Source of the DNA: ANME-2 cluster archaeon
GTDB taxonomy: Archaea > Halobacteriota > Methanosarcinia > Methanosarcinales > Methanocomedenaceae
Reading direction: 5' to 3'
Assembly: GCA_014237145.1 (NCBI GenBank)
Contig: JAAXOC010000052.1
Location: 1-64,000, forward strand
DNA: 64,000 nucleotides
The first letter of the stretch is position 1, and each line of letters starts with the position of its first letter. Position numbers and translations under genes: made by a program. Shown here piece by piece: positions 1-64,000 of the stretch. The notes beneath the pieces are model-generated. The model made no database searches, had not been told where the DNA came from, and saw only the letters and a list, made by a program, of their open reading frames with translations.

Positions 1-1
1 A

Positions 2-1948
2 GGCAAAAAAGAACTTGACATGGCCGAATTCTTAAGCAGTGCCGAACTGGTCAATGGCAGTTACCAGGTCGATCCCAACGCCGATGCTGCCATGTCCACA
101 GGGGACATCGACAATGCCACAAAAGCATTGGATGCGGCGCTGCACATTGATTATAATGCCACGCCGATCACTGATTTTCTCAACAATGATTCAATGCCTG
201 ACGGATCTGCGGTGAGGAGCCAGATACAGGACATCATTCCCCAGGTATATTCAACAACTCTTGCCACTGGAATTGACAGGCAAGTGACAACTGTACTCGG
301 GAACCATGACGGGTATGAGAGTGATCACTCGACAGATAGCTGGGGTGAACCTGATAATATGAGCCAGGTGGGGACTGTTCCGAGGGATGCATATGTTCCT
401 GGAAATCTTTACGGTGAGATCTGGGAGGCTTCATGGACCAGGGAGCATGTATGGCGGCATTATTATAAAGTGGAATATGCATGCGAGAAGACCAGGAAAG
501 TTTCGTGTACTGATTCTGAGGGTAATCCTGATACCTGTACTGAAACATATATGGATACGTGCTACCGTACCGAACATAATGAGATTACGACTATTGATAC
601 CAGGGAGGATAGAGTAACTGTTACACTGAAGGCAAAGGAGAATTCAGTGACCTCTATTCCGTTGAATTATGCCGGAACAACCATTTCCACAGGCAATGAT
701 ATTGAGGACGCATATACTTCGAAGGATGTGGAATATGCAGCCACACATACTGACACCAGTCTAAAAGAAGCATATGACAGCTATAAGAGCGATACCTTTG
801 ACCTCAACATTGAGTCAAATGTTAAGAACATGGGTTTGGATGGCGATAATTATGATGCCAGGACTTTTAATGTGATAGCACCGGGCTGGCTGGCAGGAGA
901 GGCACAGGATGCAGTGGATGAGATTACCGGGCAGATACGAAGTGATGTGCACCTGAGCACGGACATTAATTATATGGAGTATCCCAATCCTGCTGATGCC
1001 ATGCGGGCAACGGCCCTGGACCTGACTGCTAAGATCGAGGCGAACCAGAGCAGGTATGTGGATAAGGCCAGATATTATAGCGGCGGGAAGTATTCCAGTT
1101 GCAGTGCTAAAACCATCAGCCAGGTGCGGGAGTGGTATGTGGATGAGGTGCTGCACCAGGTGAATGAGCAGTATAATGGTGCGGCAGGGAACATCAACGA
1201 GCAGATTGATGACAAGTTCAACGAATCGGCAAATGATGTGCGGGAAGCTAATAATAACGGTGCCAGTCTGTTAAAGTCTGCACTGTGTTTTCCAATAGGG
1301 CTGACCATGAGGGCAGAGCATGTGATGGATGATGGGACGAAGTATGGGATGGATGAACTTCCCTACTGGGATGAGAATGTGACGCTGGGTGTGGATATGG
1401 TGCCGGATTACCTCCGGCATGACAAATTCTATGACCCTGAACAGGACACCTGGATAGATGCAGTGGAAATAAATAATAAATATATAGCCGATCCAGCCCA
1501 GAATCCATCAAGTGAGACATTCATTCCCCTTTCGCTGCAAAATATCAATGCTTTTGCTGATGTTGCCTTAAATACAATTCCTCTAAAAAATGGCGGACAG
1601 CAGGTCTTGCCGCCATCGCCCAGTACAGCCTGGGTAGTAACTACTAATATGTGGAAGATCCGGGTAAAAGGGGAATTCTATCAATTTCAATTATATGATT
1701 TTGATAATGAATGTCATCCACACCCAATATTTGGGCATGAAGCACAGATATTTTCAAGAGAAGATTATAGAGATATTCGTGATTCAGCTACTGGATCAGT
1801 TGTAGGCAACAATGATCCAATTGAATTTGAATTTACTACCGGAACTTTTATTTTTGTCCCTCCAGGTCCAAAAGGGGTGGGTGATAGACGTGAAGGTGGA
1901 ACTATTGAAAACTCGATAGGAGCAATAAACGAAGGATGGATAATATGA
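2..1948 (+). CDS. Large hypothetical surface/secretion-associated protein, 5' end outside window
   Basis: The reading frame is open to the left edge, so the gene probably starts upstream; the first ATG inside is at 20. About 640 residues are visible. No enzyme motif is recognised. A Cys-bearing stretch (near residues 155-185) is followed by a helical middle part (near 290-410) and a C-terminal module with 'CHPHPIFGHEAQIF' and 'FEFTTGTFIFVPP'. Middle and C-terminal parts recur in the next large ORF (2643-3545), so the gene was tandemly duplicated. The following PGF-CTERM gene overlaps its 3' end by 13 nt. The layout recalls the large DUF72xx-type proteins near haloarchaeal pilus loci, but that is only an impression. 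Function unknown. Confidence 0.6.
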   Translation, partial: GKKELDMAEFLSSAELVNGSYQVDPNADAAMSTGDIDNATKALDAALHIDYNATPITDFLNNDSMPDGSAVRSQIQDIIPQVYSTTLATGIDRQVTTVLGNHDGYESDHSTDSWGEPDNMSQVGTVPRDAYVPGNLYGEIWEASWTREHVWRHYYKVEYACEKTRKVSCTDSEGNPDTCTETYMDTCYRTEHNEITTIDTREDRVTVTLKAKENSVTSIPLNYAGTTISTGNDIEDAYTSKDVEYAATHTDTSLKEAYDSYKSDTFDLNIESNVKNMGLDGDNYDARTFNVIAPGWLAGEAQDAVDEITGQIRSDVHLSTDINYMEYPNPADAMRATALDLTAKIEANQSRYVDKARYYSGGKYSSCSAKTISQVREWYVDEVLHQVNEQYNGAAGNINEQIDDKFNESANDVREANNNGASLLKSALCFPIGLTMRAEHVMDDGTKYGMDELPYWDENVTLGVDMVPDYLRHDKFYDPEQDTWIDAVEINNKYIADPAQNPSSETFIPLSLQNINAFADVALNTIPLKNGGQQVLPPSPSTAWVVTTNMWKIRVKGEFYQFQLYDFDNECHPHPIFGHEAQIFSREDYRDIRDSATGSVVGNNDPIEFEFTTGTFIFVPPGPKGVGDRREGGTIENSIGAINEGWII

Positions 1949-2553
1949 AATTAGTTAATAAAATAATGTTGTTATTTGTGTTGATTTACTTAACTTGTAA
2001 TGTTAGTGCTTTTGAAAATGAGTTGGCCAATGGCTCAGTATATTTTAATGACAAAAAATGTACAGTTTATGATGCTGAATTAAAAGTGGGCGAGCCAGCC
2101 ACTATTAAAGCAGTAGTATACCTTAAAAAAAACGTTGATGTTTCCACAGCCCTTTCAGCTTCAGGTTTTGGTTATAAAAATGTAGATCAACCATTTGAAG
2201 TGATTAAAGGTTCAAGTGAATTTACTGATACTGCCAGGGAATTTGATCATAACGCAGGTGAAACAGTTACTTTCGAATGGATTGTGCGGCCAACAGATGA
2301 AGCCGCAGGATGGACTATTCCGTTAAATATTGCTTTTACCTTCTATGATCGAGATGAGAAAGAAGGCTATCCATTTAAATTCACAGCAGCCAATATCGTG
2401 GTCCATAATGAACACTACTCTGGCCCCACCCCCACCCGCACTGCCGCCGACCCCTCATCCACTGACCAGCCCCCATCACAGGGATCGCCAGGGTTTGGGG
2501 CGGCGGGTGCGCTGCTTGGAATTGCGCTTGTGGTGATGGCAAGACGGAGCTGA
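1936..2553 (+). CDS. PGF-CTERM-anchored secreted protein, first copy
   Basis: A 205-residue protein with an N-terminal signal segment (about residues 4-25, ending near 'NVSAF'), a beta-rich domain of roughly 120 residues, a Pro/Thr/Ser-rich linker, and a C-terminal tail reading 'GSPGFGAAGALLGIALVVMA' followed by RRS. That tail is a PGF-CTERM sorting signal, which in archaea is processed by archaeosortase A and replaced by a lipid anchor, so the product should sit on the outside of the membrane or S-layer. ATG at 1936 and at 1945 are both possible starts; the latter gives the shorter signal peptide. A paralogue with a nearly identical tail lies at 3555. Role of the beta domain unknown. Confidence 0.8.
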   Translation: MDNMKLVNKIMLLFVLIYLTCNVSAFENELANGSVYFNDKKCTVYDAELKVGEPATIKAVVYLKKNVDVSTALSASGFGYKNVDQPFEVIKGSSEFTDTAREFDHNAGETVTFEWIVRPTDEAAGWTIPLNIAFTFYDRDEKEGYPFKFTAANIVVHNEHYSGPTPTRTAADPSSTDQPPSQGSPGFGAAGALLGIALVVMARRS

Positions 2554-2639
2554 ACCAATAGTGATTTTGGGTGCCCTGCCGATGCTATGCGGCCCGGGTC
2601 CGGGTGCACATGCTCTAAACGTGGGTTAAGGCGTGGTGT

Positions 2640-3140
2640 GCGGTGGATAAGATCACCGGGCAGATACGAAGTGATGTGCACCTGAGCCCGGACATTAATT
2701 ATATGGAGTATCCCAATCCTGCTGATGCCATGCGGGCAACTGCTATTGACCTTACGAACAAGATCGAGGCGAACCAGAGCAGGTATGTGGATAAGGCAAG
2801 GTATCATGATGGTAGTAAGTATTCCAGTTGCAGTGCTAAAACCATCAGCCATGTGCGGGAGTGGTATGTGGATGAGGTGCTGCACCAGGTGGATGAGCAG
2901 TATATGGCTGCGGCAGGGAACATCGACGGGCAGATAGATGAGAAATTCAATGAATCGGCAGAGGATGTGCGTGAAGCTAATAATAACGGTGCCAGTCTGT
3001 TAAAGTCTGCGCTGTGTTTTCCTATTGGGCTGACCATGAGGGCAGAACATGTGCGAGACAATGGGACGAAGTATGATGTGGATGATATTGCGTACTGGGA
3101 GGAGAATGTGACGCTGGGTGTGGATGTGGAGCCGGATTAT
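2640..3140 (+). repeat. Direct repeat of 911-1410 (tandem gene duplication)
   Basis: About 500 bp here are nearly identical to 911-1410, offset by about 1.73 kb. High identity over this block against clear divergence downstream suggests recent duplication or gene conversion limited to the central helical region. Exact borders were judged by eye. Confidence 0.75.
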
Positions 3141-3545
3141 CTTTTCGAGGATTCTGACGACGGTAAGCAGTTGATTAATCTGGGTGTGCGGAATGTGTGC
3201 TTTTTTGGGTCTACTGGTGTGCCTGTGTTGCCGCCGCCCAATTATGTGGTGCAGTTCAATAGCTGGATGATCAATGTGGAGGGGCGGATCGATGGGTTTA
3301 CAGTTGTGGATGCAGATAATGAGGTACATCCGAACCCGATGTTCGGGCATGAGGCGCAGATTTATACTAGAAAAAGGCAACCAGTATATGACCCTTCAAA
3401 TTTGTTACCAGTGGGAGATAATTTGCCAATAGAATTTAGTTTCACTACTGGAACGTTCATGATTGTTCCACCAAACAAATTAATTGGAGATCGTGAGGGT
3501 GGTATCACAGAAGATTCTGAAGACTATGGAAATATTTTTACTTAA
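2643..3545 (+). pseudogene. Truncated second copy of the large hypothetical protein
   Basis: The 300-residue frame opens with GTG and matches the first large protein from about its residue 296 to the C-terminus. The first ~170 residues are nearly identical, then the copies diverge but keep 'GHEAQIYTR' and 'FSFTTGTFMIVPP'. The N-terminal half is absent and the sequence just upstream (2554-2640) is unrelated, so this looks like a 5'-truncated duplicate. The frame is intact, so a shortened product cannot be excluded. It is followed 9 nt later by a second PGF-CTERM gene, as in the first unit. Confidence 0.6.
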
Positions 3546-3554
3546 GGATGTGAA

Positions 3555-4151
3555 ATGATGAAAATTAAGATTTTGATATTTACGTTGTTTATATTTGCGA
3601 ATTTAAATTTAGTTATTGCTGAACCGATTGAAAATGAATATGGAACAGTTAATGCATGGTTTAATGGAAAAGAGGCTACAGTTGAAAATGTTCAATTGAA
3701 AACATCTGAACCTATTGAAATAAAAGTAGAAGTAACATCTAAGGTAAAATGTCATGTTGCTACATATTTAGATAATCCTCTTGTTTCTAAGTCATATCAA
3801 GTGTTATCTGGTCCAAGTGAAATTGATAAACGCATAGATGCTTTGAATGTAGAACCAGGTTGGACAGAAACTTATACATGGATAATTGCTCCTACAGGTG
3901 AATGGACTAATGGAAATGCTCCCATTAATGTTTATGTACAATTTACTAAAGCAGTTGATGATTACGAATCAATAGATTTCACCATCGCCAATCCCTACAT
4001 CCTCGACGAGCAATACTTAGGCCCCGCCCCCACCCGTACTACTTCTGACCCCTCGTCCACTGACCACCCCCCATCCCAGGGGTCGCCCGGATTCGGGGTG
4101 GTGGGTGCGCTGCTTGGGATTGCGCTTGTTGTGATGGCAAGGCGGAACTGA
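3555..4151 (+). CDS. PGF-CTERM-anchored secreted protein, second copy
   Basis: This 198-residue paralogue of the 1936-2553 product has a signal segment (residues 4-22, 'LVIAEP' at the end), a beta-rich domain with low identity to the first copy, and an almost identical linker and sorting signal ('GSPGFGVVGALLGIALVVMA', then RRN). Predicted to be exported and anchored through the PGF-CTERM/archaeosortase A route. The conserved 3' ends against diverged ectodomains suggest gene conversion or selection on the anchor. It follows the truncated large gene by 9 nt and is probably cotranscribed with it. Function unknown. Confidence 0.8.
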   Translation: MMKIKILIFTLFIFANLNLVIAEPIENEYGTVNAWFNGKEATVENVQLKTSEPIEIKVEVTSKVKCHVATYLDNPLVSKSYQVLSGPSEIDKRIDALNVEPGWTETYTWIIAPTGEWTNGNAPINVYVQFTKAVDDYESIDFTIANPYILDEQYLGPAPTRTTSDPSSTDHPPSQGSPGFGVVGALLGIALVVMARRN

Positions 4152-4177
4152 ATCAATGGTGGTTCCGGGTACCCTGC

Positions 4178-4495
4178 CGGTGGCTGCGGCAGGGAACATT
4201 CGGCAGATGATGTGGGGAAAGCTAATAAGAACAGTGCCAGTCTGTTAAAGTCTGCAATGTGTTTTCCTGTTGGGCTGAACATGTAAGGCCGGACGGGTCG
4301 CATTTCGGGAAGGATGATCTTGCCTACTGGGATGAAAATTTGACGCTGGGTGTGGATATGGTGCCGGATTATCTACAGGATGATAAATTCTATGACCCGA
4401 AACAGGACATCTGGATAGATGCAGTGAAAATAGGTGATTAGTATATAGCCGATCCGGCCCAGAACCCATCAAGTGAAACTTTCATTCCACTTTAA
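4178..4495 (+). pseudogene. Decayed third copy of the large hypothetical protein
   Basis: Reading across frames recovers the same segments as the first two copies: a helical piece around 4190-4290 (resembling 'ANKNSASLLKSAMCFPVGL'), then 'YWDENLTLGVDMVPDYL' and 'PKQDIWIDAVKIGD' before an in-frame TAG at 4439, and then 'YIADPAQNPSSETFIPL' before a TAA. Frameshift, stops and missing ends make it a clear remnant. It closes the tandem array. Confidence 0.75.
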
Positions 4496-4768
4496 CTGAA
4501 TTTTGTTTCGGTTTCAAACATTGCGGCTTTAATTACGGCATTGACAGCTTTTTAAGTGTGAAGACACGACTTAATCGGGCACCAAGTGCTTTCAGTAATT
4601 TGTAAATCTAAGGGCTTAGAAGTAAATTTTAGGGATAAGAAGAATTTATGGTTTTAAAGACGTTATGTGGGTTTTGCCAGAGGCTTAATTAGAAAGCTTA
4701 AGCTAATATCCGGTAATATGAAAAAAATAGAAAGCTAATATCCAATATGGAAGTAATTCCTATTAAGA
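4496..4768. other. Intergenic, AT-rich, no gene seen
   Basis: No plausible coding frame. A short direct repeat of 'agctaatatcc' occurs near 4690-4745, just downstream of the minus-strand 68-aa gene. Nothing else is recognised. Confidence 0.5.
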
Positions 4769-4975
4769 TCAGAGTTCACGCACAATATGGATATTAGCAA
4801 AAGGGATATAATGTTTTTTACCTGCATTATCCCCTTCAAGCGGGAAGAATACCAGGTATAGATCTTCATGTTTTACTTCAACGATCTTGGCTGATGTGGT
4901 CCAGCTGTCAAATATCGTGTTCCCTTTATCATCGATATAACGCTTGGTTTCAATTATATATTTCCTTTCAGACAT
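4769..4975 (-). CDS. Small hypothetical protein, twin copy A
   Basis: A 68-residue protein beginning 'MSERKYIIETKRYIDD' and ending 'IPFANIHIVREL'. It is predicted to be beta-rich with no membrane segment or Cys. A second copy about 80% identical lies at 5609-5815 on the same strand, and the upstream regions of both share an RBS-like 'ggagtga' and an AT-rich promoter block. Retention of two intact copies supports a real protein. Family not recognised; a small SH3- or Sm-like barrel is one guess. Confidence 0.6.
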   Translation of the reverse strand: MSERKYIIETKRYIDDKGNTIFDSWTTSAKIVEVKHEDLYLVFFPLEGDNAGKKHYIPFANIHIVREL

Positions 4976-5293
4976 GGTAATTTTTTCACTCCATTTAATT
5001 TGGATTTACAATAATTAGATACAACGCATTGTATAATTAAAGTTGCTAGTTGGTAATGAATATGACTCTCACTTTCCGCATGTAGATTTTGAAAACAAAT
5101 TTGTTCATTAGATATTGAATGGTATCGATTGATTGTGGTTTTCTAAATTTTTGGACAAATGGTTCGAAAAGATGTATGTTTTTCTTCTGCCGAACTTGGG
5201 AAATCAGTATCAAGGGAATTTGGATCTGTTATCAGGGAAAGAAAAGATTAAGGAGAAAATGAAGGTTGCAAGCAAATGAAACTTTTGGATTTC
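4976..5293. other. Promoter region of twin gene A plus unexplained spacer
   Basis: The first ~70 bases match the promoter side of the twin gene at 5816-5885 (minus-strand RBS and AT-rich block). The remainder to 5293 shows no supported gene. Confidence 0.4.
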
Positions 5294-5599
5294 AAGTCAA
5301 ACGTTGCGATGGCACACCCAACCGCAGCAGAGCTGCGGGGCATGACGTGCCATCGCTTTGTAGTTTCGTTTTCATGCAAAAAACCACATGTTACCGAATT
5401 TTATAAACACAGTGGCATGCATGTTTTAACTCGGTCATATATGTTAATAAGTACTTCAGGTTAGAAGTTGTTACTAGGTTTGTCCCAACCGCAGCAGAGC
5501 TGCGGGGTATAACGATTGAGATAAAAAAACTACAATGCGACGGCATATCGTGACCTACAGTTCTGTTATAGTTGGGTGTGCCGTCGCAACGTTTGACTT
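5294..5599. repeat. Palindromic mobile element (MITE-like) with 29-bp terminal inverted repeats
   Basis: Bases 5294-5322 and 5571-5599 are inverted repeats with one mismatch in 29. Inside, a 24-bp direct repeat at 5317-5340 and 5484-5507 contains a 7-bp hairpin, 'ccgcagcagagctgcgg'. A weaker inverted pair lies at about 5341-5363 and 5530-5552. A degenerate inverted copy of the inner hairpin occurs at 5947-5969. The element has no credible ORF and sits between the two 68-aa twin genes. Non-autonomous element or structured repeat. Confidence 0.65.
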
Positions 5600-5608
5600 T
5601 ATCAAAGA

Positions 5609-5815
5609 TTAGAGTTCACGTACAATATGGATATTACTGAATGGGATATTATGTTTTTTACCTGCACAGTCCCCTTCAAGCGGGAAGAATACCAAGTATT
5701 GTTCTTCATGTTTTACTTCAATGACCGTGGCTGATGCAGTCCAGCTGTCAAAGGTCGTATTTCCATCACCGCCGATATAACGCCTAGATTCTATTAGATA
5801 TTTTCTTTCAGACAT
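5609..5815 (-). CDS. Small hypothetical protein, twin copy B
   Basis: A 68-residue homologue of the 4769-4975 product ('MSERKYLIESRRYIGG...IPFSNIHIVREL'). Core residues 'FDSWT', 'EVKHE' and 'YLVFFPLEGD' are conserved in both, consistent with purifying selection. The tandem duplication includes the promoter. The inverted-repeat element at 5294-5599 ends 9 bases from this gene's 3' end. Function unknown. Confidence 0.6.
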   Translation of the reverse strand: MSERKYLIESRRYIGGDGNTTFDSWTASATVIEVKHEEQYLVFFPLEGDCAGKKHNIPFSNIHIVREL

Positions 5816-6233
5816 AGTATTATTTCACTCCATATAATTTGGATATTCAATAATTATAGACAACGTAATAGACAATAAAAGTTACCATGATAAACAGTAT
5901 CATCGAATAACTTACCAACTTTCTTTAGGTTCATTTATCTTATTCGTTATACCCCACAGTTCTGCAGGCTGTCCGACAATTACTGGCAGTAATAATTTTA
6001 TTCCTTCTTTTTTGATTTAAATGTCTAATTTTGTTTCTTTTTCTTGAAATTTTGAATTATCAGACATTCTGCTCTGCTGTGGGGAGCTTAATTTGTATGT
6101 AGGATAGAGGGGGCTATCTCATATGGACATATTGTTCGGAGATACTGGATAAAAATGCATGATTTTATATATTGTGTAAAACTATTGAATTTGTATAATA
6201 TACATAGACAAATATTTCTATGGAGGTACCAGC
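5816..6233. other. Intergenic region with repeat fragments and promoter
   Basis: Holds the promoter of twin B, the degenerate hairpin copy (about 5947-5969 with a partner near 6070-6085), the 48-bp dispersed repeat at 6101-6148, and AT-rich promoter-like sequence ('tttatatat' near 6163) ahead of the gene at 6234. No coding frame is supported. Confidence 0.5.
6101..6148 (+). repeat. 48-bp dispersed repeat, inverted copy at 39588-39635
   Basis: The reverse complement of these 48 bases recurs at 39588-39635 with two differences. It contains a small hairpin ('gatagagggggctatc') and ends in 'ttcggagatactgg', a 14-mer that appears again at 40036-40049. Probably the end of a small mobile element. 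Confidence 0.7.
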
Positions 6234-6593
6234 GTGGAAGAAAAGCTTGACATATCCAGGATAGGTAACATAATTGAGCTGGATTCTTATAAGATTGACG
6301 AAACGCTCCAGAACGGTAACAGCACATTAGTCTCACCTTTGTTCTACAACAAAGGCGTTTACAGAGTAAGAAACAGCCAGAAAAAACAACTGGAAGATTT
6401 TGCTATAAACGTGGATAAGATAGAGGCGGCCACTTACCAGGGCCTTGTGGAAGAGTTCGGGAAGGAATGTGTGGACACCCACCTATGGGATGATGTCCCG
6501 GAAGGTTCGGTCATATTTTTTTATTCATTCAAACTGGAGACAACCCTGGTTGACCAGCATTCAAAGAGAATGACAGAATATATGGAAGCCTGA
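6234..6593 (+). CDS. Conserved-looking hypothetical protein, GTG start
   Basis: A 119-residue soluble protein starting with GTG at 6234, chosen because 'ggaggt' lies at 6222-6227 with six bases of spacing. Mixed alpha/beta composition, two Cys-free halves apart from one Cys near residue 82, and no recognised motif. It is a stand-alone gene, convergent with AMP phosphorylase 45 bases downstream. Function unknown; its RBS and clean frame make it a likely real gene. Confidence 0.65.
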   Translation: MEEKLDISRIGNIIELDSYKIDETLQNGNSTLVSPLFYNKGVYRVRNSQKKQLEDFAINVDKIEAATYQGLVEEFGKECVDTHLWDDVPEGSVIFFYSFKLETTLVDQHSKRMTEYMEA

Positions 6594-6637
6594 TCCCATC
6601 TCTATATGGAAATTTGATCATATCCATGGAAGCCGGA

Positions 6638-8152
6638 TTATATTTCACTGTGACCCAGTACGGTTTCCAGCAACATCCCTTCCACTATAATAGGCAGGTT
6701 TTTTTTTGCACTGTTGACAGCATTGGTAAGCTTCCATTCCTTTTCGGCATGGATCGTTAGTATGGGCTCGTCTTTCTCAACAGTCTCACCCTTCTTTTTA
6801 TGGATCAGGACCCCTGCCCCTTTATCATTGGGCGCACCGGCCAGCCTGGCGATCTCAACAATGCGTTTATTATGGAACTCTACTACATATCCGTTGGTCG
6901 GGGCTACTATCTGTGCCGTTTTGTCCCCGATAGGAATATCACTTACAGTAACATCAGGGTTCCCGCCCTGTATCTCTATGATCTCGCGCAATTTTGCAAG
7001 TGCTTTACCTGACCTCAGGATCTCATAGGCCATGTTCCGACCCTCCCCCTTACCGGTGGCACCGCCCATCTCAAGCAACAGACCTGCAAGACCCACGCTT
7101 TTCTGGATAAGGCTGTTTGGACCCTGCATAGTTTCCAGCACTTTAAGGGCCTCCACTACCTCCAGTCCGGGGCCGACTGTCCTGCCTACAGGCGATGCAC
7201 CATAGGTCATTGCACATTCAACCTGCATTCCCAGCCTGGCTCCAAGGTCGATAAGACCCCTGGCCATGGCCCTGCCCTCTTCCACATTCAATATCTTGGT
7301 TCCGGTCCCGGTAGGAATATCTATGACAACACAATCGGCACCAACAGCACCTTTTTTGGCCATGATACTAGCCAGCAACTGGCAGCTCGGGTCCAGCGAC
7401 AGCGGGTATTCCACCCTGATCAGTTTATCATCAGCAGGCGCTATATTTGTGGCACCGCCCCAGACAATAACACCACCTACTTTCTCTGTCATGGATTTGA
7501 TCTCATCTGCCGGGAATTCTACAGGGGCAAGTATTTCCATCAGGTCAGCAGTACCTCCTGCACCTGTAATAGCCCGGCTACTGGTCTTGGGTATCAGTAG
7601 ACCGGCAGCTGCTACTATGGGTACAATAAGCAGTGATATCTTGTTCCCTGGTACACCCCCGATACTGTGCTTGTCCATGATCGGATGGGTATCAAACTCG
7701 ATCTTCTCACCAGTAGTAATCATTGCCCTGGTCAGCCATTCGGTCTCCTGGGCAGGCAGGCAGTTCATGTGGGTTGCTGTTATGAATGCAGCCAGCTCAA
7801 CATCGCTAAGATTCTCTTTTACGATGTCGTCAACCAGCTCGTAGATTTCTTCACGGCTGATCTTTTGGGCATTCATTATTTTCTTAATAGTTCTGACTGA
7901 TGCAGGTTTTGTGGCAGGTGTGATATCAATGGTACCAGTCCCGCCGATGTGTTCCATAACCTCATGATATGCCCCCATAGTACCCTGGCTGATCATATCA
8001 TCCGTAGTATCGACAATGGCAGTGAGGTACCCGTGGTCCTTGAGCCTGACCCTGTCCCCTGCCATTACTCCCAGTTCCCTTGCGTCCTGGTTGTTTAATA
8101 CCACCTTGTGTTTGCCTACATTAATGTCAATTGATTGGACTGATAATTCCAT
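6638..8152 (-). CDS. deoA: AMP phosphorylase
   Basis: A 504-residue archaeal member of the thymidine/pyrimidine phosphorylase family that splits AMP (and CMP, UMP) with phosphate to ribose-1,5-bisphosphate and free base. In archaea this product feeds ribose-1,5-bisphosphate isomerase and then RuBisCO III. The N-terminal ~85 residues form the extra domain typical of AMP phosphorylase. 'KHSIGGVPGNK' (from residue 161) and 'KTSSRAITGAGGTAD' (about 188-202) are family phosphate/nucleotide-binding motifs, and length matches the archaeal type. The start has 'ggtga' just upstream. It lies 76 bases downstream of the ABC transporter genes on the same strand and may be cotranscribed, though the AT-rich spacer could hold a promoter. 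The RuBisCO partner is 6 kb away. Confidence 0.93.
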   Translation of the reverse strand: MELSVQSIDINVGKHKVVLNNQDARELGVMAGDRVRLKDHGYLTAIVDTTDDMISQGTMGAYHEVMEHIGGTGTIDITPATKPASVRTIKKIMNAQKISREEIYELVDDIVKENLSDVELAAFITATHMNCLPAQETEWLTRAMITTGEKIEFDTHPIMDKHSIGGVPGNKISLLIVPIVAAAGLLIPKTSSRAITGAGGTADLMEILAPVEFPADEIKSMTEKVGGVIVWGGATNIAPADDKLIRVEYPLSLDPSCQLLASIMAKKGAVGADCVVIDIPTGTGTKILNVEEGRAMARGLIDLGARLGMQVECAMTYGASPVGRTVGPGLEVVEALKVLETMQGPNSLIQKSVGLAGLLLEMGGATGKGEGRNMAYEILRSGKALAKLREIIEIQGGNPDVTVSDIPIGDKTAQIVAPTNGYVVEFHNKRIVEIARLAGAPNDKGAGVLIHKKKGETVEKDEPILTIHAEKEWKLTNAVNSAKKNLPIIVEGMLLETVLGHSEI

Positions 8153-8228
8153 GAAGTCACCATTTTAATAATTTAGTAATTTAAAATTTAATAAATTAAT
8201 AATGAAAACATTACTATCCTGGGATATA

Positions 8229-8990
<762 letters not shown>

Positions 8991-9002
8991 AGCATAATCC
9001 TT

Positions 9003-9782
9003 CTATACAACAACCCCTGTCTGCCATTTCAGCCACCATTCCTGTACGATATACCTGAAAAGCCTGTCAATCACCAATGCGATCAGGCCAAGCACAAGCA
9101 TATATGTCAGCACTATGTCCATATGGTGCAGATCGTTCCAGAACCATATCTTCCAGCCAAGGCCGTATTTACTTACGGCAAACAGTTCTGCTGCCACTAC
9201 ACACATCCAGCCCACTCCCATGCCCACACGAACACCAGTTGCAATCGCAGGCAGGGCCGCAGGCAGGGCGATCCTGAAGATCAGGTCCCTGTTTTTAATA
9301 CAACCCAGTACCTTTCCCGATTCCACCAGGACCCTTGGTGTGTTCCTGAATCCTGTGTAGGTGTTCACAAGTATGGGGAACACCGCTCCCACAAAGATAA
9401 CAAATCCTGCGGCATATTTTGTAAGCCCGAACCACATGATGGCGAAAGTTATCCATGCCAGTGGCGGGATGGGGCGTATTATCTCGATGATCGGGTCAAC
9501 TGCCTTATCAAAGGTCTTGAACCATCCCATCATGATACCTAAGGGGATACCGACTGCAATGGCTGCTCCCATCCCGATGGCAAAATAGTTTAGGCTGGTA
9601 ATTGTATCCCTGTATAGTTCGCCCTCACTGACAAGTTCTAAAAAAGCAGCACCTACTTCTGAAAAACTGGGCAGGATATATTTTTTATTGATGATCCTTG
9701 CAGTGATCTCCCATATAATGATAGCAGATGCTACGGATGTAATTTCAAGTATCCGTCTCCTTATATCCATGGATTGTACCAT
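9003..9782 (-). CDS. ABC transporter permease (SsuC/TauC type)
   Basis: A 259-residue inner-membrane subunit with about six hydrophobic segments and the coupling-helix region seen in this family ('GKVLGCIKNRDLIFRIALPAA', near 160-185, shortened here as the EAA-type loop). It forms the channel of the importer with the ATPase downstream and the lipoprotein receptor upstream. Starts at ATG (MVQSMDIRRR) or four codons later. Middle gene of a three-gene operon with 12- and about 50-base spacers. Length is normal for the family. Confidence 0.9.
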   Translation of the reverse strand: MVQSMDIRRRILEITSVASAIIIWEITARIINKKYILPSFSEVGAAFLELVSEGELYRDTITSLNYFAIGMGAAIAVGIPLGIMMGWFKTFDKAVDPIIEIIRPIPPLAWITFAIMWFGLTKYAAGFVIFVGAVFPILVNTYTGFRNTPRVLVESGKVLGCIKNRDLIFRIALPAALPAIATGVRVGMGVGWMCVVAAELFAVSKYGLGWKIWFWNDLHHMDIVLTYMLVLGLIALVIDRLFRYIVQEWWLKWQTGVVV

Positions 9783-9815
9783 GCACCTAAAAAAGGGGTT
9801 AATGGATGAAGAGCT

Positions 9816-10835
9816 TTACTCTTCATCCATCTCAGCTATTATCTTATTGTAGAAACTCAGGTCGAACAGGTCATCCTGTGTCAGCAGTTTGTCCGTATAT
9901 CCCAGGTCATACTGCACTTTGGCATATTCCAGTGCGGTAGCCAGTTCAATGTTAGGATCACTAACCCACTCTCCGTCCCAGTCCTGTATGGATTTGCTTG
10001 AGATATTATAAGGCACTCCGATATCATCTGAGAATATTTGGGCAGCTTCATCAGGATTATCTATAATATATCGGGTGGCTTTGATATGAGTCCTTATGAT
10101 CTGCTCAACAATGACAGGGTGCTCATCGATCAGTTCCTGGGTGACAAGTACCACACAGCATGCATGATCGGGCCACATCTCACCGGATTGTACTACTACT
10201 CTGGCATACCCTTCTGACTCAATAACAGTGGGATTGGGGTGGGGCAGGAATACGGCATCCACATTACCTGAAGCCAGTGCAGTTATGGCAGGTGCACCGC
10301 CCATACCTAGAATGGTCACATCCTCCTTCGGGTCGATATCATTATCCAAAAGCCATTTCCTGAGCACTGTATCCTGCAGGGTACCGGGCGGGAAGGTAGC
10401 TATCTTGAGACCTATAAGGTCCTGTGGAGACTCATAAGGCAGGTCGTTTGCCAGCACCAGGTCTGAACCCTGTGTCTGTGCCCCGGCTACGATCTTTGCT
10501 TCAAGTCCCTGGTCTATTGCGGACAGCGGCGGAGTGGACCCCACATAAGCCACATCGATCTCACCTGCAAGCATGGCCAGCATTTCAGGGGCACCGGTCG
10601 CGAACAGTTTATCCTCGGTGGATGTAATGCCATAGGGTGCCAGGTCTTCCAGCCACCAGCCATTGGCATCTGCGGCCATGTATGCGATCTGGTGAGTACT
10701 GGGCTGGTACCCGAACCTAAGTTCGGTCAATCCGGTCGGTTCATCTTCATCTTCCTGGGGGGCCGTACATCCTGATACAAGGATTATTCCGGTTATTAGA
10801 ATTGCGGCTAATATTTTCAATGGTTGTATTATCAT
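9816..10835 (-). CDS. ABC transporter substrate-binding lipoprotein (TauA/NMT1-like)
   Basis: Predicted extracellular receptor of about 339 residues. The ATG at 10835 is preferred over the upstream TTG because 'gaggt' sits just ahead. A hydrophobic signal ends in the lipobox 'LVSGC', so the Cys should be lipid-modified. The mature part has the pattern of periplasmic binding proteins for nitrate/sulfonate/taurine-type importers ('FGYQPSTHQIAYMAADANGW', 'GEIDVAYVGSTPPL', 'ALASGNVDAVFLPHPNP'). The ligand is undetermined. First gene of the operon, divergent from an HTH regulator with a palindrome between them. Confidence 0.88.
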   Translation of the reverse strand: MIIQPLKILAAILITGIILVSGCTAPQEDEDEPTGLTELRFGYQPSTHQIAYMAADANGWWLEDLAPYGITSTEDKLFATGAPEMLAMLAGEIDVAYVGSTPPLSAIDQGLEAKIVAGAQTQGSDLVLANDLPYESPQDLIGLKIATFPPGTLQDTVLRKWLLDNDIDPKEDVTILGMGGAPAITALASGNVDAVFLPHPNPTVIESEGYARVVVQSGEMWPDHACCVVLVTQELIDEHPVIVEQIIRTHIKATRYIIDNPDEAAQIFSDDIGVPYNISSKSIQDWDGEWVSDPNIELATALEYAKVQYDLGYTDKLLTQDDLFDLSFYNKIIAEMDEE

Positions 10836-10884
10836 TTCCAAACCTCTGTAACTTGATTCTATTATTCTTTAATGTAAAATCATG

Positions 10885-10905
10885 AATGGTATATATATAA
10901 CCATT
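10885..10905. promoter_or_regulatory. Palindrome overlapping a TATA-like box, candidate operator
   Basis: The 21 bases read 'aatggtatatatataaccat' plus t, an inverted repeat AATGGT/ACCATT around a TATATATA core. It lies about 50 bases upstream of the ABC transporter start and 106 bases before the divergent HTH regulator. A dyad overlapping the TATA box is the expected geometry for repression. Binding by the regulator is inference. Confidence 0.5.
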
Positions 10906-11010
10906 TCCAATTATCGGCTGTTTTGTGCACAGAAGTATTAAATAAATTGGTAATTTATACTATTGTGTTAATAAACGCTTGAACGTAACTGGAAATAAAT
11001 AGGTGAAGCA

Positions 11011-11532
11011 ATGATCGCAGCAGAAAAAGTTATTAAAGCAGCATTTGAATCAGACGAGATGTTCCAGGAAACTTTATCCAGGGTAATAAAGGATGACCTG
11101 AGAATGACTGCTGCAGAATTCAGTAAAGTTTCGGGAATACCTGCCAGTACGCTCTATAAGATACTATCGGGCCACAGGGATTCCAACATGAAGACTGTAA
11201 GGGAGATCGTGAAAACCATAAAGAAACTGGAAGGTGCTGAACATAGTGAATTTATTGCCGTTATTGCGGCCAGGCCGGTACTTGATGGCATCATTGAGAA
11301 AAAGATGCAGATAGACAGCCGGCTGATAACCATCCGCGAATATTCGGCCACGACTATGGAAGAGGCGATCGTGGCAGCCATAAGGGCAGAACAGGACGGG
11401 GCCACGGCACTGGTATGTGCCCCCATCGTAAGTCCAACAGTTGAAAAAGTGCTCACCATACCGGTTGCTACAATAATGCCAAGAGATAGCTTGATCGCTG
11501 CCATCGAGCTGGCCGCTAAAAAGATCAGGTAA
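11011..11532 (+). CDS. HTH transcriptional regulator with PrpR-N-like sensor domain
   Basis: A 173-residue protein with an N-terminal helix-turn-helix (about residues 30-65, 'MTAAEFSKVSGIPASTLYKI') of the Cro/XRE type. The C-terminal ~90 residues resemble the PrpR N-terminal ligand-binding fold ('DGATALVCAPIVSPTVEKVL...PVATIMPRDSLIAAIELA'). Start has a good 'aggtga' site. It is divergent from the ABC transporter operon and is the natural candidate to bind the palindrome at 10885. No known effector. Confidence 0.75.
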   Translation: MIAAEKVIKAAFESDEMFQETLSRVIKDDLRMTAAEFSKVSGIPASTLYKILSGHRDSNMKTVREIVKTIKKLEGAEHSEFIAVIAARPVLDGIIEKKMQIDSRLITIREYSATTMEEAIVAAIRAEQDGATALVCAPIVSPTVEKVLTIPVATIMPRDSLIAAIELAAKKIR

Positions 11533-11620
11533 ACAGTTTTATTCCACGTTTTGAATTGATACCAGGATATCCTGATAGTCCTGCGCTTTATTGGTAAACC
11601 CTCTGTATTGGGATAAGATC

Positions 11621-12271
11621 ATGCGATTCAATATATTGGATGCTGTCAGTGACCTGAAAGTCAAAAAATCCATGGCAGACAAGCTAAGTATTAATGAAAT
11701 GGCCAAGCAGGTTGTTTCAATAGGTTTTGAATGTATGAGGTGTGGTGAATGCTGCCGTGCCAGGTCTGGTGATAACACAGTTATCCTGTTCCCAGATGAG
11801 ATACAGATGATAGTGGACACCCATGGAATGACCCCGGACGAGGTTTGTGAACCATCAATACCTCAGTTCACTGACGACAGAGGCACCCTCCATTGTTTTG
11901 AATGGGTGCTTAACAGGCACAGCAGTGGAGATTGTATATTTATTCAGGCTGACAATACCTGCATGTTATATCAGCAAAGACCATGGATATGCAGCACATA
12001 CCCGTTCTTCCTGGCATTTACCAATGAGGCTATAAAACCCGATATAAAGGTATCAGAATGCCGGGGTGTAGGACATCCTATTAAAAAAGAGGATGCCATT
12101 AGGCTTGCCGAACTGCTTAAGGGTAGGCTTCTGGCGGAGATCACTGAAGAGACCAGGTTATTAGAAAACCTTAAAGGATTTGAGGATTGGGAACCCATCA
12201 GGGATTATTCCAGGCAGGGATATTCTATTGCCGTGCATGACAGCCGTGGTATTACTTATATTACTGATTAA
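11621..12271 (+). CDS. YkgJ-family cysteine-cluster protein
   Basis: About 216 residues, with ATG at 11621 preferred over an upstream TTG at 11591. The motif 'CMRCGECCRA' (near residue 40) together with 'CMLYQQRPWICSTYPF' further on gives the CxxCxxCC...C...C pattern of the YkgJ/UPF0153 family, thought to bind zinc or an iron-sulfur cluster. A stray 'C...ECRGVG' adds another Cys. The family is widespread in methanogens and has no assigned reaction. It follows the regulator gene by about 90 bases on the same strand. Confidence 0.85.
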   Translation: MRFNILDAVSDLKVKKSMADKLSINEMAKQVVSIGFECMRCGECCRARSGDNTVILFPDEIQMIVDTHGMTPDEVCEPSIPQFTDDRGTLHCFEWVLNRHSSGDCIFIQADNTCMLYQQRPWICSTYPFFLAFTNEAIKPDIKVSECRGVGHPIKKEDAIRLAELLKGRLLAEITEETRLLENLKGFEDWEPIRDYSRQGYSIAVHDSRGITYITD

Positions 12272-12387
12272 TAACATCACGGAAACAAATTTAATAATCA
12301 ACATTTAATAATTTAATAAAATATTATATTTGTTCTGAAGTGTAAAGGCTTAAATATTATAAAGATGTTTAGTAATTTGTGAATTAA

Positions 12388-12780
12388 ATGAAAATTAGAG
12401 TAGTAAGTTCTAAGGATGAAATTGATACGCTGAACAAAAATGAAGAGATGATACATCTCACATTCAGGCCGTCAAATAAGGATATAATGATCCTGGCAAA
12501 CATGTGCCCAAAACTAAAGGCGATACATGTTGCCAGTTCATTCATGAAAACCATTTCAGACTCTACCAGGATGTTCTTGAAAATGCAAAATGTTGCTTTA
12601 CTGGAAGGGGATGTATGGGGACATAGAAAAGATATCAACGAGTATTATGAGATAAACCCTGCATTTTTTGAGAAAGTAAAAGCGGCAAGATCTGAAGGAT
12701 TATCTGACGAACAGATCATTGATAAGTTCGAACGTGAAAGTCGGCTGGACAGGGACTTGATAAAATTCCTGATAAAATAG
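12388..12780 (+). CDS. DUF1699 family protein
   Basis: A 130-residue protein, 'MKIRVVSSKDEIDTLN' at the start, matching the archaeal DUF1699 family known mainly from Methanosarcinales. There is a short conserved segment 'FRPSNKDIMILANMCPKLKAI' and 'DVWGHRKDINEYY'. The C-terminus is helical and resembles a small HTH-like tail ('GLSDEQIIDKFERESRLDRDLI'). Preceded by an AT-rich promoter region. Function unknown, but the family is a useful lineage hint. Confidence 0.85.
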   Translation: MKIRVVSSKDEIDTLNKNEEMIHLTFRPSNKDIMILANMCPKLKAIHVASSFMKTISDSTRMFLKMQNVALLEGDVWGHRKDINEYYEINPAFFEKVKAARSEGLSDEQIIDKFERESRLDRDLIKFLIK

Positions 12781-12781
12781 C

Positions 12782-12809
12782 TGCGACCAATAATTGTTGC
12801 GGTTTTTTA
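12782..12809. terminator. Likely bidirectional hairpin terminator
   Basis: GCGAC and GTTGC flank an AT-rich loop and are followed by TTTTTT, between the convergent DUF1699 and chorismate mutase genes. One G-T pair is needed in the stem. Confidence 0.4.
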
Positions 12810-13094
12810 TGGTAGGTTGCCTTCTCCACTAAGCTCATGCTGGCGCTCAATACTCATCTTAATAAGTATTCCAAAGATTTTTTTAACCTCACCTGAATCA
12901 AGGCCACATTCGGTGGCGATATTTGCAACCCTTTCCATGACTGCCTGATTCTGGTTCTCATCATTGATAGGAAGATCTTCATGTTTCTTTGCTTCAAGTA
13001 CATCCTTTGCCAGGTTAGTCCTGTTCCCTATTAACCTGATAATCTCTATGTCGATGTTTTCAATCTCTATTCTAATTTCGGAAAGTTTTTTCAT
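12807..13094 (-). CDS. Chorismate mutase (AroQ type)
   Basis: A ~95-residue all-helical protein converting chorismate to prephenate for Phe/Tyr synthesis. The N-terminal 'LSEIRIEIENIDIEIIRLIGNRTNLAKDV' carries the family pattern of R, D and R/K residues, and the C-terminal helix has 'IFGILIKMSIERQHE'. The ATG at 13094 is favoured, although a GTG at 13103 overlaps the shikimate kinase stop. It lies directly downstream of the archaeal shikimate kinase, forming an aromatic amino-acid operon. Confidence 0.87.
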   Translation of the reverse strand: MKKLSEIRIEIENIDIEIIRLIGNRTNLAKDVLEAKKHEDLPINDENQNQAVMERVANIATECGLDSGEVKKIFGILIKMSIERQHELSGEGNLP

Positions 13095-13102
13095 AGGGAC
13101 CA

Positions 13103-13954
13103 CTACCTTTGTATCTTTGCACCACTATTATTTATCTTTGTCCTTATAACCTTTCCATCCAGTGCCGACCAGGCATCTGCCAGTTCGCCAGCCTGTTCCC
13201 CGTTCGCCAATGCAGTATATGCAGGACCGGTGCCTGACAGACTCACACCTTCAATGCCTGTTTCCAGTGCCATCATCATGGGTTCAGGGTCAAATCCCAG
13301 TGCACTGCAGTACAAGAAACCGTTTAAGGTCATAGCCTTTCTATATTCGCCCTTGATGCAGAGTTCGTATGCCATATCCACCCAGGGAGCGATCAGCCTT
13401 GAGCGCCCTACATCTGTCTGTGAGCTGTATGCCTGTGTCCGGGGTACATAGATCATTACTTCAGAATCCAGTTCTTCCGTTAATATCAAGGTTGACGACC
13501 TGTTGTCTGTGACCACAACACCGCCCAGCATCGATGCTGCTGCATCATCAAAAGCACCGGTAATGGTGACCCCTGCATCCTTTGCAGCCTGTACACCGAT
13601 AAGGGCGGCATCTATGGGTTCCATACTTTCATCGATGGCATCCAGGGCTGATAGTACCGCAGCATTGGCAGCTGCACTGCTGCTTTTGAGGCCCGACGCA
13701 ATAGGTATCTCGCTTGAAGTTGTTACTGTGGCACCGCCCTGGTAACCAAAACGCTCAAACACCAGTTCGACGCATCTTTCGATAAGTCCGGGGTTACCTC
13801 CTTCTTTAATGATCCCGGTGATCTTATCATCATCATTTAGCCGGACTTTTGCATTTGTCTTTAAGTCTATTCCGAAGGCTGAACCTTTCCAGGTAGCTAT
13901 GGCATTAATTATCGTACCTGCGCCTGGGGCACTGGCATATCCTGTCATGGTCAT
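13103..13954 (-). CDS. aroK: Archaeal shikimate kinase (GHMP family)
   Basis: A 283-residue GHMP-fold kinase that phosphorylates shikimate to shikimate-3-phosphate; archaea use this unrelated replacement for bacterial AroK. Visible features are the N-terminal 'GYASAPGAGTIINAIATW', the GHMP ATP-binding motif 'PIASGLKSSSAAANA' (near 84-98) and the C-terminal 'SLSGTGPAYTAL'. Its stop overlaps the alternative start of chorismate mutase, so the two are translationally linked. Length is typical. Confidence 0.92.
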   Translation of the reverse strand: MTMTGYASAPGAGTIINAIATWKGSAFGIDLKTNAKVRLNDDDKITGIIKEGGNPGLIERCVELVFERFGYQGGATVTTSSEIPIASGLKSSSAAANAAVLSALDAIDESMEPIDAALIGVQAAKDAGVTITGAFDDAAASMLGGVVVTDNRSSTLILTEELDSEVMIYVPRTQAYSSQTDVGRSRLIAPWVDMAYELCIKGEYRKAMTLNGFLYCSALGFDPEPMMMALETGIEGVSLSGTGPAYTALANGEQAGELADAWSALDGKVIRTKINNSGAKIQR

Positions 13955-13970
13955 TAATATTAAGACATTC

Positions 13971-14132
13971 TTAAATGCAGCCGTTGCCTTCTATGCTCGT
14001 GTATTTTTCATAGACAGGACAATTGATGTAGTTATCATCGCTGGAGCAATACATTTCCAGTTCATCAGCCTTTGGTTTATGGAATTTTGGGTCCAGTTTA
14101 CACCAGACACCTGATATATAGGGGCATGTCAA
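13971..14132 (-). CDS. Small Cys-rich protein (about 53 aa)
   Basis: Read on the minus strand: TTG start at 14132 with 'gaggtga' five bases upstream, giving 'MTCPYISGVWCKLDPKFHKP' and continuing to '...ADELEMYCSS', 'YINCPVYEKY' and 'GNGCI' before TAA. A GTG four codons earlier is the alternative. Five Cys in 53 residues, in CPY...WC / YC / NCPVY spacing, suggest metal binding. Small proteins with this CPY-WC pattern exist in methanogens. It lies between RuBisCO and shikimate kinase on the same strand. Confidence 0.6.
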   Translation of the reverse strand: MTCPYISGVWCKLDPKFHKPKADELEMYCSSDDNYINCPVYEKYTSIEGNGCI

Positions 14133-14217
14133 ATAGTTCACCTCAACATGAATTGGTAATTATATTCTTGTTATGAAATGACATGGTTATAAAATGATGT
14201 GATATAATATATAAATA

Positions 14218-15393
14218 TCAGCCCCATTTTTTAATCGCCTTTTCAAGTTCAGGGTGGTTTTTGGCATATTCGCTAATAGACGTTCCTTCCACCCATGCAT
14301 CCACTGCCTGGCGCATGGCTCTGGCACCGGAGGTAGTACCTTCCGGGTGTCCGTGTACGCCGCCGCCTGCCTGTACAATACAGTCCGTACCGTAGCCGTC
14401 CAGGTTTGGTGCCACGTTCAAAGGGCTCAAGCCGCCCGAGGCAACCGGAAATACACCTTTAAGACCTGACCACTCACCCCTGAGGGCATCCCGGCAGCGG
14501 TCGTTCTCTGTAGTATCAATATCCATCTTACCATGGTAGCTTCCGGTATGAAGATTGGTACCGCCTGCCATCCTGACCAGCTTTGATATTACCAGCATGG
14601 AAATTCCGTGCTTCTTGTTACGGGTAATGGCACCGTGCATGGTCCTGTGCACATGGATCGGTACATCAATATTGGCAGACAGTTCCTGCAATGCATCAAA
14701 TCCTGATGTCAGCACGTCCACCATGACCATATTGGCACCCAGTTCCACTGCCTTTTGTGCCCGGTCCACTATCTGCGCTGCCCCTGTGGTCACGTTGACT
14801 GCATAGAACACTTTCTGCCCAGTCTGGTTTTCTGCTTTGTCGAGCATATCCATGACCTTTGCCAGCCTTTCCTCCAGTGGACAGAACTGCTGGTTTGTCA
14901 GGGTCTCATCATCCTTTATCAGGTCAAGACCGCCCATTGCAGCGTTATATGCCACCTGTGCCGTTTGCTTTGGGTCCAGGCCAACCTTTGGTTTTATGAT
15001 CGTACCTACCAGGGGACGGTCATGCACGCCCAGGATGTTGCGGGCTTCCTTGATACCATAACGCGGCCCTGAATGTGCCTTTAGCAGTTCGTCTGGAAAT
15101 TCCACATCAACAAGCCTGATATTCTTTAATGCACCCAGGCCGAACAAGTTACCTGCAATGACAGAGAGGTACTGTGGTATATTGCCGGGTTCGAACAGTT
15201 CCACAGGGAATCCGATCTCCACTGTGGTACCTTCAGCTTTCAGTACCCTTCCATCCAGCCGGTGTGCAGGGTCACCTTCCTTTAAGGTGCTGACCTCTGT
15301 CCACGTGCCAGTCGACTGCTCGGCTGCAATGGCACCTGCTGCTTCTTTAATGGGCAGGTCTGTTTCAACATAATATTTTGTTACTACATCCAT
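14218..15393 (-). CDS. rbcL: Form III ribulose-1,5-bisphosphate carboxylase large subunit
   Basis: A 391-residue archaeal RuBisCO. It carboxylates ribulose-1,5-bisphosphate, here derived from AMP rather than from a Calvin cycle. Active-site signatures are intact: '[10 protein letters not shown]' (Lys134/Lys136), the carbamylated Lys160 with metal ligands in '[10 protein letters not shown]', '[10 protein letters not shown]', loop 6 'GSYHGKMD', 'PVASGGLSP', and '[12 protein letters not shown]'. The ATG at 15393 is chosen because 'aggaggag' precedes it by about 8 bases; a longer frame to 15453 reads into the tail of the upstream mutase. No small subunit or phosphoribulokinase is present. Cotranscription with the upstream phosphohexomutase is likely. 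Confidence 0.95.
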
Positions 15394-15446
15394 ATTGTTA
15401 CTCCTCCTCTTACCGTACTTTCCGGGCGGCCTCTTCCACAAGGTCG

Positions 15447-15569
15447 GTACCATATTCTATGAGTTCCATACCCTTTTCTACAGTCCTGTACCATATTCTA
15501 TGAGTTCCATACCCTTTTCTACAGTCCTGTACCATATTCTATGAGTTCCATACCCTTTTCTACAGTTCT
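15447..15569. repeat. 41-bp tandem repeat, three units, at the mutase 3' end
   Basis: Units start at 15447, 15488 and 15529 with one or two differences, and a diverged fourth copy starts at 15570. On the minus strand a unit codes for a stretch like '[12 protein letters not shown]', the C-terminal helix of the phosphohexomutase. A 41-bp unit shifts the frame each time and a unit supplies the TAG that now ends the mutase. Confidence 0.85.
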
Positions 15570-16951
15570 GTACTATATTCCACGAGTTTTATACCATATT
15601 CTACCAGTTCGGCTGTGCGTCCGGCTGTGCTGGATTCTGCATATACCCTGACCAGCGGTTCAGTTCCGCTGGGCCTGATCAGTATCCAGCCATCCTGATA
15701 CCATAATTTGAGTCCGTCCGTGCGGTCCACTTTGACATCTCCGACACCCTCTACATCTCCGGCACTTCCAATACCCTTATGCAGGTCCCGGGTCAATAGC
15801 ATTTCAACTACCTGTTTCGGGTCCTTTACATGTATCTTTTTCTTTGTATTGTGGTATTCGGGGATTCCCTGTTTAAGTTCTGAAAGCTTCCTGCCTGATG
15901 CAAGTATCTCAAGCATCCTGGCTGCGGTCATTGCACCGTCCCGGCAGTACTGGAATTCCGGGAAGATAAGGCCGCCGTTGCCCTCACCACCGAATACCGC
16001 ACCCGTCTCTATCATCTTACGGGCCACGTCTATGCTGCCGACCGCTGTCCACAGGAGTTCGCAACCCATTGATTCAGTCACGTCCCGCACCTTCAGCGAA
16101 GAACTTACAGGGGTGACCACGCTGCCTTTTTTCTCTTCGAGCATATACCCGGCCATTATTGCCAGCAGGTCTTCCTCGTCAAGGAACTCACCCTTTTCAT
16201 CCACGAATGCCACCCTGTCTGCATCACCGTCATGGGCCACGCCAAGGTCGGCTCCGGCGGCTTTTACAGTACTCATAAGGTCACCCAGTTCCTCTCTTGT
16301 GGGTTCGGGTGCCCTGCCGGGAAATGTGCCGTCTGGCTGGGCATTCAGGGTTATAACCTTACACCCCAGTTCCCTTAACAGAATGGGCGTCACTCCGCAT
16401 CCTGCCCCGCAGCCAGGGTCCACTACCACTGTCAAACCTGCTGTGCTAATGGCACCGGCATCCACCTTTGAAATGATCGCGTTCATGTATGTCCTGGGGA
16501 TTGTCTGGTCAATGGAAAACCCGCCAGTCTCATTCCACTGTGCAGCATGGAACTCACCGGCATAGTATATCTGCTCCACTTCTGCTTCGCCTTTTCTTGA
16601 AAACTCGGTACCGTCACCTGCCACTATCTTCAGGCCGTTGTATTCCCTTGGATTGTGGGATGCAGTTATCATTATACCCGCATCTGCGTTATCACGTACA
16701 TAATACTGCAGCGCAGGTGTGGGCAGTATATCTATATCCACCACTTCCAAGCCCGTGGACAGCAGTCCCGCTATTGCAGCTGACTTAAGCATGTTCCCTG
16801 AGATGCGGGTATCCCTGCCCACTGCCACCCTGCTGCCAAGGCTGTGCCTGTGCATATATGTACCCAGGCTCTGTCCCAGGTCCAGGGCCATATCGGGTGT
16901 CATTTCAGAATTTGCTATCCCTCTTACTCCATTGGTACCAAATAATGTCAT
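15560..16951 (-). CDS. glmM: Phosphoglucosamine mutase / phosphomannomutase family protein
   Basis: A 463-residue alpha-D-phosphohexomutase. The catalytic phosphoserine is Ser98 in 'TASHNP', the metal site is 'DGDADR' (near 242-247), the sugar-binding loop 'GEGNGG' (near 340) and the phosphate loop 'RPSGTEPLVRVYAE' near the end. Members interconvert glucosamine-6-P/1-P or mannose-6-P/1-P for surface glycans; which is used here is not decided. The start has 'ggagatgtga' upstream. The C-terminus ends in 'VEYSTEL' inside the 41-bp repeat, whereas coding potential for a longer tail ('[12 protein letters not shown]') survives at about 15412-15450 next to rbcL. Confidence 0.88.
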   Translation of the reverse strand: MTLFGTNGVRGIANSEMTPDMALDLGQSLGTYMHRHSLGSRVAVGRDTRISGNMLKSAAIAGLLSTGLEVVDIDILPTPALQYYVRDNADAGIMITASHNPREYNGLKIVAGDGTEFSRKGEAEVEQIYYAGEFHAAQWNETGGFSIDQTIPRTYMNAIISKVDAGAISTAGLTVVVDPGCGAGCGVTPILLRELGCKVITLNAQPDGTFPGRAPEPTREELGDLMSTVKAAGADLGVAHDGDADRVAFVDEKGEFLDEEDLLAIMAGYMLEEKKGSVVTPVSSSLKVRDVTESMGCELLWTAVGSIDVARKMIETGAVFGGEGNGGLIFPEFQYCRDGAMTAARMLEILASGRKLSELKQGIPEYHNTKKKIHVKDPKQVVEMLLTRDLHKGIGSAGDVEGVGDVKVDRTDGLKLWYQDGWILIRPSGTEPLVRVYAESSTAGRTAELVEYGIKLVEYSTEL

Positions 16952-16995
16952 ATTTTTTCACATCTCCATAAAGGTATTTAAGATTAAAAATCTTT

Positions 16996-17823
16996 TTATG
17001 AGTGGTCCTGCACCCAGAACTCGCCTGTGGTTGTGTATTCCTTTTTCCAGATGGGAACCTCTGCCTTCACCCGCTCTATGGCATCTGACAGGGCCTGGAA
17101 GAGCTGCTGCCTGTGCGAGGCTGCAACTACGATATATACGATATCCTGCCCTGCTTCTATCCTGCCCACGCGGTGATGTATCCTGACATCCAGGATGCCT
17201 TCACATGCTTTCAGGTCGTTTTCGATGAGGCTGATCTTATTGCCAGTTGCCTCTTCGTAGGATTCGAATTCCAGGCTTTTTGTTTCCACGTCCCCTGTCT
17301 TTTCCCTTACAATTCCTGTAAAACTTCCGATTGCTCCTGCTTCTGCGATCCTGGAGTTCTGCCGCACTTTTGTTATGAGGGAGTCCAGGGTATGGTATTC
17401 AAGCTGCTGATCTATAATGTCTAGCAGGTTTGTAAGTACTTCATCTGCCAGGTCAAAGGCACTATACAGCCTTGCCACCTCATCCGGCAATTCCAGGTCT
17501 CCCAGTACGATCTTTGGCAGGCGGCTGTCCTTGAACCCCTCGACCACTGCATAGTCCATGCCGCTGTTGGCCAGTTCATCAAGGGCATTCCCAAGGTCGG
17601 TTCCAGGGATGAATTTTGCTGTGCCTGACTGGGTTACACCCAGTACTGCCCTGGCACCGGCATCCATGTGCCGTCGTGTATCTGTGCCACTGGGGTTCAG
17701 GTCATGACCAGGCATATGTTTTACCGTCCCAACACTGCCACGTTTGGCCAGTTCCCGTACAAGTTGTTCAACCAGGGTGGTCTTGCCGGATTTTTTGTAA
17801 CCTGTCACTGAGATGATTTTCAT
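16996..17823 (-). CDS. MobB-MoaE fusion protein for molybdopterin cofactor synthesis
   Basis: A 275-residue two-domain protein. Residues 1 to ~150 are MobB-like: P-loop 'GYKKSGKTTLVEQL', 'GTVKHMPGHD', and 'VVEGFKDSRLPKIVL'; MobB binds GTP and helps guanylate the cofactor. Residues ~150-275 are MoaE, the large subunit of molybdopterin synthase: 'GAIGSFTGIVREKTG', 'RIHHRVGRI' and the catalytic-lysine region 'AEVPIWKKEY'. The MoaE partner MoaD is encoded at 62655. Fusions of these two steps occur in archaea. The gene stands alone, divergent from the nucleotidyltransferase at 17895. Confidence 0.93.
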   Translation of the reverse strand: MKIISVTGYKKSGKTTLVEQLVRELAKRGSVGTVKHMPGHDLNPSGTDTRRHMDAGARAVLGVTQSGTAKFIPGTDLGNALDELANSGMDYAVVEGFKDSRLPKIVLGDLELPDEVARLYSAFDLADEVLTNLLDIIDQQLEYHTLDSLITKVRQNSRIAEAGAIGSFTGIVREKTGDVETKSLEFESYEEATGNKISLIENDLKACEGILDVRIHHRVGRIEAGQDIVYIVVAASHRQQLFQALSDAIERVKAEVPIWKKEYTTTGEFWVQDHS

Positions 17824-17894
17824 GCCTGTATTATTGGGGCTTTACATTTTAGACTTTGTGTTTTATAAGGATTGGAAGCAATCCTGGGTATTGA

Positions 17895-18605
17895 ATGCGC
17901 CGTAAGACCGCAACCATGGGACATCTAAGAACTGTCACTTATGAGGAAGGGCAGTGGGAACTGCTGGAAGATCTCAGGCAAATGGCGGCCGGTGTGATGT
18001 ATTCCCTGCAGAATGCGGGATTTGAAAGCTTTGTATACGGCAGTCTTGCCAGGGGTGATGTGTCACAAGGCAGCGATATCGATATCATTATTCCGGGGGT
18101 TGTCAGGTCGTTCATGGTGGAACTGGCGCTGGATGAACATGGCATCACTGGCAGGAAGCTGGTACAGGCCACGCCGGGTGGGCTTGCCAAGGCCCATATC
18201 TACCTGCCAGGAAATACTATGGTCACGTTCCCGCTGGTTGAGCCCACTGTTAGGGAACTGGATTTTTATGCTTTTGGTGGACAACTGGGGCCGGATGGGC
18301 TGGAAGATGTGGTCAATAATCGTGTTCCTGGTGTGGATAAACAACTGATGTTGATTGAACCGATGCCGGAGGGGCATGTTGAAACGCCCCTGTCAGACCT
18401 GCCGCCTGGTTCGGTAGCCAGGAAGATGGGGGTGGGACAGGATATTGTTGAGGAGAGGATCAGGGTATTGAACAGGCGGGCGAAGGTAGGTGTTACTGGG
18501 GTGTATCTTGACAGGCTGCTGGGGCCGGATGAGGGGTTTGAGGCTGTGCTTGAGGAGATCGCGGCAAGGGATTCGCTGGTTAGGCGAAGGGTGAGGAGGA
18601 GATGA
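17895..18605 (+). CDS. Archaeal nucleotidyltransferase-fold protein
   Basis: A 236-residue protein with the nucleotidyltransferase motif 'GSLARGDVSQGSDIDIII' (near residues 49-66), where GS and the DxD pair are the catalytic elements. It then has conserved-looking but unassigned segments ('GGLAKAHIYLPGNTMVTFPLVEPT') and a basic C-terminus 'LVRRRVRRR'. Length and pattern match a stand-alone archaeal family without a defined substrate, not the small MNT antitoxins. An alternative start is the Met at codon 8. It is divergent from mobB-moaE. Confidence 0.75.
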   Translation: MRRKTATMGHLRTVTYEEGQWELLEDLRQMAAGVMYSLQNAGFESFVYGSLARGDVSQGSDIDIIIPGVVRSFMVELALDEHGITGRKLVQATPGGLAKAHIYLPGNTMVTFPLVEPTVRELDFYAFGGQLGPDGLEDVVNNRVPGVDKQLMLIEPMPEGHVETPLSDLPPGSVARKMGVGQDIVEERIRVLNRRAKVGVTGVYLDRLLGPDEGFEAVLEEIAARDSLVRRRVRRR

Positions 18606-18857
18606 GGAAGGGGTTGGGCTAGGGGGTGTTTTGTGGTTTTTTCTACAGAGGGGATGGCGAATACTAAGGCATAGATTAGATAAAAAAATAAATTCGATGG
18701 TTTTATTTCAATTGGGTACAGAAGTATTGAAAAGTACCTGAAGGTTTATCAAAATGATATCGACGCGGTCGCCTGGTAATAAGTGTAGCTTAATTGGTAG
18801 GTTGAATTGCTACCAATAAAGTTTAAATTATATGTTTTAGAACTCAGAATGGTGTAA
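18606..18857. other. Intergenic boundary before the AT-rich island
   Basis: Base composition changes sharply here, from GC-rich codon use to AT-rich sequence. An inverted pair 'aattggtaggttgaattgctaccaat' lies near 18791-18816. No gene is supported. Confidence 0.4.
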
Positions 18858-20300
18858 ATGAAAATACAATTCACTGATTTATTTAATAATGAATCAAAAA
18901 GAAAATTCAATATTTCAAACCATGATGTTTATGAAGCCTTAAAAAAACCTGATAAGAAAGAACTACTAAATCTGTCTCAGATTGAACGTTCTCTAGTTGG
19001 TGTTTCCTCAAGCGATGATTTTAAGGTTCTTTTTTATCTGAAACATATGGTGAAAATGGAAAGTAAGCCTTATTTATTAATTGCAACTCGTGAACTTAAA
19101 GAAGGCACTACTTTTGTGGATTTTGCTTTGAAAATATATCCTGATTTTATAGATCGAATTGATGAATTGCAACCGATTGAGATATTGAAAAAACTAGCTG
19201 ACAAATTCGGATTAATGATGAGAATAAGTAATCAAAATAGCAAATTTATATTTAAAGAGTTGATACCTTTGAAAGTCAATTTTGATCAAACAAACATCGT
19301 ATCAATAGAAAATCCTAAGAATCATTCATTTATCCAGAGTATTTTTGTGAAAATCGATAAATCAAAATCTGTAATAATCTGTGCTTTAGCATTTTGCATA
19401 GATAGTTCACGATATGCGACTTTATTAAATGCCCGTGAAATAAAATTAATTGAAAAATATGAAGTTGAAGAGGTAATCAGAAGAAATGAACAAATTAAGG
19501 ATTATGGAAAGAGATTTAACTTAATTGAATTGGATATATCTCTTCGGATAATTCATAGAGTGATGGGAAAAGATTGGTATGAAAAGGTTCTAAAGCAATT
19601 TGCTCCAGGTACAAAAATAAAAAATAGTGAATATAAACGTCTAGTTAAAAGTGAGGATGTTCATCCGCTTTCTGAAGCATTATGGAGTGGATTACCAGAG
19701 AATTATATTAGAGTGATAAGTATAGCTCATTATCTTGAAAAATTATGGAGGCCGGATGATTCAAACAATATATTTGAAAAAATAAAGGAATTACGTCAAT
19801 TTGGGTTCGAAAAGACCAATTTTGAACTTAAATGTGCTAGCTATTATGAAAGAAAAGACTGCCAAGTTGAATTTATAAAAAGAAAAGATGCTAAAACTCC
19901 CGAGTTTAAAATAATTTCAAATGGTGAATCTGCAGTAGTTGAATGTAAGAAAAAAGGTAAAGGAAGCTCAGACGTGAGAGATAATTTGTATAAAGCTTCG
20001 AGTCAAATCGAAGAATATGGTGAATTAGGAATTATATTTATAGAATTATCGCAAGATCACCAAATTGATATAAAATCACTCCAAAATGATGTTGATTTTC
20101 ATTTAAGAGACAAAGAAAAAGTAAGTTCAGTTGTTTTTGTACAAGAACTTACTATTCAAGACGGTGATTTTATACGCCTAAGAACAATCGCACAAGAATT
20201 TAAAAATCCTAATGGTCAAGCTTTACCGTCTACAATTGCATCAGTTACTTCAAATCTAAATATTCCAGAATGTATTCCTTTTCAAGAACTTTTAATATAA
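18858..20300 (+). CDS. Putative PD-(D/E)XK-like nuclease of an accessory island
   Basis: A 480-residue protein, strongly AT-biased compared with neighbours. The first ~340 residues are not recognised. The C-terminal part has 'KDAKTPEFKI...GESAVVECKKKGKG' (near residues 353-378), fitting the D/E-x-x-E-x-K layout of restriction-like nuclease folds, followed by helices and a 'IIFIELS' strand. No methylase, helicase or specificity subunit is adjacent, so it is not an obvious classical restriction enzyme. Composition and neighbours (toxin-antitoxin debris, YhcG, AAA ATPases) suggest horizontal acquisition and a possible defence role; that is inference. Confidence 0.55.
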   Translation: MKIQFTDLFNNESKRKFNISNHDVYEALKKPDKKELLNLSQIERSLVGVSSSDDFKVLFYLKHMVKMESKPYLLIATRELKEGTTFVDFALKIYPDFIDRIDELQPIEILKKLADKFGLMMRISNQNSKFIFKELIPLKVNFDQTNIVSIENPKNHSFIQSIFVKIDKSKSVIICALAFCIDSSRYATLLNAREIKLIEKYEVEEVIRRNEQIKDYGKRFNLIELDISLRIIHRVMGKDWYEKVLKQFAPGTKIKNSEYKRLVKSEDVHPLSEALWSGLPENYIRVISIAHYLEKLWRPDDSNNIFEKIKELRQFGFEKTNFELKCASYYERKDCQVEFIKRKDAKTPEFKIISNGESAVVECKKKGKGSSDVRDNLYKASSQIEEYGELGIIFIELSQDHQIDIKSLQNDVDFHLRDKEKVSSVVFVQELTIQDGDFIRLRTIAQEFKNPNGQALPSTIASVTSNLNIPECIPFQELLI

Positions 20301-20342
20301 ATTATTCAGATTTTAATAAAATTATTGAGCATCCTCCAGATT

Positions 20343-20371
20343 CCCCAGATAGAGCAAAGCGACGTCTGGGG
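20343..20371. terminator. Hairpin downstream of the nuclease-like gene
   Basis: CCCCAGA (20343-20349) pairs with TCTGGGG (20365-20371). No strong T-run follows directly. May be a terminator or a repeat hairpin. Confidence 0.3.
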
Positions 20372-20447
20372 TCGTTGACTTAAATAGCAAGAAAATAAAA
20401 AGATGAAGAAGATGAAATCAAAGAGCATTACGAAGGAATGCAAACAG

Positions 20448-20522
20448 AAAACGTACATGAAATTCTTCGAATGACATGCTCAAAAAATGAAAGAACCCAA
20501 GGGTACTTTCATGCTAAATAAA
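20448..20522 (+). repeat. 75-bp hairpin repeat, copy 1
   Basis: About 92% identical to 21068-21142. It contains the near-perfect palindrome 'tgaaagaacccaagggtact' plus ttca. Only two copies are seen, both in the toxin-antitoxin region, and the second one disrupts a toxin gene. Confidence 0.75.
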
Positions 20523-20756
20523 CCAACTGAAGAAGTTCCAGTTGATATAGATTCTGACGGAGACGGATGGAGCGATGAGAAGTAAAGAACGATAAGTACG
20601 AATCCCATCAGCGTTGATCTGGATGCGGATGGCTTGAAATATCAGGAAGATCCTAACCCTACAGTTCCAGAAAAAATGACTCCCGGATTGGAAGCTGTAT
20701 TCGCAATCACAAGGCTTTTGGTAGTAACATATCTTTTGAGGTGGAAGAAATCATGA
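20520..20756 (+). pseudogene. 3' remnant of a PGF-CTERM surface protein with Ca-binding-type repeats
   Basis: The frame reads 'EEVPVDIDSDGDGWSDEK', an in-frame TAA, then 'NPISVDLDADGLKYQEDPNP' and a degenerate sorting tail 'MTPGLEAVFAITRLLVVTYL' followed by LRWKKS. DxDxDG repeats followed by a PGF-type anchor are typical of archaeal surface proteins; here PGF has become PGL and Arg/Thr interrupt the membrane helix, so it is decayed. Its 5' part is replaced by the hairpin repeat at 20448-20522. Its stop overlaps the antitoxin start. Confidence 0.65.
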
Positions 20757-20992
20757 GTGGCGAAATTCCTCAAATATTGAGAACCATCGATAAAAAGTTA
20801 GAAGAATTACTTTTCTTGAAACATCATATGGATAAATTAAATGGAAGAGTGGAGAATATGAAAGAGATGTTACCTGGATATGTGCTCCTATTAAACGACG
20901 ATGAGAGAGCAGATTTAAACGAAGCTATGGAAGAGTATGCTACAGGCAAAACAACATCTCTAAAGGATGCTGAAAGGATTCTTGAGTTATGA
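20753..20992 (+). CDS. Probable antitoxin of a RelE-type pair
   Basis: A 79-residue acidic helical protein ('MSGEIPQILRTIDKKLEELL...GKTTSLKDAERILEL'). The ATG at 20753 is preferred over the GTG at 20741 because 'gaggtg' precedes it. Its stop shares ATGA with the start of the broken RelE-like toxin at 20989, the usual coupling of toxin-antitoxin operons. No DNA-binding motif is obvious. With its toxin inactivated it may be an orphan antitoxin. Confidence 0.6.
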   Translation: MSGEIPQILRTIDKKLEELLFLKHHMDKLNGRVENMKEMLPGYVLLLNDDERADLNEAMEEYATGKTTSLKDAERILEL

Positions 20993-21317
20993 AGATAGAA
21001 TTTGGAACAAAGGCCCTGAAGTTCCTATAAAAATAAGAGAAAGGCAACAAATAAAGAATTTTTAAGAAAACCTACATGAAATTCTTCGAATAACATGCAC
21101 AAAAAGATGAAAGAACCCAAGGGTACTTTCATGCTAAATAAAGGAACTTGGGAATGATCCATTTCCTTCAGATGTTAAGAAATTGAAAGGGGAAAAGGAT
21201 GTTTACAGGATTAGAATTGGAGATTTCAGGGTGCTTTATAGGATAATTCCAGAAGATGACATAATCCTGTTTTTCAAACTGGATAAAAGAAGTAGGGTTT
21301 ATGGGCAATTTAGATAA
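20989..21317 (+). pseudogene. RelE/ParE-type toxin, frameshifted and interrupted by a hairpin repeat
   Basis: The start 'MKIEFGTKALKFL' runs into a stop. The next frame gives 'PIKIRERQQIK', then about 85 bases of inserted repeat, then the intact toxin C-terminus 'ELGNDPFPSDVKKLKGEKDV', 'YRIRIGDFRVLYRI' and 'LDKRSRVYGQFR' to TAA. The latter part is a clear RelE-family mRNA-interferase core with the basic 'RIGDFRVLYRI' strand. The insertion appears flanked by short duplicates of 'aaataaag'. The toxin cannot be made as read. Confidence 0.8.
21068..21142 (+). repeat. 75-bp hairpin repeat, copy 2 (inside relE-like gene)
   Basis: Second copy of the 20448-20522 repeat. It interrupts the toxin between codons for 'QQIK' and 'ELGND'. 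The same core hairpin is present. Confidence 0.75.
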
Positions 21318-21332
21318 GACCGAGTTGAAATT

Positions 21333-22385
21333 ATGATTACAACATCTGGATATTAGGCGTTCTTAAAAGACATTAAAAACAGAATCTGCCAGTCGCAATA
21401 TGAAGCACTAAAGGCAGTCAATGTAGAGTTAATTCAACTGTACTGGGATATAGGAAAGTCAATTCTAGAAAAGCAACAGCAAACCGGGTGGGGGAAATCT
21501 GTGGTAGAAAATCTTGCAAAAGACCTTCAGGCAGAGTTTCCCAACGTTAGTGGATTTTCAGCTACAAATCTATGGTATATGTCCCAATTCTACATGGAAT
21601 ATCAGGGCAATGAAATTCTCCAACCACTGGTTGGAGAAATAAGCTGGACAAAACATATTCTAATAATAAGCAAATGTAAAGACATACAGGAGCGCCGATT
21701 TTATATCATAGCTACAAAAAAATTCGGCTGGACCAAGAAAGTGCTTATTCATCAAATTGAAAACAAATCATTTGAAAAGTATCTGCTCAATCAAACCAAT
21801 TTCGACCAGACTGTGCCGTACACCATTAAGAACCAGGCGAAACTGGCAGTGAAAGACCATTATACATTTGATTTTATGGAACTGGCTGATGAACACTCCG
21901 AACGCCAGCTTGAGCATGCCCTTATAAAAAACATCCAGAACTTCCTTTGTGAGATGGGGTACAGTTTTGCGTTTCTGGGCAATCAGTTCAGGTTGACTGT
22001 TGATGATGAAGATTTTTTTATTGACCTGTTGCTTTTCCACCGCGAGCTGCAATGCCTTGTGGCCATAGAGCTTAAGATAGGTGATTTCAAACCCGAATAC
22101 AAGGGTAAAATGGAGTTTTATCTTAATCTGCTGAATGACACTGTGAAATTACCTACGGAAAACGACGCTATTGGCATTATTATCTGCAAAAATAAAAAGC
22201 GCACAATTGTGGAATACGCCCTGAAGACATCAGTTCATCCCATCGGTGTATCTACGTATAGCATCAGCCCCGCCCTGCCTGAGAGTTATAAGAACATCTT
22301 GCCTGATGGGAAAACTATCGCCCAAAAATTGCAGACTTTTGATTTGGATAGGGGTGATGAAGAGGTGCGGACAGATGAGAATTGA
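21333..22385 (+). pseudogene. YhcG/DUF1016 PDDEXK nuclease with in-frame TAG near the start
   Basis: The family N-terminal domain begins upstream of the longest open frame: from ATG at 21333 the frame reads 'MITTSGY', TAG at 21354, then 'AFLKDIKNRICQSQYEALKA' and 'LIQLYWDIGKSILEKQQQTGWGKSVVENLAKDL', in phase with the 294-residue ORF from GTG 21501. The C-terminal nuclease domain is intact ('FIDLLLFHRELQCLVAIELKIG', near 170-190 of the ORF, with D and ExK). No start codon lies between the TAG and 21501, so either the gene is nonsense-mutated, makes an N-terminally cut protein, or the TAG is read through. YhcG proteins occur in restriction and phage-defence islands. Confidence 0.75.
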
Positions 22386-22610
22386 TGAGTTTATGATGGC
22401 TGATTAGAGATAATCTTAAGAAAAGTAATCATGACTTTTTGTTCTTTTCCAGGAATTTTAACATGGGTTCAGTTTTTCTAACCCTTCTCCTGCCGCAAAT
22501 TACAATAAATTCAGGAGAATTACTTTAATGCCTGGACCGAGGGAAATATACCAGAAAAACTTTGTATTAAAGCACAACACATAAATAACCGGACATACAA
22601 GATAATCTTT

Positions 22611-24041
22611 ATGAACCGGTTTATTAACAGGAACGTAGAAATTGATTTCCTTAAAAAAAAATACAATTCACAAGGGTCGCAATTCATAATCCTCTACGGC
22701 AGAAGACGTGTCGGAAAAACCGAATTGATAAAGCAGTTCTGCAAGGACAAAAACTCCATTTATTTCCTTGCTGACAAAAGGGGTACATTACTGAACCTTG
22801 AAACGTTCGCAGAGAAAGCAGCAGACCATTTTAACGACATAACACCACGAGTTGAGAACTTCTATGACCTTTCAAAATACCTTGTGCGTCAGGTGGGTGA
22901 TGAAAAATATATAATTGTCATAGACGAATTTTCATATTTCATAGAACGGGATGATACAATACCATCCGTCTTCCAGGTCATATGGGACGAATACCTGAAG
23001 GGTAAAGACATAATGCTTATTCTTTGTGGTTCATCTGTTTCGATGATGGTAGAAAGTACACTCGCACAAAAATCGCCATTATACGGAAGGCGGACAGGCC
23101 AGTGGATGCTTGAACCCTTAAAAGCATACCATGTGTCCCAGTTCCATGAACAAATTGATATAACAAAGGGTATTGAATTTTACAGCATCCTTGGCGGGGT
23201 GCCGCTATATATACTTAAGTTTGACCCTGAAAGATCAGCAATTGAGAATATAGATGAACATATACTGGCAAAAGGCGAATTCCTGCACGAAGAAGTGGAG
23301 ACATTATTGAAAGAAGAATTGAAAGAATACTACCTGTATATCTCCATATTCGAAGCCATTGCAAAGGGCAGGACACGGCTTGTTGAAATATCTGATCATT
23401 CAAAGATCCAACAAAAAGACCTTCCTAAATATGTGGGAACCCTGATGAAACTTGAACTTATTGACAAAGAATACCCTGTGACTGAAAAGATTGGCAGTAA
23501 GAAAACACGGTATTATATCAAAGATAACTTTTTCAGGTTCTATTTTAGGTATATCTACCCTAACAAGACTGAGATTGAATCAGGAAATACCAAAAAATTA
23601 CTCAAAATTATTGAAAATGATCTTAATATATTTGTAGGTGGTGAATTTGAAAATATCGTGAAAGACCTGTTAAAAAGCCAGTATACAGGTGTTAAATTAC
23701 CGTTCTCGTTCAACAGGATTGGCAGGCAATGGGGAAAGATAAAAGGTGCTCCAAAGGGGCAGAACACGTATGAGATAGATATAGTTGCCTTAAATGATGA
23801 TACAGGGGATATCGCTTTTATAGAATGCAAATGGAAGAGTCTCAGTGAGAAAAATGCGCTTGATATCCTTAACGACCTGAAGGGTAAATCTGGTTTTGTC
23901 CTGTTGAACAATGAGATGCAAAGGGAGTACTTCTGCCTTGTTGCAAAAAGGATCGAGGGAAAGGATGCACTTAGGAAGAAAGGGTTTATGGTTTTCGATC
24001 TGGATGATTTTTATGCAGGTCAGGATATGCCCGGACACTGA
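22611..24041 (+). CDS. Archaeal AAA ATPase with C-terminal DUF234 nuclease-like domain
   Basis: A 476-residue protein with Walker A 'GRRRVGKTELIKQF' (near residues 29-42), Walker B 'YIIVIDEFSYF' (near 103-113) and sensor 'LILCGSSVSMM'. A winged-helix region lies around residues 230-290, and a C-terminal DUF234-type domain has 'YEIDIVALNDDTGDIAFIECKWK' (near 390-410), fitting a restriction-like D...ExK core. This archaeal ATPase family is abundant in mobile regions and its role is undefined. The start is the ATG of 'MNRFINRNVEID'. Confidence 0.88.
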   Translation: MNRFINRNVEIDFLKKKYNSQGSQFIILYGRRRVGKTELIKQFCKDKNSIYFLADKRGTLLNLETFAEKAADHFNDITPRVENFYDLSKYLVRQVGDEKYIIVIDEFSYFIERDDTIPSVFQVIWDEYLKGKDIMLILCGSSVSMMVESTLAQKSPLYGRRTGQWMLEPLKAYHVSQFHEQIDITKGIEFYSILGGVPLYILKFDPERSAIENIDEHILAKGEFLHEEVETLLKEELKEYYLYISIFEAIAKGRTRLVEISDHSKIQQKDLPKYVGTLMKLELIDKEYPVTEKIGSKKTRYYIKDNFFRFYFRYIYPNKTEIESGNTKKLLKIIENDLNIFVGGEFENIVKDLLKSQYTGVKLPFSFNRIGRQWGKIKGAPKGQNTYEIDIVALNDDTGDIAFIECKWKSLSEKNALDILNDLKGKSGFVLLNNEMQREYFCLVAKRIEGKDALRKKGFMVFDLDDFYAGQDMPGH

Positions 24042-24111
24042 TTCACACAGATCTACACTGATACGGGGTTGCATGGTCTGTGCATATAGGGTGGGGCTGC
24101 CAGTTCCATTC

Positions 24112-25437
24112 TCAACTCAGCAGCCACTTCCAGAGAGGGGTGTATGAAATATTCTTACTTTTGAATACTTCATTTGCTTCATAATCCCATGTTATTACGA
24201 CAAGATCATCACACTTTAATTCCCTGGATGCTTTTATCAGAGCCTTTAGTTCGCGCTCTTTAGTGTCAGGATTTTCAATATCATAGCATACCTGTATAAG
24301 CTGGCTGACTTTGAGGCCGTCCTTAACAACAAAATCAACCTCGTTCTGGCTGTAATCCTTGTAATAATAAAAATCCATTAACGGGTTTTCAAGGAATTTC
24401 TTTATCTTCAGGTGAACTGCAACAATATTTTCCATTAAATGACCATGATTTTCCCGGAACCTGAAACCTGTTGAGTTTACGATACCTGTGTCTATGGAAT
24501 ATACTTTCCGCGGGGAATTTTCCTGTTCCTTAACTGAAAATGAAAAACGTTTTACAAAGAATATCAGATCTGATTTTTCAATATACTTTGAATATATCTC
24601 TACTGTTTTTACTGGAATATTCAGGAATTTAGATATCCTATTGAACGTTATGGGTGATGATATGTTTGATGTGTAATACCTGCTCACAGTTTCAAGTTTG
24701 CCTATGTTTTTTATTGACCACCGTTTTACTATGTCCTTGAACAGTATGTCATCGTAGATTTTTCGTGTAATCTCGGATTTCAGGACATCATCTGTCTCAA
24801 GGGCAATTTCGGGAAAGCCGCCGAATTCCATGTACTGCCTGAGCATTTTCAAGACCTGGTTTTTTTTCAGTATGAGGTCTGCCTTTGTCTTGAATTCCAT
24901 GTCAAAAAATGCGAGATATTCACTAAAAGAAAGGGGGTGCATATTTATCTCAACAGTCCTTCCGGTCAGCACTGTTGCAAATTCCCCGCTCAGCAGGGCT
25001 GATGAAGAACCTGTGACAATGAGCTTTGCTTCGTTTTTTTCCTGCAGGCTTCTTACAAACTTCTCCCACTTGGGTATTTCCTGAATTTCATCGAAAACAA
25101 TTATCGGTGTCCTGTCTGGTTCAAGAATATTCCTGTAAGATTCGTATACTTTTGTCAAGAGATTAAGGTTCAGGGTTTCGGCAAATGCGGGTTCTTCAAA
25201 GTTGATTATCAGGGTGTTTTTTACATCAAGACCTTTGTCAAGCATGGTTTTAACTGTTTGTCTTGCAAGTGTGGTCTTTCCTGAACGCCTTATGCCCGAG
25301 ATTACAACTATTTTGTTTGATTTTGATTTTATGTACCTCCGGGCTGTTTTGCAATAGACTCTTGGCTTTCCTGTGGGTAGTTGTCTGTCCCAGAAATTCC
25401 AGCCCGACAGTGTCTGTATTATCTGCGATTCATTCAT
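24112..25437 (-). CDS. AAA_14/DUF4143 ATPase
   Basis: A 441-residue ATPase. Walker A is 'SGIRRSGKTTLARQ' (near 46-59), Walker B 'PIIVFDEIQEIPKWEKFVR' (near 116-134) and sensor 'KLIVTGSSSALLSGE'. The C-terminal DUF4143 domain ends with a nuclease-like segment 'YYYKDYSQNEVDFVVKDG', where the E/D pattern resembles PD-(D/E)XK folds. Very common in archaeal and bacterial accessory regions, with unknown function. It faces the DUF234 ATPase convergently across a 70-base gap that contains a fragment of the CACAGAT-type palindromic repeat. Confidence 0.88.
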   Translation of the reverse strand: MNESQIIQTLSGWNFWDRQLPTGKPRVYCKTARRYIKSKSNKIVVISGIRRSGKTTLARQTVKTMLDKGLDVKNTLIINFEEPAFAETLNLNLLTKVYESYRNILEPDRTPIIVFDEIQEIPKWEKFVRSLQEKNEAKLIVTGSSSALLSGEFATVLTGRTVEINMHPLSFSEYLAFFDMEFKTKADLILKKNQVLKMLRQYMEFGGFPEIALETDDVLKSEITRKIYDDILFKDIVKRWSIKNIGKLETVSRYYTSNISSPITFNRISKFLNIPVKTVEIYSKYIEKSDLIFFVKRFSFSVKEQENSPRKVYSIDTGIVNSTGFRFRENHGHLMENIVAVHLKIKKFLENPLMDFYYYKDYSQNEVDFVVKDGLKVSQLIQVCYDIENPDTKERELKALIKASRELKCDDLVVITWDYEANEVFKSKNISYTPLWKWLLS

Positions 25438-25537
25438 AGTTTGTAGTTGGTTACATGAATATATATAATTTTGTGTTTTTCATTACACAAAACTACATAA
25501 AATAAAACATTCATTCATGCACTTAACCCTGCACCCG

Positions 25538-27421
25538 CTACCTTCTAAGTAGTACCGCTATCGCAAAAACTGCCAATATCCCGGAAAGTATTGGAAAACC
25601 AGGCACATCCAGGCCATCCTCTGCAGGTACTTGAGGAGTAGGGGTGGGGGCAGGGGCGGGGGTAGGGGTGGGGATTTGTGTCGGGCAAACGGTCTTCAGT
25701 GGAATGGGCGTTGCAGATACTACGCTATGGCTAACGTTAGAAGCTGTGGTCAATTGCAATGTAGTCTTGGCCAGCACCCTGGCATAGTTATATTCCACAA
25801 TCTGCTGGCTGGGCGTCTCCAGCGAATCCGCATACTCGTATGCACTTACTGCAAGGACCGGCTCGATACCCGCATTCCTTGACTCTTCAATAGATACCCT
25901 TGCGGCATCAGCACTGCGCTGTATCTTTGTACCCACATCAGAATATCCCATCAAGCTGATGGCAGTACTGGCCTGCACATAAGCCCGTAGCGAATCATAT
26001 ATGGCACCACTGTAATAACCCCTTTCATATTCTATTACTGCTCTGTCAAGGGATACATCTGCCTCATCCAGCAGTCTGGAGAACCCGTGCAGGCTATCGG
26101 ACTCACTGATAATGGTCCGTGCGTATGTAACTACCGATGATGCTGTTCCCACGTACCATCCGGCCCTGTCTTTCAACATGCCTTCGTCGGTTGTGTGGTC
26201 CGTATTCACTAGTGAAAGCCACCACTGTACGGTTTCGGCCCTCATGGATGCCAGTGCCAGGGTCTTAACATAATCAGTCTCAGTTTCGGTTGAGCGTGCA
26301 TCCTCAAGCAACTGTTCTGCCATTACGACCCTTATCTCGGCAGCACCCACTCCATCCACGTCCTTCACCCCTTCCTCTTTGAACCGCTCCACCTCCTGGC
26401 GGCTTTGGTTGACTTCCAGGCTTACGGTCTGGTAAAGATGATCAAGATATTCGTCTTGGTCTTTGGTATTGGAATATTCCTCCCACCAAAGTATGAACTT
26501 CAGGTTATTCAGGACCAGTAGGCCAGTATTGGTGGCCGCATAGTATTGCTGCTCATCATATTGCTCCTGACCCCTGTCCAGCAGTACTTTTTGCATCTCA
26601 AGAGTGCTGGAGAACTGTGTGGTCTCATTCACTGCCACAAGGTATAATTGGTTTGCCTCATCCAGTACATTCCTGCCCAGCGGGCGCAGCACGTCCAGGT
26701 ATTCTGCTGACCATACGCCTATAGGCGGTTCAGACCTGTGTATCTCATGGCCGGTGAAATGTTCCACTGCGTCCTTGATGGTTATTGCTTCTACTACTTC
26801 CACGTTGTGTTCCTGGCCACGTTCTACCAGGTCTACTTCAATGGTCTTTTCTTCTACGGCTACGATATCCCCTTTGCGCACAATAGTGTTTTCTGTAATT
26901 ACTACATTGACCTGGCCCTCTGGTACGATGAACAGGGACGTGCCGTGCTGTGCAGCAGCATCAAGTTTATACGGGAGGCCGCCTACCGGCCCGATACTTC
27001 CGTCAGGATTGATCATTCCTGTTATTACCACGCCATCATTCAGCTGCCAGTTCTCTATGTCGGCTATGGCAGCCACGGTGAGGGCGGCACCGGCAGAGGG
27101 GCCGCTGATGATGGGTGAGGTCACTTCGATTATGAAATAAAAGTCGTGTCTGGTCGGGTCTATTCCTGTAATGTCCGATGCTACGAGTGTAGCCATCCTG
27201 GCCGAACCCTGCAGGTCTACCTGTGTGTACGGCTGGGTATCCACGAACACATGACCATTGCCCTCAGTGACGATGACTGTGGCATTTATCAGTACACCGC
27301 TCTCCCCTTCCATAGTGGAATATGCTGCTATGATGGGGATTGTCACGCCTTCCTCTAAGTTGATTGCACTTGCCGGGGCTGTAAGGAGGAGGAATAATGT
27401 TATTGCGAGCATTAACCTCAT
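25538..27421 (-). CDS. Secreted Lon-like (S16) serine protease with PGF-CTERM-like anchor
   Basis: About 627 residues from ATG 27421, chosen for its signal peptide ('MRLMLAITLFLLLTAPASAI'); a longer start exists at 27484. The N-terminal third is a Lon proteolytic domain with the Ser-Lys dyad: Ser109 in 'SGPSAGAAL' and Lys152 in 'VGGLPYKLDAA'. No ATPase domain is present. The remainder is helical, then a Thr/Pro/Ala linker and 'VPGFPILSGILAVFAIAVLL' with RR, a PGF-CTERM-like tail. So the protease domain should face outside, anchored to the membrane, in contrast with cytosolic Lon. Pilin-like genes lie divergently upstream. Processing of surface or pilus proteins is inference. Confidence 0.85.
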   Translation of the reverse strand: MRLMLAITLFLLLTAPASAINLEEGVTIPIIAAYSTMEGESGVLINATVIVTEGNGHVFVDTQPYTQVDLQGSARMATLVASDITGIDPTRHDFYFIIEVTSPIISGPSAGAALTVAAIADIENWQLNDGVVITGMINPDGSIGPVGGLPYKLDAAAQHGTSLFIVPEGQVNVVITENTIVRKGDIVAVEEKTIEVDLVERGQEHNVEVVEAITIKDAVEHFTGHEIHRSEPPIGVWSAEYLDVLRPLGRNVLDEANQLYLVAVNETTQFSSTLEMQKVLLDRGQEQYDEQQYYAATNTGLLVLNNLKFILWWEEYSNTKDQDEYLDHLYQTVSLEVNQSRQEVERFKEEGVKDVDGVGAAEIRVVMAEQLLEDARSTETETDYVKTLALASMRAETVQWWLSLVNTDHTTDEGMLKDRAGWYVGTASSVVTYARTIISESDSLHGFSRLLDEADVSLDRAVIEYERGYYSGAIYDSLRAYVQASTAISLMGYSDVGTKIQRSADAARVSIEESRNAGIEPVLAVSAYEYADSLETPSQQIVEYNYARVLAKTTLQLTTASNVSHSVVSATPIPLKTVCPTQIPTPTPAPAPTPTPQVPAEDGLDVPGFPILSGILAVFAIAVLLRR

Positions 27422-27704
27422 ACTATTAGGTAGAGTATATCGATTATGCTGAAAACTCTTCTTATAGTCCCATAATTTGATCATTTTTAGATAACCAAAT
27501 TTATTATTTGTCCTTAATAAAACTTATAGTAAACTAATAAGAGGTTACAATAATATAGCAAAGACATTAAAGTCTAAAAACAGGTCCATTCAGGATCACA
27601 ATCCCAGCATTAAAGGAACTAAAAAAATTAGCATTAGCTCATATAATAATATTTATATATATTGATATTTATATATGTTGTGCAATTGTGCAGGCATGGT
27701 GAAT

Positions 27705-28154
27705 ATGATGAGTAAAGCTAATAGGCCTTTAATTCAAAACGAACATGGTATGGAACTACCTATCAATATCGTGGTTATGTTGGTAGTAGGAATGGTTGCC
27801 CTGGCCGCCCTCCTGGCTATTATTCCTGAGTCAAAAAAAAATCTGATAGTAGAAGTGGTATCGGTCAATGCTATGGATGGTATCACCGGTGATATCGACA
27901 ATGGTAAAAGCACTAATGTGACAGTTGTTGTAAAAGTGTATGACAGTGACAATAACCTGATAAATGGGGCTAGTGTAATAATATCAGGCGGAGGCGGTTT
28001 TGGTTCTGACAAGACAGATGCAACAGGACAGGCTACTGTTACTGTATCTAATGTTTTCATACGTCTGAACCAGGACTCCATAGACCTTAAACTGGTAGCA
28101 AAAGCCAATGGTTTTTATGATTACACAGATGAATCTGCAATATTGATCACTTAG
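27705..28154 (+). CDS. Pilin-like protein with Ig-like domain, first of three
   Basis: About 149 residues from one of two adjacent ATGs near 27705 ('ggtga' just upstream); a longer frame begins at 27675. A short charged leader 'PLIQNEHGMELP' precedes a single hydrophobic helix ('INIVVMLVVGMVALAALLAI'), as in type IV pilin-like or prepilin-type proteins. The exposed domain has carboxypeptidase-regulatory/Ig-like character ('LINGASVIISGGGGFG...TDATGQATVTV'). Followed 2 bases later by a related gene. Likely exported and membrane or pilus associated. Confidence 0.65.
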   Translation: MMSKANRPLIQNEHGMELPINIVVMLVVGMVALAALLAIIPESKKNLIVEVVSVNAMDGITGDIDNGKSTNVTVVVKVYDSDNNLINGASVIISGGGGFGSDKTDATGQATVTVSNVFIRLNQDSIDLKLVAKANGFYDYTDESAILIT

Positions 28155-28156
28155 GT

Positions 28157-28591
28157 ATGTTCAGCGACGAGACAGCTACCGTGGGTCTGCCCATGAGGAT
28201 GGTAGTGCTTACTATCGTCGGAATGGCCGGGCTTGCTGCCATGATAATTTTCATTGGTGACATGAGCCTGGTGCCAAAGACCATGCATGCCGATATCACC
28301 GGTATTGATAACATCACAACAAGTAGTGTGTTACATGTCAACAACGGTACTAAGAACGTCACTATCCGTGTAATTGATGTAGATGGCGGGCCTGTGGTGG
28401 GCGCAACTGTCGTTTTCTATGGTTTACATACTTCTGCTTCAGGTATTACTGATAGTAACGGAAATGCCCTGGTCAATATTGATACATCTTCTTTCAGTGT
28501 TTCAGGTGAAGGATACCTGAAACTGTCAGCTAAAGCTAGTGGTTTTGTTGATTACAAGAACGATTTTGCACTAAAAGTGGTAGATAGTTAA
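28157..28591 (+). CDS. Pilin-like protein with Ig-like domain, second of three
   Basis: A 144-residue paralogue in layout of the preceding gene: leader 'MFSDETATVGLP', hydrophobic helix 'MRMVVLTIVGMAGLAAMIIF', then an Ig-like domain ('VDGGPVVGATVVFYG...GITDSNGNALVNI'). Start ATG lies 2 bases after the preceding stop, implying coupled translation. The three proteins share G-x(2-5)-P-[ILM]-x-[ILM]-V-V at the helix start, a possible processing signature. Function in a pilus-like assembly is inferred from layout. Confidence 0.65.
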   Translation: MFSDETATVGLPMRMVVLTIVGMAGLAAMIIFIGDMSLVPKTMHADITGIDNITTSSVLHVNNGTKNVTIRVIDVDGGPVVGATVVFYGLHTSASGITDSNGNALVNIDTSSFSVSGEGYLKLSAKASGFVDYKNDFALKVVDS

Positions 28592-28599
28592 CGCTTCAT

Positions 28600-29295
28600 C
28601 TATGAAGTGTCGGACTGCCTGTTGGTCATTATGAACTTTGCGATCACAGCAGAAGCGAACAGTATTGCCAGCCCGGTAGGATAATACGTGGACCGTATGA
28701 TGTCCCACCTGTCGGCCCAGACAAGATAGCCTGTTATAATAAGTGCAATGGATGCAACTATACCTGAAAGTTCTACAGGTACATTGATATTGCCTATGGT
28801 TATCTTGTCCATATTTTCCTGGCGCTGTAATCTCTTTCTCGTGTCTTTCAGTTCTTTCCTGAGCGTTTCGATCTGGGAGTTGTGCGCATTGTTTATCGAT
28901 TCCACTGAGGCAGATGTGTCTTTCTTCAGGCTCGTCTGATGTCCACCCAGTTCTTCGATCCTGCTACTGGCAGCCTGTAATTCCTGCCGCAGAGCATCCA
29001 CGGAACTGTTAAGCTCTGTAAGTTCGTCCGACTTTATTGCGACAAGGTCGCTTGTCAGTTTTTCAATGACATCATGCAGCTCTTTGAATTCAGCTTGTAG
29101 ATCCTTGAATTCAGCCCACAGATCATCTATATCAGGGTCTGTCCACGGGATATTTCCAGATAATTCCTGAGCAGTCTTGATGTAATCATCCTTACTGGTT
29201 GACAATCTCCGCTCAACTGCACGCAATCGCCTATCGATACTTCGTACGCTCTGGTCAAATGACTCTATCCTTCCGTAAACATCTGTTTTTTCCAT
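28600..29295 (-). CDS. Coiled-coil membrane protein
   Basis: A 231-residue protein with a long N-terminal heptad-rich coiled coil (about residues 5-160, repeated 'AEFKDLQAEFKELHDVIEKL' style) and two C-terminal membrane helices (near 170-190 and 203-222). The coiled coil should lie in the cytoplasm. It sits between pilin-like genes but on the opposite strand, so a link is not certain. A similar but shorter TM plus coiled-coil protein occurs at 51264. Function unknown. Confidence 0.65.
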   Translation of the reverse strand: MEKTDVYGRIESFDQSVRSIDRRLRAVERRLSTSKDDYIKTAQELSGNIPWTDPDIDDLWAEFKDLQAEFKELHDVIEKLTSDLVAIKSDELTELNSSVDALRQELQAASSRIEELGGHQTSLKKDTSASVESINNAHNSQIETLRKELKDTRKRLQRQENMDKITIGNINVPVELSGIVASIALIITGYLVWADRWDIIRSTYYPTGLAILFASAVIAKFIMTNRQSDTS

Positions 29296-29334
29296 GGACT
29301 CAACCTGTGGGCAATCTAAAACATCAAAAGATAA

Positions 29335-30633
29335 ATGCTTTGTCCTCTTCTTTCGAACTCTGGTGTTAATTTGTGGAAAGATGAAAATGGTATTGATACT
29401 ATTCCACTAAAACTGGTAGTCTACCTGGCCCTGGTTGGAATTATCATTGCACTTGCGGCAATTGGCCTGAAGAATGCAGGACCGCCAATGGATGGCGCTT
29501 TAATGGAGCGTCAGCTGGGGGAGGTTAAATCCGGTATTGAACTTATGCAGTCAGGATATGCCAGGGACCTGTCAGACCCGTACACTGCCACCGGCAATAC
29601 CAGGAGCTTTGACCTAGTGCTGCCTGAGCGCCTGGAATACCTGTCATTCGGGGCAGACCCTGACCCTGACAACAATGGCATTCTGACCGATACACCGCCG
29701 GGTCTGGTGACAGATAACGGTGACGTGATCTACTATAAGTTGAGGGGCGACGGCAAGAGGTTGGTTAAACTCAAGGATTCTATCCACATTCGCGAAGGCG
29801 AACTGGTAGACGGCCGCTGGTCTCCCAGTGTAGTGGACGGACTGGGGCAGGCGTTTGTGCTCACAGGCGGCAGCCAGTCTGTGACTTTTGAACTGGTCTA
29901 TGACAGGGGCACTACATACACACTTTCACACCTGAGTGATAATCTTGATGTATACATAAATCCTGATAATGATGGCGGGCTGCCCCATGGCTTGTTTGTA
30001 TCGGTAAATCCGGATTCTTTCCCTGCTGATGATGTTACTGAAGGCAGTGTCACGGTACAGTTGGTCGACAGCCAGGGTCGGTGGGTACAGGAAATGGGAA
30101 GGACTGTAAACCTGACCAGCAGCAGGGGCAACCTCAGTGCCGCGCAGGTGGTTACTAATGCACACGGCAGCGGCAGCGTGATGCTGACTTCAGGAGAACT
30201 GGGTCTGGGTGTGGTCACAGCACAGTCCCCTGGACTCCATAACGGAACAAGCGAAGTTGCATTCACACCGCCGCCTCTGGTAATAGAATTTAATGAATGG
30301 ATAAATTCATCAAAAAAAACTGATCCTGACTCGGAACTGGCAGCCCGGTTTTGGATTGAACACAACACTTCTTATAGTGTAACCCTGACCGGATGGGCCA
30401 CGGAAGCCCACTGGCTCACAAGGCCAGAGGAATGGGCAATCGGCAAGATCGAGATCGATGGTGTGGTTCTGGATGAAATAGAAGTGGCCGGTGGGTCAAG
30501 AATAGATGTGCCTTTCGGGGATGTACTGCTTAGTGAAGGTAAACATACCCTAAGGGTTACTATGACAAATGATTTAAATATCCTCTGGGGAGAGGACAGG
30601 AACCTGTATGTGGAACAGGTGGAGTTTTCTTGA
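29335..30633 (+). CDS. Large pilin-like surface protein, third of three
   Basis: Up to 432 residues from ATG 29335; a TTG at 29371 ('LWKDENGIDT') is an equally good start and matches the leader of the other two. After 'DENGIDTIPLK' comes a single helix 'LVVYLALVGIIIALAAIGL', then about 380 exposed residues with an Ig/invasin-like region ('PDSFPADDVTEGSVTVQLVD', 'GNLSAAQVVTNAHGSGSVML') and a C-terminal jelly-roll-like segment. Such archaeal proteins often neighbour TadA/TadC-type pilus machinery; a TadC-like gene is 6 kb downstream. Role is inference. Confidence 0.65.
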   Translation: MLCPLLSNSGVNLWKDENGIDTIPLKLVVYLALVGIIIALAAIGLKNAGPPMDGALMERQLGEVKSGIELMQSGYARDLSDPYTATGNTRSFDLVLPERLEYLSFGADPDPDNNGILTDTPPGLVTDNGDVIYYKLRGDGKRLVKLKDSIHIREGELVDGRWSPSVVDGLGQAFVLTGGSQSVTFELVYDRGTTYTLSHLSDNLDVYINPDNDGGLPHGLFVSVNPDSFPADDVTEGSVTVQLVDSQGRWVQEMGRTVNLTSSRGNLSAAQVVTNAHGSGSVMLTSGELGLGVVTAQSPGLHNGTSEVAFTPPPLVIEFNEWINSSKKTDPDSELAARFWIEHNTSYSVTLTGWATEAHWLTRPEEWAIGKIEIDGVVLDEIEVAGGSRIDVPFGDVLLSEGKHTLRVTMTNDLNILWGEDRNLYVEQVEFS

Positions 30634-30747
30634 AATGTGTTGGAAATAGATTTAACTATAATTCCACATATTTTTAATTTCGGGCGTATATGGATATGAT
30701 CTATTTATCAGGAATCCATAAATATATGTTCAAACATATGTTTAACT

Positions 30748-30963
30748 ATGACAACCAAAACAATCACTATCCGGGAAGATGTTTACAGGATGCTCCTGTC
30801 CATTAAGGGAACCAGGGAGAGTTTTAGTAATTTTTTTGAGAGGATGGTAATATCCAGGCGGAATCTGGATAAATTAAAAGAACTTCGTGGTTTTGTTGAG
30901 GTCAAAGACAAAGATGCCCTGTTGAAAGAGCTGTCTGAAAAAAGAGAGGAGATACGATATTGA
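30748..30963 (+). CDS. vapB: VapB-type antitoxin (DUF217 family)
   Basis: A 71-residue protein beginning 'MTTKTITIREDVYRMLLSIK', a ribbon-helix-helix/AbrB-like N-terminus typical of archaeal DUF217 antitoxins, and an acidic C-terminal tail that would wrap the toxin. Its stop overlaps the toxin start (TTG at 30960) by four bases. Binds and silences the PIN toxin and represses its own operon in known pairs. Confidence 0.87.
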   Translation: MTTKTITIREDVYRMLLSIKGTRESFSNFFERMVISRRNLDKLKELRGFVEVKDKDALLKELSEKREEIRY

Positions 30964-31337
30964 TCCTTGTGGATACCGATGTCCTTATCGAGATATTTGA
31001 CAGGAATTCGGAAAAAGGTGATAAGGCACTGAAGAAGATAGAGAAGACTGGAGAAGATATCACCACTACCTCTTTGAATCTGCATGAGATCCTGTACGGT
31101 CTGTATAAATATACCGACCGTGCAAAACTCGAAAGGATACTGGTGCTTGATGTTGTTGAGTTCACAAAGGATGATGCAGTTCTTTCCTCAAAACTCGAAG
31201 TCGAAACAGAGAAGAAGGGGAAAAAGGTTCCCAGGTTTGATACCATGATTGCGGCGGTTGCCATTAATAGGGGATTTAAGTTGTTTACTTTTAACAGGAA
31301 GCACTTTGAGGGATTTGGGGATTTGACGCTGGTTTGA
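30960..31337 (+). CDS. vapC: VapC-type PIN-domain ribonuclease toxin
   Basis: A 125-residue PIN domain. Acidic metal ligands are visible: Asp in 'ILVDTDVLIEIFD', Glu in 'TSLNLHEILYGLY', Asp in 'PRFDTMIAAVAI', and a following polar site 'LFTFNRKHFEGF'. VapC toxins cut tRNA or rRNA when released from VapB. TTG start overlaps the antitoxin stop, as usual for the operon. Intact as read. Confidence 0.9.
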   Translation: MILVDTDVLIEIFDRNSEKGDKALKKIEKTGEDITTTSLNLHEILYGLYKYTDRAKLERILVLDVVEFTKDDAVLSSKLEVETEKKGKKVPRFDTMIAAVAINRGFKLFTFNRKHFEGFGDLTLV

Positions 31338-31545
31338 TTGGATTATTTTTATTTGCTTAACAGTGCCAGACATGCGGCGGCCTGGATAATGAAGCTACCG
31401 AACGAAGCTTCAGGAGAGCGGTGGGGGTTTTGTGATTAGGATTTATCATTTATAACTACGAACCAATTTGAAGTCTAAACAATATTTATAAAGTCCCCCA
31501 CCAATATTCCATTTAACAACCCTTTCCCCATCCGGAGTAATTACC

Positions 31546-34500
31546 ATGAACTCAAACAAGCTCGCCCCAATAATAATATCCCTGTTAGCCATCTCCCTCA
31601 TACTGCTGCTGGTCTTCCCCACCATCACCCAACCCATTTCAAACCTCATCAACCAGCCCGCCCATCCATACGACCCAACAGCCACCTACACAGGCAGCGA
31701 CCTGCTCATCCTGGCCCCTCGCGTAATGTTCACAGGCGGCGAATCAGCCGTCACCATAGCAGCCACAGACAAAGGCGCACCTGTAGAGCAGAGTATCAGC
31801 TTCATGCTCGTGGACGCTGCCGGAGTGGCGACCACACTCACAAAGGGCTCAACCGGTCCCACAGGTCATGCTGTGGCAACCTTTGACGTGCCAGAACTTG
31901 AGCAGGGTACCTACACTCTGGTGGCACAGCCCGCAGGTTCCAATGCCACCTTCAACGGCAGTGTCAGGATCGCAAACAGCAGCGCCCTGTTCCTTGAGAC
32001 TGACAAGCCCATCTACAAACCCGGCCAGACCATCCACGGGCGCATCCTGTCCCTGAACAACAACCTAATACCAGTATCATGCCAGTGCATAATTGAAATA
32101 TCGGATGCCAAAGGCATCAAGATATTCAAGGAGACCCTGGACACCAACGAATACGGCGTAGCATCCTTTGACATGCCCCTTGCAAGCGAAGTGAACCTCG
32201 GTACCTGGAAGGTCAAAGCCGAAATGGGCCAGGCCAAGACCCAGCTTGACCTGAGGGTCGAGAAATACGTACTTCCCAAGTTCCAGGTCGATGTGACCAC
32301 ACCCAGGAACTGGTTCCTGGTGGATGACCCCATCACCGGCACAGTAGATGCAAACTACTTCTTTGGCAAGCAAGTGGAAGGCAGGGTCAGTGTAGTTGCC
32401 TCCAGATACGTTGGAGTGTGGGAGGAATATGCCACATATGAAGTGGACCTGGAAGACGGGTCCGCAGAATTCGAACTGCCGGAAGCCGGATGGGTAGCCG
32501 GCACCTACGGTGCCGGGGGAATGGGCAGCCTGACCCTGAACATCTCGGTGACAGATACCGGGAACCACACCGAAACCACTACCAAACTGTTAAAGATCAC
32601 AGAATCACCTGTAGTACTCCAGATCATACCCGAATCCAGGCTGGTCAAGCCAGGCATGCCCTTTAATATATTGATTGTTACCGAAACCCCTGACGGAGAA
32701 CCCCTGGAACAGGAAGTAGAGATAGAGCTTGAATTTGTAGATACGAACTACAATTACCAGACCCAGTCCTCCACCGTGACCACCAGTAACGGTGTAGCAC
32801 TTGCCGAATTCCAGGCACCTGAAGATGTCCGGAGCGCAAATATCCAAGCCAGTTCCGGCGATGCATCCCAGAGCATGAACCTTGGTGCCGTTTATTCGCC
32901 AAGCGGCAGTTTCCTGCACCTGGTACAGGATGGCGGCGGCACCCCTAAAGTTGGAGATACCATCAGTTTCATTGTTTACAGTACCAACCCGGGTACTGTC
33001 TATTATGATATCGTAGCTGGCGGCAGGACAGTATTCTCTGCCACAAGCAGTGAGCGCAACATCAGCCTTACAGTCACACCCCAGATGAGCCCAAAAGCAA
33101 AAGTTGTGGCATACATCATCAATCCCAACAGCGAAGTATCGGCAGACACCCTGCCATTTGACGTGATAATGGAAGCACCTGTTGACCTGCAGGTTTCGTT
33201 CGACCAGGATGAAGTTGAACCCAGCGGCGATGTGAGTGTGAATTTCGATGCAGGCTCCAGGTCAATGATAGGATATTCCATAGTGGACGAATCAGTGTTC
33301 GCCCTAAGCGAGGGCAGGTTGAACCTCCAGCAAGTATTTAACGAACTGGAGCAGCGGTTCATGGAACCCCAGGCCGAAGCACATCCCCAGTACTGGACCC
33401 CGGTTCCAATGGGTGCACAGGATATTATCGAAGATGCTGGCCTGCAGGTGCTTAAATCCCCTAACCTTGAGGTACCTGAACAGGTACACGAACCGGAAGT
33501 AGAAGGTGGGATGGGAAAAGGTGGTTTCTTTGGAGATGTGATGATGGTGGAAGAGGCCATGGACGCCGCTGCTCCCATGGAGGGACCAGTAGAATCTGCT
33601 ACCGGGGTGCCACAGGCCGAATCCGATAGCGGTCTGGCCGAAGTGGAGCGGGTCAGGCAATTCTTCCCAGAGACCTGGGTATGGGAGCCTGAACTGATCA
33701 CCGATGACAGCGGCATGGCAGAAGTTGACCTGAGCGCCCCTGATTCCATTACAACATGGAGACTCCATGCAGTTTCCTCATCCCCTGATGGTTTTGGCAT
33801 TGCAGAGACCGGCCTGAAGGTGTTCCAGGACTTCTTTGTAGACCCTGACCTGCCCTATGCAGTGACAAGGGGAGAGGAGTTCCCTGTCACTGTACAGGTG
33901 TATAATTACCTGGATAAGGAACAACAGGTGACTGTTACACTGTCCGGCACCAACTGGTTTGATATTATCGGCAGCAGTAACAGCCAGATAAGCGTCCCTG
34001 CCAACAGTGTGCAGCCTGTCAGCTTCACCATCAGGCCCACACAGGTAGGTACACAACTGGTAGAGATCACAGGCCAGACCACGTCCCGCGCTGATGCTGT
34101 AAAGAAAGAGATCATCGTTGAGCCTGAGGGGACCCAACGTGAGATAGTGATAAACGGCATCCTTCAGGACCAGGATGTGATACTGGATGCGGTCCTGCCA
34201 CATGGTATTGTCGCCGATTCGGGGAAAATACTGCTTAGCTTCACCCCATCCCTGGTGGCGCAATCCATCAGCGGCGTGGACGACCTGCTGGGTATGCCTT
34301 ACGGCTGCGGTGAGCAGAACATGATGTTCTTCGCCCCGGACGTGGAGATACTGCGATACCTGAAAACATCCGGCCAGACCAATCCCGAGATACAGGCCAA
34401 AGCCGAGATGTTTATCATTACCGGGTACCAGCGTCAACTGACCTACCAGCACAGGGACGGTTCGTTCTCGGCATTCGGGGACAGCGACCCTATAGGCAGC

Positions 34501-35736
34501 CTATGGCTTACCGCTTTTGTGCTCCAGTCCTTCAGTAGTGCCAGGGATGTGACCACCATAGATGATTCGGTACTGGACGGGGCTGCTGACTGGATCATGT
34601 CTAACCAGAACCAGGATGGTTCCTGGGACCAGATAGGGTTCGTGCACCACCAGGAGATCTTAGGTGGAATGAGCGGCAAGTACTCGCTAAGTGCTTACAC
34701 GGCACTATCACTGCTGGAATACGGCAGAGCTAGTGGCCCGCTTGACAATGCACAGGAATACCTGGAGGATAACCTTGACGACCAGCAGGACGACCCCTAT
34801 GCACTGGCACTGGCTGCACTGGTACTGGAACGCATGGGCAGCGACCGGGCAGATGATGCGCTTGACATGCTTATGGATCTGGCACAGCAGGATGAGAACG
34901 GCATGTACTGGGAACTGGAACCAAGTGTGGAACCCAGGGGAATGTACTGGCAGCCTCCTTCCAGCAAGAATGTTGAAGTGACTGCATACGGCGCACTTGT
35001 ACTTATCGAGCACAGGGATGCCAGGGCCAATGAAGTCCTGAAATGGCTATCTGCTCAGCGCAACAGCCTGGGCGGATATGGCAGCACCCAGGATACGGTA
35101 TTGGCATTCAAGGCACTGATGACGGCAGCCGCCACCCAGGCAAAGGACACGGATGCAACGATAACTGTCACGGCAGATGGTAAGAAGATCACACAGGTCA
35201 GCGTGGATGCCGGTAACTATGATGTGCTGCAGATTGTGGAAATCCCTGGATCCGCAGAATTAATTACACTGAGTATATCAGGCAAGGGCGACATTAATTA
35301 CCAGCTTGTCAAGCGGTTCAATGTGATACTGCCTGTTGAACCCGTATTCACTGACCTGGAATTCGAAGTGGAGTACGATGCTACGGATGTGGCAGTGAAC
35401 GACATTGTTGATGTTCATGCAAGGGTTAACTACACTGGAAGAGCCAATTCAACAGGCATGCTTATCCTGGATGTGGCAGTACCTACAGGCTTTGCTCCAG
35501 TGGTATCTACACTGAATGAATTAAAAACGGATGGTCTTATCAGCAGGTACGAGATAGCGGGCCGCAAGATCATCCTGTATGTGGATGACCTGCCAGGAGG
35601 TGAGGAACTTTTGTTCGATCTTCAGGTGCAGGCACAGTTCCCTGTAAAGGCTATAATACCTGACAGCAGTGCCTACTCCTACTATAATCCAGAGATAAAG
35701 GCAGAGTCCAGAGGCCGGGAGATCGTGGTAGTATAG
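31546..35736 (+). CDS. Alpha-2-macroglobulin / complement C3-like thioester protein
   Basis: A 1396-residue surface protein with an N-terminal membrane helix (about residues 9-28), then macroglobulin domains. MG2 carries 'ETDKPIYKPGQTIHGRI'. An acidic, Pro/Gly/Met-rich insert (about 600-700) sits in the position of a bait or linker region. The next domain has 'PDSITTWRLHAVSSSPDGF', strikingly like animal complement and TEP proteins. The thioester motif 'PYGCGEQNMM' places Cys921 and Gln924 for an intramolecular thioester. The TED helices include 'GGYGSTQDTVLAFKAL', and the end (about 1265-1396) looks like the receptor-binding MG8 domain ('SAYSYYNPEI'). The protein could trap proteases or tag intruding surfaces. 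No PbpC, the usual bacterial partner, is adjacent. Confidence 0.93.
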   Translation: MNSNKLAPIIISLLAISLILLLVFPTITQPISNLINQPAHPYDPTATYTGSDLLILAPRVMFTGGESAVTIAATDKGAPVEQSISFMLVDAAGVATTLTKGSTGPTGHAVATFDVPELEQGTYTLVAQPAGSNATFNGSVRIANSSALFLETDKPIYKPGQTIHGRILSLNNNLIPVSCQCIIEISDAKGIKIFKETLDTNEYGVASFDMPLASEVNLGTWKVKAEMGQAKTQLDLRVEKYVLPKFQVDVTTPRNWFLVDDPITGTVDANYFFGKQVEGRVSVVASRYVGVWEEYATYEVDLEDGSAEFELPEAGWVAGTYGAGGMGSLTLNISVTDTGNHTETTTKLLKITESPVVLQIIPESRLVKPGMPFNILIVTETPDGEPLEQEVEIELEFVDTNYNYQTQSSTVTTSNGVALAEFQAPEDVRSANIQASSGDASQSMNLGAVYSPSGSFLHLVQDGGGTPKVGDTISFIVYSTNPGTVYYDIVAGGRTVFSATSSERNISLTVTPQMSPKAKVVAYIINPNSEVSADTLPFDVIMEAPVDLQVSFDQDEVEPSGDVSVNFDAGSRSMIGYSIVDESVFALSEGRLNLQQVFNELEQRFMEPQAEAHPQYWTPVPMGAQDIIEDAGLQVLKSPNLEVPEQVHEPEVEGGMGKGGFFGDVMMVEEAMDAAAPMEGPVESATGVPQAESDSGLAEVERVRQFFPETWVWEPELITDDSGMAEVDLSAPDSITTWRLHAVSSSPDGFGIAETGLKVFQDFFVDPDLPYAVTRGEEFPVTVQVYNYLDKEQQVTVTLSGTNWFDIIGSSNSQISVPANSVQPVSFTIRPTQVGTQLVEITGQTTSRADAVKKEIIVEPEGTQREIVINGILQDQDVILDAVLPHGIVADSGKILLSFTPSLVAQSISGVDDLLGMPYGCGEQNMMFFAPDVEILRYLKTSGQTNPEIQAKAEMFIITGYQRQLTYQHRDGSFSAFGDSDPIGSLWLTAFVLQSFSSARDVTTIDDSVLDGAADWIMSNQNQDGSWDQIGFVHHQEILGGMSGKYSLSAYTALSLLEYGRASGPLDNAQEYLEDNLDDQQDDPYALALAALVLERMGSDRADDALDMLMDLAQQDENGMYWELEPSVEPRGMYWQPPSSKNVEVTAYGALVLIEHRDARANEVLKWLSAQRNSLGGYGSTQDTVLAFKALMTAAATQAKDTDATITVTADGKKITQVSVDAGNYDVLQIVEIPGSAELITLSISGKGDINYQLVKRFNVILPVEPVFTDLEFEVEYDATDVAVNDIVDVHARVNYTGRANSTGMLILDVAVPTGFAPVVSTLNELKTDGLISRYEIAGRKIILYVDDLPGGEELLFDLQVQAQFPVKAIIPDSSAYSYYNPEIKAESRGREIVVV

Positions 35737-35808
35737 AAAATTTAGAAGGTACTGATCGCTGGCGTGCGCAGGAATATGAGTATATGGAGTTGTGCCATGT
35801 GTACTGTA

Positions 35809-35835
35809 ACAAACCCGCAAAATAAGCGGGTTTGT
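35809..35835. terminator. Strong bidirectional hairpin terminator
   Basis: A perfect 10-bp stem, ACAAACCCGC (35809-35818) with GCGGGTTTGT (35826-35835), loop of seven A/T bases, lies between the macroglobulin gene and the minus-strand RelE fragment. Confidence 0.6.
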
Positions 35836-35957
35836 TTACTTATATACGTTCTTTCTGTGTCCGATTCGCAAGATCAATACTTCAGATTTTGTCTTCGTGT
35901 AAATCGCAAGGTAATTACCAACTCGATATTTTAACAATCCTTTAAATTGCCCCTTTA
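35836..35957 (-). pseudogene. RelE-type toxin C-terminal fragment cut by an insertion sequence
   Basis: The minus strand reads 'VKGQFKGLLKYRVGNYLAIY' then 'TKTKSEVLILRIGHRKNVYK' and TAA, the C-terminal half of a RelE-family toxin with the conserved 'GHRKxVY' end. Upstream, at 35958, sequence switches abruptly to an IS terminus ('caggctgtcccaaaaac'). The N-terminal half is lost, so it is inactive. Confidence 0.8.
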
Positions 35958-36540
35958 CAGGCTGTCCCAAAAACAACTTTTTACGACACCTTGAATTTCT
36001 GAGAATTTTCAACACACGAAATTAACATCTTAATATCCCTAAATTTTGTGCATACCTACATGGAAATCCACATATTTTACCGAAAGTTCACCAAAAACGT
36101 GTTTTAAAACACCAATTACAACATTTTTCGTGCCCACTACGAACTGATTTACCCCCTGAACCCCGTTTTTCAGTATTTCTTTCAAGTTTTTATCTTCCCT
36201 TTTCACAAACCCCTCAATCTTCCCAATATTATGCACAATACACATCATCAGAAATTCCACATTTGCTTTTTCCCCATTTCATTGAGTGTTCTCCTTGCCT
36301 GAAAGTTTAATTCAAAATGGTGTGTTTTGATGTGCACATTTTTGCTTCCCTTTCTTGCATTCACGTATTGTGCCATATAACCCTGCAAACTGTCGAGATA
36401 CTTTCTGGCAACTTGTCCATAGATATCTTGGGCAAGTATCTCCTGCTCAAGATCTTCGATGCCGTTTATTCGATCGTCGTTTATATCAATTTCAACAATC
36501 AATTTTCGTTTAGCCATATGCAACTAAGTTATCCATGTTT
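35958..36540 (-). pseudogene. Transposase C-terminal remnant with one IS end
   Basis: Two frames (36248-36523 and 36039-36260) together give a broken protein ending 'ARRTLNEMGKKQMWNF' then 'EFLMMCIVHNIGKIEGFVKR', the terminal pattern of IS1182/ISNCY-like DDE transposases ('E..L.C.AYN..K'). The left terminus 'caggctgtcccaaaaacaac' at 35958 matches the ends of the MITE at 59661-59808. The catalytic N-terminal region and other end are gone. Family assignment is tentative. Confidence 0.6.
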
Positions 36541-36610
36541 TTATTGAAAAGTGTTACGAATTGATTTAAAATGGATACTGTACCCGGGTAAAAACTTGTC
36601 CCAATTTTTT

Positions 36611-38548
36611 TCACACAATTGAAGCGAAAAGTACCCTGCTCACAACCATGGAAATTGTAAAGACCAAAATCGACAAAGGCAACCCCTTTCCAAGTTCATA
36701 CATGAATTGTGCTTTATCCCCGCCGTATTCGATACCTCCTGCAAACCTGATCAGGATAACAACCAGTATGATAATATAAAATCCTACTGCCAGCATGAAC
36801 ACATCAGGTGGGATGCTCTGTTCCATCCCACCTCCCACATCTGACATGATAGATGAAATACTGATATCATCAGGCAGCCTGCTAAACTCGTGTGAAATAT
36901 CTTGCAGTATCTTCTGGATAACCTCTGAAAGGGCCAGGGTTACACCTGCGATCAGGGGGGCAAATATTATAGCCGTTGTTTTCATTGTGGAGGTCACATC
37001 ATACAGTGAGCTTTTAATGTTATCCTCAACCTCTTGCAGCTCTTTCAAGTGGTCTGCCAGTTTTACAATGGCAACACCTGCTGCCTCATGGCTTTTATAT
37101 ACACTCTCGGTAAACAGCCGCATAGTGGTTTGCACCCGCTCTGAATAGATATTCTTAAACGCACCGTACTCCTGGTCAAAGATTGCACCTGCCAGCGTTG
37201 TCCTGAGAAAAGAGATGTTATGCGCCACGTTCTGGAATGCTTCTCCAATGCCGGTACCCTTCATGGTCTGGGCGGTTTGCATGAAGGCCCATTCCGGGGA
37301 ACGCCCCTCGCTGATCCGGCGTCCCAGCACGAACAGGGCATCTGCAAACTGGCGCTCTATCTCTTTAATCTCATCTCTGATGCTTTTATATGGTGCATAG
37401 ACCATGAATGCATATATGGATATCAGGGCTGTGACACCCCAGATCACAGGGAACGAAACAGGTACGAGTCCGGTCATCACACCTGTACTTACAATGCCAC
37501 CCGGATTGCCCAGTTGCACCCAAATATACCCGGATGCACCAATCAATACCGCTACTGTTACTGATAATATCATTGTACTCCGTCTGGTACTCCTGATGTT
37601 TACAAGGCGCGGGTGTTCATCCGGTATATTTGGCGGCGAGAAGGCAGCAGGACGCTGAAGCAATATATACTCGGCATATGCAAAAGTGGCCAGCGGCAGG
37701 ATCAGGTCATAGAGCAGTATAAGGGTAATAGCATTGATACGCACTCCCACAATGCTCACAGCAGGAAGTAGCGCCACCAGTGCCAGCGGGATCAGAATAA
37801 AGATGCTGTACAATACATAGGTGGGTGTCTTAAGCCTGGCCGCAAACCCTTCCATCATATGCCTGGTACCCTCCAGCACAATATCCAGGCTCTTGTTCAA
37901 TGTCATAACTCGCTGTGCTTCATCAGGCTCATTTGTACTGCTCTTAACCAGATACAGTGCACGCTTGAAGTACTCACTGTTCTTACCCCACTGATTGGCA
38001 AAGGCTATGAGGGCATCATCGATGTCTGTGTATACTCTCACATGCATATCCCATATCAGTTTACGCAGGTCCCGGGCCAGGGGCCTATCTGAATTGGCAG
38101 CTGCAAAGGAGATGGCCCGCTCCATGTTCGATACCAGTTTCATGCTCATGACAACGTAAGATAGTATCTCAGGGATATCTCCCAAGGAGTGTATTTTTTC
38201 GAACCTGGCATGGATCTTTGGATATTCGCTGAGATAAAGCAGCAGGGCTAAAGGTATGAGCACAGTGGTCAATACCATGAAGATTATGGTCGTGGAGTCG
38301 AATACCATGAACTTGAAAAATACAAGGTCCACGACAGTGAGCAGTATAAATGAGATTAAAGCACCCGATATAGCCAGTATTTGGGTTTCGTAGGGTTCAA
38401 CATCAAATCCGCAAAAATTCAGGCTATCCATGAATTCCTGACTGACAGAGGCTTCGCTTTTCTTTTTAAAGCGTTCAAGGTCGCCTACAAGCCAGCCACA
38501 GTAGTTGACTGAGTGCTTACATGCAGTTGAGTACCAGTTGCCAGGCAT
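36611..38548 (-). CDS. Type II/IV secretion system F-type membrane protein (TadC/FlaJ-like)
   Basis: A 645-residue membrane platform protein with two T2SSF halves. Membrane helices cluster near residues 55-110, 255-300, 330-400 and 540-640. The cytoplasmic segment 'EIERQFADALFVLGRRISEG' (near 400) and 'SVYKSHEAAGVAIVKLADHLKELQEVE' are typical of archaeal TadC. Starts at ATG with 'aggtgag' upstream. It would work with a TadA-type ATPase and prepilin-like subunits to assemble a pilus, but no ATPase is in the window. The pilin-like genes at 27.7-30.6 kb are candidate substrates. Confidence 0.87.
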   Translation of the reverse strand: MPGNWYSTACKHSVNYCGWLVGDLERFKKKSEASVSQEFMDSLNFCGFDVEPYETQILAISGALISFILLTVVDLVFFKFMVFDSTTIIFMVLTTVLIPLALLLYLSEYPKIHARFEKIHSLGDIPEILSYVVMSMKLVSNMERAISFAAANSDRPLARDLRKLIWDMHVRVYTDIDDALIAFANQWGKNSEYFKRALYLVKSSTNEPDEAQRVMTLNKSLDIVLEGTRHMMEGFAARLKTPTYVLYSIFILIPLALVALLPAVSIVGVRINAITLILLYDLILPLATFAYAEYILLQRPAAFSPPNIPDEHPRLVNIRSTRRSTMILSVTVAVLIGASGYIWVQLGNPGGIVSTGVMTGLVPVSFPVIWGVTALISIYAFMVYAPYKSIRDEIKEIERQFADALFVLGRRISEGRSPEWAFMQTAQTMKGTGIGEAFQNVAHNISFLRTTLAGAIFDQEYGAFKNIYSERVQTTMRLFTESVYKSHEAAGVAIVKLADHLKELQEVEDNIKSSLYDVTSTMKTTAIIFAPLIAGVTLALSEVIQKILQDISHEFSRLPDDISISSIMSDVGGGMEQSIPPDVFMLAVGFYIIILVVILIRFAGGIEYGGDKAQFMYELGKGLPLSILVFTISMVVSRVLFASIV

Positions 38549-38687
38549 TTAATCTCACCTGGGCTTAGGTGGAATAGGATATATATAACTATAGTGAATG
38601 TTGAAGTGTGAATGTTGGAGCATTTTCTTCTTGATCTGATATTATTGTATCTCTTAGAATCAATTGGGTAGTGCATTCGGGTATTTT

Positions 38688-39494
38688 CTATATCCGGCAT
38701 GACCCACAATAGATCTCTTCCTGTATGCTGTCGATCTTTGGCTCCTCACCGCACACGGGACACTGTGGGTTTTTGCGTATCTTGATCTCATCAAAGGTCA
38801 TGTACAGGGCATCGTAATATATCATCCTGCCCAGTAGTAGTTCACCAATTCCAAGCAAGTATTTTATTACCTCGGTGGCCTGGATGACACCAATGATACC
38901 GGGCAGCACACCCATCACTCCCACTTCATGGCTTAAGGGGGCCACACCAGGGGGTGGCGCATGTTCGAAAAGGCAGCGGTAGCATGGTCCTTTCCCAGGG
39001 ATAATTGTTATGGCCTGCCCCTCGAAACTGAAGATACTGCCGTGTGACAGGGGGGTGTTGGTCAGCACGCAGGCATCATTCACCATATATCTTGTGGCGA
39101 AATTATCAGAACAGTCGACCACTATATCATAATCCTTGATGATGTCCATTATGTTGCCGGCATCCAGCCGGGTCTCATAGGGTACGACCTTAACGTCTGG
39201 GTTCAGTTTCTCAACGAATCCGGCTGCTGAAGCCACTTTGGGTTTATCCACATTCCCGCCATGTATGACCTGGCGCTGCAGGTTGCTTAAGTCAACCACA
39301 TCATCGTCAACGATGCCAAGTGTGCCTACTCCGGCAGCGGCAAGGTACTGAATGACCGGGGAACCCAGACCTCCGGCACCGATGCAGAGCACTTTTGAGT
39401 CAAGTAGTTTTTGCTGGCCTTTTTTGCCTATTTCCGGGAGCATGATGTTGCGTAAATATCGCTGTATTTGTTCTTCAGTGAATCTGCCGGGCAT
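38688..39494 (-). CDS. moeB: E1-like adenylating enzyme (MoeB/ThiF/HesA family)
   Basis: A 268-residue activating enzyme. The nucleotide-binding Rossmann motif is 'IGAGGLGSPVIQYLAAAG' (near 37-54), with 'DDDVVDLSNLQRQVIH' and 'DCSDNFATRYMVNDAC'. Zinc is held by 'CPVC' and 'CGSC' pairs at the C-terminus. It adenylates the C-terminal Gly-Gly of MoaD, ThiS or SAMP proteins; the MoaD-like protein at 62655 ends in GG and is a plausible client. Start has 'aggag' upstream. Stand-alone gene, so MoeB versus ThiF remains open. Confidence 0.9.
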   Translation of the reverse strand: MPGRFTEEQIQRYLRNIMLPEIGKKGQQKLLDSKVLCIGAGGLGSPVIQYLAAAGVGTLGIVDDDVVDLSNLQRQVIHGGNVDKPKVASAAGFVEKLNPDVKVVPYETRLDAGNIMDIIKDYDIVVDCSDNFATRYMVNDACVLTNTPLSHGSIFSFEGQAITIIPGKGPCYRCLFEHAPPPGVAPLSHEVGVMGVLPGIIGVIQATEVIKYLLGIGELLLGRMIYYDALYMTFDEIKIRKNPQCPVCGEEPKIDSIQEEIYCGSCRI

Positions 39495-40094
39495 TTGAGT
39501 GATTCTCCTGTATTATTCTGATAATTATTACTCTGAGTATTATTTTCACATTTAAAGTATTACTGACATAAATATATTATGGTTATTCCAGTATCTCCGA
39601 ACAATATGTCCACATGAGATAGCCCCCTCTATCCCAACTCACAAATATTTGAAAAGATGTGGACATACTATCGATGGCTCCCTGATGATCCATCAACCTA
39701 CACCTCCGTGTTGTTGAGTCATGGAAATGGACATCTAATCATATATTCTTTGATCGTGCTACACACTCTTCGTACATATCTAACATGAACACTTTGAAAC
39801 TTACCTCATCTTTGGATAATCAACTTTGGCACTATTTCAGAATTTTGTTACTTTGCGAACAAAAAATCCTTCGATACCTTCTATTTCTAGATGATTTTGT
39901 GGTTGTATTTCTACTTTCCTCACAGGATATCCGATATGTTTAAAGGTTATGATAAAATTAAGAATGTGGCCTAGATTGATGGAAAATTGAGTTCGGGTGA
40001 GAAATAAATGAAACTAAAGAAAGTTATTAAGTTATTCGGAGATACTGGCTTATCCGTTAGACTTATAGGTAACAAGTTATATTCAGATAGTCGC
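39495..40094. other. 600-base intergenic region bounded by small repeats
   Basis: No convincing gene. The 48-bp dispersed repeat is at 39588-39635, and its terminal 14-mer recurs inverted at 40036-40049, so 39588-40049 may be a relic element of about 460 bp. AT-rich sequence before the tRNA may be its promoter. Confidence 0.45.
39588..39635 (-). repeat. 48-bp dispersed repeat, inverted copy of 6101-6148
   Basis: Reverse complement of 6101-6148 with two differences. Terminal 'ccagtatctccgaa' pairs with 'ttcggagatactgg' at 40036-40049. Confidence 0.7.
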
Positions 40095-40170
40095 AGCCCG
40101 GTAGTGTAGCGGTCAATCATTGGGGGCCCTGGATCCCCGGACCTCGGTTCGAATCCGTGCCGGGCTACCA
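40095..40170 (+). tRNA. tRNA-Gln (CTG)
   Basis: Cloverleaf: acceptor AGCCCGG/CCGGGCT, D stem GTG/CAT, anticodon stem GGGGG/TCCCC, T loop TTCGAAT, and an encoded CCA. The seven-base anticodon loop is CCCTGGA, giving anticodon CTG. Position 33 is C instead of the near-universal T, and the T stem has a T-T mismatch (CTCGG/CCGTG). The AGCCCGG acceptor fits archaeal tRNA-Gln. Functionality is probable but the two oddities deserve a check. Confidence 0.8.
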
Positions 40171-40193
40171 TACAATTCTTTGGTGCCTATCAG

Positions 40194-40910
40194 ATGACGG
40201 TGACAAAAGGGCAGGACATGGTCTCAATCGTCATACCTGCCTATAACGAAGAAAAACGCATTTTAGGTACACTACAAGAACTATCCCGCTTCTTTTCAAA
40301 AAACCCGCATGAGATACTGGTGGTCATGGACGGCTGCACGGACAGCACCCCTGAACTTGTTGCAGGATTTAGCATAAACCATCCTGCTGTCAGGTCAGTA
40401 TCCCATCCCGCCAGGCTTGGAAAAGGTGGAGGCATACTGCTCGGCATTTCCGGGGCCAGGGGAAGTATTATTGCAGTAGTGGATGCCGACTGTGCCGTCC
40501 CGCCCCATGATGTGGGTAAGATGGTGGATATGGTCCCGGATGGCATTGACTGCGTGATCTCCTCACGGTACCTGCCTGGGTCAGTAATACACACTCACCA
40601 GCCCCCGCACAGGGTACTTGCCAGCCGGTGTTTTAATGCAATGGTCAGGCTGTTGTTCGGATTGCCCTACAAGGATACCCAGTGCGGTTGCAAGGTACTA
40701 AATGCACAGGCAGCCCGTCGGGTGGCCGGTGATATCCGGACCCACAATTATGCTTTTGACGTGGAACTGCTCTGGCGCATCAGGGATATGGGCTATACAA
40801 CAGTAGAAGTACCTGTGGAATGGCGCCACATTGAAGGCTCAAAGCTTGACCTGAAAAAAGTAATACCCCAGATGTTTGCAGCCGTGGTCAGGTTGAGGTT
40901 GAAAAAGTAA
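40194..40910 (+). CDS. Family 2 glycosyltransferase (dolichyl-phosphate glucosyltransferase-like)
   Basis: A 238-residue GT-A enzyme; ATG at 40218 ('MVSIVIPAYNEE') is an alternative start. Motifs: 'IVIPAYNEEKRI', 'VVMDGCTDSTPEL', the metal-binding 'VVDADCAVP' and a C-terminal 'CGCKVLNAQAARRV...YAFDVELLWRI', as in enzymes that transfer glucose or mannose from a nucleotide sugar to a polyprenyl phosphate. No membrane anchor is visible. It likely serves protein N-glycosylation or surface glycans. It begins 23 bases after tRNA-Gln and is convergent with tgtA. Confidence 0.87.
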   Translation: MTVTKGQDMVSIVIPAYNEEKRILGTLQELSRFFSKNPHEILVVMDGCTDSTPELVAGFSINHPAVRSVSHPARLGKGGGILLGISGARGSIIAVVDADCAVPPHDVGKMVDMVPDGIDCVISSRYLPGSVIHTHQPPHRVLASRCFNAMVRLLFGLPYKDTQCGCKVLNAQAARRVAGDIRTHNYAFDVELLWRIRDMGYTTVEVPVEWRHIEGSKLDLKKVIPQMFAAVVRLRLKK

Positions 40911-40912
40911 GG

Positions 40913-42376
40913 TCAGACCGACCAGCTGTGACTTACCATCCGGCATATCTCCTGTATCAGGGGATGGTCCCAGGACTGCCGGTACACGAAAGTGAACTCT
41001 GCACCAGGGTTATGCTCAATGAGCTTTTTAGTGTTCTCAAGGGCACAGGTCAGGGATTCGTGGTCTGGCACATTTGCAACCTCGGCATTAAAAGGATATG
41101 TCTCTTTCAATTCCAGGGGGTATGCGCCGAACGGAGGCTTGAAGTGCAATACATTGTCGTATTCTGTTTCATGTCTGACCCGCCCACCGGGTCGTATTAA
41201 TACCGTCCCCACCAGTTCCAGCCGCTCAAGCCTGGTATTCCAACGGGTGACCTCTGGTCTTTTTGTGGATTCCGGGCCACAGTAAAAGTATGTGGATTTT
41301 GAGGATGGGTCGAACTGCTCTATCCAGTCAGCATATGTTACTGCCCGCTTCAGCCCGTCAAGCATCCTTGGATGGATGCGGGCCCGCCTCTCTACAAGTT
41401 CCCAGAGGTTGCCCTCACGTAGTGCCTGCTTAACCAGCCTTATCTCAGCAAATGTAGCGTACAAATTATGGCGGGCCAGCAGTTCCTGCCTGTCAGGGCT
41501 GGCCGCGATCTCACCAGCAGTATGGCCGATGCATACCGGACACGAACAGGGAAGATATGCCATGTCCTTGATATGGTAAGTGCCCTCTGCGGTCAGGTAC
41601 CTGCCGTCCTTTGCATACAGGGCATAGGCTGCGGAATCAAACAGGTCACAGCCGAGTGCTACTGCCAGTGCGAACACCATCGGATGCCCGGCACCGAAAA
41701 GATGCACGGGAACCGAGGAGGGCAGCCCTTTCTTTGCACTCACTATCACGTCCACCAGGTCAGCATAGCGGTATGATTCCATCAGCGGTACTACCGCACC
41801 TATGGGATAGATATCAAAACCAGCCCTCCCCAGTTCCCTGCCTGCCTGCTCGCGCAGGTCCTTGAAAATGCCGCCCTGTACAGGAGCTGCAAGCAGCATG
41901 GAGCTGTTATTGTTTTGTTCCAGGGCTTCCATGAGCCTCTGGTTTGTTATGGTAAGTTCACTCTTTGCCACATCCCGATCGGCAGAAGGCGGCGTTGGAA
42001 TATCCAGTGGAACGCCGATGTCTGTACCGATATCCTGCTGGAACTTGATTATCTGTGCATTATCCACTTCGATATCGCCATACACACTCAACTGGAATGA
42101 ACCACTGTCAGTCATGATGGGGCCGTCAAATTCCAGCAGGCTGTGCAGCCCGGCCGATAGTGCCTGCTCTTTTAGTTCCCGGTTGCGGTAGATGATATAT
42201 GAGTTTGTGATTAGCATCTGTGCACCAAAACCCGGCATCTCTTTTGCCGGGATGGTCCGGATATTGGGATTGATGACAGGCATGATAGTGGGTGTCTCAA
42301 CCGTGCCGTGAGGTGTGGCCAGGCGTCCTATCCTGCCCGCAGAATCCTTGTGTATGATCTCGAATATATCTGGCAT
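40913..42376 (-). CDS. tgtA: tRNA-guanine(15) transglycosylase (archaeosine synthesis)
   Basis: A 487-residue archaeal TGT, swapping guanine-15 of the tRNA D-loop for preQ0, the first step to archaeosine. 'MTDSGSFQLSVYGDIEV' holds the nucleophile-region Asp, 'LDIPTPPSADRDVAKSE' matches the archaeal enzyme, and zinc ligands are in 'LPCSCPVCIGHT' with a later His. The C-terminal ~150 residues are the archaea-specific extension; a PUA domain is not evident and is often encoded separately. Ends 3 bases from the convergent glycosyltransferase. Confidence 0.95.
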   Translation of the reverse strand: MPDIFEIIHKDSAGRIGRLATPHGTVETPTIMPVINPNIRTIPAKEMPGFGAQMLITNSYIIYRNRELKEQALSAGLHSLLEFDGPIMTDSGSFQLSVYGDIEVDNAQIIKFQQDIGTDIGVPLDIPTPPSADRDVAKSELTITNQRLMEALEQNNNSSMLLAAPVQGGIFKDLREQAGRELGRAGFDIYPIGAVVPLMESYRYADLVDVIVSAKKGLPSSVPVHLFGAGHPMVFALAVALGCDLFDSAAYALYAKDGRYLTAEGTYHIKDMAYLPCSCPVCIGHTAGEIAASPDRQELLARHNLYATFAEIRLVKQALREGNLWELVERRARIHPRMLDGLKRAVTYADWIEQFDPSSKSTYFYCGPESTKRPEVTRWNTRLERLELVGTVLIRPGGRVRHETEYDNVLHFKPPFGAYPLELKETYPFNAEVANVPDHESLTCALENTKKLIEHNPGAEFTFVYRQSWDHPLIQEICRMVSHSWSV

Positions 42377-42432
42377 GTTCTATCCTGTCCCGTCTTGTTC
42401 CGTCACGTTCTATACTATTTTATCCTGTTTAT

Positions 42433-42572
42433 GAGACTTTTTATTATTTCCTGGAACGGTTTATTACCACAGAGTGCACAGAGAAACAATAACGCTCTGT
42501 GTGCCTCGGTGTTCTCTGTGGTTAATCTTCTTTGCCATGATTTATTTCATCCAGAATAAATTAAAAAGTCTC
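42433..42572. repeat. MITE with 8-bp target duplication
   Basis: Imperfect 23-bp terminal inverted repeats ('gagactttttattatttcct' plus gga; 'tccagaataaattaaaaagt' plus ctc) enclose a second hairpin at 42470-42524 built from 'ccacagag...ctctgtgg'. The 8-mer 'ctgtttat' is directly repeated at 42425-42432 and 42573-42580, as expected for a target-site duplication. No ORF. Confidence 0.75.
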
Positions 42573-42605
42573 CTGTTTATCCTGTCTTACCCTGTCCAGT
42601 CCTAT

Positions 42606-43142
42606 TTACCCATTTAGTAGGTCTGCTGCTATTACAAGTGGCAGCAATTCCACGTCCATGCCTTTCAGTCCTACTGATGCGCCTTCTTCCCTGTCCACTA
42701 CTGTGATCACCATATTCACAACCGACCCCGCATCCCTCAGGTCCTTAATGGCCTCAATCACCGAACCACCGGTGGTGGTCACATCCTCAAGCATAAGCAA
42801 CTCCCTGCCTGCCACATCCCCGACAAACCGCCCGCCAGTGCCGTATTCTTTCAATGACTTCCTGACAATCACCAGAGGCAGGCGGGATCTCAGTGAAACT
42901 GCGGTTGCAAGGGGAATACCTCCCACTGCAACACCACCGATGGCCTCTGCACAGATATGTCGCTCCTTCATGATGCCAGCGATACGGTTTGCAATCAGTT
43001 TAAGTGTGGCAGGGTCGGTGATGGCCTTCTTGATGTCAACATAATACGTACTCTTCCTGCCGGATGCCAGTGTAAAGTCACCGAACTTCACTGCCCCGCA
43101 GTTCTTTAATGCCTGAATCAGTTCTTTATCCATTCTTTTCAC
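42606..43142 (-). CDS. pyrE: Orotate phosphoribosyltransferase
   Basis: A 178-residue enzyme joining orotate to PRPP in UMP synthesis; ATG at 43133 is an alternative start. 'FTLASGRKSTYYVDIKKA' (near 22-39) is the orotate-binding N-terminal motif, and the PRPP loop is 'LLMLEDVTTTGGSVIEAI'. Length is normal for the archaeal type. Start overlaps the stop of the upstream carS gene by one base, implying a shared transcript. Confidence 0.95.
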   Translation of the reverse strand: MKRMDKELIQALKNCGAVKFGDFTLASGRKSTYYVDIKKAITDPATLKLIANRIAGIMKERHICAEAIGGVAVGGIPLATAVSLRSRLPLVIVRKSLKEYGTGGRFVGDVAGRELLMLEDVTTTGGSVIEAIKDLRDAGSVVNMVITVVDREEGASVGLKGMDVELLPLVIAADLLNG

Positions 43143-43723
43143 TACCAGGGTTCTTTCTTGACCTTAATGAGGTATCCCAATATGTTCGTAGACAGGTGCA
43201 GCAAGGGCGTGGCTACCAGTACTGTTATAATTATCCAGAAGCTGAAATAAGTATTGAACCAGTATGCTGCGAATATGTATGTCAGCACCCATGCACCCAG
43301 CACAAAATCAAGCTGGTCCGCCACAGGGAACATTGCACCCCGTTCAAGGTCCAGACGCCGCTTGATAAAACTCTCTGCACTGTCCCCAAGCAGCGCACCA
43401 AAAGCCATAAGGAACACTATGGATAAAGTGCTGAATGAATATGCACCCAGGGCACCATGGAACAATGGCCAGTTATCCAATACTCCTGATGCCATTAGAC
43501 GGGGTGCAAGTCCGATTTGGATAAGCCCTATCATAATTCCGCAGGCGGTCCCGGCTACCAGTCCCCTTATTGTCTTGCCGTTCCCAAGTATCCGCCTGCC
43601 GTCAGAGAAATACTTTCCCAGGTCAATCGGGGTACCTCCACCGAACACTGCAGCCATGGGATTTGCGAGATATGCAGGCAGCATAAGCCAGATGGATGCA
43701 GCCAGGATATCGATCAAGGTCAT
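43142..43723 (-). CDS. carS: CDP-archaeol synthase
   Basis: A 193-residue polytopic membrane enzyme (DUF46) that activates digeranylgeranylglyceryl phosphate with CTP, a step specific to archaeal ether-lipid synthesis. 'PAYLANPMAAVFGGGTPIDLG' and 'GDSAESFIKRRLDLERG' are family motifs. Four to five membrane helices are visible. First gene of a carS-pyrE pair. Confidence 0.95.
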   Translation of the reverse strand: MTLIDILAASIWLMLPAYLANPMAAVFGGGTPIDLGKYFSDGRRILGNGKTIRGLVAGTACGIMIGLIQIGLAPRLMASGVLDNWPLFHGALGAYSFSTLSIVFLMAFGALLGDSAESFIKRRLDLERGAMFPVADQLDFVLGAWVLTYIFAAYWFNTYFSFWIIITVLVATPLLHLSTNILGYLIKVKKEPW

Positions 43724-43769
43724 GCTACCTTAATGCTCATTTTTGGTGTTAAAAGTATTGAATCAAATG

Positions 43770-44231
43770 TCAGACTGTGAACGGTATACACTCGATCCTG
43801 CCAGAGTCCAGGTTCCTGAACTCCACACCTCCGGGCACGCCCAGTATCTCGACTCCGCCAAACTCGTCCACTCCGCACAGTATATCCTGTTCGGGATGGG
43901 TGCCGGGTGTGATATCACAACTGATGCGGGTACGGCTGCCAATAGAAACAACGATCTTGAGCCGCTTTGAGGCGGGGTGGTTCTTGGGCAGTACAATGAG
44001 CGGTGTGCCTACTTCCCTTAACATGTAAAGCACACATTTTATGCCATTGATGGTGGTATTCTGTGTATCAAAACCGGATGAGACCAGCAGGTCGTCAGGT
44101 TCGAGGCCCAGTACAATCTCCTCATCTTCAGTATCAAGGAAAAATAGGTTTCTTGTTCCGGCTTTTACAATACCGATAACTCCACTGTTACCGTGGAGCA
44201 TCAGTATTTCATTGTAATTCAGGGGTATCAT
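43770..44231 (-). CDS. Conserved-looking archaeal hypothetical protein
   Basis: A 153-residue soluble, beta-rich protein starting 'MIPLNYNEILMLHGNSGVIG' with no membrane segment. Recurrent hydrophobic strands and acidic turns ('DTEDEEIVLGLEPDDLLVSSG') are visible, but no catalytic motif. Located between carS-pyrE and a small zinc protein on the same strand, with about 45-base spacers. Family not recognised with certainty. Confidence 0.6.
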   Translation of the reverse strand: MIPLNYNEILMLHGNSGVIGIVKAGTRNLFFLDTEDEEIVLGLEPDDLLVSSGFDTQNTTINGIKCVLYMLREVGTPLIVLPKNHPASKRLKIVVSIGSRTRISCDITPGTHPEQDILCGVDEFGGVEILGVPGGVEFRNLDSGRIECIPFTV

Positions 44232-44267
44232 AAATTGATGATGTTAGCTTAATATTGGATTGTACGA

Positions 44268-44420
44268 TCATGCAAGTTCCACATTACTGGACCGGCATGC
44301 AGGGCAAGTGACATTTTTACCAATACCCTGAAATTCATTTCCGCAATCCTTGCATTTATAGTTCTTTGCATTTAATTCATCTGCCACATCTACTCCAAAT
44401 GCATCTCCTACGCTGCACAT
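44268..44420 (-). CDS. Small zinc-ribbon protein (50 aa)
   Basis: From ATG 44420 with 'ggaggtga' well placed upstream: 'MCSVGDAFGVDVADELNAKN' then 'YKCKDCGNEFQGIGKNVTCP' and 'ACRSSNVELA' before TGA. The CxxC...CxxC pairs form a rubredoxin/zinc-ribbon knuckle. Small proteins of this kind are common in methanogens and lack defined partners. The strong RBS and complete motif make it a confident gene. Confidence 0.8.
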   Translation of the reverse strand: MCSVGDAFGVDVADELNAKNYKCKDCGNEFQGIGKNVTCPACRSSNVELA

Positions 44421-44626
44421 AGTTTGATCTCACCTCCGGACTGGATTATGTCATGATTATGTATGTTCAATTGGGTAGATGATATATTAACTTTTCCGAA
44501 TAACCGGTATCTGTTGGTCCGTAACCTGGTTTATAAATTCATATGTTAGTTTGCACGCTATATGCAAAACCATACACGATCATATAGGTTAAACATTAAT
44601 ACAAATGAATTCTACTAAGTGACATA
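44421..44626. promoter_or_regulatory. Divergent promoter region
   Basis: Lies between the zinc-ribbon protein and the thioredoxin-like lipoprotein. AT-rich with TATA-like 'tataaattcatat' near 44533. No other structure noted. Confidence 0.35.
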
Positions 44627-45097
44627 ATGAGAAACAGGATTACCATTCTACCGTTTCTGTTACTGGCTGTAATGATCTTGTTTAGTGGGTGTACTGGCAA
44701 CAGCACTACACAAAAATCAGAATTAGCAACAGTGAACTCGATAGAAGAAATTGATGCAATGCTTGAAAGTGCACCGGTATTTGTTGAGCTGGGACGGGGA
44801 AGAGGACTGTGTCCTTCATGTGTAGAACAAAAACCTATTCTGGAAGAACTTGCAGCAGAATATGATGGAAAAGTGCATTTTGTCTATATCGACATTGACA
44901 AGCAGCACCAACTGGCTGCAAAGTTCAATGTATACTTTATCCCTGACATGTTTGTAATAGCCAGATCGGATAATGGCACATACAAATATGTACAACATGG
45001 TACTTTGACCACGAATTCTGAACAGGCCAAGATGATAGGTTTCACACCCAAAGGTCCACTGGAAATAGCTATACTGGATGCGCTCAGGTTAAGGTAG
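44627..45097 (+). CDS. Thioredoxin-like lipoprotein
   Basis: A 156-residue protein with signal helix and lipobox 'LFSGC' (Cys near 23), placing a thioredoxin fold outside the membrane. The redox motif is 'CPSC' and the cis-Pro loop 'YFIPDMFVI'. It should accept or donate electrons in extracytoplasmic thiol chemistry. The CcdA-type membrane protein encoded 50 bases downstream would reduce it from the cytosol. This pairing resembles DsbD/CcdA-ResA systems used in cytochrome c maturation or disulfide reduction. Confidence 0.88.
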   Translation: MRNRITILPFLLLAVMILFSGCTGNSTTQKSELATVNSIEEIDAMLESAPVFVELGRGRGLCPSCVEQKPILEELAAEYDGKVHFVYIDIDKQHQLAAKFNVYFIPDMFVIARSDNGTYKYVQHGTLTTNSEQAKMIGFTPKGPLEIAILDALRLR

Positions 45098-45147
45098 AAT
45101 TGATAATAAAAATGATTGAGAACACAACACAGTAAGCACAATTATCA

Positions 45148-45843
45148 ATGAGTCTATTATTCCAGATCGAGAACACATTAGCATCAATAGACCTACCACT
45201 TCCCTTCCTTGCATTCCTGGCAGGTATAATCAGTATCCTCTCACCATGTATACTGCCGCTGCTACCTGCTGTACTGGCTTATTCCACTGGAAAGGGAAAG
45301 TTCAGGCCGGTTGCCATTGTGGCAGGGTTGGCACTGACATTTTCACTGCTTGGGATGACCATGGCAGCTTTCAACCAGTTATTTTTTTCATACCAGCAGT
45401 ATATCAGGTTCGGGGCCGAGGTTATCATTATACTCCTCGGCATTGCAATGCTGACCGAATATACACCTGCCATTTTAAATTCAATTCCGGGTATGATAAA
45501 TGTAGATCCACAAAAGGAAGGTATTGCAGGCGGTTTACTCCTGGGAATGTCGCTTGGTATTGTATGGATACCATGTACTGGTCCTATACTGGCAGCAATA
45601 ATGATGGGCGTGCTTATGAAAGGGGGTATAATGTATGGCGGGTTCCTGCTTTTTATGTATTCAATGGGATTGGGAATCCCGATGTTGCTGATAGCCTATT
45701 TCATCAATGTTTCAGGTAAGAAGCTGAGCACAGTATCGCGATATGACGTGATGATCAAAAGAGGTGCGGGAGCCCTGTTGATATTAGTAGGCCTCTGGCT
45801 GGTATATTATAATCATATCGGGCCGTACTTAGAACTTATCTAA
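45148..45843 (+). CDS. ccdA: CcdA/DsbD-type thiol-electron transporter
   Basis: A 231-residue protein with six membrane helices. The two redox Cys of the family are in 'ILSPCILPLLPAVLAY' (near residue 30) and 'VWIPCTGPILAAI' (near 149). It carries reducing equivalents across the membrane to extracellular thioredoxin-like partners, here most likely the lipoprotein upstream. In archaea with multiheme cytochromes it supports cytochrome c maturation; no cytochrome gene is in the window. Confidence 0.92.
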   Translation: MSLLFQIENTLASIDLPLPFLAFLAGIISILSPCILPLLPAVLAYSTGKGKFRPVAIVAGLALTFSLLGMTMAAFNQLFFSYQQYIRFGAEVIIILLGIAMLTEYTPAILNSIPGMINVDPQKEGIAGGLLLGMSLGIVWIPCTGPILAAIMMGVLMKGGIMYGGFLLFMYSMGLGIPMLLIAYFINVSGKKLSTVSRYDVMIKRGAGALLILVGLWLVYYNHIGPYLELI

Positions 45844-45887
45844 AAAATATCGAAATTACGTTATAGCAAAATATTTGATTGAAACTA

Positions 45888-45930
45888 GAAAATTACCTGT
45901 ATCGATATCGAAATGCGTTTATAAGTTCCC
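45888..45930 (+). repeat. 43-bp dispersed repeat, also at 63046-63087
   Basis: The core 'gaaatgcgtttataa' and the flanking 'gaaaattac..atatcgat' are shared with 63046-63087. Both copies lie about 100-170 bases ahead of small membrane-protein genes. Could be a shared promoter or operator or a mobile-element end. Confidence 0.55.
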
Positions 45931-46055
45931 ATGCATTTAAATAATTTTAAAAAGATTACTGATAAGCATAACATTCTTATATAAAAAAACACTAAAATTG
46001 TTACAGAACTTTTGCCATTAAAGGGTTGGAGACAAGTTAAAAAAATAGGTGATTA

Positions 46056-46583
46056 ATGATGGAAATTGCAGATATGTTAGATTTAGCTCAACCATATATA
46101 GGATATTTAAAAGCAATATTGATCCTGATAGTTGCTATTATTGTAATTGGTTTTATTCGCAGGTTCATTAGAGGATACTTAAGTACTACAATTTTACCTT
46201 TAGACACACAGAACCTCTTGAGAAGGACTGTTGTATACATTTTATGGTTCATTGCCATCATGTCGATCATGGCAGAACTGAATTTAGAAAAGATACTCAT
46301 GCCTATCATAGGGGCGTCTGTTTTTATAGGAGCTGCTGTTGCTTTAGCTGTTAAGAATATCTTAGCTGATGCATTAGCAGGTATATTCCTCCTATTAGAT
46401 AGACACTTTAATATTGGTGACCAAATCGAGACAATGAAATATAAAGGAGAGATCATTGATGTTACGCTCAGAAAAACGCGCGTTAAAATAGACGATGGAA
46501 CGATTGTCGTATTGCCTAACGGAAAAATAGACTCTTCGGGATGGATGTTACATAAGAAAATGACCGAAACAGAAGGAAATTAG
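46056..46583 (+). CDS. Small-conductance mechanosensitive channel (short MscS)
   Basis: A 175-residue protein with three membrane helices and the MscS beta domain. The pore-lining helix and neck are 'GAAVALAVKNILADALAGIF' followed by 'LLLDRHFNIGDQIE', a clear family signature. The C-terminal alpha/beta vestibule domain of longer homologues is missing; the protein ends after the beta domain with a short charged tail. It opens under membrane tension to release solutes during osmotic downshift. Stand-alone gene. Confidence 0.88.
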   Translation: MMEIADMLDLAQPYIGYLKAILILIVAIIVIGFIRRFIRGYLSTTILPLDTQNLLRRTVVYILWFIAIMSIMAELNLEKILMPIIGASVFIGAAVALAVKNILADALAGIFLLLDRHFNIGDQIETMKYKGEIIDVTLRKTRVKIDDGTIVVLPNGKIDSSGWMLHKKMTETEGN

Positions 46584-46710
46584 AATAAGAAAGAAATCAG
46601 AATAAAAAGGTTATTCTCCCTTGTATAGAAGCAATCAATCACACACATTTTTTCAAACAGTATAAATTATATGGTCGTGTTCATCCACCTTACCAGATAG
46701 GCAAATCCCC

Positions 46711-47640
46711 ATGCATCCCGGATTTTTGGGACGACACCTCTATAATTATGCATTGGGAGAGCGAAGGGATCAAGGCAAATTCAACAAATTGATTGCAGAC
46801 TGGCAATTGTGTCCGTGGGGTACACCTGAATGGATTAATTACAAGGATCAACAAAAGTCATTGAAATTGAATAAGAATGAGTATCAAAAACAAGTACATT
46901 CTCAGGTATTGCAGAACGTTCTAAGACGTGTTGAAAAATCATTTGACAAATTCTTTACTGGAGCAGGATATCCCAGGTTTCAAGGTAGAAATAGGTACGA
47001 TAATTTCACATTTCCTCAGAGTGGTTTCAAGATTACCGATGAAGGAAAGCTTAAACTCTCAAAGATCGGTGAGATTAAAATAGTTCAGCATAGGCTGCGA
47101 CAATCTGAAAAGAAGTTGGTTAAAGCTCAGAGAGAACTCAGTAAGAAGAAAAAGAGATCGAATAATAGGGATAAGCAGAGAGTTGAAGTAGCTAAAATTC
47201 ATAGAAAAATACGTAACCAGAGAGAAGATTTCAATCATAAACTTAGTCGAGAACTAGTTAATAATTACGATACAATTGTATTTGAGGATTTACAAATCAA
47301 AAATATGGTGAAGAACCATAATCTTGCGAAGAGTATATCAGATGCAGGATGGAGCCAACTAATTCAATTCACAACTTACAAAGCAGAATATGCTGGTAGG
47401 ATCGTGGATTTGGTTAATCCAAGAAATACCTCAAAGACCTGCTCCATTTGTGGTCATATTCAATCCATGTCGTTATCAGAACGGACATATAAATGTCTTT
47501 GTGGCAATTTAATGGACCGTGATCATAATGCAGCAATCAACATACTAAATCGAGCTGTAGGGACTACAGTTCAAGATTGTGGAGGCCACCTCAATAGAGA
47601 GCCTACGAAACAAGAAGCCCCATCCGTAAGGGTGGGGTAG
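46711..47640 (+). pseudogene. tnpB: TnpB (IS200/IS605) with internal deletion of RuvC-I
   Basis: The 309-residue frame has TnpB landmarks: 'QVHSQVLQNVLRRVEKSF', 'GYPRFQG', the RuvC-II Glu in 'IVFEDLQIKNMVKNH', the zinc ribbon 'TCSICGHIQ...YKCLCG' and RuvC-III Asp in 'LMDRDHNAAINI'. Near residue 128 the beta-barrel segment 'IKIVQHR' joins directly to 'LRQSEKKLVKAQREL', so about 60-80 residues including the RuvC-I Asp motif are lost in frame. The N-terminal ~25 residues also look replaced. It should lack nuclease activity. No TnpA is adjacent. Confidence 0.85.
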
Positions 47641-47646
47641 TTCACC
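47618..47646 (+). repeat. IS605 right-end hairpin
   Basis: CCCCATCC (47618-47625) pairs with GGGTGGGG (47630-47637, one T-G pair) around loop GTAA, at the 3' end of tnpB and followed by 'tagttcacc'. This is the usual right-end/guide-RNA scaffold position in IS605 elements. Confidence 0.7.
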
Positions 47647-47739
47647 AAGTTAATATTTTATAATAGGCGCATAATAGATGTGACATAAAATAATATTGCA
47701 AGGTATATTCATCTTAATGAAAAAAGGACGTACAACTCA

Positions 47740-48969
47740 ATGTTAAAGAAAAAATCAGTTTTATTCATCAGTGCATTTGTCATTCTGGCACTATTATTCT
47801 CATTTTCCACAGCATCAGCCTTTCCGGATTACGCAATTAATGGAAGCAATAATACTTCAACTCTGGAAGTCACAACATCTTCATACGGGGCAAATGTTGT
47901 AATTATCCAGCATCTTATTGAGGTTGACCAGGTAACCTATCCCGGGTATTTCAGAGTAGTCGAAACCATGATCTACAAGAATCTCGGGACAGAAAACTAT
48001 TCAGGCCCTGTCTATACTTACGTACAGGATGGTGCTTTCAATATTGCTGTGACAAAGACGGAGATGGCAGCGGATGGAGGCAGAACCACCATCGAGGCCT
48101 CCCTGGTCAGTGAAAATGTTGTAGGATGGAATGACATCATTTTGTCTGGAACCGGTATGGCTCCCATGTACCAGATTGAATATATGGTTCCGGCAGAACC
48201 AACAGGGAAAACGACTGAATCGGTTACCTTTACAAAGAAATTGAAATATCCGACAGACGTTAATTATGTTTATATGCCCATCACTGGCATGCCAGCCCTG
48301 GTCGTCAAACTGGAAAAATCTGATGGAATGAAGACTACTGTACTGGATTATGATGGGTATATAATAAATGCTGATCTTTTTGAGGAAAGTGGAAATTCAG
48401 AAACTTACAATTGGTTCCAGCCTCTGTTTGTTGAAATTTCATTTGAGTTAAGTAAATCAAATCCGGCCGGGTCTGATATTACCCTGTACATGATTATTCT
48501 GCTTGTAATTATTGCAGTGATCAGTTATGCGGTACTGAGAGGTAAGAGTCCGGCAATCAAAGGACTGGAAGATAAACTGGGAAGTGTCCTGCCAAAAAAA
48601 CAGGATGAAGATATATATCTGGAAGAGGAAGAATTCGAGGACGATGAAGACGTAGAAGATGATTTGGAATCAGATGATGATGAATATGAGGGAGATGAAG
48701 AAATAGAAGAGGAACTGGAAGCAGAAGAGGATGAAGTCGAAAAAGAAACATCCAGACAACCATCTCTTGAAACTAATGATATTGATAATCTCAGTCTCGA
48801 TGAACTTCAAACTACCAAACAGGCTATAATCAATGTGCTTCTTCAAGTGGATGAAGACCATGTCAGTGGTATCATATCTGAGGACAAGTATAACGACATC
48901 AGGGACAATTACAAGGAAAAAGCAAAGAGTATTATGGTCCGGATAGATATGCTTGAAAACGAGGATTGA
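47740..48969 (+). CDS. Membrane-anchored protein with acidic cytoplasmic tail
   Basis: A 409-residue protein: signal peptide (1-27, 'FSTASAF'), an extracellular beta-rich domain (about 30-240), one membrane helix 'ITLYMIILLVIIAVISYAVL' (near 247-266), then a very acidic stretch (near 290-340, runs of E and D) and a short helical hairpin at the C-terminus ('LSLDELQTTKQAIINVLLQ', 'GIISEDKYNDIRDNYKEKAK'). Type I topology would put the acidic tail in the cytoplasm. No family recognised; it may anchor or regulate a cytoplasmic partner. Confidence 0.7.
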   Translation: MLKKKSVLFISAFVILALLFSFSTASAFPDYAINGSNNTSTLEVTTSSYGANVVIIQHLIEVDQVTYPGYFRVVETMIYKNLGTENYSGPVYTYVQDGAFNIAVTKTEMAADGGRTTIEASLVSENVVGWNDIILSGTGMAPMYQIEYMVPAEPTGKTTESVTFTKKLKYPTDVNYVYMPITGMPALVVKLEKSDGMKTTVLDYDGYIINADLFEESGNSETYNWFQPLFVEISFELSKSNPAGSDITLYMIILLVIIAVISYAVLRGKSPAIKGLEDKLGSVLPKKQDEDIYLEEEEFEDDEDVEDDLESDDDEYEGDEEIEEELEAEEDEVEKETSRQPSLETNDIDNLSLDELQTTKQAIINVLLQVDEDHVSGIISEDKYNDIRDNYKEKAKSIMVRIDMLENED

Positions 48970-48978
48970 ATATTATAT

Positions 48979-49006
48979 CGTCTGTACCAGATACAGACGG
49001 TTTTTT
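48979..49006. terminator. Hairpin plus T-run terminator
   Basis: CGTCTGTA (48979-48986) and TACAGACG (48992-48999) form a perfect 8-bp stem followed by TTTTTT, 10 bases after the 47740 gene. Confidence 0.65.
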
Positions 49007-49078
49007 CAATCTTTCATTTTCGTTTTATATTCATACTTTGGCTTAACCTTATTTTAATTCATTTCGATTTAGCTATTT

Positions 49079-50695
49079 TCATTTCCCTGACCCGAACACC
49101 TTTTTGAACAATCCGCCACCTTCCCGTTTCTGGGTAGGGGTCTCCTTACGTTGAGCTGGCCTTTGGGTTTGTTCTGGCATAATCCTGGATGGCTTTGCCG
49201 GTGCTCTATGATGGGCGGCAGCCGATTTTGATATAGTCACAGACTCCCCGCCATGTTTGCTCTTGCGCACCCTGATATCCACCAGCACCGGGCGCTCGAT
49301 ATCATTAGATACCAACATGGCCACCCCTGGCGGCAGCCTCTTGAGTTCCTCCTCCACCTCGCTACTGATACCTTCCAGCCCCTTGCTAATGGCCTTCAGG
49401 TCATTTGGATTCGTCACCTTCATGATGATCTGGGTATTGCACTGGCTCAGTACATTCTTATCGATACGTGCAGGCCGCTGGCTGATAACCATCATGCCCA
49501 GCCCGAACTTGCGGCCTTCCGAAGCGATCGTACGCAAAATCTCAGTGCTTACAGTCTTATCAAAACCCCTTTCAGGACAGAAGTTATGCGCCTCCTCTAT
49601 CACCAGCATGCCAGGCGGGACCTTCCCCATCTTCCTGGCCTCGAACAGATCGCTGCACAGCTTTGCCACTATCATACCCTGAAGCTGGGGGGATACCCCC
49701 TTCATATCAATGATAGATGCCCGTCCCGGGGTGAACAACTCTTCGATAGTAGTAGGGTGGTCAGAAAGGATATCAGCCTCGCGCAGGGATTCCAGGGATG
49801 AAATAACGTTCCATTTAAGTTTACTCTTGTTGTCCCCAACCTCGAATATGATATCATCCAGGGCATAGAACTCCTTTTCTGCCTTGATCTTGGAAATAGC
49901 CTCATACAACAGTCCTTGATGGTTATTGGATTTCTCATCCGGAAGTATCTGCATCAGATCCTTTGCACTCAGGTTCATGCCATCCAGCCGAAACACATTA
50001 TCAGCATCTTTGTTCAGCACTTTATTTGCAGGCGTATACACTGTGACCTGTGACGCGTACCCCCTGGGAGATATGCCGAATTTACTATACAGGTCCCTGG
50101 CATCATCAGTGCCTGGTTCTTTCAATGAACTGTATTCCCCGTGAGGGTCAATAATAAGCAGTGGAATATCCCGTTCCAGTATCTCCTCCAGGATGACACC
50201 TGCCGTATATGATTTACCGCTACCGGTTTTGGCTAGGATACTACAGTGTTTCTGGATGAGGCTGTTCATTCCAAGGTATACTTTGATGTCATGGCCTTCC
50301 AGCAGCCCCATATTCACCTCACCGTGGGACAGACCCAGGGTGGAACGTATCAGGTCATGGTCCGCTATAAACACCTTATCCCCGGGTGAGAACGGGGTCC
50401 TGGGTGACCTTAACAATCCGTCTTTGTCACGCCCTCCGATCACCATGGCTTCGGCCACCAGTTTAATGTCCGGGATCTCCATCTTTGCGCCTCCTGCAGC
50501 ATCGGCGGCCTGGTCCAGCTTAAAATCATCACTGCTGCGGGTCATTGACATGACCTGTGCCAGTGTCCAGCCGTCACTTTCATGCCAGACCTTTACATAA
50601 TCGGTACGCTTAACCAGAGTGCTATCTGGTACAGCGAACATGAAATCGTGAGTTCCGGTCTTGCCGAAGATAACTCCTACAGAATCCCTTGCCAT
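49079..50695 (-). CDS. HerA-like DNA-translocating ATPase (DUF87)
   Basis: A 538-residue hexameric-type ATPase. An N-terminal HAS-barrel-like domain (about 1-120) precedes Walker A 'LAKTGSGKSYTAGVILEEI' (near 154), Walker B 'MLVIEEAHNFCPE' (near 360), 'ISQRPARIDKNVLSQCNT' and an arginine-finger-type region. HerA works with NurA nuclease, Mre11 and Rad50 in DNA end resection, but none of these is adjacent. The tail is basic and Pro/Gln-rich. Could be a HerA paralogue of separate function. Confidence 0.88.
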   Translation of the reverse strand: MARDSVGVIFGKTGTHDFMFAVPDSTLVKRTDYVKVWHESDGWTLAQVMSMTRSSDDFKLDQAADAAGGAKMEIPDIKLVAEAMVIGGRDKDGLLRSPRTPFSPGDKVFIADHDLIRSTLGLSHGEVNMGLLEGHDIKVYLGMNSLIQKHCSILAKTGSGKSYTAGVILEEILERDIPLLIIDPHGEYSSLKEPGTDDARDLYSKFGISPRGYASQVTVYTPANKVLNKDADNVFRLDGMNLSAKDLMQILPDEKSNNHQGLLYEAISKIKAEKEFYALDDIIFEVGDNKSKLKWNVISSLESLREADILSDHPTTIEELFTPGRASIIDMKGVSPQLQGMIVAKLCSDLFEARKMGKVPPGMLVIEEAHNFCPERGFDKTVSTEILRTIASEGRKFGLGMMVISQRPARIDKNVLSQCNTQIIMKVTNPNDLKAISKGLEGISSEVEEELKRLPPGVAMLVSNDIERPVLVDIRVRKSKHGGESVTISKSAAAHHRAPAKPSRIMPEQTQRPAQRKETPTQKREGGGLFKKVFGSGK

Positions 50696-50955
50696 TTTTG
50701 TTCATCCCCTTATAGATATTGCGAATATTTATTCATACATCCTGAAATGCTATTAATTCTATCGGTAGACTTATATTTGAAGTTTATTAAAGAATATATA
50801 CAGTTGGATATTTCGTTTAACCCACGTTTGCCTTAAGTTAAGAACAGTTATGTGATTTTAACTATGACATTTGATATGCAATCAAATCTTATGGAACTAT
50901 TATTTGGTTCTTATCCCGAATCATAATATATCTACCATGCTCTATAGTGTTCCAG

Positions 50956-51261
50956 ATGAGTACTGTAAGGAAGATATTCCTGACCAGACCTTGTATAGTA
51001 GACGCATCTTTATTTATCGCAGAATCCAGTTTTGGCAGTGGCCTTGATATGGATATCGTGTGCAGTATCCTTAAAGAGTTGGAAATACCTGAGATGCGCT
51101 GCTCTGCCAAATTAGGGGTGGCAAGGTTCAGGCTCAATGACTGGAATGTCATGATTTACAGAAACGGCCATATCGATATACGAAGAATAAAAGATGTAGA
51201 TGATGCCGCCAAGGCAATTGAGATGGTCGGGATTATGCTGAAAGATGGATTTACCGGTTAG
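50956..51261 (+). CDS. Small hypothetical protein
   Basis: About 101 residues (ATG 50956; 50947 also possible). It has a conserved-looking core 'CSAKLGVARFRLNDWNVMIYRNGHIDIRRI', reminiscent of TBP-like or swapped-hairpin folds that read 'xxRxxxxxxxVMIYxNGxIxIR', and a C-terminal helix 'DDAAKAIEMVGIML'. No membrane segment. Convergent with 51264. Function unknown. Confidence 0.6.
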   Translation: MSTVRKIFLTRPCIVDASLFIAESSFGSGLDMDIVCSILKELEIPEMRCSAKLGVARFRLNDWNVMIYRNGHIDIRRIKDVDDAAKAIEMVGIMLKDGFTG

Positions 51262-51263
51262 GT

Positions 51264-51593
51264 TTACCGGTACATCCTTTTTGACATCTCTTCCACTGTA
51301 TTGTTGGTTTTATTGAGAACTACATTGAGTTTTCGATCCAGGTTTTCTTCTACGCTCTGGATGTTTATCCTGAGTGCCCGTTCATTTGATTCTATTATAG
51401 ATTCGATCCGTCTTAACCTGATATCCACAGATAGTATCATTGCAGCCAGGGCACCAATCAGCACCATTGCAGCAAGTACAATTACAGCATCAGCTGAATG
51501 ATTCGTTGAGGCGAATCTTGTCATCCACTTGTATGTTAATACAAATGAGGACATAATCATTACTATTGAGAAAATAATATCCCGTGCTTCCAT
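51264..51593 (-). CDS. Small membrane protein with coiled coil
   Basis: About 109 residues from ATG 51593, chosen for 'ggaggtga' eight bases upstream. Two membrane helices (near 5-22 and 34-55) precede a C-terminal coiled coil ('LRRIESIIESNERALRINI', 'LDRKLNVVLNKTNNTVEEM'). Stop lies 2 bases from the convergent gene. Reminiscent in layout of the 28600-29295 protein with the order of segments reversed. Function unknown. Confidence 0.65.
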   Translation of the reverse strand: MEARDIIFSIVMIMSSFVLTYKWMTRFASTNHSADAVIVLAAMVLIGALAAMILSVDIRLRRIESIIESNERALRINIQSVEENLDRKLNVVLNKTNNTVEEMSKRMYR

Positions 51594-51976
51594 CCTCTCG
51601 TCACCTCCGCAAGGTATAACAATCATATGTATCGTAACATATATTAAACCTTTACAAAAGGAACCGCGTAGTTAATGGTATTATTAAATTATCAACACAG
51701 CTTTTTAGTTACGAACAGCAATATACAATTGATCGGCATCCTTATACATCCTTATACATCCCCATGCATCACCATGCATCACCATGCATCACCATGCATC
51801 CTCTGCGCCCCCATTATCACCATGTTAAAAATTGCCTTGTAATGGAGGTCTGGCAGCTTATTTAATATAGAATAAGTATTTAAGGAGCACTACGTAAAAA
51901 AAACCATAACATTATTAATGGATATTATTGTTTTGAGTTATTATAGTTTTAAATAAAATCGTTTTGAGGATTTGAT
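51594..51976. other. Intergenic region before purD with 10-bp repeats
   Basis: No gene. A 10-bp tandem repeat occupies about 51739-51800 and the AT-rich 51880-51965 stretch ('tattatagttttaaataaaa') looks like the purD promoter. Confidence 0.5.
51739..51800. repeat. 10-bp tandem repeats
   Basis: Two units of 'catccttata' pass into about four units of 'catcaccatg'. The 10-base period equals roughly one helical turn, so sites would face the same side of DNA. Upstream of purD by about 180 bases. Confidence 0.7.
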
Positions 51977-53296
51977 ATGAAAAAAATCTTATTGGTAGGT
52001 GGAGGAGGGCGCGAACACGCCATTGCCCATGCCATTTCCCGAAGTAAACGTGAGCATGAGCTCTATGCTGTAATGTCCAGGAAAAATCCCGGAATTGCAG
52101 TCCTGTGTGAGGATTTCCTTCTAAACAGTGAAACCGATGTAGATAAGGTCACTGAGTATGCAAAGAATATCGGTGCGGATATTGCGGTGATAGGCCCCGA
52201 AGCGCCGCTGGCCGCCGGGCTGGCAGATGCCCTTGAAGTTCTGGGCATCCCGTCAGTAGGCCCGAAACGGGCGGCTGCAAAACTGGAGTTCGATAAGGCG
52301 TGGACACGTATGTTCATGGAAAAACACCACATCGCAGGTCTTCCTGTATTCAGGGTTTTTGGCACTGGACAGGAAGCACAGGCCCATGATTATATAGATG
52401 AACTGGGAGACGTGGCCTTAAAACCAGCTGGGTTGACCGGGGGTAAGGGTGTCAAGGTCATGGGTGACCAGTTACCAGACCTGGATGCTGCCAAAGCTTA
52501 TGCAAGTGAACTGTTAAAAGGTGATATGGTGGTCATCGAGGAGAACCTGAAAGGCGAGGAAGTAACGGTCCAGGCATTTGTGGATGGGACCCACCTGGCC
52601 TATGCACCTTCGGTGCAGGACCATAAGCGGGCATACGAAGGTGACCTGGGACCAAATACGGGCGGCATGGGATCGTATAACGATGCCGGGACCCTGTTAC
52701 CTTTCATGGTCGAGGGCGACTATATAGAGGCAAAAGAGATCATGGAGGATGTGATTTGCAAGGTAAAGGAAGAGACTGGTGAAGAGTATAAGGGCATCCT
52801 GTACGGCCAGTTCATTTTAACAGCTGCCGGTATCAGGGTGATTGAGTTCAATGCCAGGTTCGGGGACCCGGAGGCGATGAACGTACTGCCGTTGCTGGAG
52901 ACTGATTTTATTGATATTGCCGAGGCTGTGTCAGCCGGGACGCTTGACACCCTGGATGTGAGGTTCTCGGATAAGGCCAGTGTGTGTAAATATGCAGTGC
53001 CTGCCGGATATCCAAAAGATCCTGCAAAGGATGCTCCTATCGAGGTTGGAGATATGGGCAAAGCATTGCTGTTCTTTTCCAGTGTGTATGAAGCCGATGG
53101 TGTGGTGTACACCACAGGGTCGAGGGCAGCTGCTGTCGTTGGAATCGCTGATACCATAGCAGAGGCGGAAGTGATTGCAGAGCAGGCACTGTCCAATGTA
53201 AAAGGGCCACTGGAGTGCAGGCATGATATTGGCAAAAAAGAATTGATACAGAAGCGTATCGACCACATGAAAGTCCTGCGCGGGGATAACAGTTAA
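51977..53296 (+). CDS. purD: Phosphoribosylamine-glycine ligase
   Basis: A 439-residue ATP-grasp enzyme making GAR in purine synthesis. N-terminal '[17 protein letters not shown]' and '[19 protein letters not shown]' are the substrate-binding motifs; the ATP-grasp has '[17 protein letters not shown]', '[17 protein letters not shown]', '[14 protein letters not shown]' and '[20 protein letters not shown]'. Full length and intact. It is 50 bases upstream of argF on the same strand. Confidence 0.97.
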
Positions 53297-53346
53297 ATAG
53301 GCCAAATGTATTAACTATGAGTTCTGTTTGACAGGAGGCGGTATTT

Positions 53347-54258
53347 TTGTCGAATCTGTTATCTATAAGCGACCTCTCCCTTGATGAGATCAATGAACTG
53401 CTTGATGTGGCAGATGATCTGAAGGTGAAAAGGTCAAAGGGTAAGATTGTTGAAATGCTCAAGCATAAGAGCCTGGGCATGATATTTGAAAAATCATCTA
53501 CCAGGACACGTATATCATTTGAGGTTGCCATGGCTGAACTTGGCGGCCATGCATTGTTCTTAAGCTATCGGGACCTCCAGCTTGGAAGGGGGGAGACTGT
53601 TGGCGATACTGCACAGGTTATATCCAGGTATCTCAGTTGTATTATGGCAAGGGTCGTAAGTCACAGTACTCTGGAAGAACTGGCAGAATATGCAACAGTG
53701 CCTGTTATCAATGCTTTGTCTGATCTGGAACATCCCTGCCAGCTGCTGGCTGATCTGCAGACTATAAGGGAATATAAGGGTCGGTTCGAGGGCCTGAAGT
53801 TCGCATGGATAGGTGATGGGAATAATGTGTGCAACTCTGCGATACTGGCTGCTGCCATTACAGGAATGAAGATGAGTGTGGCCTGCCCCGAGGGGTACGA
53901 GCCTGACCCGGACATGGTTGCAAAGGCCAGGGGTATGGGGGGTTCGGTTGAGGTTGTTACTGCAGCAAAGGAGGCTGCAATGGATGCAGATGTCCTATAT
54001 ACTGATGTATGGGTGTCTATGGGCGATGAGGATGAGAAGGAGCAGAGGTTGCATGACCTGGGGCCGTACCAGATCAATGATGCCCTGATGAATGTTGCCA
54101 GGGATGACTGTATGGTTATGCATTGTCTTCCTGCACACAGGGGCGAGGAGATCACGAGTGAAGTGCTTACTGGTACTCATTCTGCAGTGCTTGACCAGGC
54201 AGAGAACAGGTTGCATGCGCAAAAGGCTCTGCTGATCAAGTTGCTGGGGTCAAAGTAA
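53347..54258 (+). CDS. argF: Ornithine carbamoyltransferase
   Basis: A 303-residue enzyme forming citrulline from ornithine and carbamoyl phosphate in arginine synthesis. Signature '[16 protein letters not shown]' (near 48-63) binds carbamoyl phosphate, '[12 protein letters not shown]' follows, and the ornithine loop is '[12 protein letters not shown]'. TTG start supported by 'aggaggcgg' upstream. Length is typical. It may share a transcript with purD. Confidence 0.96.
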
Positions 54259-54441
54259 AGGCTTAAATCTGATTAGTACAATTCAGGAATCCATGTTCAT
54301 AGACTGCATGGCATCGTTTGTCATGTGGTTATTGGATTTTCGATGAAAACCCAAATGCGGTTGTTGCCGCAGCCGAACCTTGCGAAGAAGCGTGCGTTTC
54401 GCTACGCTCAAGCGCACGATAATAAGAAAACAAACCCTATT

Positions 54442-54526
54442 GCGGGGGTTGCCCAGCCAGGTCAAAGGCGCTAGGTTCAGGGCCTAGTCTCGTAGGAGTA
54501 CAAGGGTTCGAATCCCTTTCCCCGCA
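54442..54526 (+). tRNA. tRNA-Leu (CAG)
   Basis: Type II cloverleaf: acceptor GCGGGGG/TCCCCGC, anticodon stem CTAGG/CCTAG with loop TTCAGGG (anticodon CAG), long variable arm, T stem AAGGG/CCCTT with TTCGAAT, discriminator A. CCA is not encoded. A 38-base relative of its 3' end occurs at 60559-60596 on the other strand. Confidence 0.93.
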
Positions 54527-54713
54527 TAATCTTATCATTTTTGTGAAAATAATAGGAACTTATTCTGAAAAGGCTATACAGGCCCGTTACAATTTATACG
54601 GGATAGGGGGGATTTATGCTCGGAGATTGATATGATAAAAAGATTTTTACACCTATTTTAATAAACTTTTTAAGTTCAAACTGTAACAAATTTGAGAATA
54701 CGATGGATTCAAC

Positions 54714-54856
54714 GAGACCGTTACATTAAATGTTGGTATTATCAAACTAACCGCAAATGAACGCGGATAAACGCGGATACGCTACCTGAAAATCTGTGTT
54801 CATCTGTGTTCATCTGTGGTTTAATTAGATTAACCAACACAAATTGTAACGGTCTC
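54714..54856. repeat. 143-bp inverted-repeat element
   Basis: Bases 54714-54737 and 54833-54856 are 24-bp imperfect inverted repeats ('gagaccgttaca' / 'tgtaacggtctc' outermost). The interior holds a 'ccgcaaatgaacgcggat ... atctgtgttcatctgtggt' type arm, a palindrome family seen in many environmental archaeal genomes. No ORF. The rest of 54527-54927 is AT-rich and includes the promoter of the presenilin-type gene. Confidence 0.65.
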
Positions 54857-54927
54857 TTACAGTCAAATAGGTTAAATACTATAACAAATTTTACAATCAA
54901 CAAACATTATTTACTGGAGACCCTGCT

Positions 54928-55857
54928 TTGACCGAAAACGAGAATAAGAAAAACACACTGGCCGACCTCCTCCCATTTGTGGCCATGGGAGTGTTCCTGC
55001 TACTTGTACAGGTTATATCGGTCATGCTGGCCCAGCCCATGATAGACGCGGGCATGCAGTTCACTGAAGACCCTGATAGCATATGGAATACAATCTATTA
55101 CATCGGACTTATACTGGGATTCACAGGGGTCATACTCTATGCTTTCAAGAAAAATATCAAATGGATGATCCATGGGTTCATCCTCTTCTCAGTAGGCGCT
55201 ACCCTCTATTATGTATTCCTTGCAATCTTTGCCATATTCATGAATGAAACTACCAGCATAATACTTACGCTGGCATTATCACTGGCACTTACCGTACTAC
55301 TCTATCTGTTCCCTGAATGGTATGTCATCGACATCATCGGCATCCTGATAGGTGCAGGGGTGACCGCCATTATCGGAATATCTTTTGGCGTAATGCCTAC
55401 ACTGATACTGTTGATACTGCTGGCAGTCTATGACGCAATATCAGTATACCAGACCAAACATATGCTCGCACTGGCCGAAGGTGTGATGGATATGAAGGTG
55501 CCCATACTGTTCGTCATACCGAATCATCTGAACTTCTCATTCCGTGATTACAAATATGAAAAGGATGCTAAACGTGAAGCTTTCTTTATGGGACTGGGAG
55601 ATGCGGTTATGCCAACCATACTGGTGGTATCCGCCAATGTCTTCATCTCTGAAGGATATATGAACGTGCCGCTGATAGGTCTATTGAACATGCCCGCGCT
55701 GGGTGCGGCTTTGGGCACCATTGTTGGCTTTGCAGTACTGATGGCGGTAGTGGCAAGAGGAAATCCACAGGCAGGGCTGCCGTTTTTAAACACCGGGGCC
55801 ATTTTTGGGTATGTCGCCGGATGCCTGGCAGTCGGTGTGTCCATTATTCCGCTGTAA
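54928..55857 (+). CDS. Presenilin-type intramembrane aspartyl protease
   Basis: A 309-residue protein with about nine membrane helices. The three signature sites are intact: 'AVYDAISVY' with Asp169, 'GLGDAVMP' with Asp225 (the GxGD motif) and 'NMPALGAAL' with the PAL motif at 256-258. Archaeal homologues of presenilin and signal peptide peptidase cut membrane-embedded helices, for example signal-peptide remnants or membrane regulators. TTG start at 54928 with 'ggaga' upstream. Stand-alone gene. Confidence 0.92.
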   Translation: MTENENKKNTLADLLPFVAMGVFLLLVQVISVMLAQPMIDAGMQFTEDPDSIWNTIYYIGLILGFTGVILYAFKKNIKWMIHGFILFSVGATLYYVFLAIFAIFMNETTSIILTLALSLALTVLLYLFPEWYVIDIIGILIGAGVTAIIGISFGVMPTLILLILLAVYDAISVYQTKHMLALAEGVMDMKVPILFVIPNHLNFSFRDYKYEKDAKREAFFMGLGDAVMPTILVVSANVFISEGYMNVPLIGLLNMPALGAALGTIVGFAVLMAVVARGNPQAGLPFLNTGAIFGYVAGCLAVGVSIIPL

Positions 55858-55972
55858 TAGAAGGATATTTCACATATAGAACTCCTTTTAAAAATCATTA
55901 TTCACAGGTATAGTTAAAAACCAAACAATATTAACTAATAAAATGCGAATTCCAACAAGTGATAACTAATAA

Positions 55973-56030
55973 ACCACAGAGGGCACAGAGAGTGAAATCA
56001 GATACAAGCTCTGTGTTCTCGGTGGTTAAA
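55973..56030. repeat. CCACAGAG-type palindromic repeat
   Basis: Arms 'aaccacagagggcacagag' and 'ctctgtgttctcggtggtt' form a long imperfect hairpin. The same arm occurs inside the MITE at 42470-42524. Confidence 0.7.
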
Positions 56031-56084
56031 TTATAATTATCTGAAGATCAAAGTGTCAGGACATTAGTATCGATGATTTTTATT

Positions 56085-56176
56085 GAAGTCATCTATCGAT
56101 AACTTCTGTTGAAGTCATCTATCGATAACTTCTGTTGAAGTCATCTATCGATAACTTCTGTTGAAGTTATCTATCA
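56085..56176. repeat. 26-bp iterons upstream of the ModE-type regulator
   Basis: Units start at 56085, 56111, 56137 and (partial) 56163. Each carries the dyad GAAGT...ACTTC and a central 'tatcgata' palindrome. They end about 35 bases before the modE-like start, over the expected promoter. Candidate multi-site operator. Confidence 0.7.
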
Positions 56177-56209
56177 AATATTAGGTTCTTGACTATAATG
56201 TGATAAACA

Positions 56210-56743
56210 ATGATACCTAAAACAAAGCTGTGGCTGACCGAAGATGGAAAAACATTGATGGGAGAAGGAAAGGCTGCACTTTTATACGCCATCGATGAAG
56301 AAGGTTCGTTGAACAAAGCATGCAAAAAGGTCAATATCTCGTATAAACATGCATGGCTTATGTTGAAGAATATTGAGAAAAATTCCGGGAAGGAGATTGT
56401 TACAAGTGTTCGCGGCGGAAAGGACCAGGGTACATTTTTGACTGATTATGCAAGGGAGATGCTTAAGGAGTACGAATCGCAGAAGAACATCATCAGTGAA
56501 ACTTTAGACGATGAGACGTTCTGGGAAGGGGTGGGACTGAAGATCACGGCTCGTAACCAGATGCCAGGGGAGGTTATTGATGTTGAGCAGGGGGATGTGA
56601 TCTCCAAGGTAAGGATATTGATCGAGCCTGTCGTGGTAACTTCACTGGTAACAAAGGAAGCTGTGGACAAGCTGGATATTAAAAAGGGTGATGAGGTATA
56701 TGCGGTCATCAAATCTACGGAAGTGATGATCGGGAAAAAGTGA
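56210..56743 (+). CDS. modE: ModE-type molybdate-responsive regulator
   Basis: A 177-residue protein. The N-terminal ~95 residues are the ModE winged helix ('GKAALLYAIDEEGSLNKACK' and 'ISYKHAWLMLKNIEKNSG'); the C-terminal ~65 residues are a single Mop/TOBE domain ('SARNQ'-like 'ITARNQMPGEVIDVEQGDV', 'SLVTKEAVDKLDIKKGDEVY'), which binds molybdate or tungstate. It would control Mo/W uptake or cofactor genes. No modABC operon is in the window. The 26-bp iterons upstream suggest autoregulation. Confidence 0.9.
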   Translation: MIPKTKLWLTEDGKTLMGEGKAALLYAIDEEGSLNKACKKVNISYKHAWLMLKNIEKNSGKEIVTSVRGGKDQGTFLTDYAREMLKEYESQKNIISETLDDETFWEGVGLKITARNQMPGEVIDVEQGDVISKVRILIEPVVVTSLVTKEAVDKLDIKKGDEVYAVIKSTEVMIGKK

Positions 56744-57129
56744 ATGTGTTCATGACGTTGTCGGAACACAACGATATTGTTATTCATAGCCAGGCACCAA
56801 AAAATACATAAAAATTAAATATTTTAAACATGATTATGCTAATTGTGTTTAAACTATTTGTAAACAGGAATGATGGTAGGATGAATTAGAATCCGGGCTG
56901 GGATTTCCTGTGATTGAGTTGTAGTATTATTTCTCTTAAACCAAGTGTGGCGGCTGGCAGGGGGTGAGTGCTACCGGGCAGGTGGTTGGTTGAGTCGGGC
57001 GGCAGGGTGGATGTGTTTGGTGGGGTGGTGTATGAGTGGATGCATGTGTTTATTCATTGGGAAATGGTGGGTTGAAGGGAGTGTAGAGAATAATTCTAAC
57101 GAATTATAATAACTACAATTTTTAAAAAG
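56744..57129. other. Intergenic, with a GT-rich stretch
   Basis: No gene supported. About 56945-57080 is very rich in G and T on the + strand with several G-runs ('ggcagggggtgag', 'ggtggggtggtg'), unlike its surroundings. Possibly a decayed gene or a structured non-coding segment. Confidence 0.4.
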
Positions 57130-57756
57130 TTAATCGGATATGGGTGGAAACTTTTTGATTATGTCACTTTCATTGTAACCGCCGTATATGTCTATGTCAA
57201 CTGTTTCTCTTCCTTTGCCAAAGTTTGACAGCATTTGAGCATCTTGATATATTGAAATATATTTGTAATCTTCAAAATCAGGGGATTGTTTTATATCTTC
57301 TAATGTGAATATTTCATCTGTCTGGGGTTCTACCAGGATAAATTTTTCATCTTTGATACAATAGTTCATGGCGTAATTGTATCGCGTTCCTATTCCTACT
57401 GCCATCGTATCTCTAATTGATATTGCCCCCATATCGATGTCGTATTCTTTTGCGTTTTTAGCCAGATCTCTTGAAAAGCCGCTGCTTGTATAGTAATCAA
57501 GACTCCTGTGATCGTCATTGTTAAAAATCCCGTCATTTACTTTATCCACTTTTAAGAAATCAATTAGTTGTTGCATTTCCGGTGAATATTGTGGTTCTGG
57601 TGTATATTCGGTGTTATGTGTATTTTCGGTGTCATGTATGTTTCTGGTAGTACGTGTAATTTCAATTTCTTGTGAATACTCTTCTTCGATGCAACCGGTT
57701 CCAAGAAGAATCAATAATATGCAGAATATGTGTATTATCACGATTTTTATTTCCAT
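57130..57756 (-). CDS. Hypothetical lipoprotein
   Basis: A 208-residue protein with signal helix and lipobox 'LLGTGC' (Cys near 22), an acidic low-complexity linker with a repeated 'H(D/N)TE' pattern ('IHDTENTHNTEYTPEPQ', about 39-55), then a globular domain of ~140 residues. That domain has a transglutaminase-like flavour ('RDTMAVGIGTRYNYAMNYCI') but no complete catalytic triad could be identified. AT-rich. Function unknown. Confidence 0.65.
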   Translation of the reverse strand: MEIKIVIIHIFCILLILLGTGCIEEEYSQEIEITRTTRNIHDTENTHNTEYTPEPQYSPEMQQLIDFLKVDKVNDGIFNNDDHRSLDYYTSSGFSRDLAKNAKEYDIDMGAISIRDTMAVGIGTRYNYAMNYCIKDEKFILVEPQTDEIFTLEDIKQSPDFEDYKYISIYQDAQMLSNFGKGRETVDIDIYGGYNESDIIKKFPPISD

Positions 57757-57799
57757 AATATTACTGCCTGAAATTATTATTGTGGTTGGTTCGGTGACT

Positions 57800-58369
57800 T
57801 TATGTATCTTTTTTTAAAACCACTGCCCTGCTTAAAATCATTCCCGGTTTTTTTACCTGACTAAATCCTATGGCATATGCTCGATTCACAGTTTCTTCAA
57901 ATGCTTTCTTTGAAACATGGAATGACGGCTCTACAATAAATAAAGTTCCATTGGGTTTTAGTATTGAGTACATTTCTTTTAAGAACTTATCCTGGTCAGG
58001 GACCTCATGAACCATATAAAAAGCGAGAACAAGATCAACCATTGTTGAAATACCTATTCTGTCCTCTTCACATTTATGCAGCTCAATTATATTTTCAATC
58101 TCTGTTCCTTTGATCTTATTCTTAATTTTATCAAGCATTCCCTGCTGCAGGTCTGCTGCGATCACTTTGCCTGATGCACCGACCATATCAGCTATCTCTA
58201 CTGAAAAAAACCCGGGACCGCATCCTACATCTAAGACTGTCATTCCCTCTTTAACATAATCTTTCAAGATCTTCTTTGGATTCTGGACCAATTTTCTGAA
58301 AAAATTATCAAGGCCCTTAGCACTTTCAACAGGGCATACATGCTTTTCTTTATCGTTCATATTACTCAC
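57800..58369 (-). CDS. Class I SAM-dependent methyltransferase
   Basis: A 189-residue methyltransferase with SAM-binding motif I 'VLDVGCGPGFFSVEIADMVG' (near 45-64), motif II 'KVIAADLQQGMLDKI', and 'DLVLAFYMVHEVPDQDKFLKE'. Resembles small UbiE/ArsM-like enzymes; substrate unknown. Two Cys in the N-terminal and middle parts do not form the ArsM set. Stand-alone gene. Confidence 0.85.
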   Translation of the reverse strand: MSNMNDKEKHVCPVESAKGLDNFFRKLVQNPKKILKDYVKEGMTVLDVGCGPGFFSVEIADMVGASGKVIAADLQQGMLDKIKNKIKGTEIENIIELHKCEEDRIGISTMVDLVLAFYMVHEVPDQDKFLKEMYSILKPNGTLFIVEPSFHVSKKAFEETVNRAYAIGFSQVKKPGMILSRAVVLKKDT

Positions 58370-58477
58370 TTTCCACAGGTAAATGGATCTGCTTATTATT
58401 TTTCCCGATAGTACTTTTAAAATTTAATTATATTAATATTTTAGCCGATCTTTAGACACGAAACAAAATTATAATGA

Positions 58478-58801
58478 TTAAAATTTATCATATACACCCT
58501 TCCGAAAATCAGCATCAAAAACTTTTAAAGCATTGGTTGGTAGTGATTCACAATCAACACAATTTCTAATTTTATCAAAATTATTAAGACGGCACTCTTC
58601 ACATATCGAATAAATTATTCTTATATCCCCTTCACGGTGGCTCCTTAACCCCTTTACATTTCCACCTTTTAATCGTATTCCTTCGTGATAAGGATCTGTC
58701 GAAAGCTTACTAATTCCTTGAATAATACGATTGATGTGAGGATTTTTTATTTTTTTCAGCTTTTTTTTTAGTTCCTTTGTTTGATAGATTTCATACTGCA
58801 A
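58478..58801 (-). CDS. RelE/ParE-like toxin with a four-Cys insertion
   Basis: A 107-residue basic protein with the RelE fold pattern: helices 'TKELKKKLKKIKNPHINRII', then 'GIRLKGGNVKGLRSHREGDI' and strand 'RIIYSI', ending 'FDADFRKGVYDKF'. Between the last strands lies an insert with Cys67, Cys70, Cys81 and Cys84 ('CEECRLNNFDKIRNCVDC'), suggesting a zinc knuckle not usual in RelE. It overlaps the upstream Panacea-domain gene by 11 bases. Predicted mRNA interferase or ribosome-dependent toxin. Confidence 0.75.
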   Translation of the reverse strand: MQYEIYQTKELKKKLKKIKNPHINRIIQGISKLSTDPYHEGIRLKGGNVKGLRSHREGDIRIIYSICEECRLNNFDKIRNCVDCESLPTNALKVFDADFRKGVYDKF

Positions 58802-59435
58802 TTAATTCCCCACATTTTATAGATTTGTTTATTTGAGCATCTTCAATTGACTTCGTAACAGAAGAATAAACACTAGTATCCATCATAATGTCTATTGTTT
58901 CAATCCATTCATCATCAAGATGAATAATGTCTTTTTTTTCATACAGCCTTAACAACAAATCCCACCCCATAGGGATGTCTTTGATTTTCATTCCTAATGA
59001 TGGGTCTGTAATTTGGTAAATTTTGTTTTTTAATTGTTTTGTTGACAATTTAGAATATAAATCGCTTATTTCATTTATAATTTCTAACGATTTTTTATTG
59101 TCGTGTAAAATTTCAGAACATTCTTCTAATACATGTTTTCCTTGTTTCGTAACCCGAATGTTGTCACCTTTCTCAATAAGACCATTTTCAATAATTCTGT
59201 CTTTTTCAATATAGAGTTCTTTTGACATGGGGCCATAATTCCATCTAAAAAAAGGAAATGATAGTGATTTAAATCCAATGGTATAACATTTCAATTCAAT
59301 TAAATAAACTAATTTTTGTAGTTTTGTAATGCCCATAAAATGTCCATTTTCATTGGTTTTTTCTATTAAATACAATAGAAAAAAATTATTTGAAATTCTT
59401 TCTTTTTCGGTGATAGAACAATTCATAACAAACAC
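58791..59435 (-). CDS. Panacea-domain (DUF4065/SocA-like) antitoxin
   Basis: A 214-residue protein whose core 'GITKLQKLVYLIELKCYTIG' and 'FPFFRWNYGPMSKELYIEKD' (about residues 35-80) match the Panacea domain, which acts as a chaperone-like neutraliser of many unrelated toxins. A winged-helix-like part follows ('NGLIEKGDNIRVTKQGKHVL'), and the helical C-terminus (120-214) may be the toxin-specific part. It precedes the RelE-like gene with an 11-base overlap, the usual antitoxin-toxin order. AT-rich relative to core genes. Confidence 0.75.
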   Translation of the reverse strand: MFVMNCSITEKERISNNFFLLYLIEKTNENGHFMGITKLQKLVYLIELKCYTIGFKSLSFPFFRWNYGPMSKELYIEKDRIIENGLIEKGDNIRVTKQGKHVLEECSEILHDNKKSLEIINEISDLYSKLSTKQLKNKIYQITDPSLGMKIKDIPMGWDLLLRLYEKKDIIHLDDEWIETIDIMMDTSVYSSVTKSIEDAQINKSIKCGELIAV

Positions 59436-59660
59436 CTAGAATTTTAAGAACATAGATAGTTGTTGGTAATCAATTATTAAATAATATTCGATATAAATAT
59501 ATTCTTTATTAATATTTATAATATGATTTATCTTTAAGCTCCCGCCATACAACAGTGAGACAAAGACTTGATAAACTCCTTTCAACACTACCTGTGCTTG
59601 TGTCTTGAAGCATTTCTCTCTACCGGAATCTCACACTAAGATACATTATTCCTTCCTATG

Positions 59661-59808
59661 CAAGCTGTCCCAAAACTAATTCACATTATACAATTCGGAT
59701 ATATTTTATCATAATTGGGCAATTATTGATTATAATTCAATGTTATTATCCCAGATGAGATAGATTTCATTTGATTTGTACACACGCTTTTAGTTTTGGG
59801 ACAGCCTG
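59661..59808. repeat. MITE with IS-type ends
   Basis: Ends 'caagctgtcccaaaactaa' and the inverse of 'caggctgtcccaaaactaa' form 19-bp terminal repeats with one mismatch. Flanking 'tatg' copies at 59657-59660 and 59809-59812 could be a target duplication. The ends match the IS remnant terminus at 35958, so it is probably mobilised by that family. The preceding 59436-59660 is AT-rich promoter sequence with no gene. Confidence 0.75.
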
Positions 59809-59811
59809 TAT

Positions 59812-59977
59812 GCGTACTTTTTTCTTTAGCCGCTTTACTTTTTTTCCCGCTCTTCCCCTGCTCCGCCTTTATCCTCTCAAGTAGCATATCAGCGGGCTCA
59901 TACATAATCCCTGCCCTCCCGCCTGGCAAGCTCAGCCTCGGTCTCAACAAGATGGATTCAGGTGGGACATTTTTCAT
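59812..59977 (-). pseudogene. Type I restriction subunit C-terminal fragment
   Basis: Across two minus-strand frames the pieces 'NVPPESIL', 'VETEAELARREGRDY' and 'EPADMLLERIKAEQ' plus a basic Lys-rich end are recovered, in the order seen at the C-terminus of type I restriction-modification S (or M) subunits. At least two frame changes are needed and the stop is displaced by the adjacent MITE. Clearly inactive. Confidence 0.55.
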
Positions 59978-60013
59978 GAATATGCCTGTAAGAAGCTCAG
60001 ATTATCTTCAGGG

Positions 60014-60304
60014 ATGATCAAACGGGCAAAGCTTCTTTTTAAAACTGGCCAGTTGAATGTATGGATAATCTCGAAAGAAGATATCTTCCTTCTTAAAAGC
60101 GTCACCCAACGTGATGACGATGAGCATGATCTGCTAGTACTGGCAAGATCAGGACTTAACTGGGAGGCCATATTAACAGAATGTATCGCTCAATCCAGAT
60201 ACGATATGATGTGTGAAATTGACCTTTATGATAAGTTGGATAAACTTAGAACTTCCTATGGTCTTGAAACACCGATTGGTGAGCGCATTTTAAAAAAATC
60301 TTAG
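60014..60304 (+). pseudogene. C-terminal part of a DUF6036-like nucleotidyltransferase
   Basis: A 96-residue frame, 'NVWIISKEDIFLLKSVTQRD', 'DDEHDLLVLARSGLNWEAIL' and 'YDKLDKLRTSYGLETPIGER', matching the C-terminal half of DUF6036-type nucleotidyltransferase proteins. The N-terminal catalytic half is missing upstream, where the restriction fragment begins. Decayed by truncation. Confidence 0.5.
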
Positions 60305-60310
60305 GAGCAG

Positions 60311-60505
60311 ATGGAACGATGATTTGAAGATGCAATACTTGAAGAACTGTCTGTAAATTCAATGACACTGGCCGAACTGCTCGAAAGATTCAGATGTAAT
60401 AAAGAAATATTATTGTCATCTCTTACTGAACTGGAAATATTAGGTAGAATAGAACAGATAAAAAGCAAATTTACAATCAAGTGTGTCGAGGATTCTCCCC
60501 GTTAA
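60311..60505 (+). pseudogene. Small winged-helix gene with in-frame TGA
   Basis: From ATG 60311 the frame reads 'MER', TGA at 60320, then 'FEDAILEELSVNSMTLAELL', 'ERFRCNKEILLSSLTELEIL' and 'GRIEQIKSKFTIKCVED' to TAA. The shape is a small HTH partner often placed after DUF6036-type genes. A later Met at codon 18 could give a shorter protein. Probably a remnant with its neighbour. Confidence 0.5.
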
Positions 60506-60558
60506 TCATAAAAATCTTACATAAATACGCCAATCATTCCTATAATAGAAATACAGTA

Positions 60559-60596
60559 TGCGGGGGAAGGGATTCGAACCCTTGAACTCCTATGAG
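60559..60596 (-). other. tRNA-Leu 3'-end fragment, possible attachment site
   Basis: The minus strand reads variable-arm end, T arm (AAGGG TTCGAAT CCCTT) and acceptor strand CCCCCGC-A, 34 of 38 bases matching the intact tRNA-Leu at 54442-54526. No 5' half is found beside it. Such tails are typically left when an integrase recombines in a tRNA gene. Confidence 0.7.
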
Positions 60597-60735
60597 AAAA
60601 TGAGATATAAAAGATGAGCATCTATTTTAATACCCCTTACCTTCCAGTCCCATACCCGTGACTTCTCAAATAATACCTATATACTATAAACAAAGTATAA
60701 CTATATAAAAAAAACTACATTGGAGGAAATAAGTA
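60597..60735. promoter_or_regulatory. Promoter region of the AIM24-family gene
   Basis: AT-rich, with TATA-like 'tataaaaaaaac' near 60703 and an RBS 'ggagga' at 60722-60727. No gene. Confidence 0.4.
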
Positions 60736-61464
60736 ATGGAATATGAAATAACAGGAGACAATCTCCAGCTGGTAACACTTCACCTGCAGGGAGGCGAAAC
60801 AGTCTATGCCGAAGCCGGTGTCATGAACCACATGAGCAGCAATATAGATATGCAGGCCAAGGCCAAAGGCGGTCTTATGAAAGGCTTAAAGCGTATGGTC
60901 AGCGGCGAATCATTCTTTATTACAGAATTCACGGCCCAGGGTGACGGATTTGTAGCATTTGGCGGCAATGTCCCTGGCAAGATAGAAGCAATACCGATCA
61001 GCTCCGGCAACGAATTCCTGGCGCAGCGGGATGCATTCCTGTGTGCTGAAAACGGAGTGGATATGGACGTGGAATTTACCAAAAAGCTTGGTGCGGGATT
61101 CTTTGGCGGAGAAGGGTTCATACTCCAGAAATACAGCGGACAGGGTACAGTGTTCATACACGCCTGCGGCGATTTTGTAGTCAAGGACCTGCAGCCCGGT
61201 GAGACACTGAAAGTAGATACAGGTTCATTAGTCGGGTTCGAATCATCTGTCCAGTATGACATTACAAGGGCAGGCGGTATCAAGACATCTCTGTTCGGCG
61301 GTGAAGGCCTGTTCCTGACAACACTCACAGGACCGGGCAGGGTAATCATCCAGTCACTTAGCATCGCCAACCTGGCGGCTGCACTTGCACCCCATATGTC
61401 AATAGGGGATTCGGGCAGTAGCGGCAGTGGCGGCCTCTCTATCGGCAAACTTATCGGCGATTAG
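60736..61464 (+). CDS. AIM24/TIGR00266 family protein
   Basis: A 242-residue beta-helix protein of the AIM24 family ('GGETVYAEAGVMNHMSSNI', 'FGGEGFILQKYSGQGTVFIHACGDF', 'LFGGEGLFLTTLTGPGRVIIQSL'). The repeated F-G-G-E-G segments reflect its internal pseudo-symmetry. Family members exist in all domains; in yeast mitochondria AIM24 affects inner-membrane organisation, and the archaeal role is unknown. Strong RBS. Its 3' end overlaps convergent moeA by 4 bases. Confidence 0.9.
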   Translation: MEYEITGDNLQLVTLHLQGGETVYAEAGVMNHMSSNIDMQAKAKGGLMKGLKRMVSGESFFITEFTAQGDGFVAFGGNVPGKIEAIPISSGNEFLAQRDAFLCAENGVDMDVEFTKKLGAGFFGGEGFILQKYSGQGTVFIHACGDFVVKDLQPGETLKVDTGSLVGFESSVQYDITRAGGIKTSLFGGEGLFLTTLTGPGRVIIQSLSIANLAAALAPHMSIGDSGSSGSGGLSIGKLIGD

Positions 61465-62645
61465 AATAAGAAAACATCAACTACAGTGCCTGCTCCGTAT
61501 CCTTCGATATTGGGCGGCACCACCACATATCCATCGGCCCTGGCAACTGAGCTCAGTATCCCGGCACCCGATACCATTAATGGTTCAACCTCGTCCTGCC
61601 TTATTTGTACGCGCACAAAAGTGTGATATCCCTGGCGGGATGTGATCTTTTCCATAAGAGGTAACCGTATCACTGTAGGTGGACGATTTGGAAAATGTCC
61701 GAGTATCCTGATAGCCTCCTTCCCGAAAACTAAAAGTGCAATAAGACCTGCAACAGGATAACCTGGCATACAAAGCACTGGCTTATTATCCACAACTCCC
61801 AGGGCTGTTGGTTTGCCAGGGCTTATGGCCACGCCGTGTACCAGCAGTTCACCTAAGGTTTCTACAGCAGCAGGCACATGGTCACGCTCACCCACTGATG
61901 TGCCGCCGCTGATGATTATCATATCGGCATCTGACCCTGCCACTATGGACTGCTCTATGAGTTGTGGGTTATCGGTGACTATCTTGCTGATCCTGGGGAT
62001 ACCGCCCATTTTGTTGACAAATGAGGCAGTCATCAGGCTGTTGGTCTCCCATACCTGTCCGGGCTCCAGGGATGCCCCTCTTTCCACAACTTCTTCACCG
62101 GTCGGTATAATCGCAACCAATGGCCTGTGGAATACCTCTACATCCACGATACCGGTTGATGCCAGTACTGCCAGGTCCCAGGGACGCAGCTGGTGTCCTG
62201 TACTGAAAAGTCGCTCACCGGCAGCCACATCTTCACCTATTCCGCCCACATGTTTTTCCGGGTGTACCTGTGCCATAACCTCTACAACACCATCCAAAGA
62301 CCTGGTATCCTCCAGCATCACAACCGCATCAGCACCAGGGGGCATGGCCGAACCGGTATGCACCCGCTGGCAGGTGTCAGGAGTAACATCTTTTTCTGTC
62401 AGTGTAAAGACGATCGGTGATGATGTAGATGCACCAAGTGTATCGGCAGCGTTCACTGCATACCCGTCCATGGCAGCACGCCTGTAATGGGGCACGTCAC
62501 AGTCGGCAATCACTTCAGAAGCAAGCACCCTGCTTTGTGCATTTTCGATGGGAATGCTCTCAATACTTTTTATCGGCTGAATTGTATCGAAAAATGTCTT
62601 TCTTGCAGTGTCCAAATCCACACGTGACCTGAATAATTTATCCAT
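61461..62645 (-). CDS. moeA: Molybdopterin molybdenumtransferase
   Basis: A 394-residue MoeA that inserts molybdate (or tungstate) into adenylated molybdopterin. Visible: N-terminal 'YRRAAMDGYAVNAADTLGA', 'VHTGSAMPPGADAVVMLED', 'IIPTGEEVV', 'MIIISGGTSVGERDHV' and 'LPGYPVAGLIALLVFG'. Full length. Start lies 9 bases after the moaD stop, so moaD-moeA form an operon. Confidence 0.95.
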   Translation of the reverse strand: MDKLFRSRVDLDTARKTFFDTIQPIKSIESIPIENAQSRVLASEVIADCDVPHYRRAAMDGYAVNAADTLGASTSSPIVFTLTEKDVTPDTCQRVHTGSAMPPGADAVVMLEDTRSLDGVVEVMAQVHPEKHVGGIGEDVAAGERLFSTGHQLRPWDLAVLASTGIVDVEVFHRPLVAIIPTGEEVVERGASLEPGQVWETNSLMTASFVNKMGGIPRISKIVTDNPQLIEQSIVAGSDADMIIISGGTSVGERDHVPAAVETLGELLVHGVAISPGKPTALGVVDNKPVLCMPGYPVAGLIALLVFGKEAIRILGHFPNRPPTVIRLPLMEKITSRQGYHTFVRVQIRQDEVEPLMVSGAGILSSVARADGYVVVPPNIEGYGAGTVVDVFLF

Positions 62646-62654
62646 AAACTTCCT

Positions 62655-62939
62655 TCAACCGCCAGATACGGGCGGGAATAAGGTGATCTCGTCGCCATCA
62701 TTGAGTACAGTGTCCAGGCCGTCCTTGTCCTTAACACTGATACCGTTGACCATAACATGGATGAACGGGTGTATCTCGCCGTTTTTGATGATCAGTTCTC
62801 CGAGGCCGTCATATTTACCTATAAGAATATCTATTACTTCACGAAGATCACTGCCGTCGGCTTCGATCTTTGCTTTTCCGACCTGTTCCCTGAGGTTTGC
62901 GAATAATTTTATTGTGACTTTAGCCATATGAACTCTCAA
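62655..62939 (-). CDS. moaD: MoaD/ThiS-like ubiquitin-fold sulfur carrier
   Basis: A 94-residue beta-grasp protein ending 'ITLFPPVSGG'. The terminal Gly-Gly is adenylated by a MoeB-type E1 and then thiocarboxylated to supply sulfur to molybdopterin synthase. The best partners in this window are the MobB-MoaE fusion (16996) and the E1-like enzyme (38688). Initiation at GTG or at ATG four codons later ('MAKVTIKLFANLREQVG') is possible. Archaeal MoaD can double as a SAMP-type modifier. Confidence 0.9.
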   Translation of the reverse strand: MRVHMAKVTIKLFANLREQVGKAKIEADGSDLREVIDILIGKYDGLGELIIKNGEIHPFIHVMVNGISVKDKDGLDTVLNDGDEITLFPPVSGG

Positions 62940-63045
62940 GTTAATGCTGTTATTATAAATATTTTCGTCGGGGTTTTTACTTCAATCCTTAATATGACTT
63001 CAACAGTTTATCGAGGCAGTCCAACAAATCAAAATTTCAAGCTAC

Positions 63046-63087
63046 GAAAATTACATATATCGATAACGAAATGCGTTTATAATTTCC
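63046..63087 (+). repeat. Dispersed repeat, second copy of 45888-45930
   Basis: Shares 'gaaaattac', 'atcgata' and 'gaaatgcgtttataa' with the first copy. It lies about 100-150 bases ahead of a small two-helix membrane protein gene. Confidence 0.55.
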
Positions 63088-63191
63088 GATACGTTGAAAA
63101 AAGATTGTGTTAAATGAACTTTGAAGGGAAAATATTATTGCTCATGGTCCATAACATGTAATATAATATTGATGTGTGGGCGTGTTCATGG

Positions 63192-63491
63192 ATGATAAGA
63201 AAACAGAACGATGATGTAGATGAGGTCAGTATTGGAACAATAATCATAATCATTGGCCTTTTGTTTATATTATTTACACCCGTTTTCTCTGATTTTTTTT
63301 ATATTCCCAGGGAAATAACAGGATATGAAGATAAGACTACCAGAATTGGAAGCAATATTTCTCAGTTCACTTTTATTTCGATAGGTATATTAACAATCTT
63401 TATCGGATGTTGTATCTTTTTCAGGAATTTTATGAATATCACTATTGACTATCTGGTGGATAAGTGGAATAAAAAGAAAAGGGGCCAGTGA
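63192..63491 (+). CDS. Two-helix membrane protein, hypothetical
   Basis: About 99 residues from ATG 63192 ('MIRKQNDDVDEVSIG'); a GTG at 63174 is the alternative. Two membrane helices ('IGTIIIIIGLLFILFTPVFS' and 'FTFISIGILTIFIGCCIFF') are separated by a short polar loop with 'EITGYEDKTTRIG', and the tail is basic ('WNKKKRGQ'). No family recognised. It is upstream of another membrane gene with a 138-base gap. Confidence 0.6.
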   Translation: MIRKQNDDVDEVSIGTIIIIIGLLFILFTPVFSDFFYIPREITGYEDKTTRIGSNISQFTFISIGILTIFIGCCIFFRNFMNITIDYLVDKWNKKKRGQ

Positions 63492-63628
63492 TTGCCCCGT
63501 ATTTATCTAAGATACTCTATCTCGTGCATGACCATCATAGACCTTTCGACGAACTTTTTTCAGTATATAAGGGATTATGGGTAATATTATATTCAGGTAA
63601 ATGCATGGTTTGGGAAGGGGTGAAACAA

Positions 63629-64000
63629 ATGAACAAGTATCTGAAAATTGTCTTATTCGGTTTTCTTCTCTGGTTAATTCCGTTTATCGCCGCGTTCCCG
63701 TTCGTGGACCAAAGTGGCAGCTTCCTGATTCCTGAGACGTTTTTTAAGTCTATAATGATCGTTGTAGGCGGTCTTGTCGGTGTGACCCTGGCAGTTGCAT
63801 ACTTCAAGGAAATCGGGACAGATCATGTCAAGGAAGGAATCACCATAGGAGTGGTCTGGTTAGTGATAAACCTGGGTCTTGACCTGGTGTTCGTATCAAT
63901 GGGATTTTTCCCTATGACAGTTACCCAGTATTTCACCGACATCGGCCTGCGCTACCTCAGCATACCCATTTATACTACAGGTATGGGATATGCCCTTATG
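63629..64000 (+). CDS. Polytopic membrane protein, 3' end outside window
   Basis: Starts at ATG 63629 behind 'aggggtga'. 124 residues are visible with four hydrophobic helices: 'IVLFGFLLWLIPFIAAFPF', 'SIMIVVGGLVGVTLAVAYF', 'GITIGVVWLVINLGLDLVF' and a fourth at the window edge. The segment 'TDIGLRYLSIPIYTTGMGYA' ends the visible part. It resembles small conserved hypothetical membrane proteins found in archaea and bacteria; no function known. Confidence 0.75.
   Translation, partial: MNKYLKIVLFGFLLWLIPFIAAFPFVDQSGSFLIPETFFKSIMIVVGGLVGVTLAVAYFKEIGTDHVKEGITIGVVWLVINLGLDLVFVSMGFFPMTVTQYFTDIGLRYLSIPIYTTGMGYALM

What the first reader, a model, noticed from the sequence alone, without database searches (positions are those of the whole stretch)
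31546..35736. Full-length complement/alpha-2-macroglobulin-like thioester protein in an archaeon
The protein has an intact thioester motif (Cys921-Gln924 in GCGEQ), an MG2 'DKPIYKPGQTI' segment, a bait-like insert, a TED with 'GGYGSTQDTV' and a C-terminal receptor-binding-like MG8 domain. It looks closer to animal TEP/C3 proteins than to the usual bacterial A2M paired with PbpC. A membrane-anchored archaeal thioester protein could trap proteases or covalently tag attacking cells, and its neighbours are toxin-antitoxin, pilus and protease genes.
Basis: partly seen in the sequence, partly recalled or inferred. Interest (0 to 1): 0.7.

Follow-up and report, generated by a model that had tools for sequence, protein, structure and literature searches.

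The report
Animal-type thioester (A2M/complement-like) protein in archaea
A methane-oxidising archaeon carries a full-length membrane-anchored protein built like animal alpha-2-macroglobulin/CD109/complement C3, with the complete self-activating chemical bond motif and its catalytic histidine, which makes it a probable covalent trap for attacking enzymes and one of the closest microbial relatives of this animal immune family.

Summary
Window 31546-35736 (+) encodes an intact 1396-aa protein with animal-type Pfam MG2/MG3/MG4/BRD/A2M/TED/receptor-binding domains, thioester Cys921-Gln924, a hypervariable bait (about 641-697) and an N-terminal membrane anchor. AlphaFold models match native CD109, A2ML1, A2M and C3. 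It lies in an ANME-2/Methanosarcinales genome, and orthologues follow Methanosarcinales taxonomy. The nearest outside kin are Altiarchaeota, then Omnitrophota/Planctomycetota proteins with the same GCGEQN site. This clade groups with animal thioester proteins (bootstrap 98), away from the E. coli YfhM/PbpC type; AU tests do not exclude other placements. All 28 prokaryotic GCGEQN rows keep the C3-type catalytic His (His1035), which human A2M and YfhM lack. The toxin-antitoxin, pilin-like and Lon-like neighbours are not conserved, so they say nothing about function. Archaeal A2M homologues were reported in 2021 (PMC8416519); the animal-type placement and conserved His are the additions here. Best mechanism: a monomeric, CD109-like, bait-triggered covalent protease trap (inferred). 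A side result may be more novel: 30 Planctomycetota relatives have TGA exactly at the thioester Cys, with SECIS-like hairpins and selenocysteine machinery, suggesting an internal selenoester.

The parts
31546..35736 (+). CDS of the animal-type alpha-2-macroglobulin/thioester protein, 1396 aa (P0001)
31546..31650 (+). N-terminal hydrophobic membrane anchor (residues 1-35), without a lipobox Cys; most orthologues outside ANME-2a/b have a lipobox Cys instead
   Evidence: sequence; orthologue N-termini
31987..32250 (+). MG2 domain (residues 148-235), with DKPIYKPGQTI
   Evidence: PF01835
32263..32436 (+). MG3 domain (residues 240-297), animal type
   Evidence: PF17791
32644..32868 (+). MG4 domain (residues 367-441)
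   Evidence: PF17789
32938..33306 (+). A2M_BRD match (MG5/MG6 core, residues 465-587)
   Evidence: PF07703
33466..33636 (+). Bait-like region (residues about 641-697): hypervariable, length-variable, predicted disordered, between conserved flanks
   Evidence: identity 0.23-0.34 and gaps 0.04-0.18 against about 0.3-0.9 and almost no gaps in the rest of the mature protein; pLDDT below 35 from model residue 611 on
33673..33942 (+). A2M domain (MG7, residues 710-799)
   Evidence: PF00207; model
34258..35121 (+). TED, alpha/alpha thioester domain (residues 905-1192)
   Evidence: PF07678; model
34303..34320 (+). Thioester motif GCGEQN (Cys921, Gln924)
34648..34650 (+). His1035, aligned with the catalytic His of C3 (VIHQEMIGG) and with the His of CD109/A2ML1
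35449..35706 (+). MG8/receptor-binding domain (residues 1302-1387)
   Evidence: PF07677; beta-sandwich with RBD helix in the model

Best explanation
It is a surface, membrane-anchored, probably monomeric thioester protein of the animal (A2M/CD109/C3) branch. Shown: domain set, intact thioester pair, catalytic-histidine column, hypervariable disordered bait, N-terminal anchor, predicted native-like fold. Inferred: Cys921 and Gln924 form an internal thioester after export. An external protease cleaves the acidic, Met/Ala/Pro-rich bait; the TED moves and exposes the thioester; His1035 speeds acyl transfer, so the protein becomes covalently joined to the protease or to the nearest surface nucleophile, with fast quenching by water. 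This would work as a single-use protease trap, like CD109/A2ML1/YfhM, protecting the S-layer and secreted machinery in dense sediment consortia. It stands alone and needs no PbpC or conserved partner gene.
For: Domains. PDB hits and TED alignment. C-half model best matches are native CD109 TMq 0.78, A2ML1 0.82, native A2M monomer 0.82, C3 0.73, TEP1 0.74; N-half best matches are C5, C3, C4 and CD109. His1035 column kept in 28 of 28 prokaryotic GCGEQN rows. Bait hypervariability. Only three cysteines (179, 181, 921), so the inter-subunit disulfides known for tetrameric A2M are unlikely. Lipobox or TM anchors. Long-term conservation across ANME-2, Methanosarcinaceae and Altiarchaeota.
Against: No experiment exists. 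The bait has few basic residues and no shared cleavage motif. The target protease is unknown. The gene is absent from several families of the order (no TED match in the f3 and f5 genomes), so it is not essential to the order. The models were made as two halves, so the whole native arrangement was not tested.
Confidence: 0.6

Rival explanations
1. Complement-like tagger: the main products are ester bonds from TED to hydroxyls on neighbouring or attacking cell surfaces, marking or gluing them, and protease capture is incidental.
For: C3-type His, which in complement is described as involved in cleaving the thioester to bind target cells (PMC7768046; the hydroxyl preference is own knowledge); GCGEQN identical to C3; N-half model ranks C5/C3/C4 first.
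Against: A2ML1 and CD109 also have this His and are not opsonins (own knowledge). No convertase, anaphylatoxin domain, receptor or other conserved partner gene was found. The protein is anchored to its own cell.
Confidence: 0.17
2. Covalent adhesin or matrix protein: the thioester anchors the archaeon to partner bacteria or to its own S-layer in consortia.
For: ANME-2 live in consortia (own knowledge); anchored, surface-exposed TED; thioester domains serve as adhesins in Gram-positive bacteria (own knowledge).
Against: A hypervariable bait is not needed for an adhesin. Orthologues occur in methanogens that do not live in such consortia (the record of L022 is Methanococcoides vulcani; lifestyle is own knowledge).
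Confidence: 0.1
3. Recent transfer from an animal, or contamination of the bin.
For: Similarity to human CD109 almost as high as between human paralogues (311-337 against 369-375 bits).
Against: Archaeal neighbours on the contig; the same gene in dozens of genomes including single-contig chromosomes; tree follows archaeal families; archaeal and bacterial members are 43-86% identical to it, animals 30-34%.
Confidence: 0.02

Closest known systems
CD109 / A2ML1 / alpha-2-macroglobulin (animal thioester protease inhibitors)
   Same: MG ring with bait, CUB, TED and receptor-binding MG8; GCGEQN; CD109 is also membrane-anchored (own knowledge); the catalytic His is shared with CD109 and A2ML1.
   Different: 30-34% identity; no disulfide framework; N-terminal TM or lipid anchor instead of GPI; the bait sequence is unrelated.
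Complement C3/C4 and insect TEP1
   Same: TED with GCGEQN and catalytic His; N-half fold.
   Different: No anaphylatoxin or C345C domain matched in the 1396 aa; no convertase or partner genes.
Bacterial type I A2M (E. coli YfhM/ECAM, with PbpC)
   Same: Membrane-anchored; CxEQ thioester; bait; likely protease capture (PMC4498604).
   Different: YfhM has ten MG domains with bMG1/2/3/5/6/10 and CLEQ, and no His in the column; 32 bits to the window protein; pbpC is next to yfhM in E. coli.
Archaeal A2M homologues of the 2021 Thermococcales VARTIG paper (PMC8416519)
   Same: Archaeal CxEQ thioester proteins; their Methanolobus psychrophilus example is probably an orthologue (inference; its sequence was not compared).
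   Different: That paper calls it closely related to bacterial A2M and most likely acquired by transfer; it does not discuss the animal-type subfamily or the catalytic His in the section read.
Omnitrophota and Planctomycetota GCGEQN proteins
   Same: Same architecture, motif and His; 43-57% identical.
   Different: Omnitrophota members have a long N-terminal extension (1717-1780 aa open frames).

Membership tests
Animal-type A2M/TEP (thioester) superfamily | Intact CxEQ thioester motif inside a TED | tested here: met
   GCGEQN 920-925; PF07678 254 bits
Animal-type A2M/TEP (thioester) superfamily | MG ring, bait, MG7, CUB-TED and receptor-binding MG8, of animal-type Pfam families | tested here: met
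   no bMG families matched
Animal-type A2M/TEP (thioester) superfamily | Phylogenetic placement with animal members | tested here: inconclusive
   98/95 support with prokaryotic GCGEQN, but AU tests do not reject animals with GxFEQT (p 0.30) or with the YfhM type (p 0.32)
Animal-type A2M/TEP (thioester) superfamily | Thioester forms and is methylamine-sensitive | not testable with these tools
   needs purified protein
Complement C3/C4 | Catalytic His in the TED | tested here: met
   His1035
Complement C3/C4 | Anaphylatoxin and C345C domains, convertase partners | tested here: not met
   no such Pfam match; no conserved neighbour
Bacterial type I A2M with PbpC (YfhM) | bMG domains, ten-MG layout | tested here: not met
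Bacterial type I A2M with PbpC (YfhM) | pbpC partner gene | tested here: not met
   no such neighbour in the window or recurring beside orthologues; archaea lack murein (own knowledge)
CD109-like membrane-anchored monomeric inhibitor | Membrane anchor | tested here: met
   N-terminal hydrophobic segment; lipobox in most orthologues; read from sequence, not shown by experiment
CD109-like membrane-anchored monomeric inhibitor | Protease inhibition by covalent capture | not testable with these tools
   needs assay

The most novel reading that the evidence does not exclude
The prokaryotic GCGEQN clade (Methanosarcinales, Altiarchaeota, Omnitrophota, Planctomycetota) is the microbial lineage from which, or with which, the animal A2M/CD109/complement family arose. 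Its C3-type histidine means that archaea already use covalent, ester-forming, protease-triggered tagging of foreign cells or enzymes, a complement-like defence in single cells.
Probability: 0.2. Interest if true: 0.85.

Novelty: new variant of a known kind. Interest (0 to 1): 0.62.

Why it matters
Bacterial A2Ms have been studied as remote versions of the animal proteins (the E. coli one is 12% identical to human, PMC4498604). Here is a prokaryotic branch 30-34% identical to human CD109/A2M over 700 residues, with the same domain set and the C3-type catalytic histidine, in archaea related to culturable methanogens. It makes two questions testable: whether complement-style covalent capture predates animals, and what archaea defend against with it. 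The side result, a probable selenocysteine in place of the thioester cysteine in planctomycete relatives, would be a new kind of selenoprotein in which selenium serves acyl transfer, not redox chemistry.

Tried and rejected
Gene context as a guide to function: rejected, since the window's neighbours do not recur across 20 orthologous loci, apart from generic ATPases. PbpC partnership: rejected. Contamination or recent animal transfer: rejected. Resolving whether animals nest inside the prokaryotic clade: not possible with the animal sequences on hand (three human proteins plus the C3 TED; AU tests undecided). NCBIfam gave only weak cyclase-like matches for the TED toroid. For the planctomycete TGA codons: no Rfam family matched the hairpins, and no held paper that I searched or read describes an A2M selenoprotein; PMC4807772 lists planctomycete selenoprotein candidates only in supplements that could not be opened. 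Reading TGA as a general recoding was rejected, because it occurs once per ORF, at the thioester position in every case located.

Full report
Observation. The ORF at 31546-35736 (+) is a single open frame of 1396 codons. It has seven Pfam matches of the A2M/complement superfamily, all above curated cut-offs and in canonical order: MG2, MG3, MG4, A2M_BRD, A2M, TED_complement, A2M_recep. Sequence search of the PDB gives human A2M and CD109 at E about 1e-127 to 1e-123, then A2ML1, C3, TEP1 and C4.

Genome. The window is bases 1-64000 of a 77-kb contig of a 2.97-Mb bin (99.95% complete, 1.9% contaminated). A 94%-identical orthologue lies in a Methanosarcinales MAG, and 58-96% orthologues (best segment) in ANME-2 and Methanosarcinaceae records. 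CDP-archaeol synthase is on the same contig. Of 60 relatives, 28 have a TED protein; in the phylum search 39 of 394 match, concentrated in two genera of one Methanosarcinales family and in the window's own family, including single-contig chromosomes. Three of 29 genomes in the search of the Altiarchaeota phylum carry it, at 52-60% identity.

Structure. The C-terminal half (698 residues, 31 sequences) models at pLDDT 82 as MG7, CUB, alpha/alpha TED and MG8 with the short helix typical of the receptor-binding domain. Its best PDB matches are native CD109, A2ML1, C3 and native A2M monomer (TMq 0.73-0.82), with TEP1 at 0.74; the activated C3b forms fit much worse (0.36), so the model resembles the native state. 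The N-terminal half (pLDDT 76) matches C5, C3, C4 and CD109. The bait end of that model is unstructured. Residues about 641-697 are among the least conserved and the most gapped internal part of the aligned orthologues, while the segment before them (NLQQVFNELEQRFMEPQ) and the segment after them (RVRQFFPETW) are strongly conserved.

Active site. In the TED alignment, C3's catalytic His (VIHQEMIGG), CD109's (VIHSELQGG) and A2ML1's (LLHTAMKGG) line up with His1035 (VHHQEILGG). Human A2M has Asn there; the YfhM-type rows have no aligned His. All 28 prokaryotic GCGEQN rows have His. In C4 this His is described as involved in cleaving the thioester to bind target cells (PMC7768046); its preference for hydroxyl acceptors is my own knowledge. 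The prediction is a fast, ester-capable thioester, unlike human A2M.

Placement. Three prokaryotic groups appear: GCGEQN (archaea, Omnitrophota, Planctomycetota), G[C/U]FEQT (Omnitrophota, Planctomycetota), and GCxEQT, the YfhM type. The careful tree joins animals with GCGEQN at 98/95. AU tests do not reject animals with either other group (p 0.30 and 0.32), and they allow all prokaryotic GCGEQN as one side, so the join is favoured, not proven. By BLAST from human CD109: human paralogues 369-375 bits; prokaryotic GCGEQN mostly 275-337 (range 210-337); GxFEQT 143-204; YfhM type 37-63. From the archaeal protein, animals (313-338 for the three long rows) and GxFEQT (305-384) are equally distant, and the nearest are archaeal and bacterial GCGEQN (538-1243). 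E. coli YfhM carries bMG1, bMG2, bMG3, bMG5, bMG6 and bMG10 and lacks A2M_recep; the window protein is the reverse. The archaeal subtree follows family boundaries, which points to long vertical residence in Methanosarcinales.

Neighbourhood. Upstream lie a VapB/PIN pair, Big_1/pilin-like and invasin-like proteins and a Lon-C protein; downstream lie ThiF, a glycosyltransferase, TGT and CarS. In 20 orthologous loci the window's neighbours do not recur beside the gene, apart from generic ATPases seen in a few other loci. The gene stands alone, and the toxin-antitoxin and protease context should be dropped from the argument.

Mechanism. Most likely a surface-anchored, single-use covalent protease trap. 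The fold, motif, bait, anchor and catalytic His are shown by sequence and model. Thioester formation, cleavage trigger, target and benefit are inferred. With only three cysteines it is probably monomeric, as CD109 and A2ML1 are. Complement-like tagging and adhesion remain as rivals.

Known or new. PMC8416519 already reported archaeal A2M homologues with CxEQ, including a Methanolobus protein called bacterial-like and horizontally acquired. I found no paper in the held library that places the Methanosarcinales proteins with the animal type or notes the His. Most subscription papers were not searchable.

Side result. In Planctomycetota, 30 A2M-family sites in 24 genomes have a single in-frame TGA exactly at the thioester cysteine (for example G*FEQTSS where homologues read GCFEQTSS); TAA or TAG was never seen there. 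The 54 nt after the TGA fold far more stably than in Cys homologues coding similar peptides (mean -17.5 against -7.7 kcal/mol, p 9e-8; the two sets also differ in base composition, so the codon-shuffled z-scores, mostly -1 to -5 for TGA loci and around 0 for Cys loci, are the fairer measure). Some have long stems of different sequence, such as TCCAGGGCG/CGCCCTGGA (L114), GCTCCTTCACC/GGTGAAGGAGT (L115) and TTCCGTCACG/TGTGACGGAA (L126). SelB is over its cut-off in 14 of 17 TGA genomes tested, with a further cut-short match in one. A strong tRNA-Sec (60 bits or more) is in 17 of 24 TGA genomes against 2 of 13 genomes whose A2M has Cys. All 17 genomes tested for both have SelB, partial SelB or tRNA-Sec. 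SelB is common in Planctomycetota anyway, so that part alone is weak. One of the genomes has the gene in a contig of over 8 Mb (G560:C1), so assembly error is unlikely there. This suggests a selenocysteine-based internal ester in planctomycete A2Ms; no held paper that I searched or read mentions it.

Noticed in passing
L108, L109, L111, L113-L118, L120-L122, L125-L127, L154-L167, L169 (Planctomycetota relatives; not in the window): 30 A2M-family genes have one in-frame TGA exactly at the thioester cysteine (GUFEQ), never TAA/TAG, followed by SECIS-like hairpins mostly absent from Cys homologues; SelB and/or tRNA-Sec are present in nearly all of the genomes tested. Probable selenocysteine, that is an internal selenoester instead of a thioester.
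   Followed up: yes
L066, L070-L077, L079-L082, L084-L092 (Omnitrophota): Omnitrophota genomes carry several different A2M subfamilies at once (GCGEQN, GCFEQT, GCxEQT), plus very large 2680-2724 aa open frames with weaker A2M matches.
   Followed up: partly
30748-31337 +: VapB-type antitoxin and PIN-domain toxin pair directly upstream of the A2M gene, not conserved beside orthologues.
   Followed up: partly
27675-28591 + and 29335-30633 +: Proteins with N-terminal hydrophobic segments and Big_1/invasin Ig-like domains, possibly pilin-like or surface proteins; unique to this genome among the loci compared.
   Followed up: no
36611-38548 -: 645-aa ORF without any Pfam match.
   Followed up: no
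G392 contig C4, 146743-150905: In one Methanosarcinales genome the orthologue is split into two overlapping frames: a probable frameshift, pseudogene or sequencing error.
   Followed up: no
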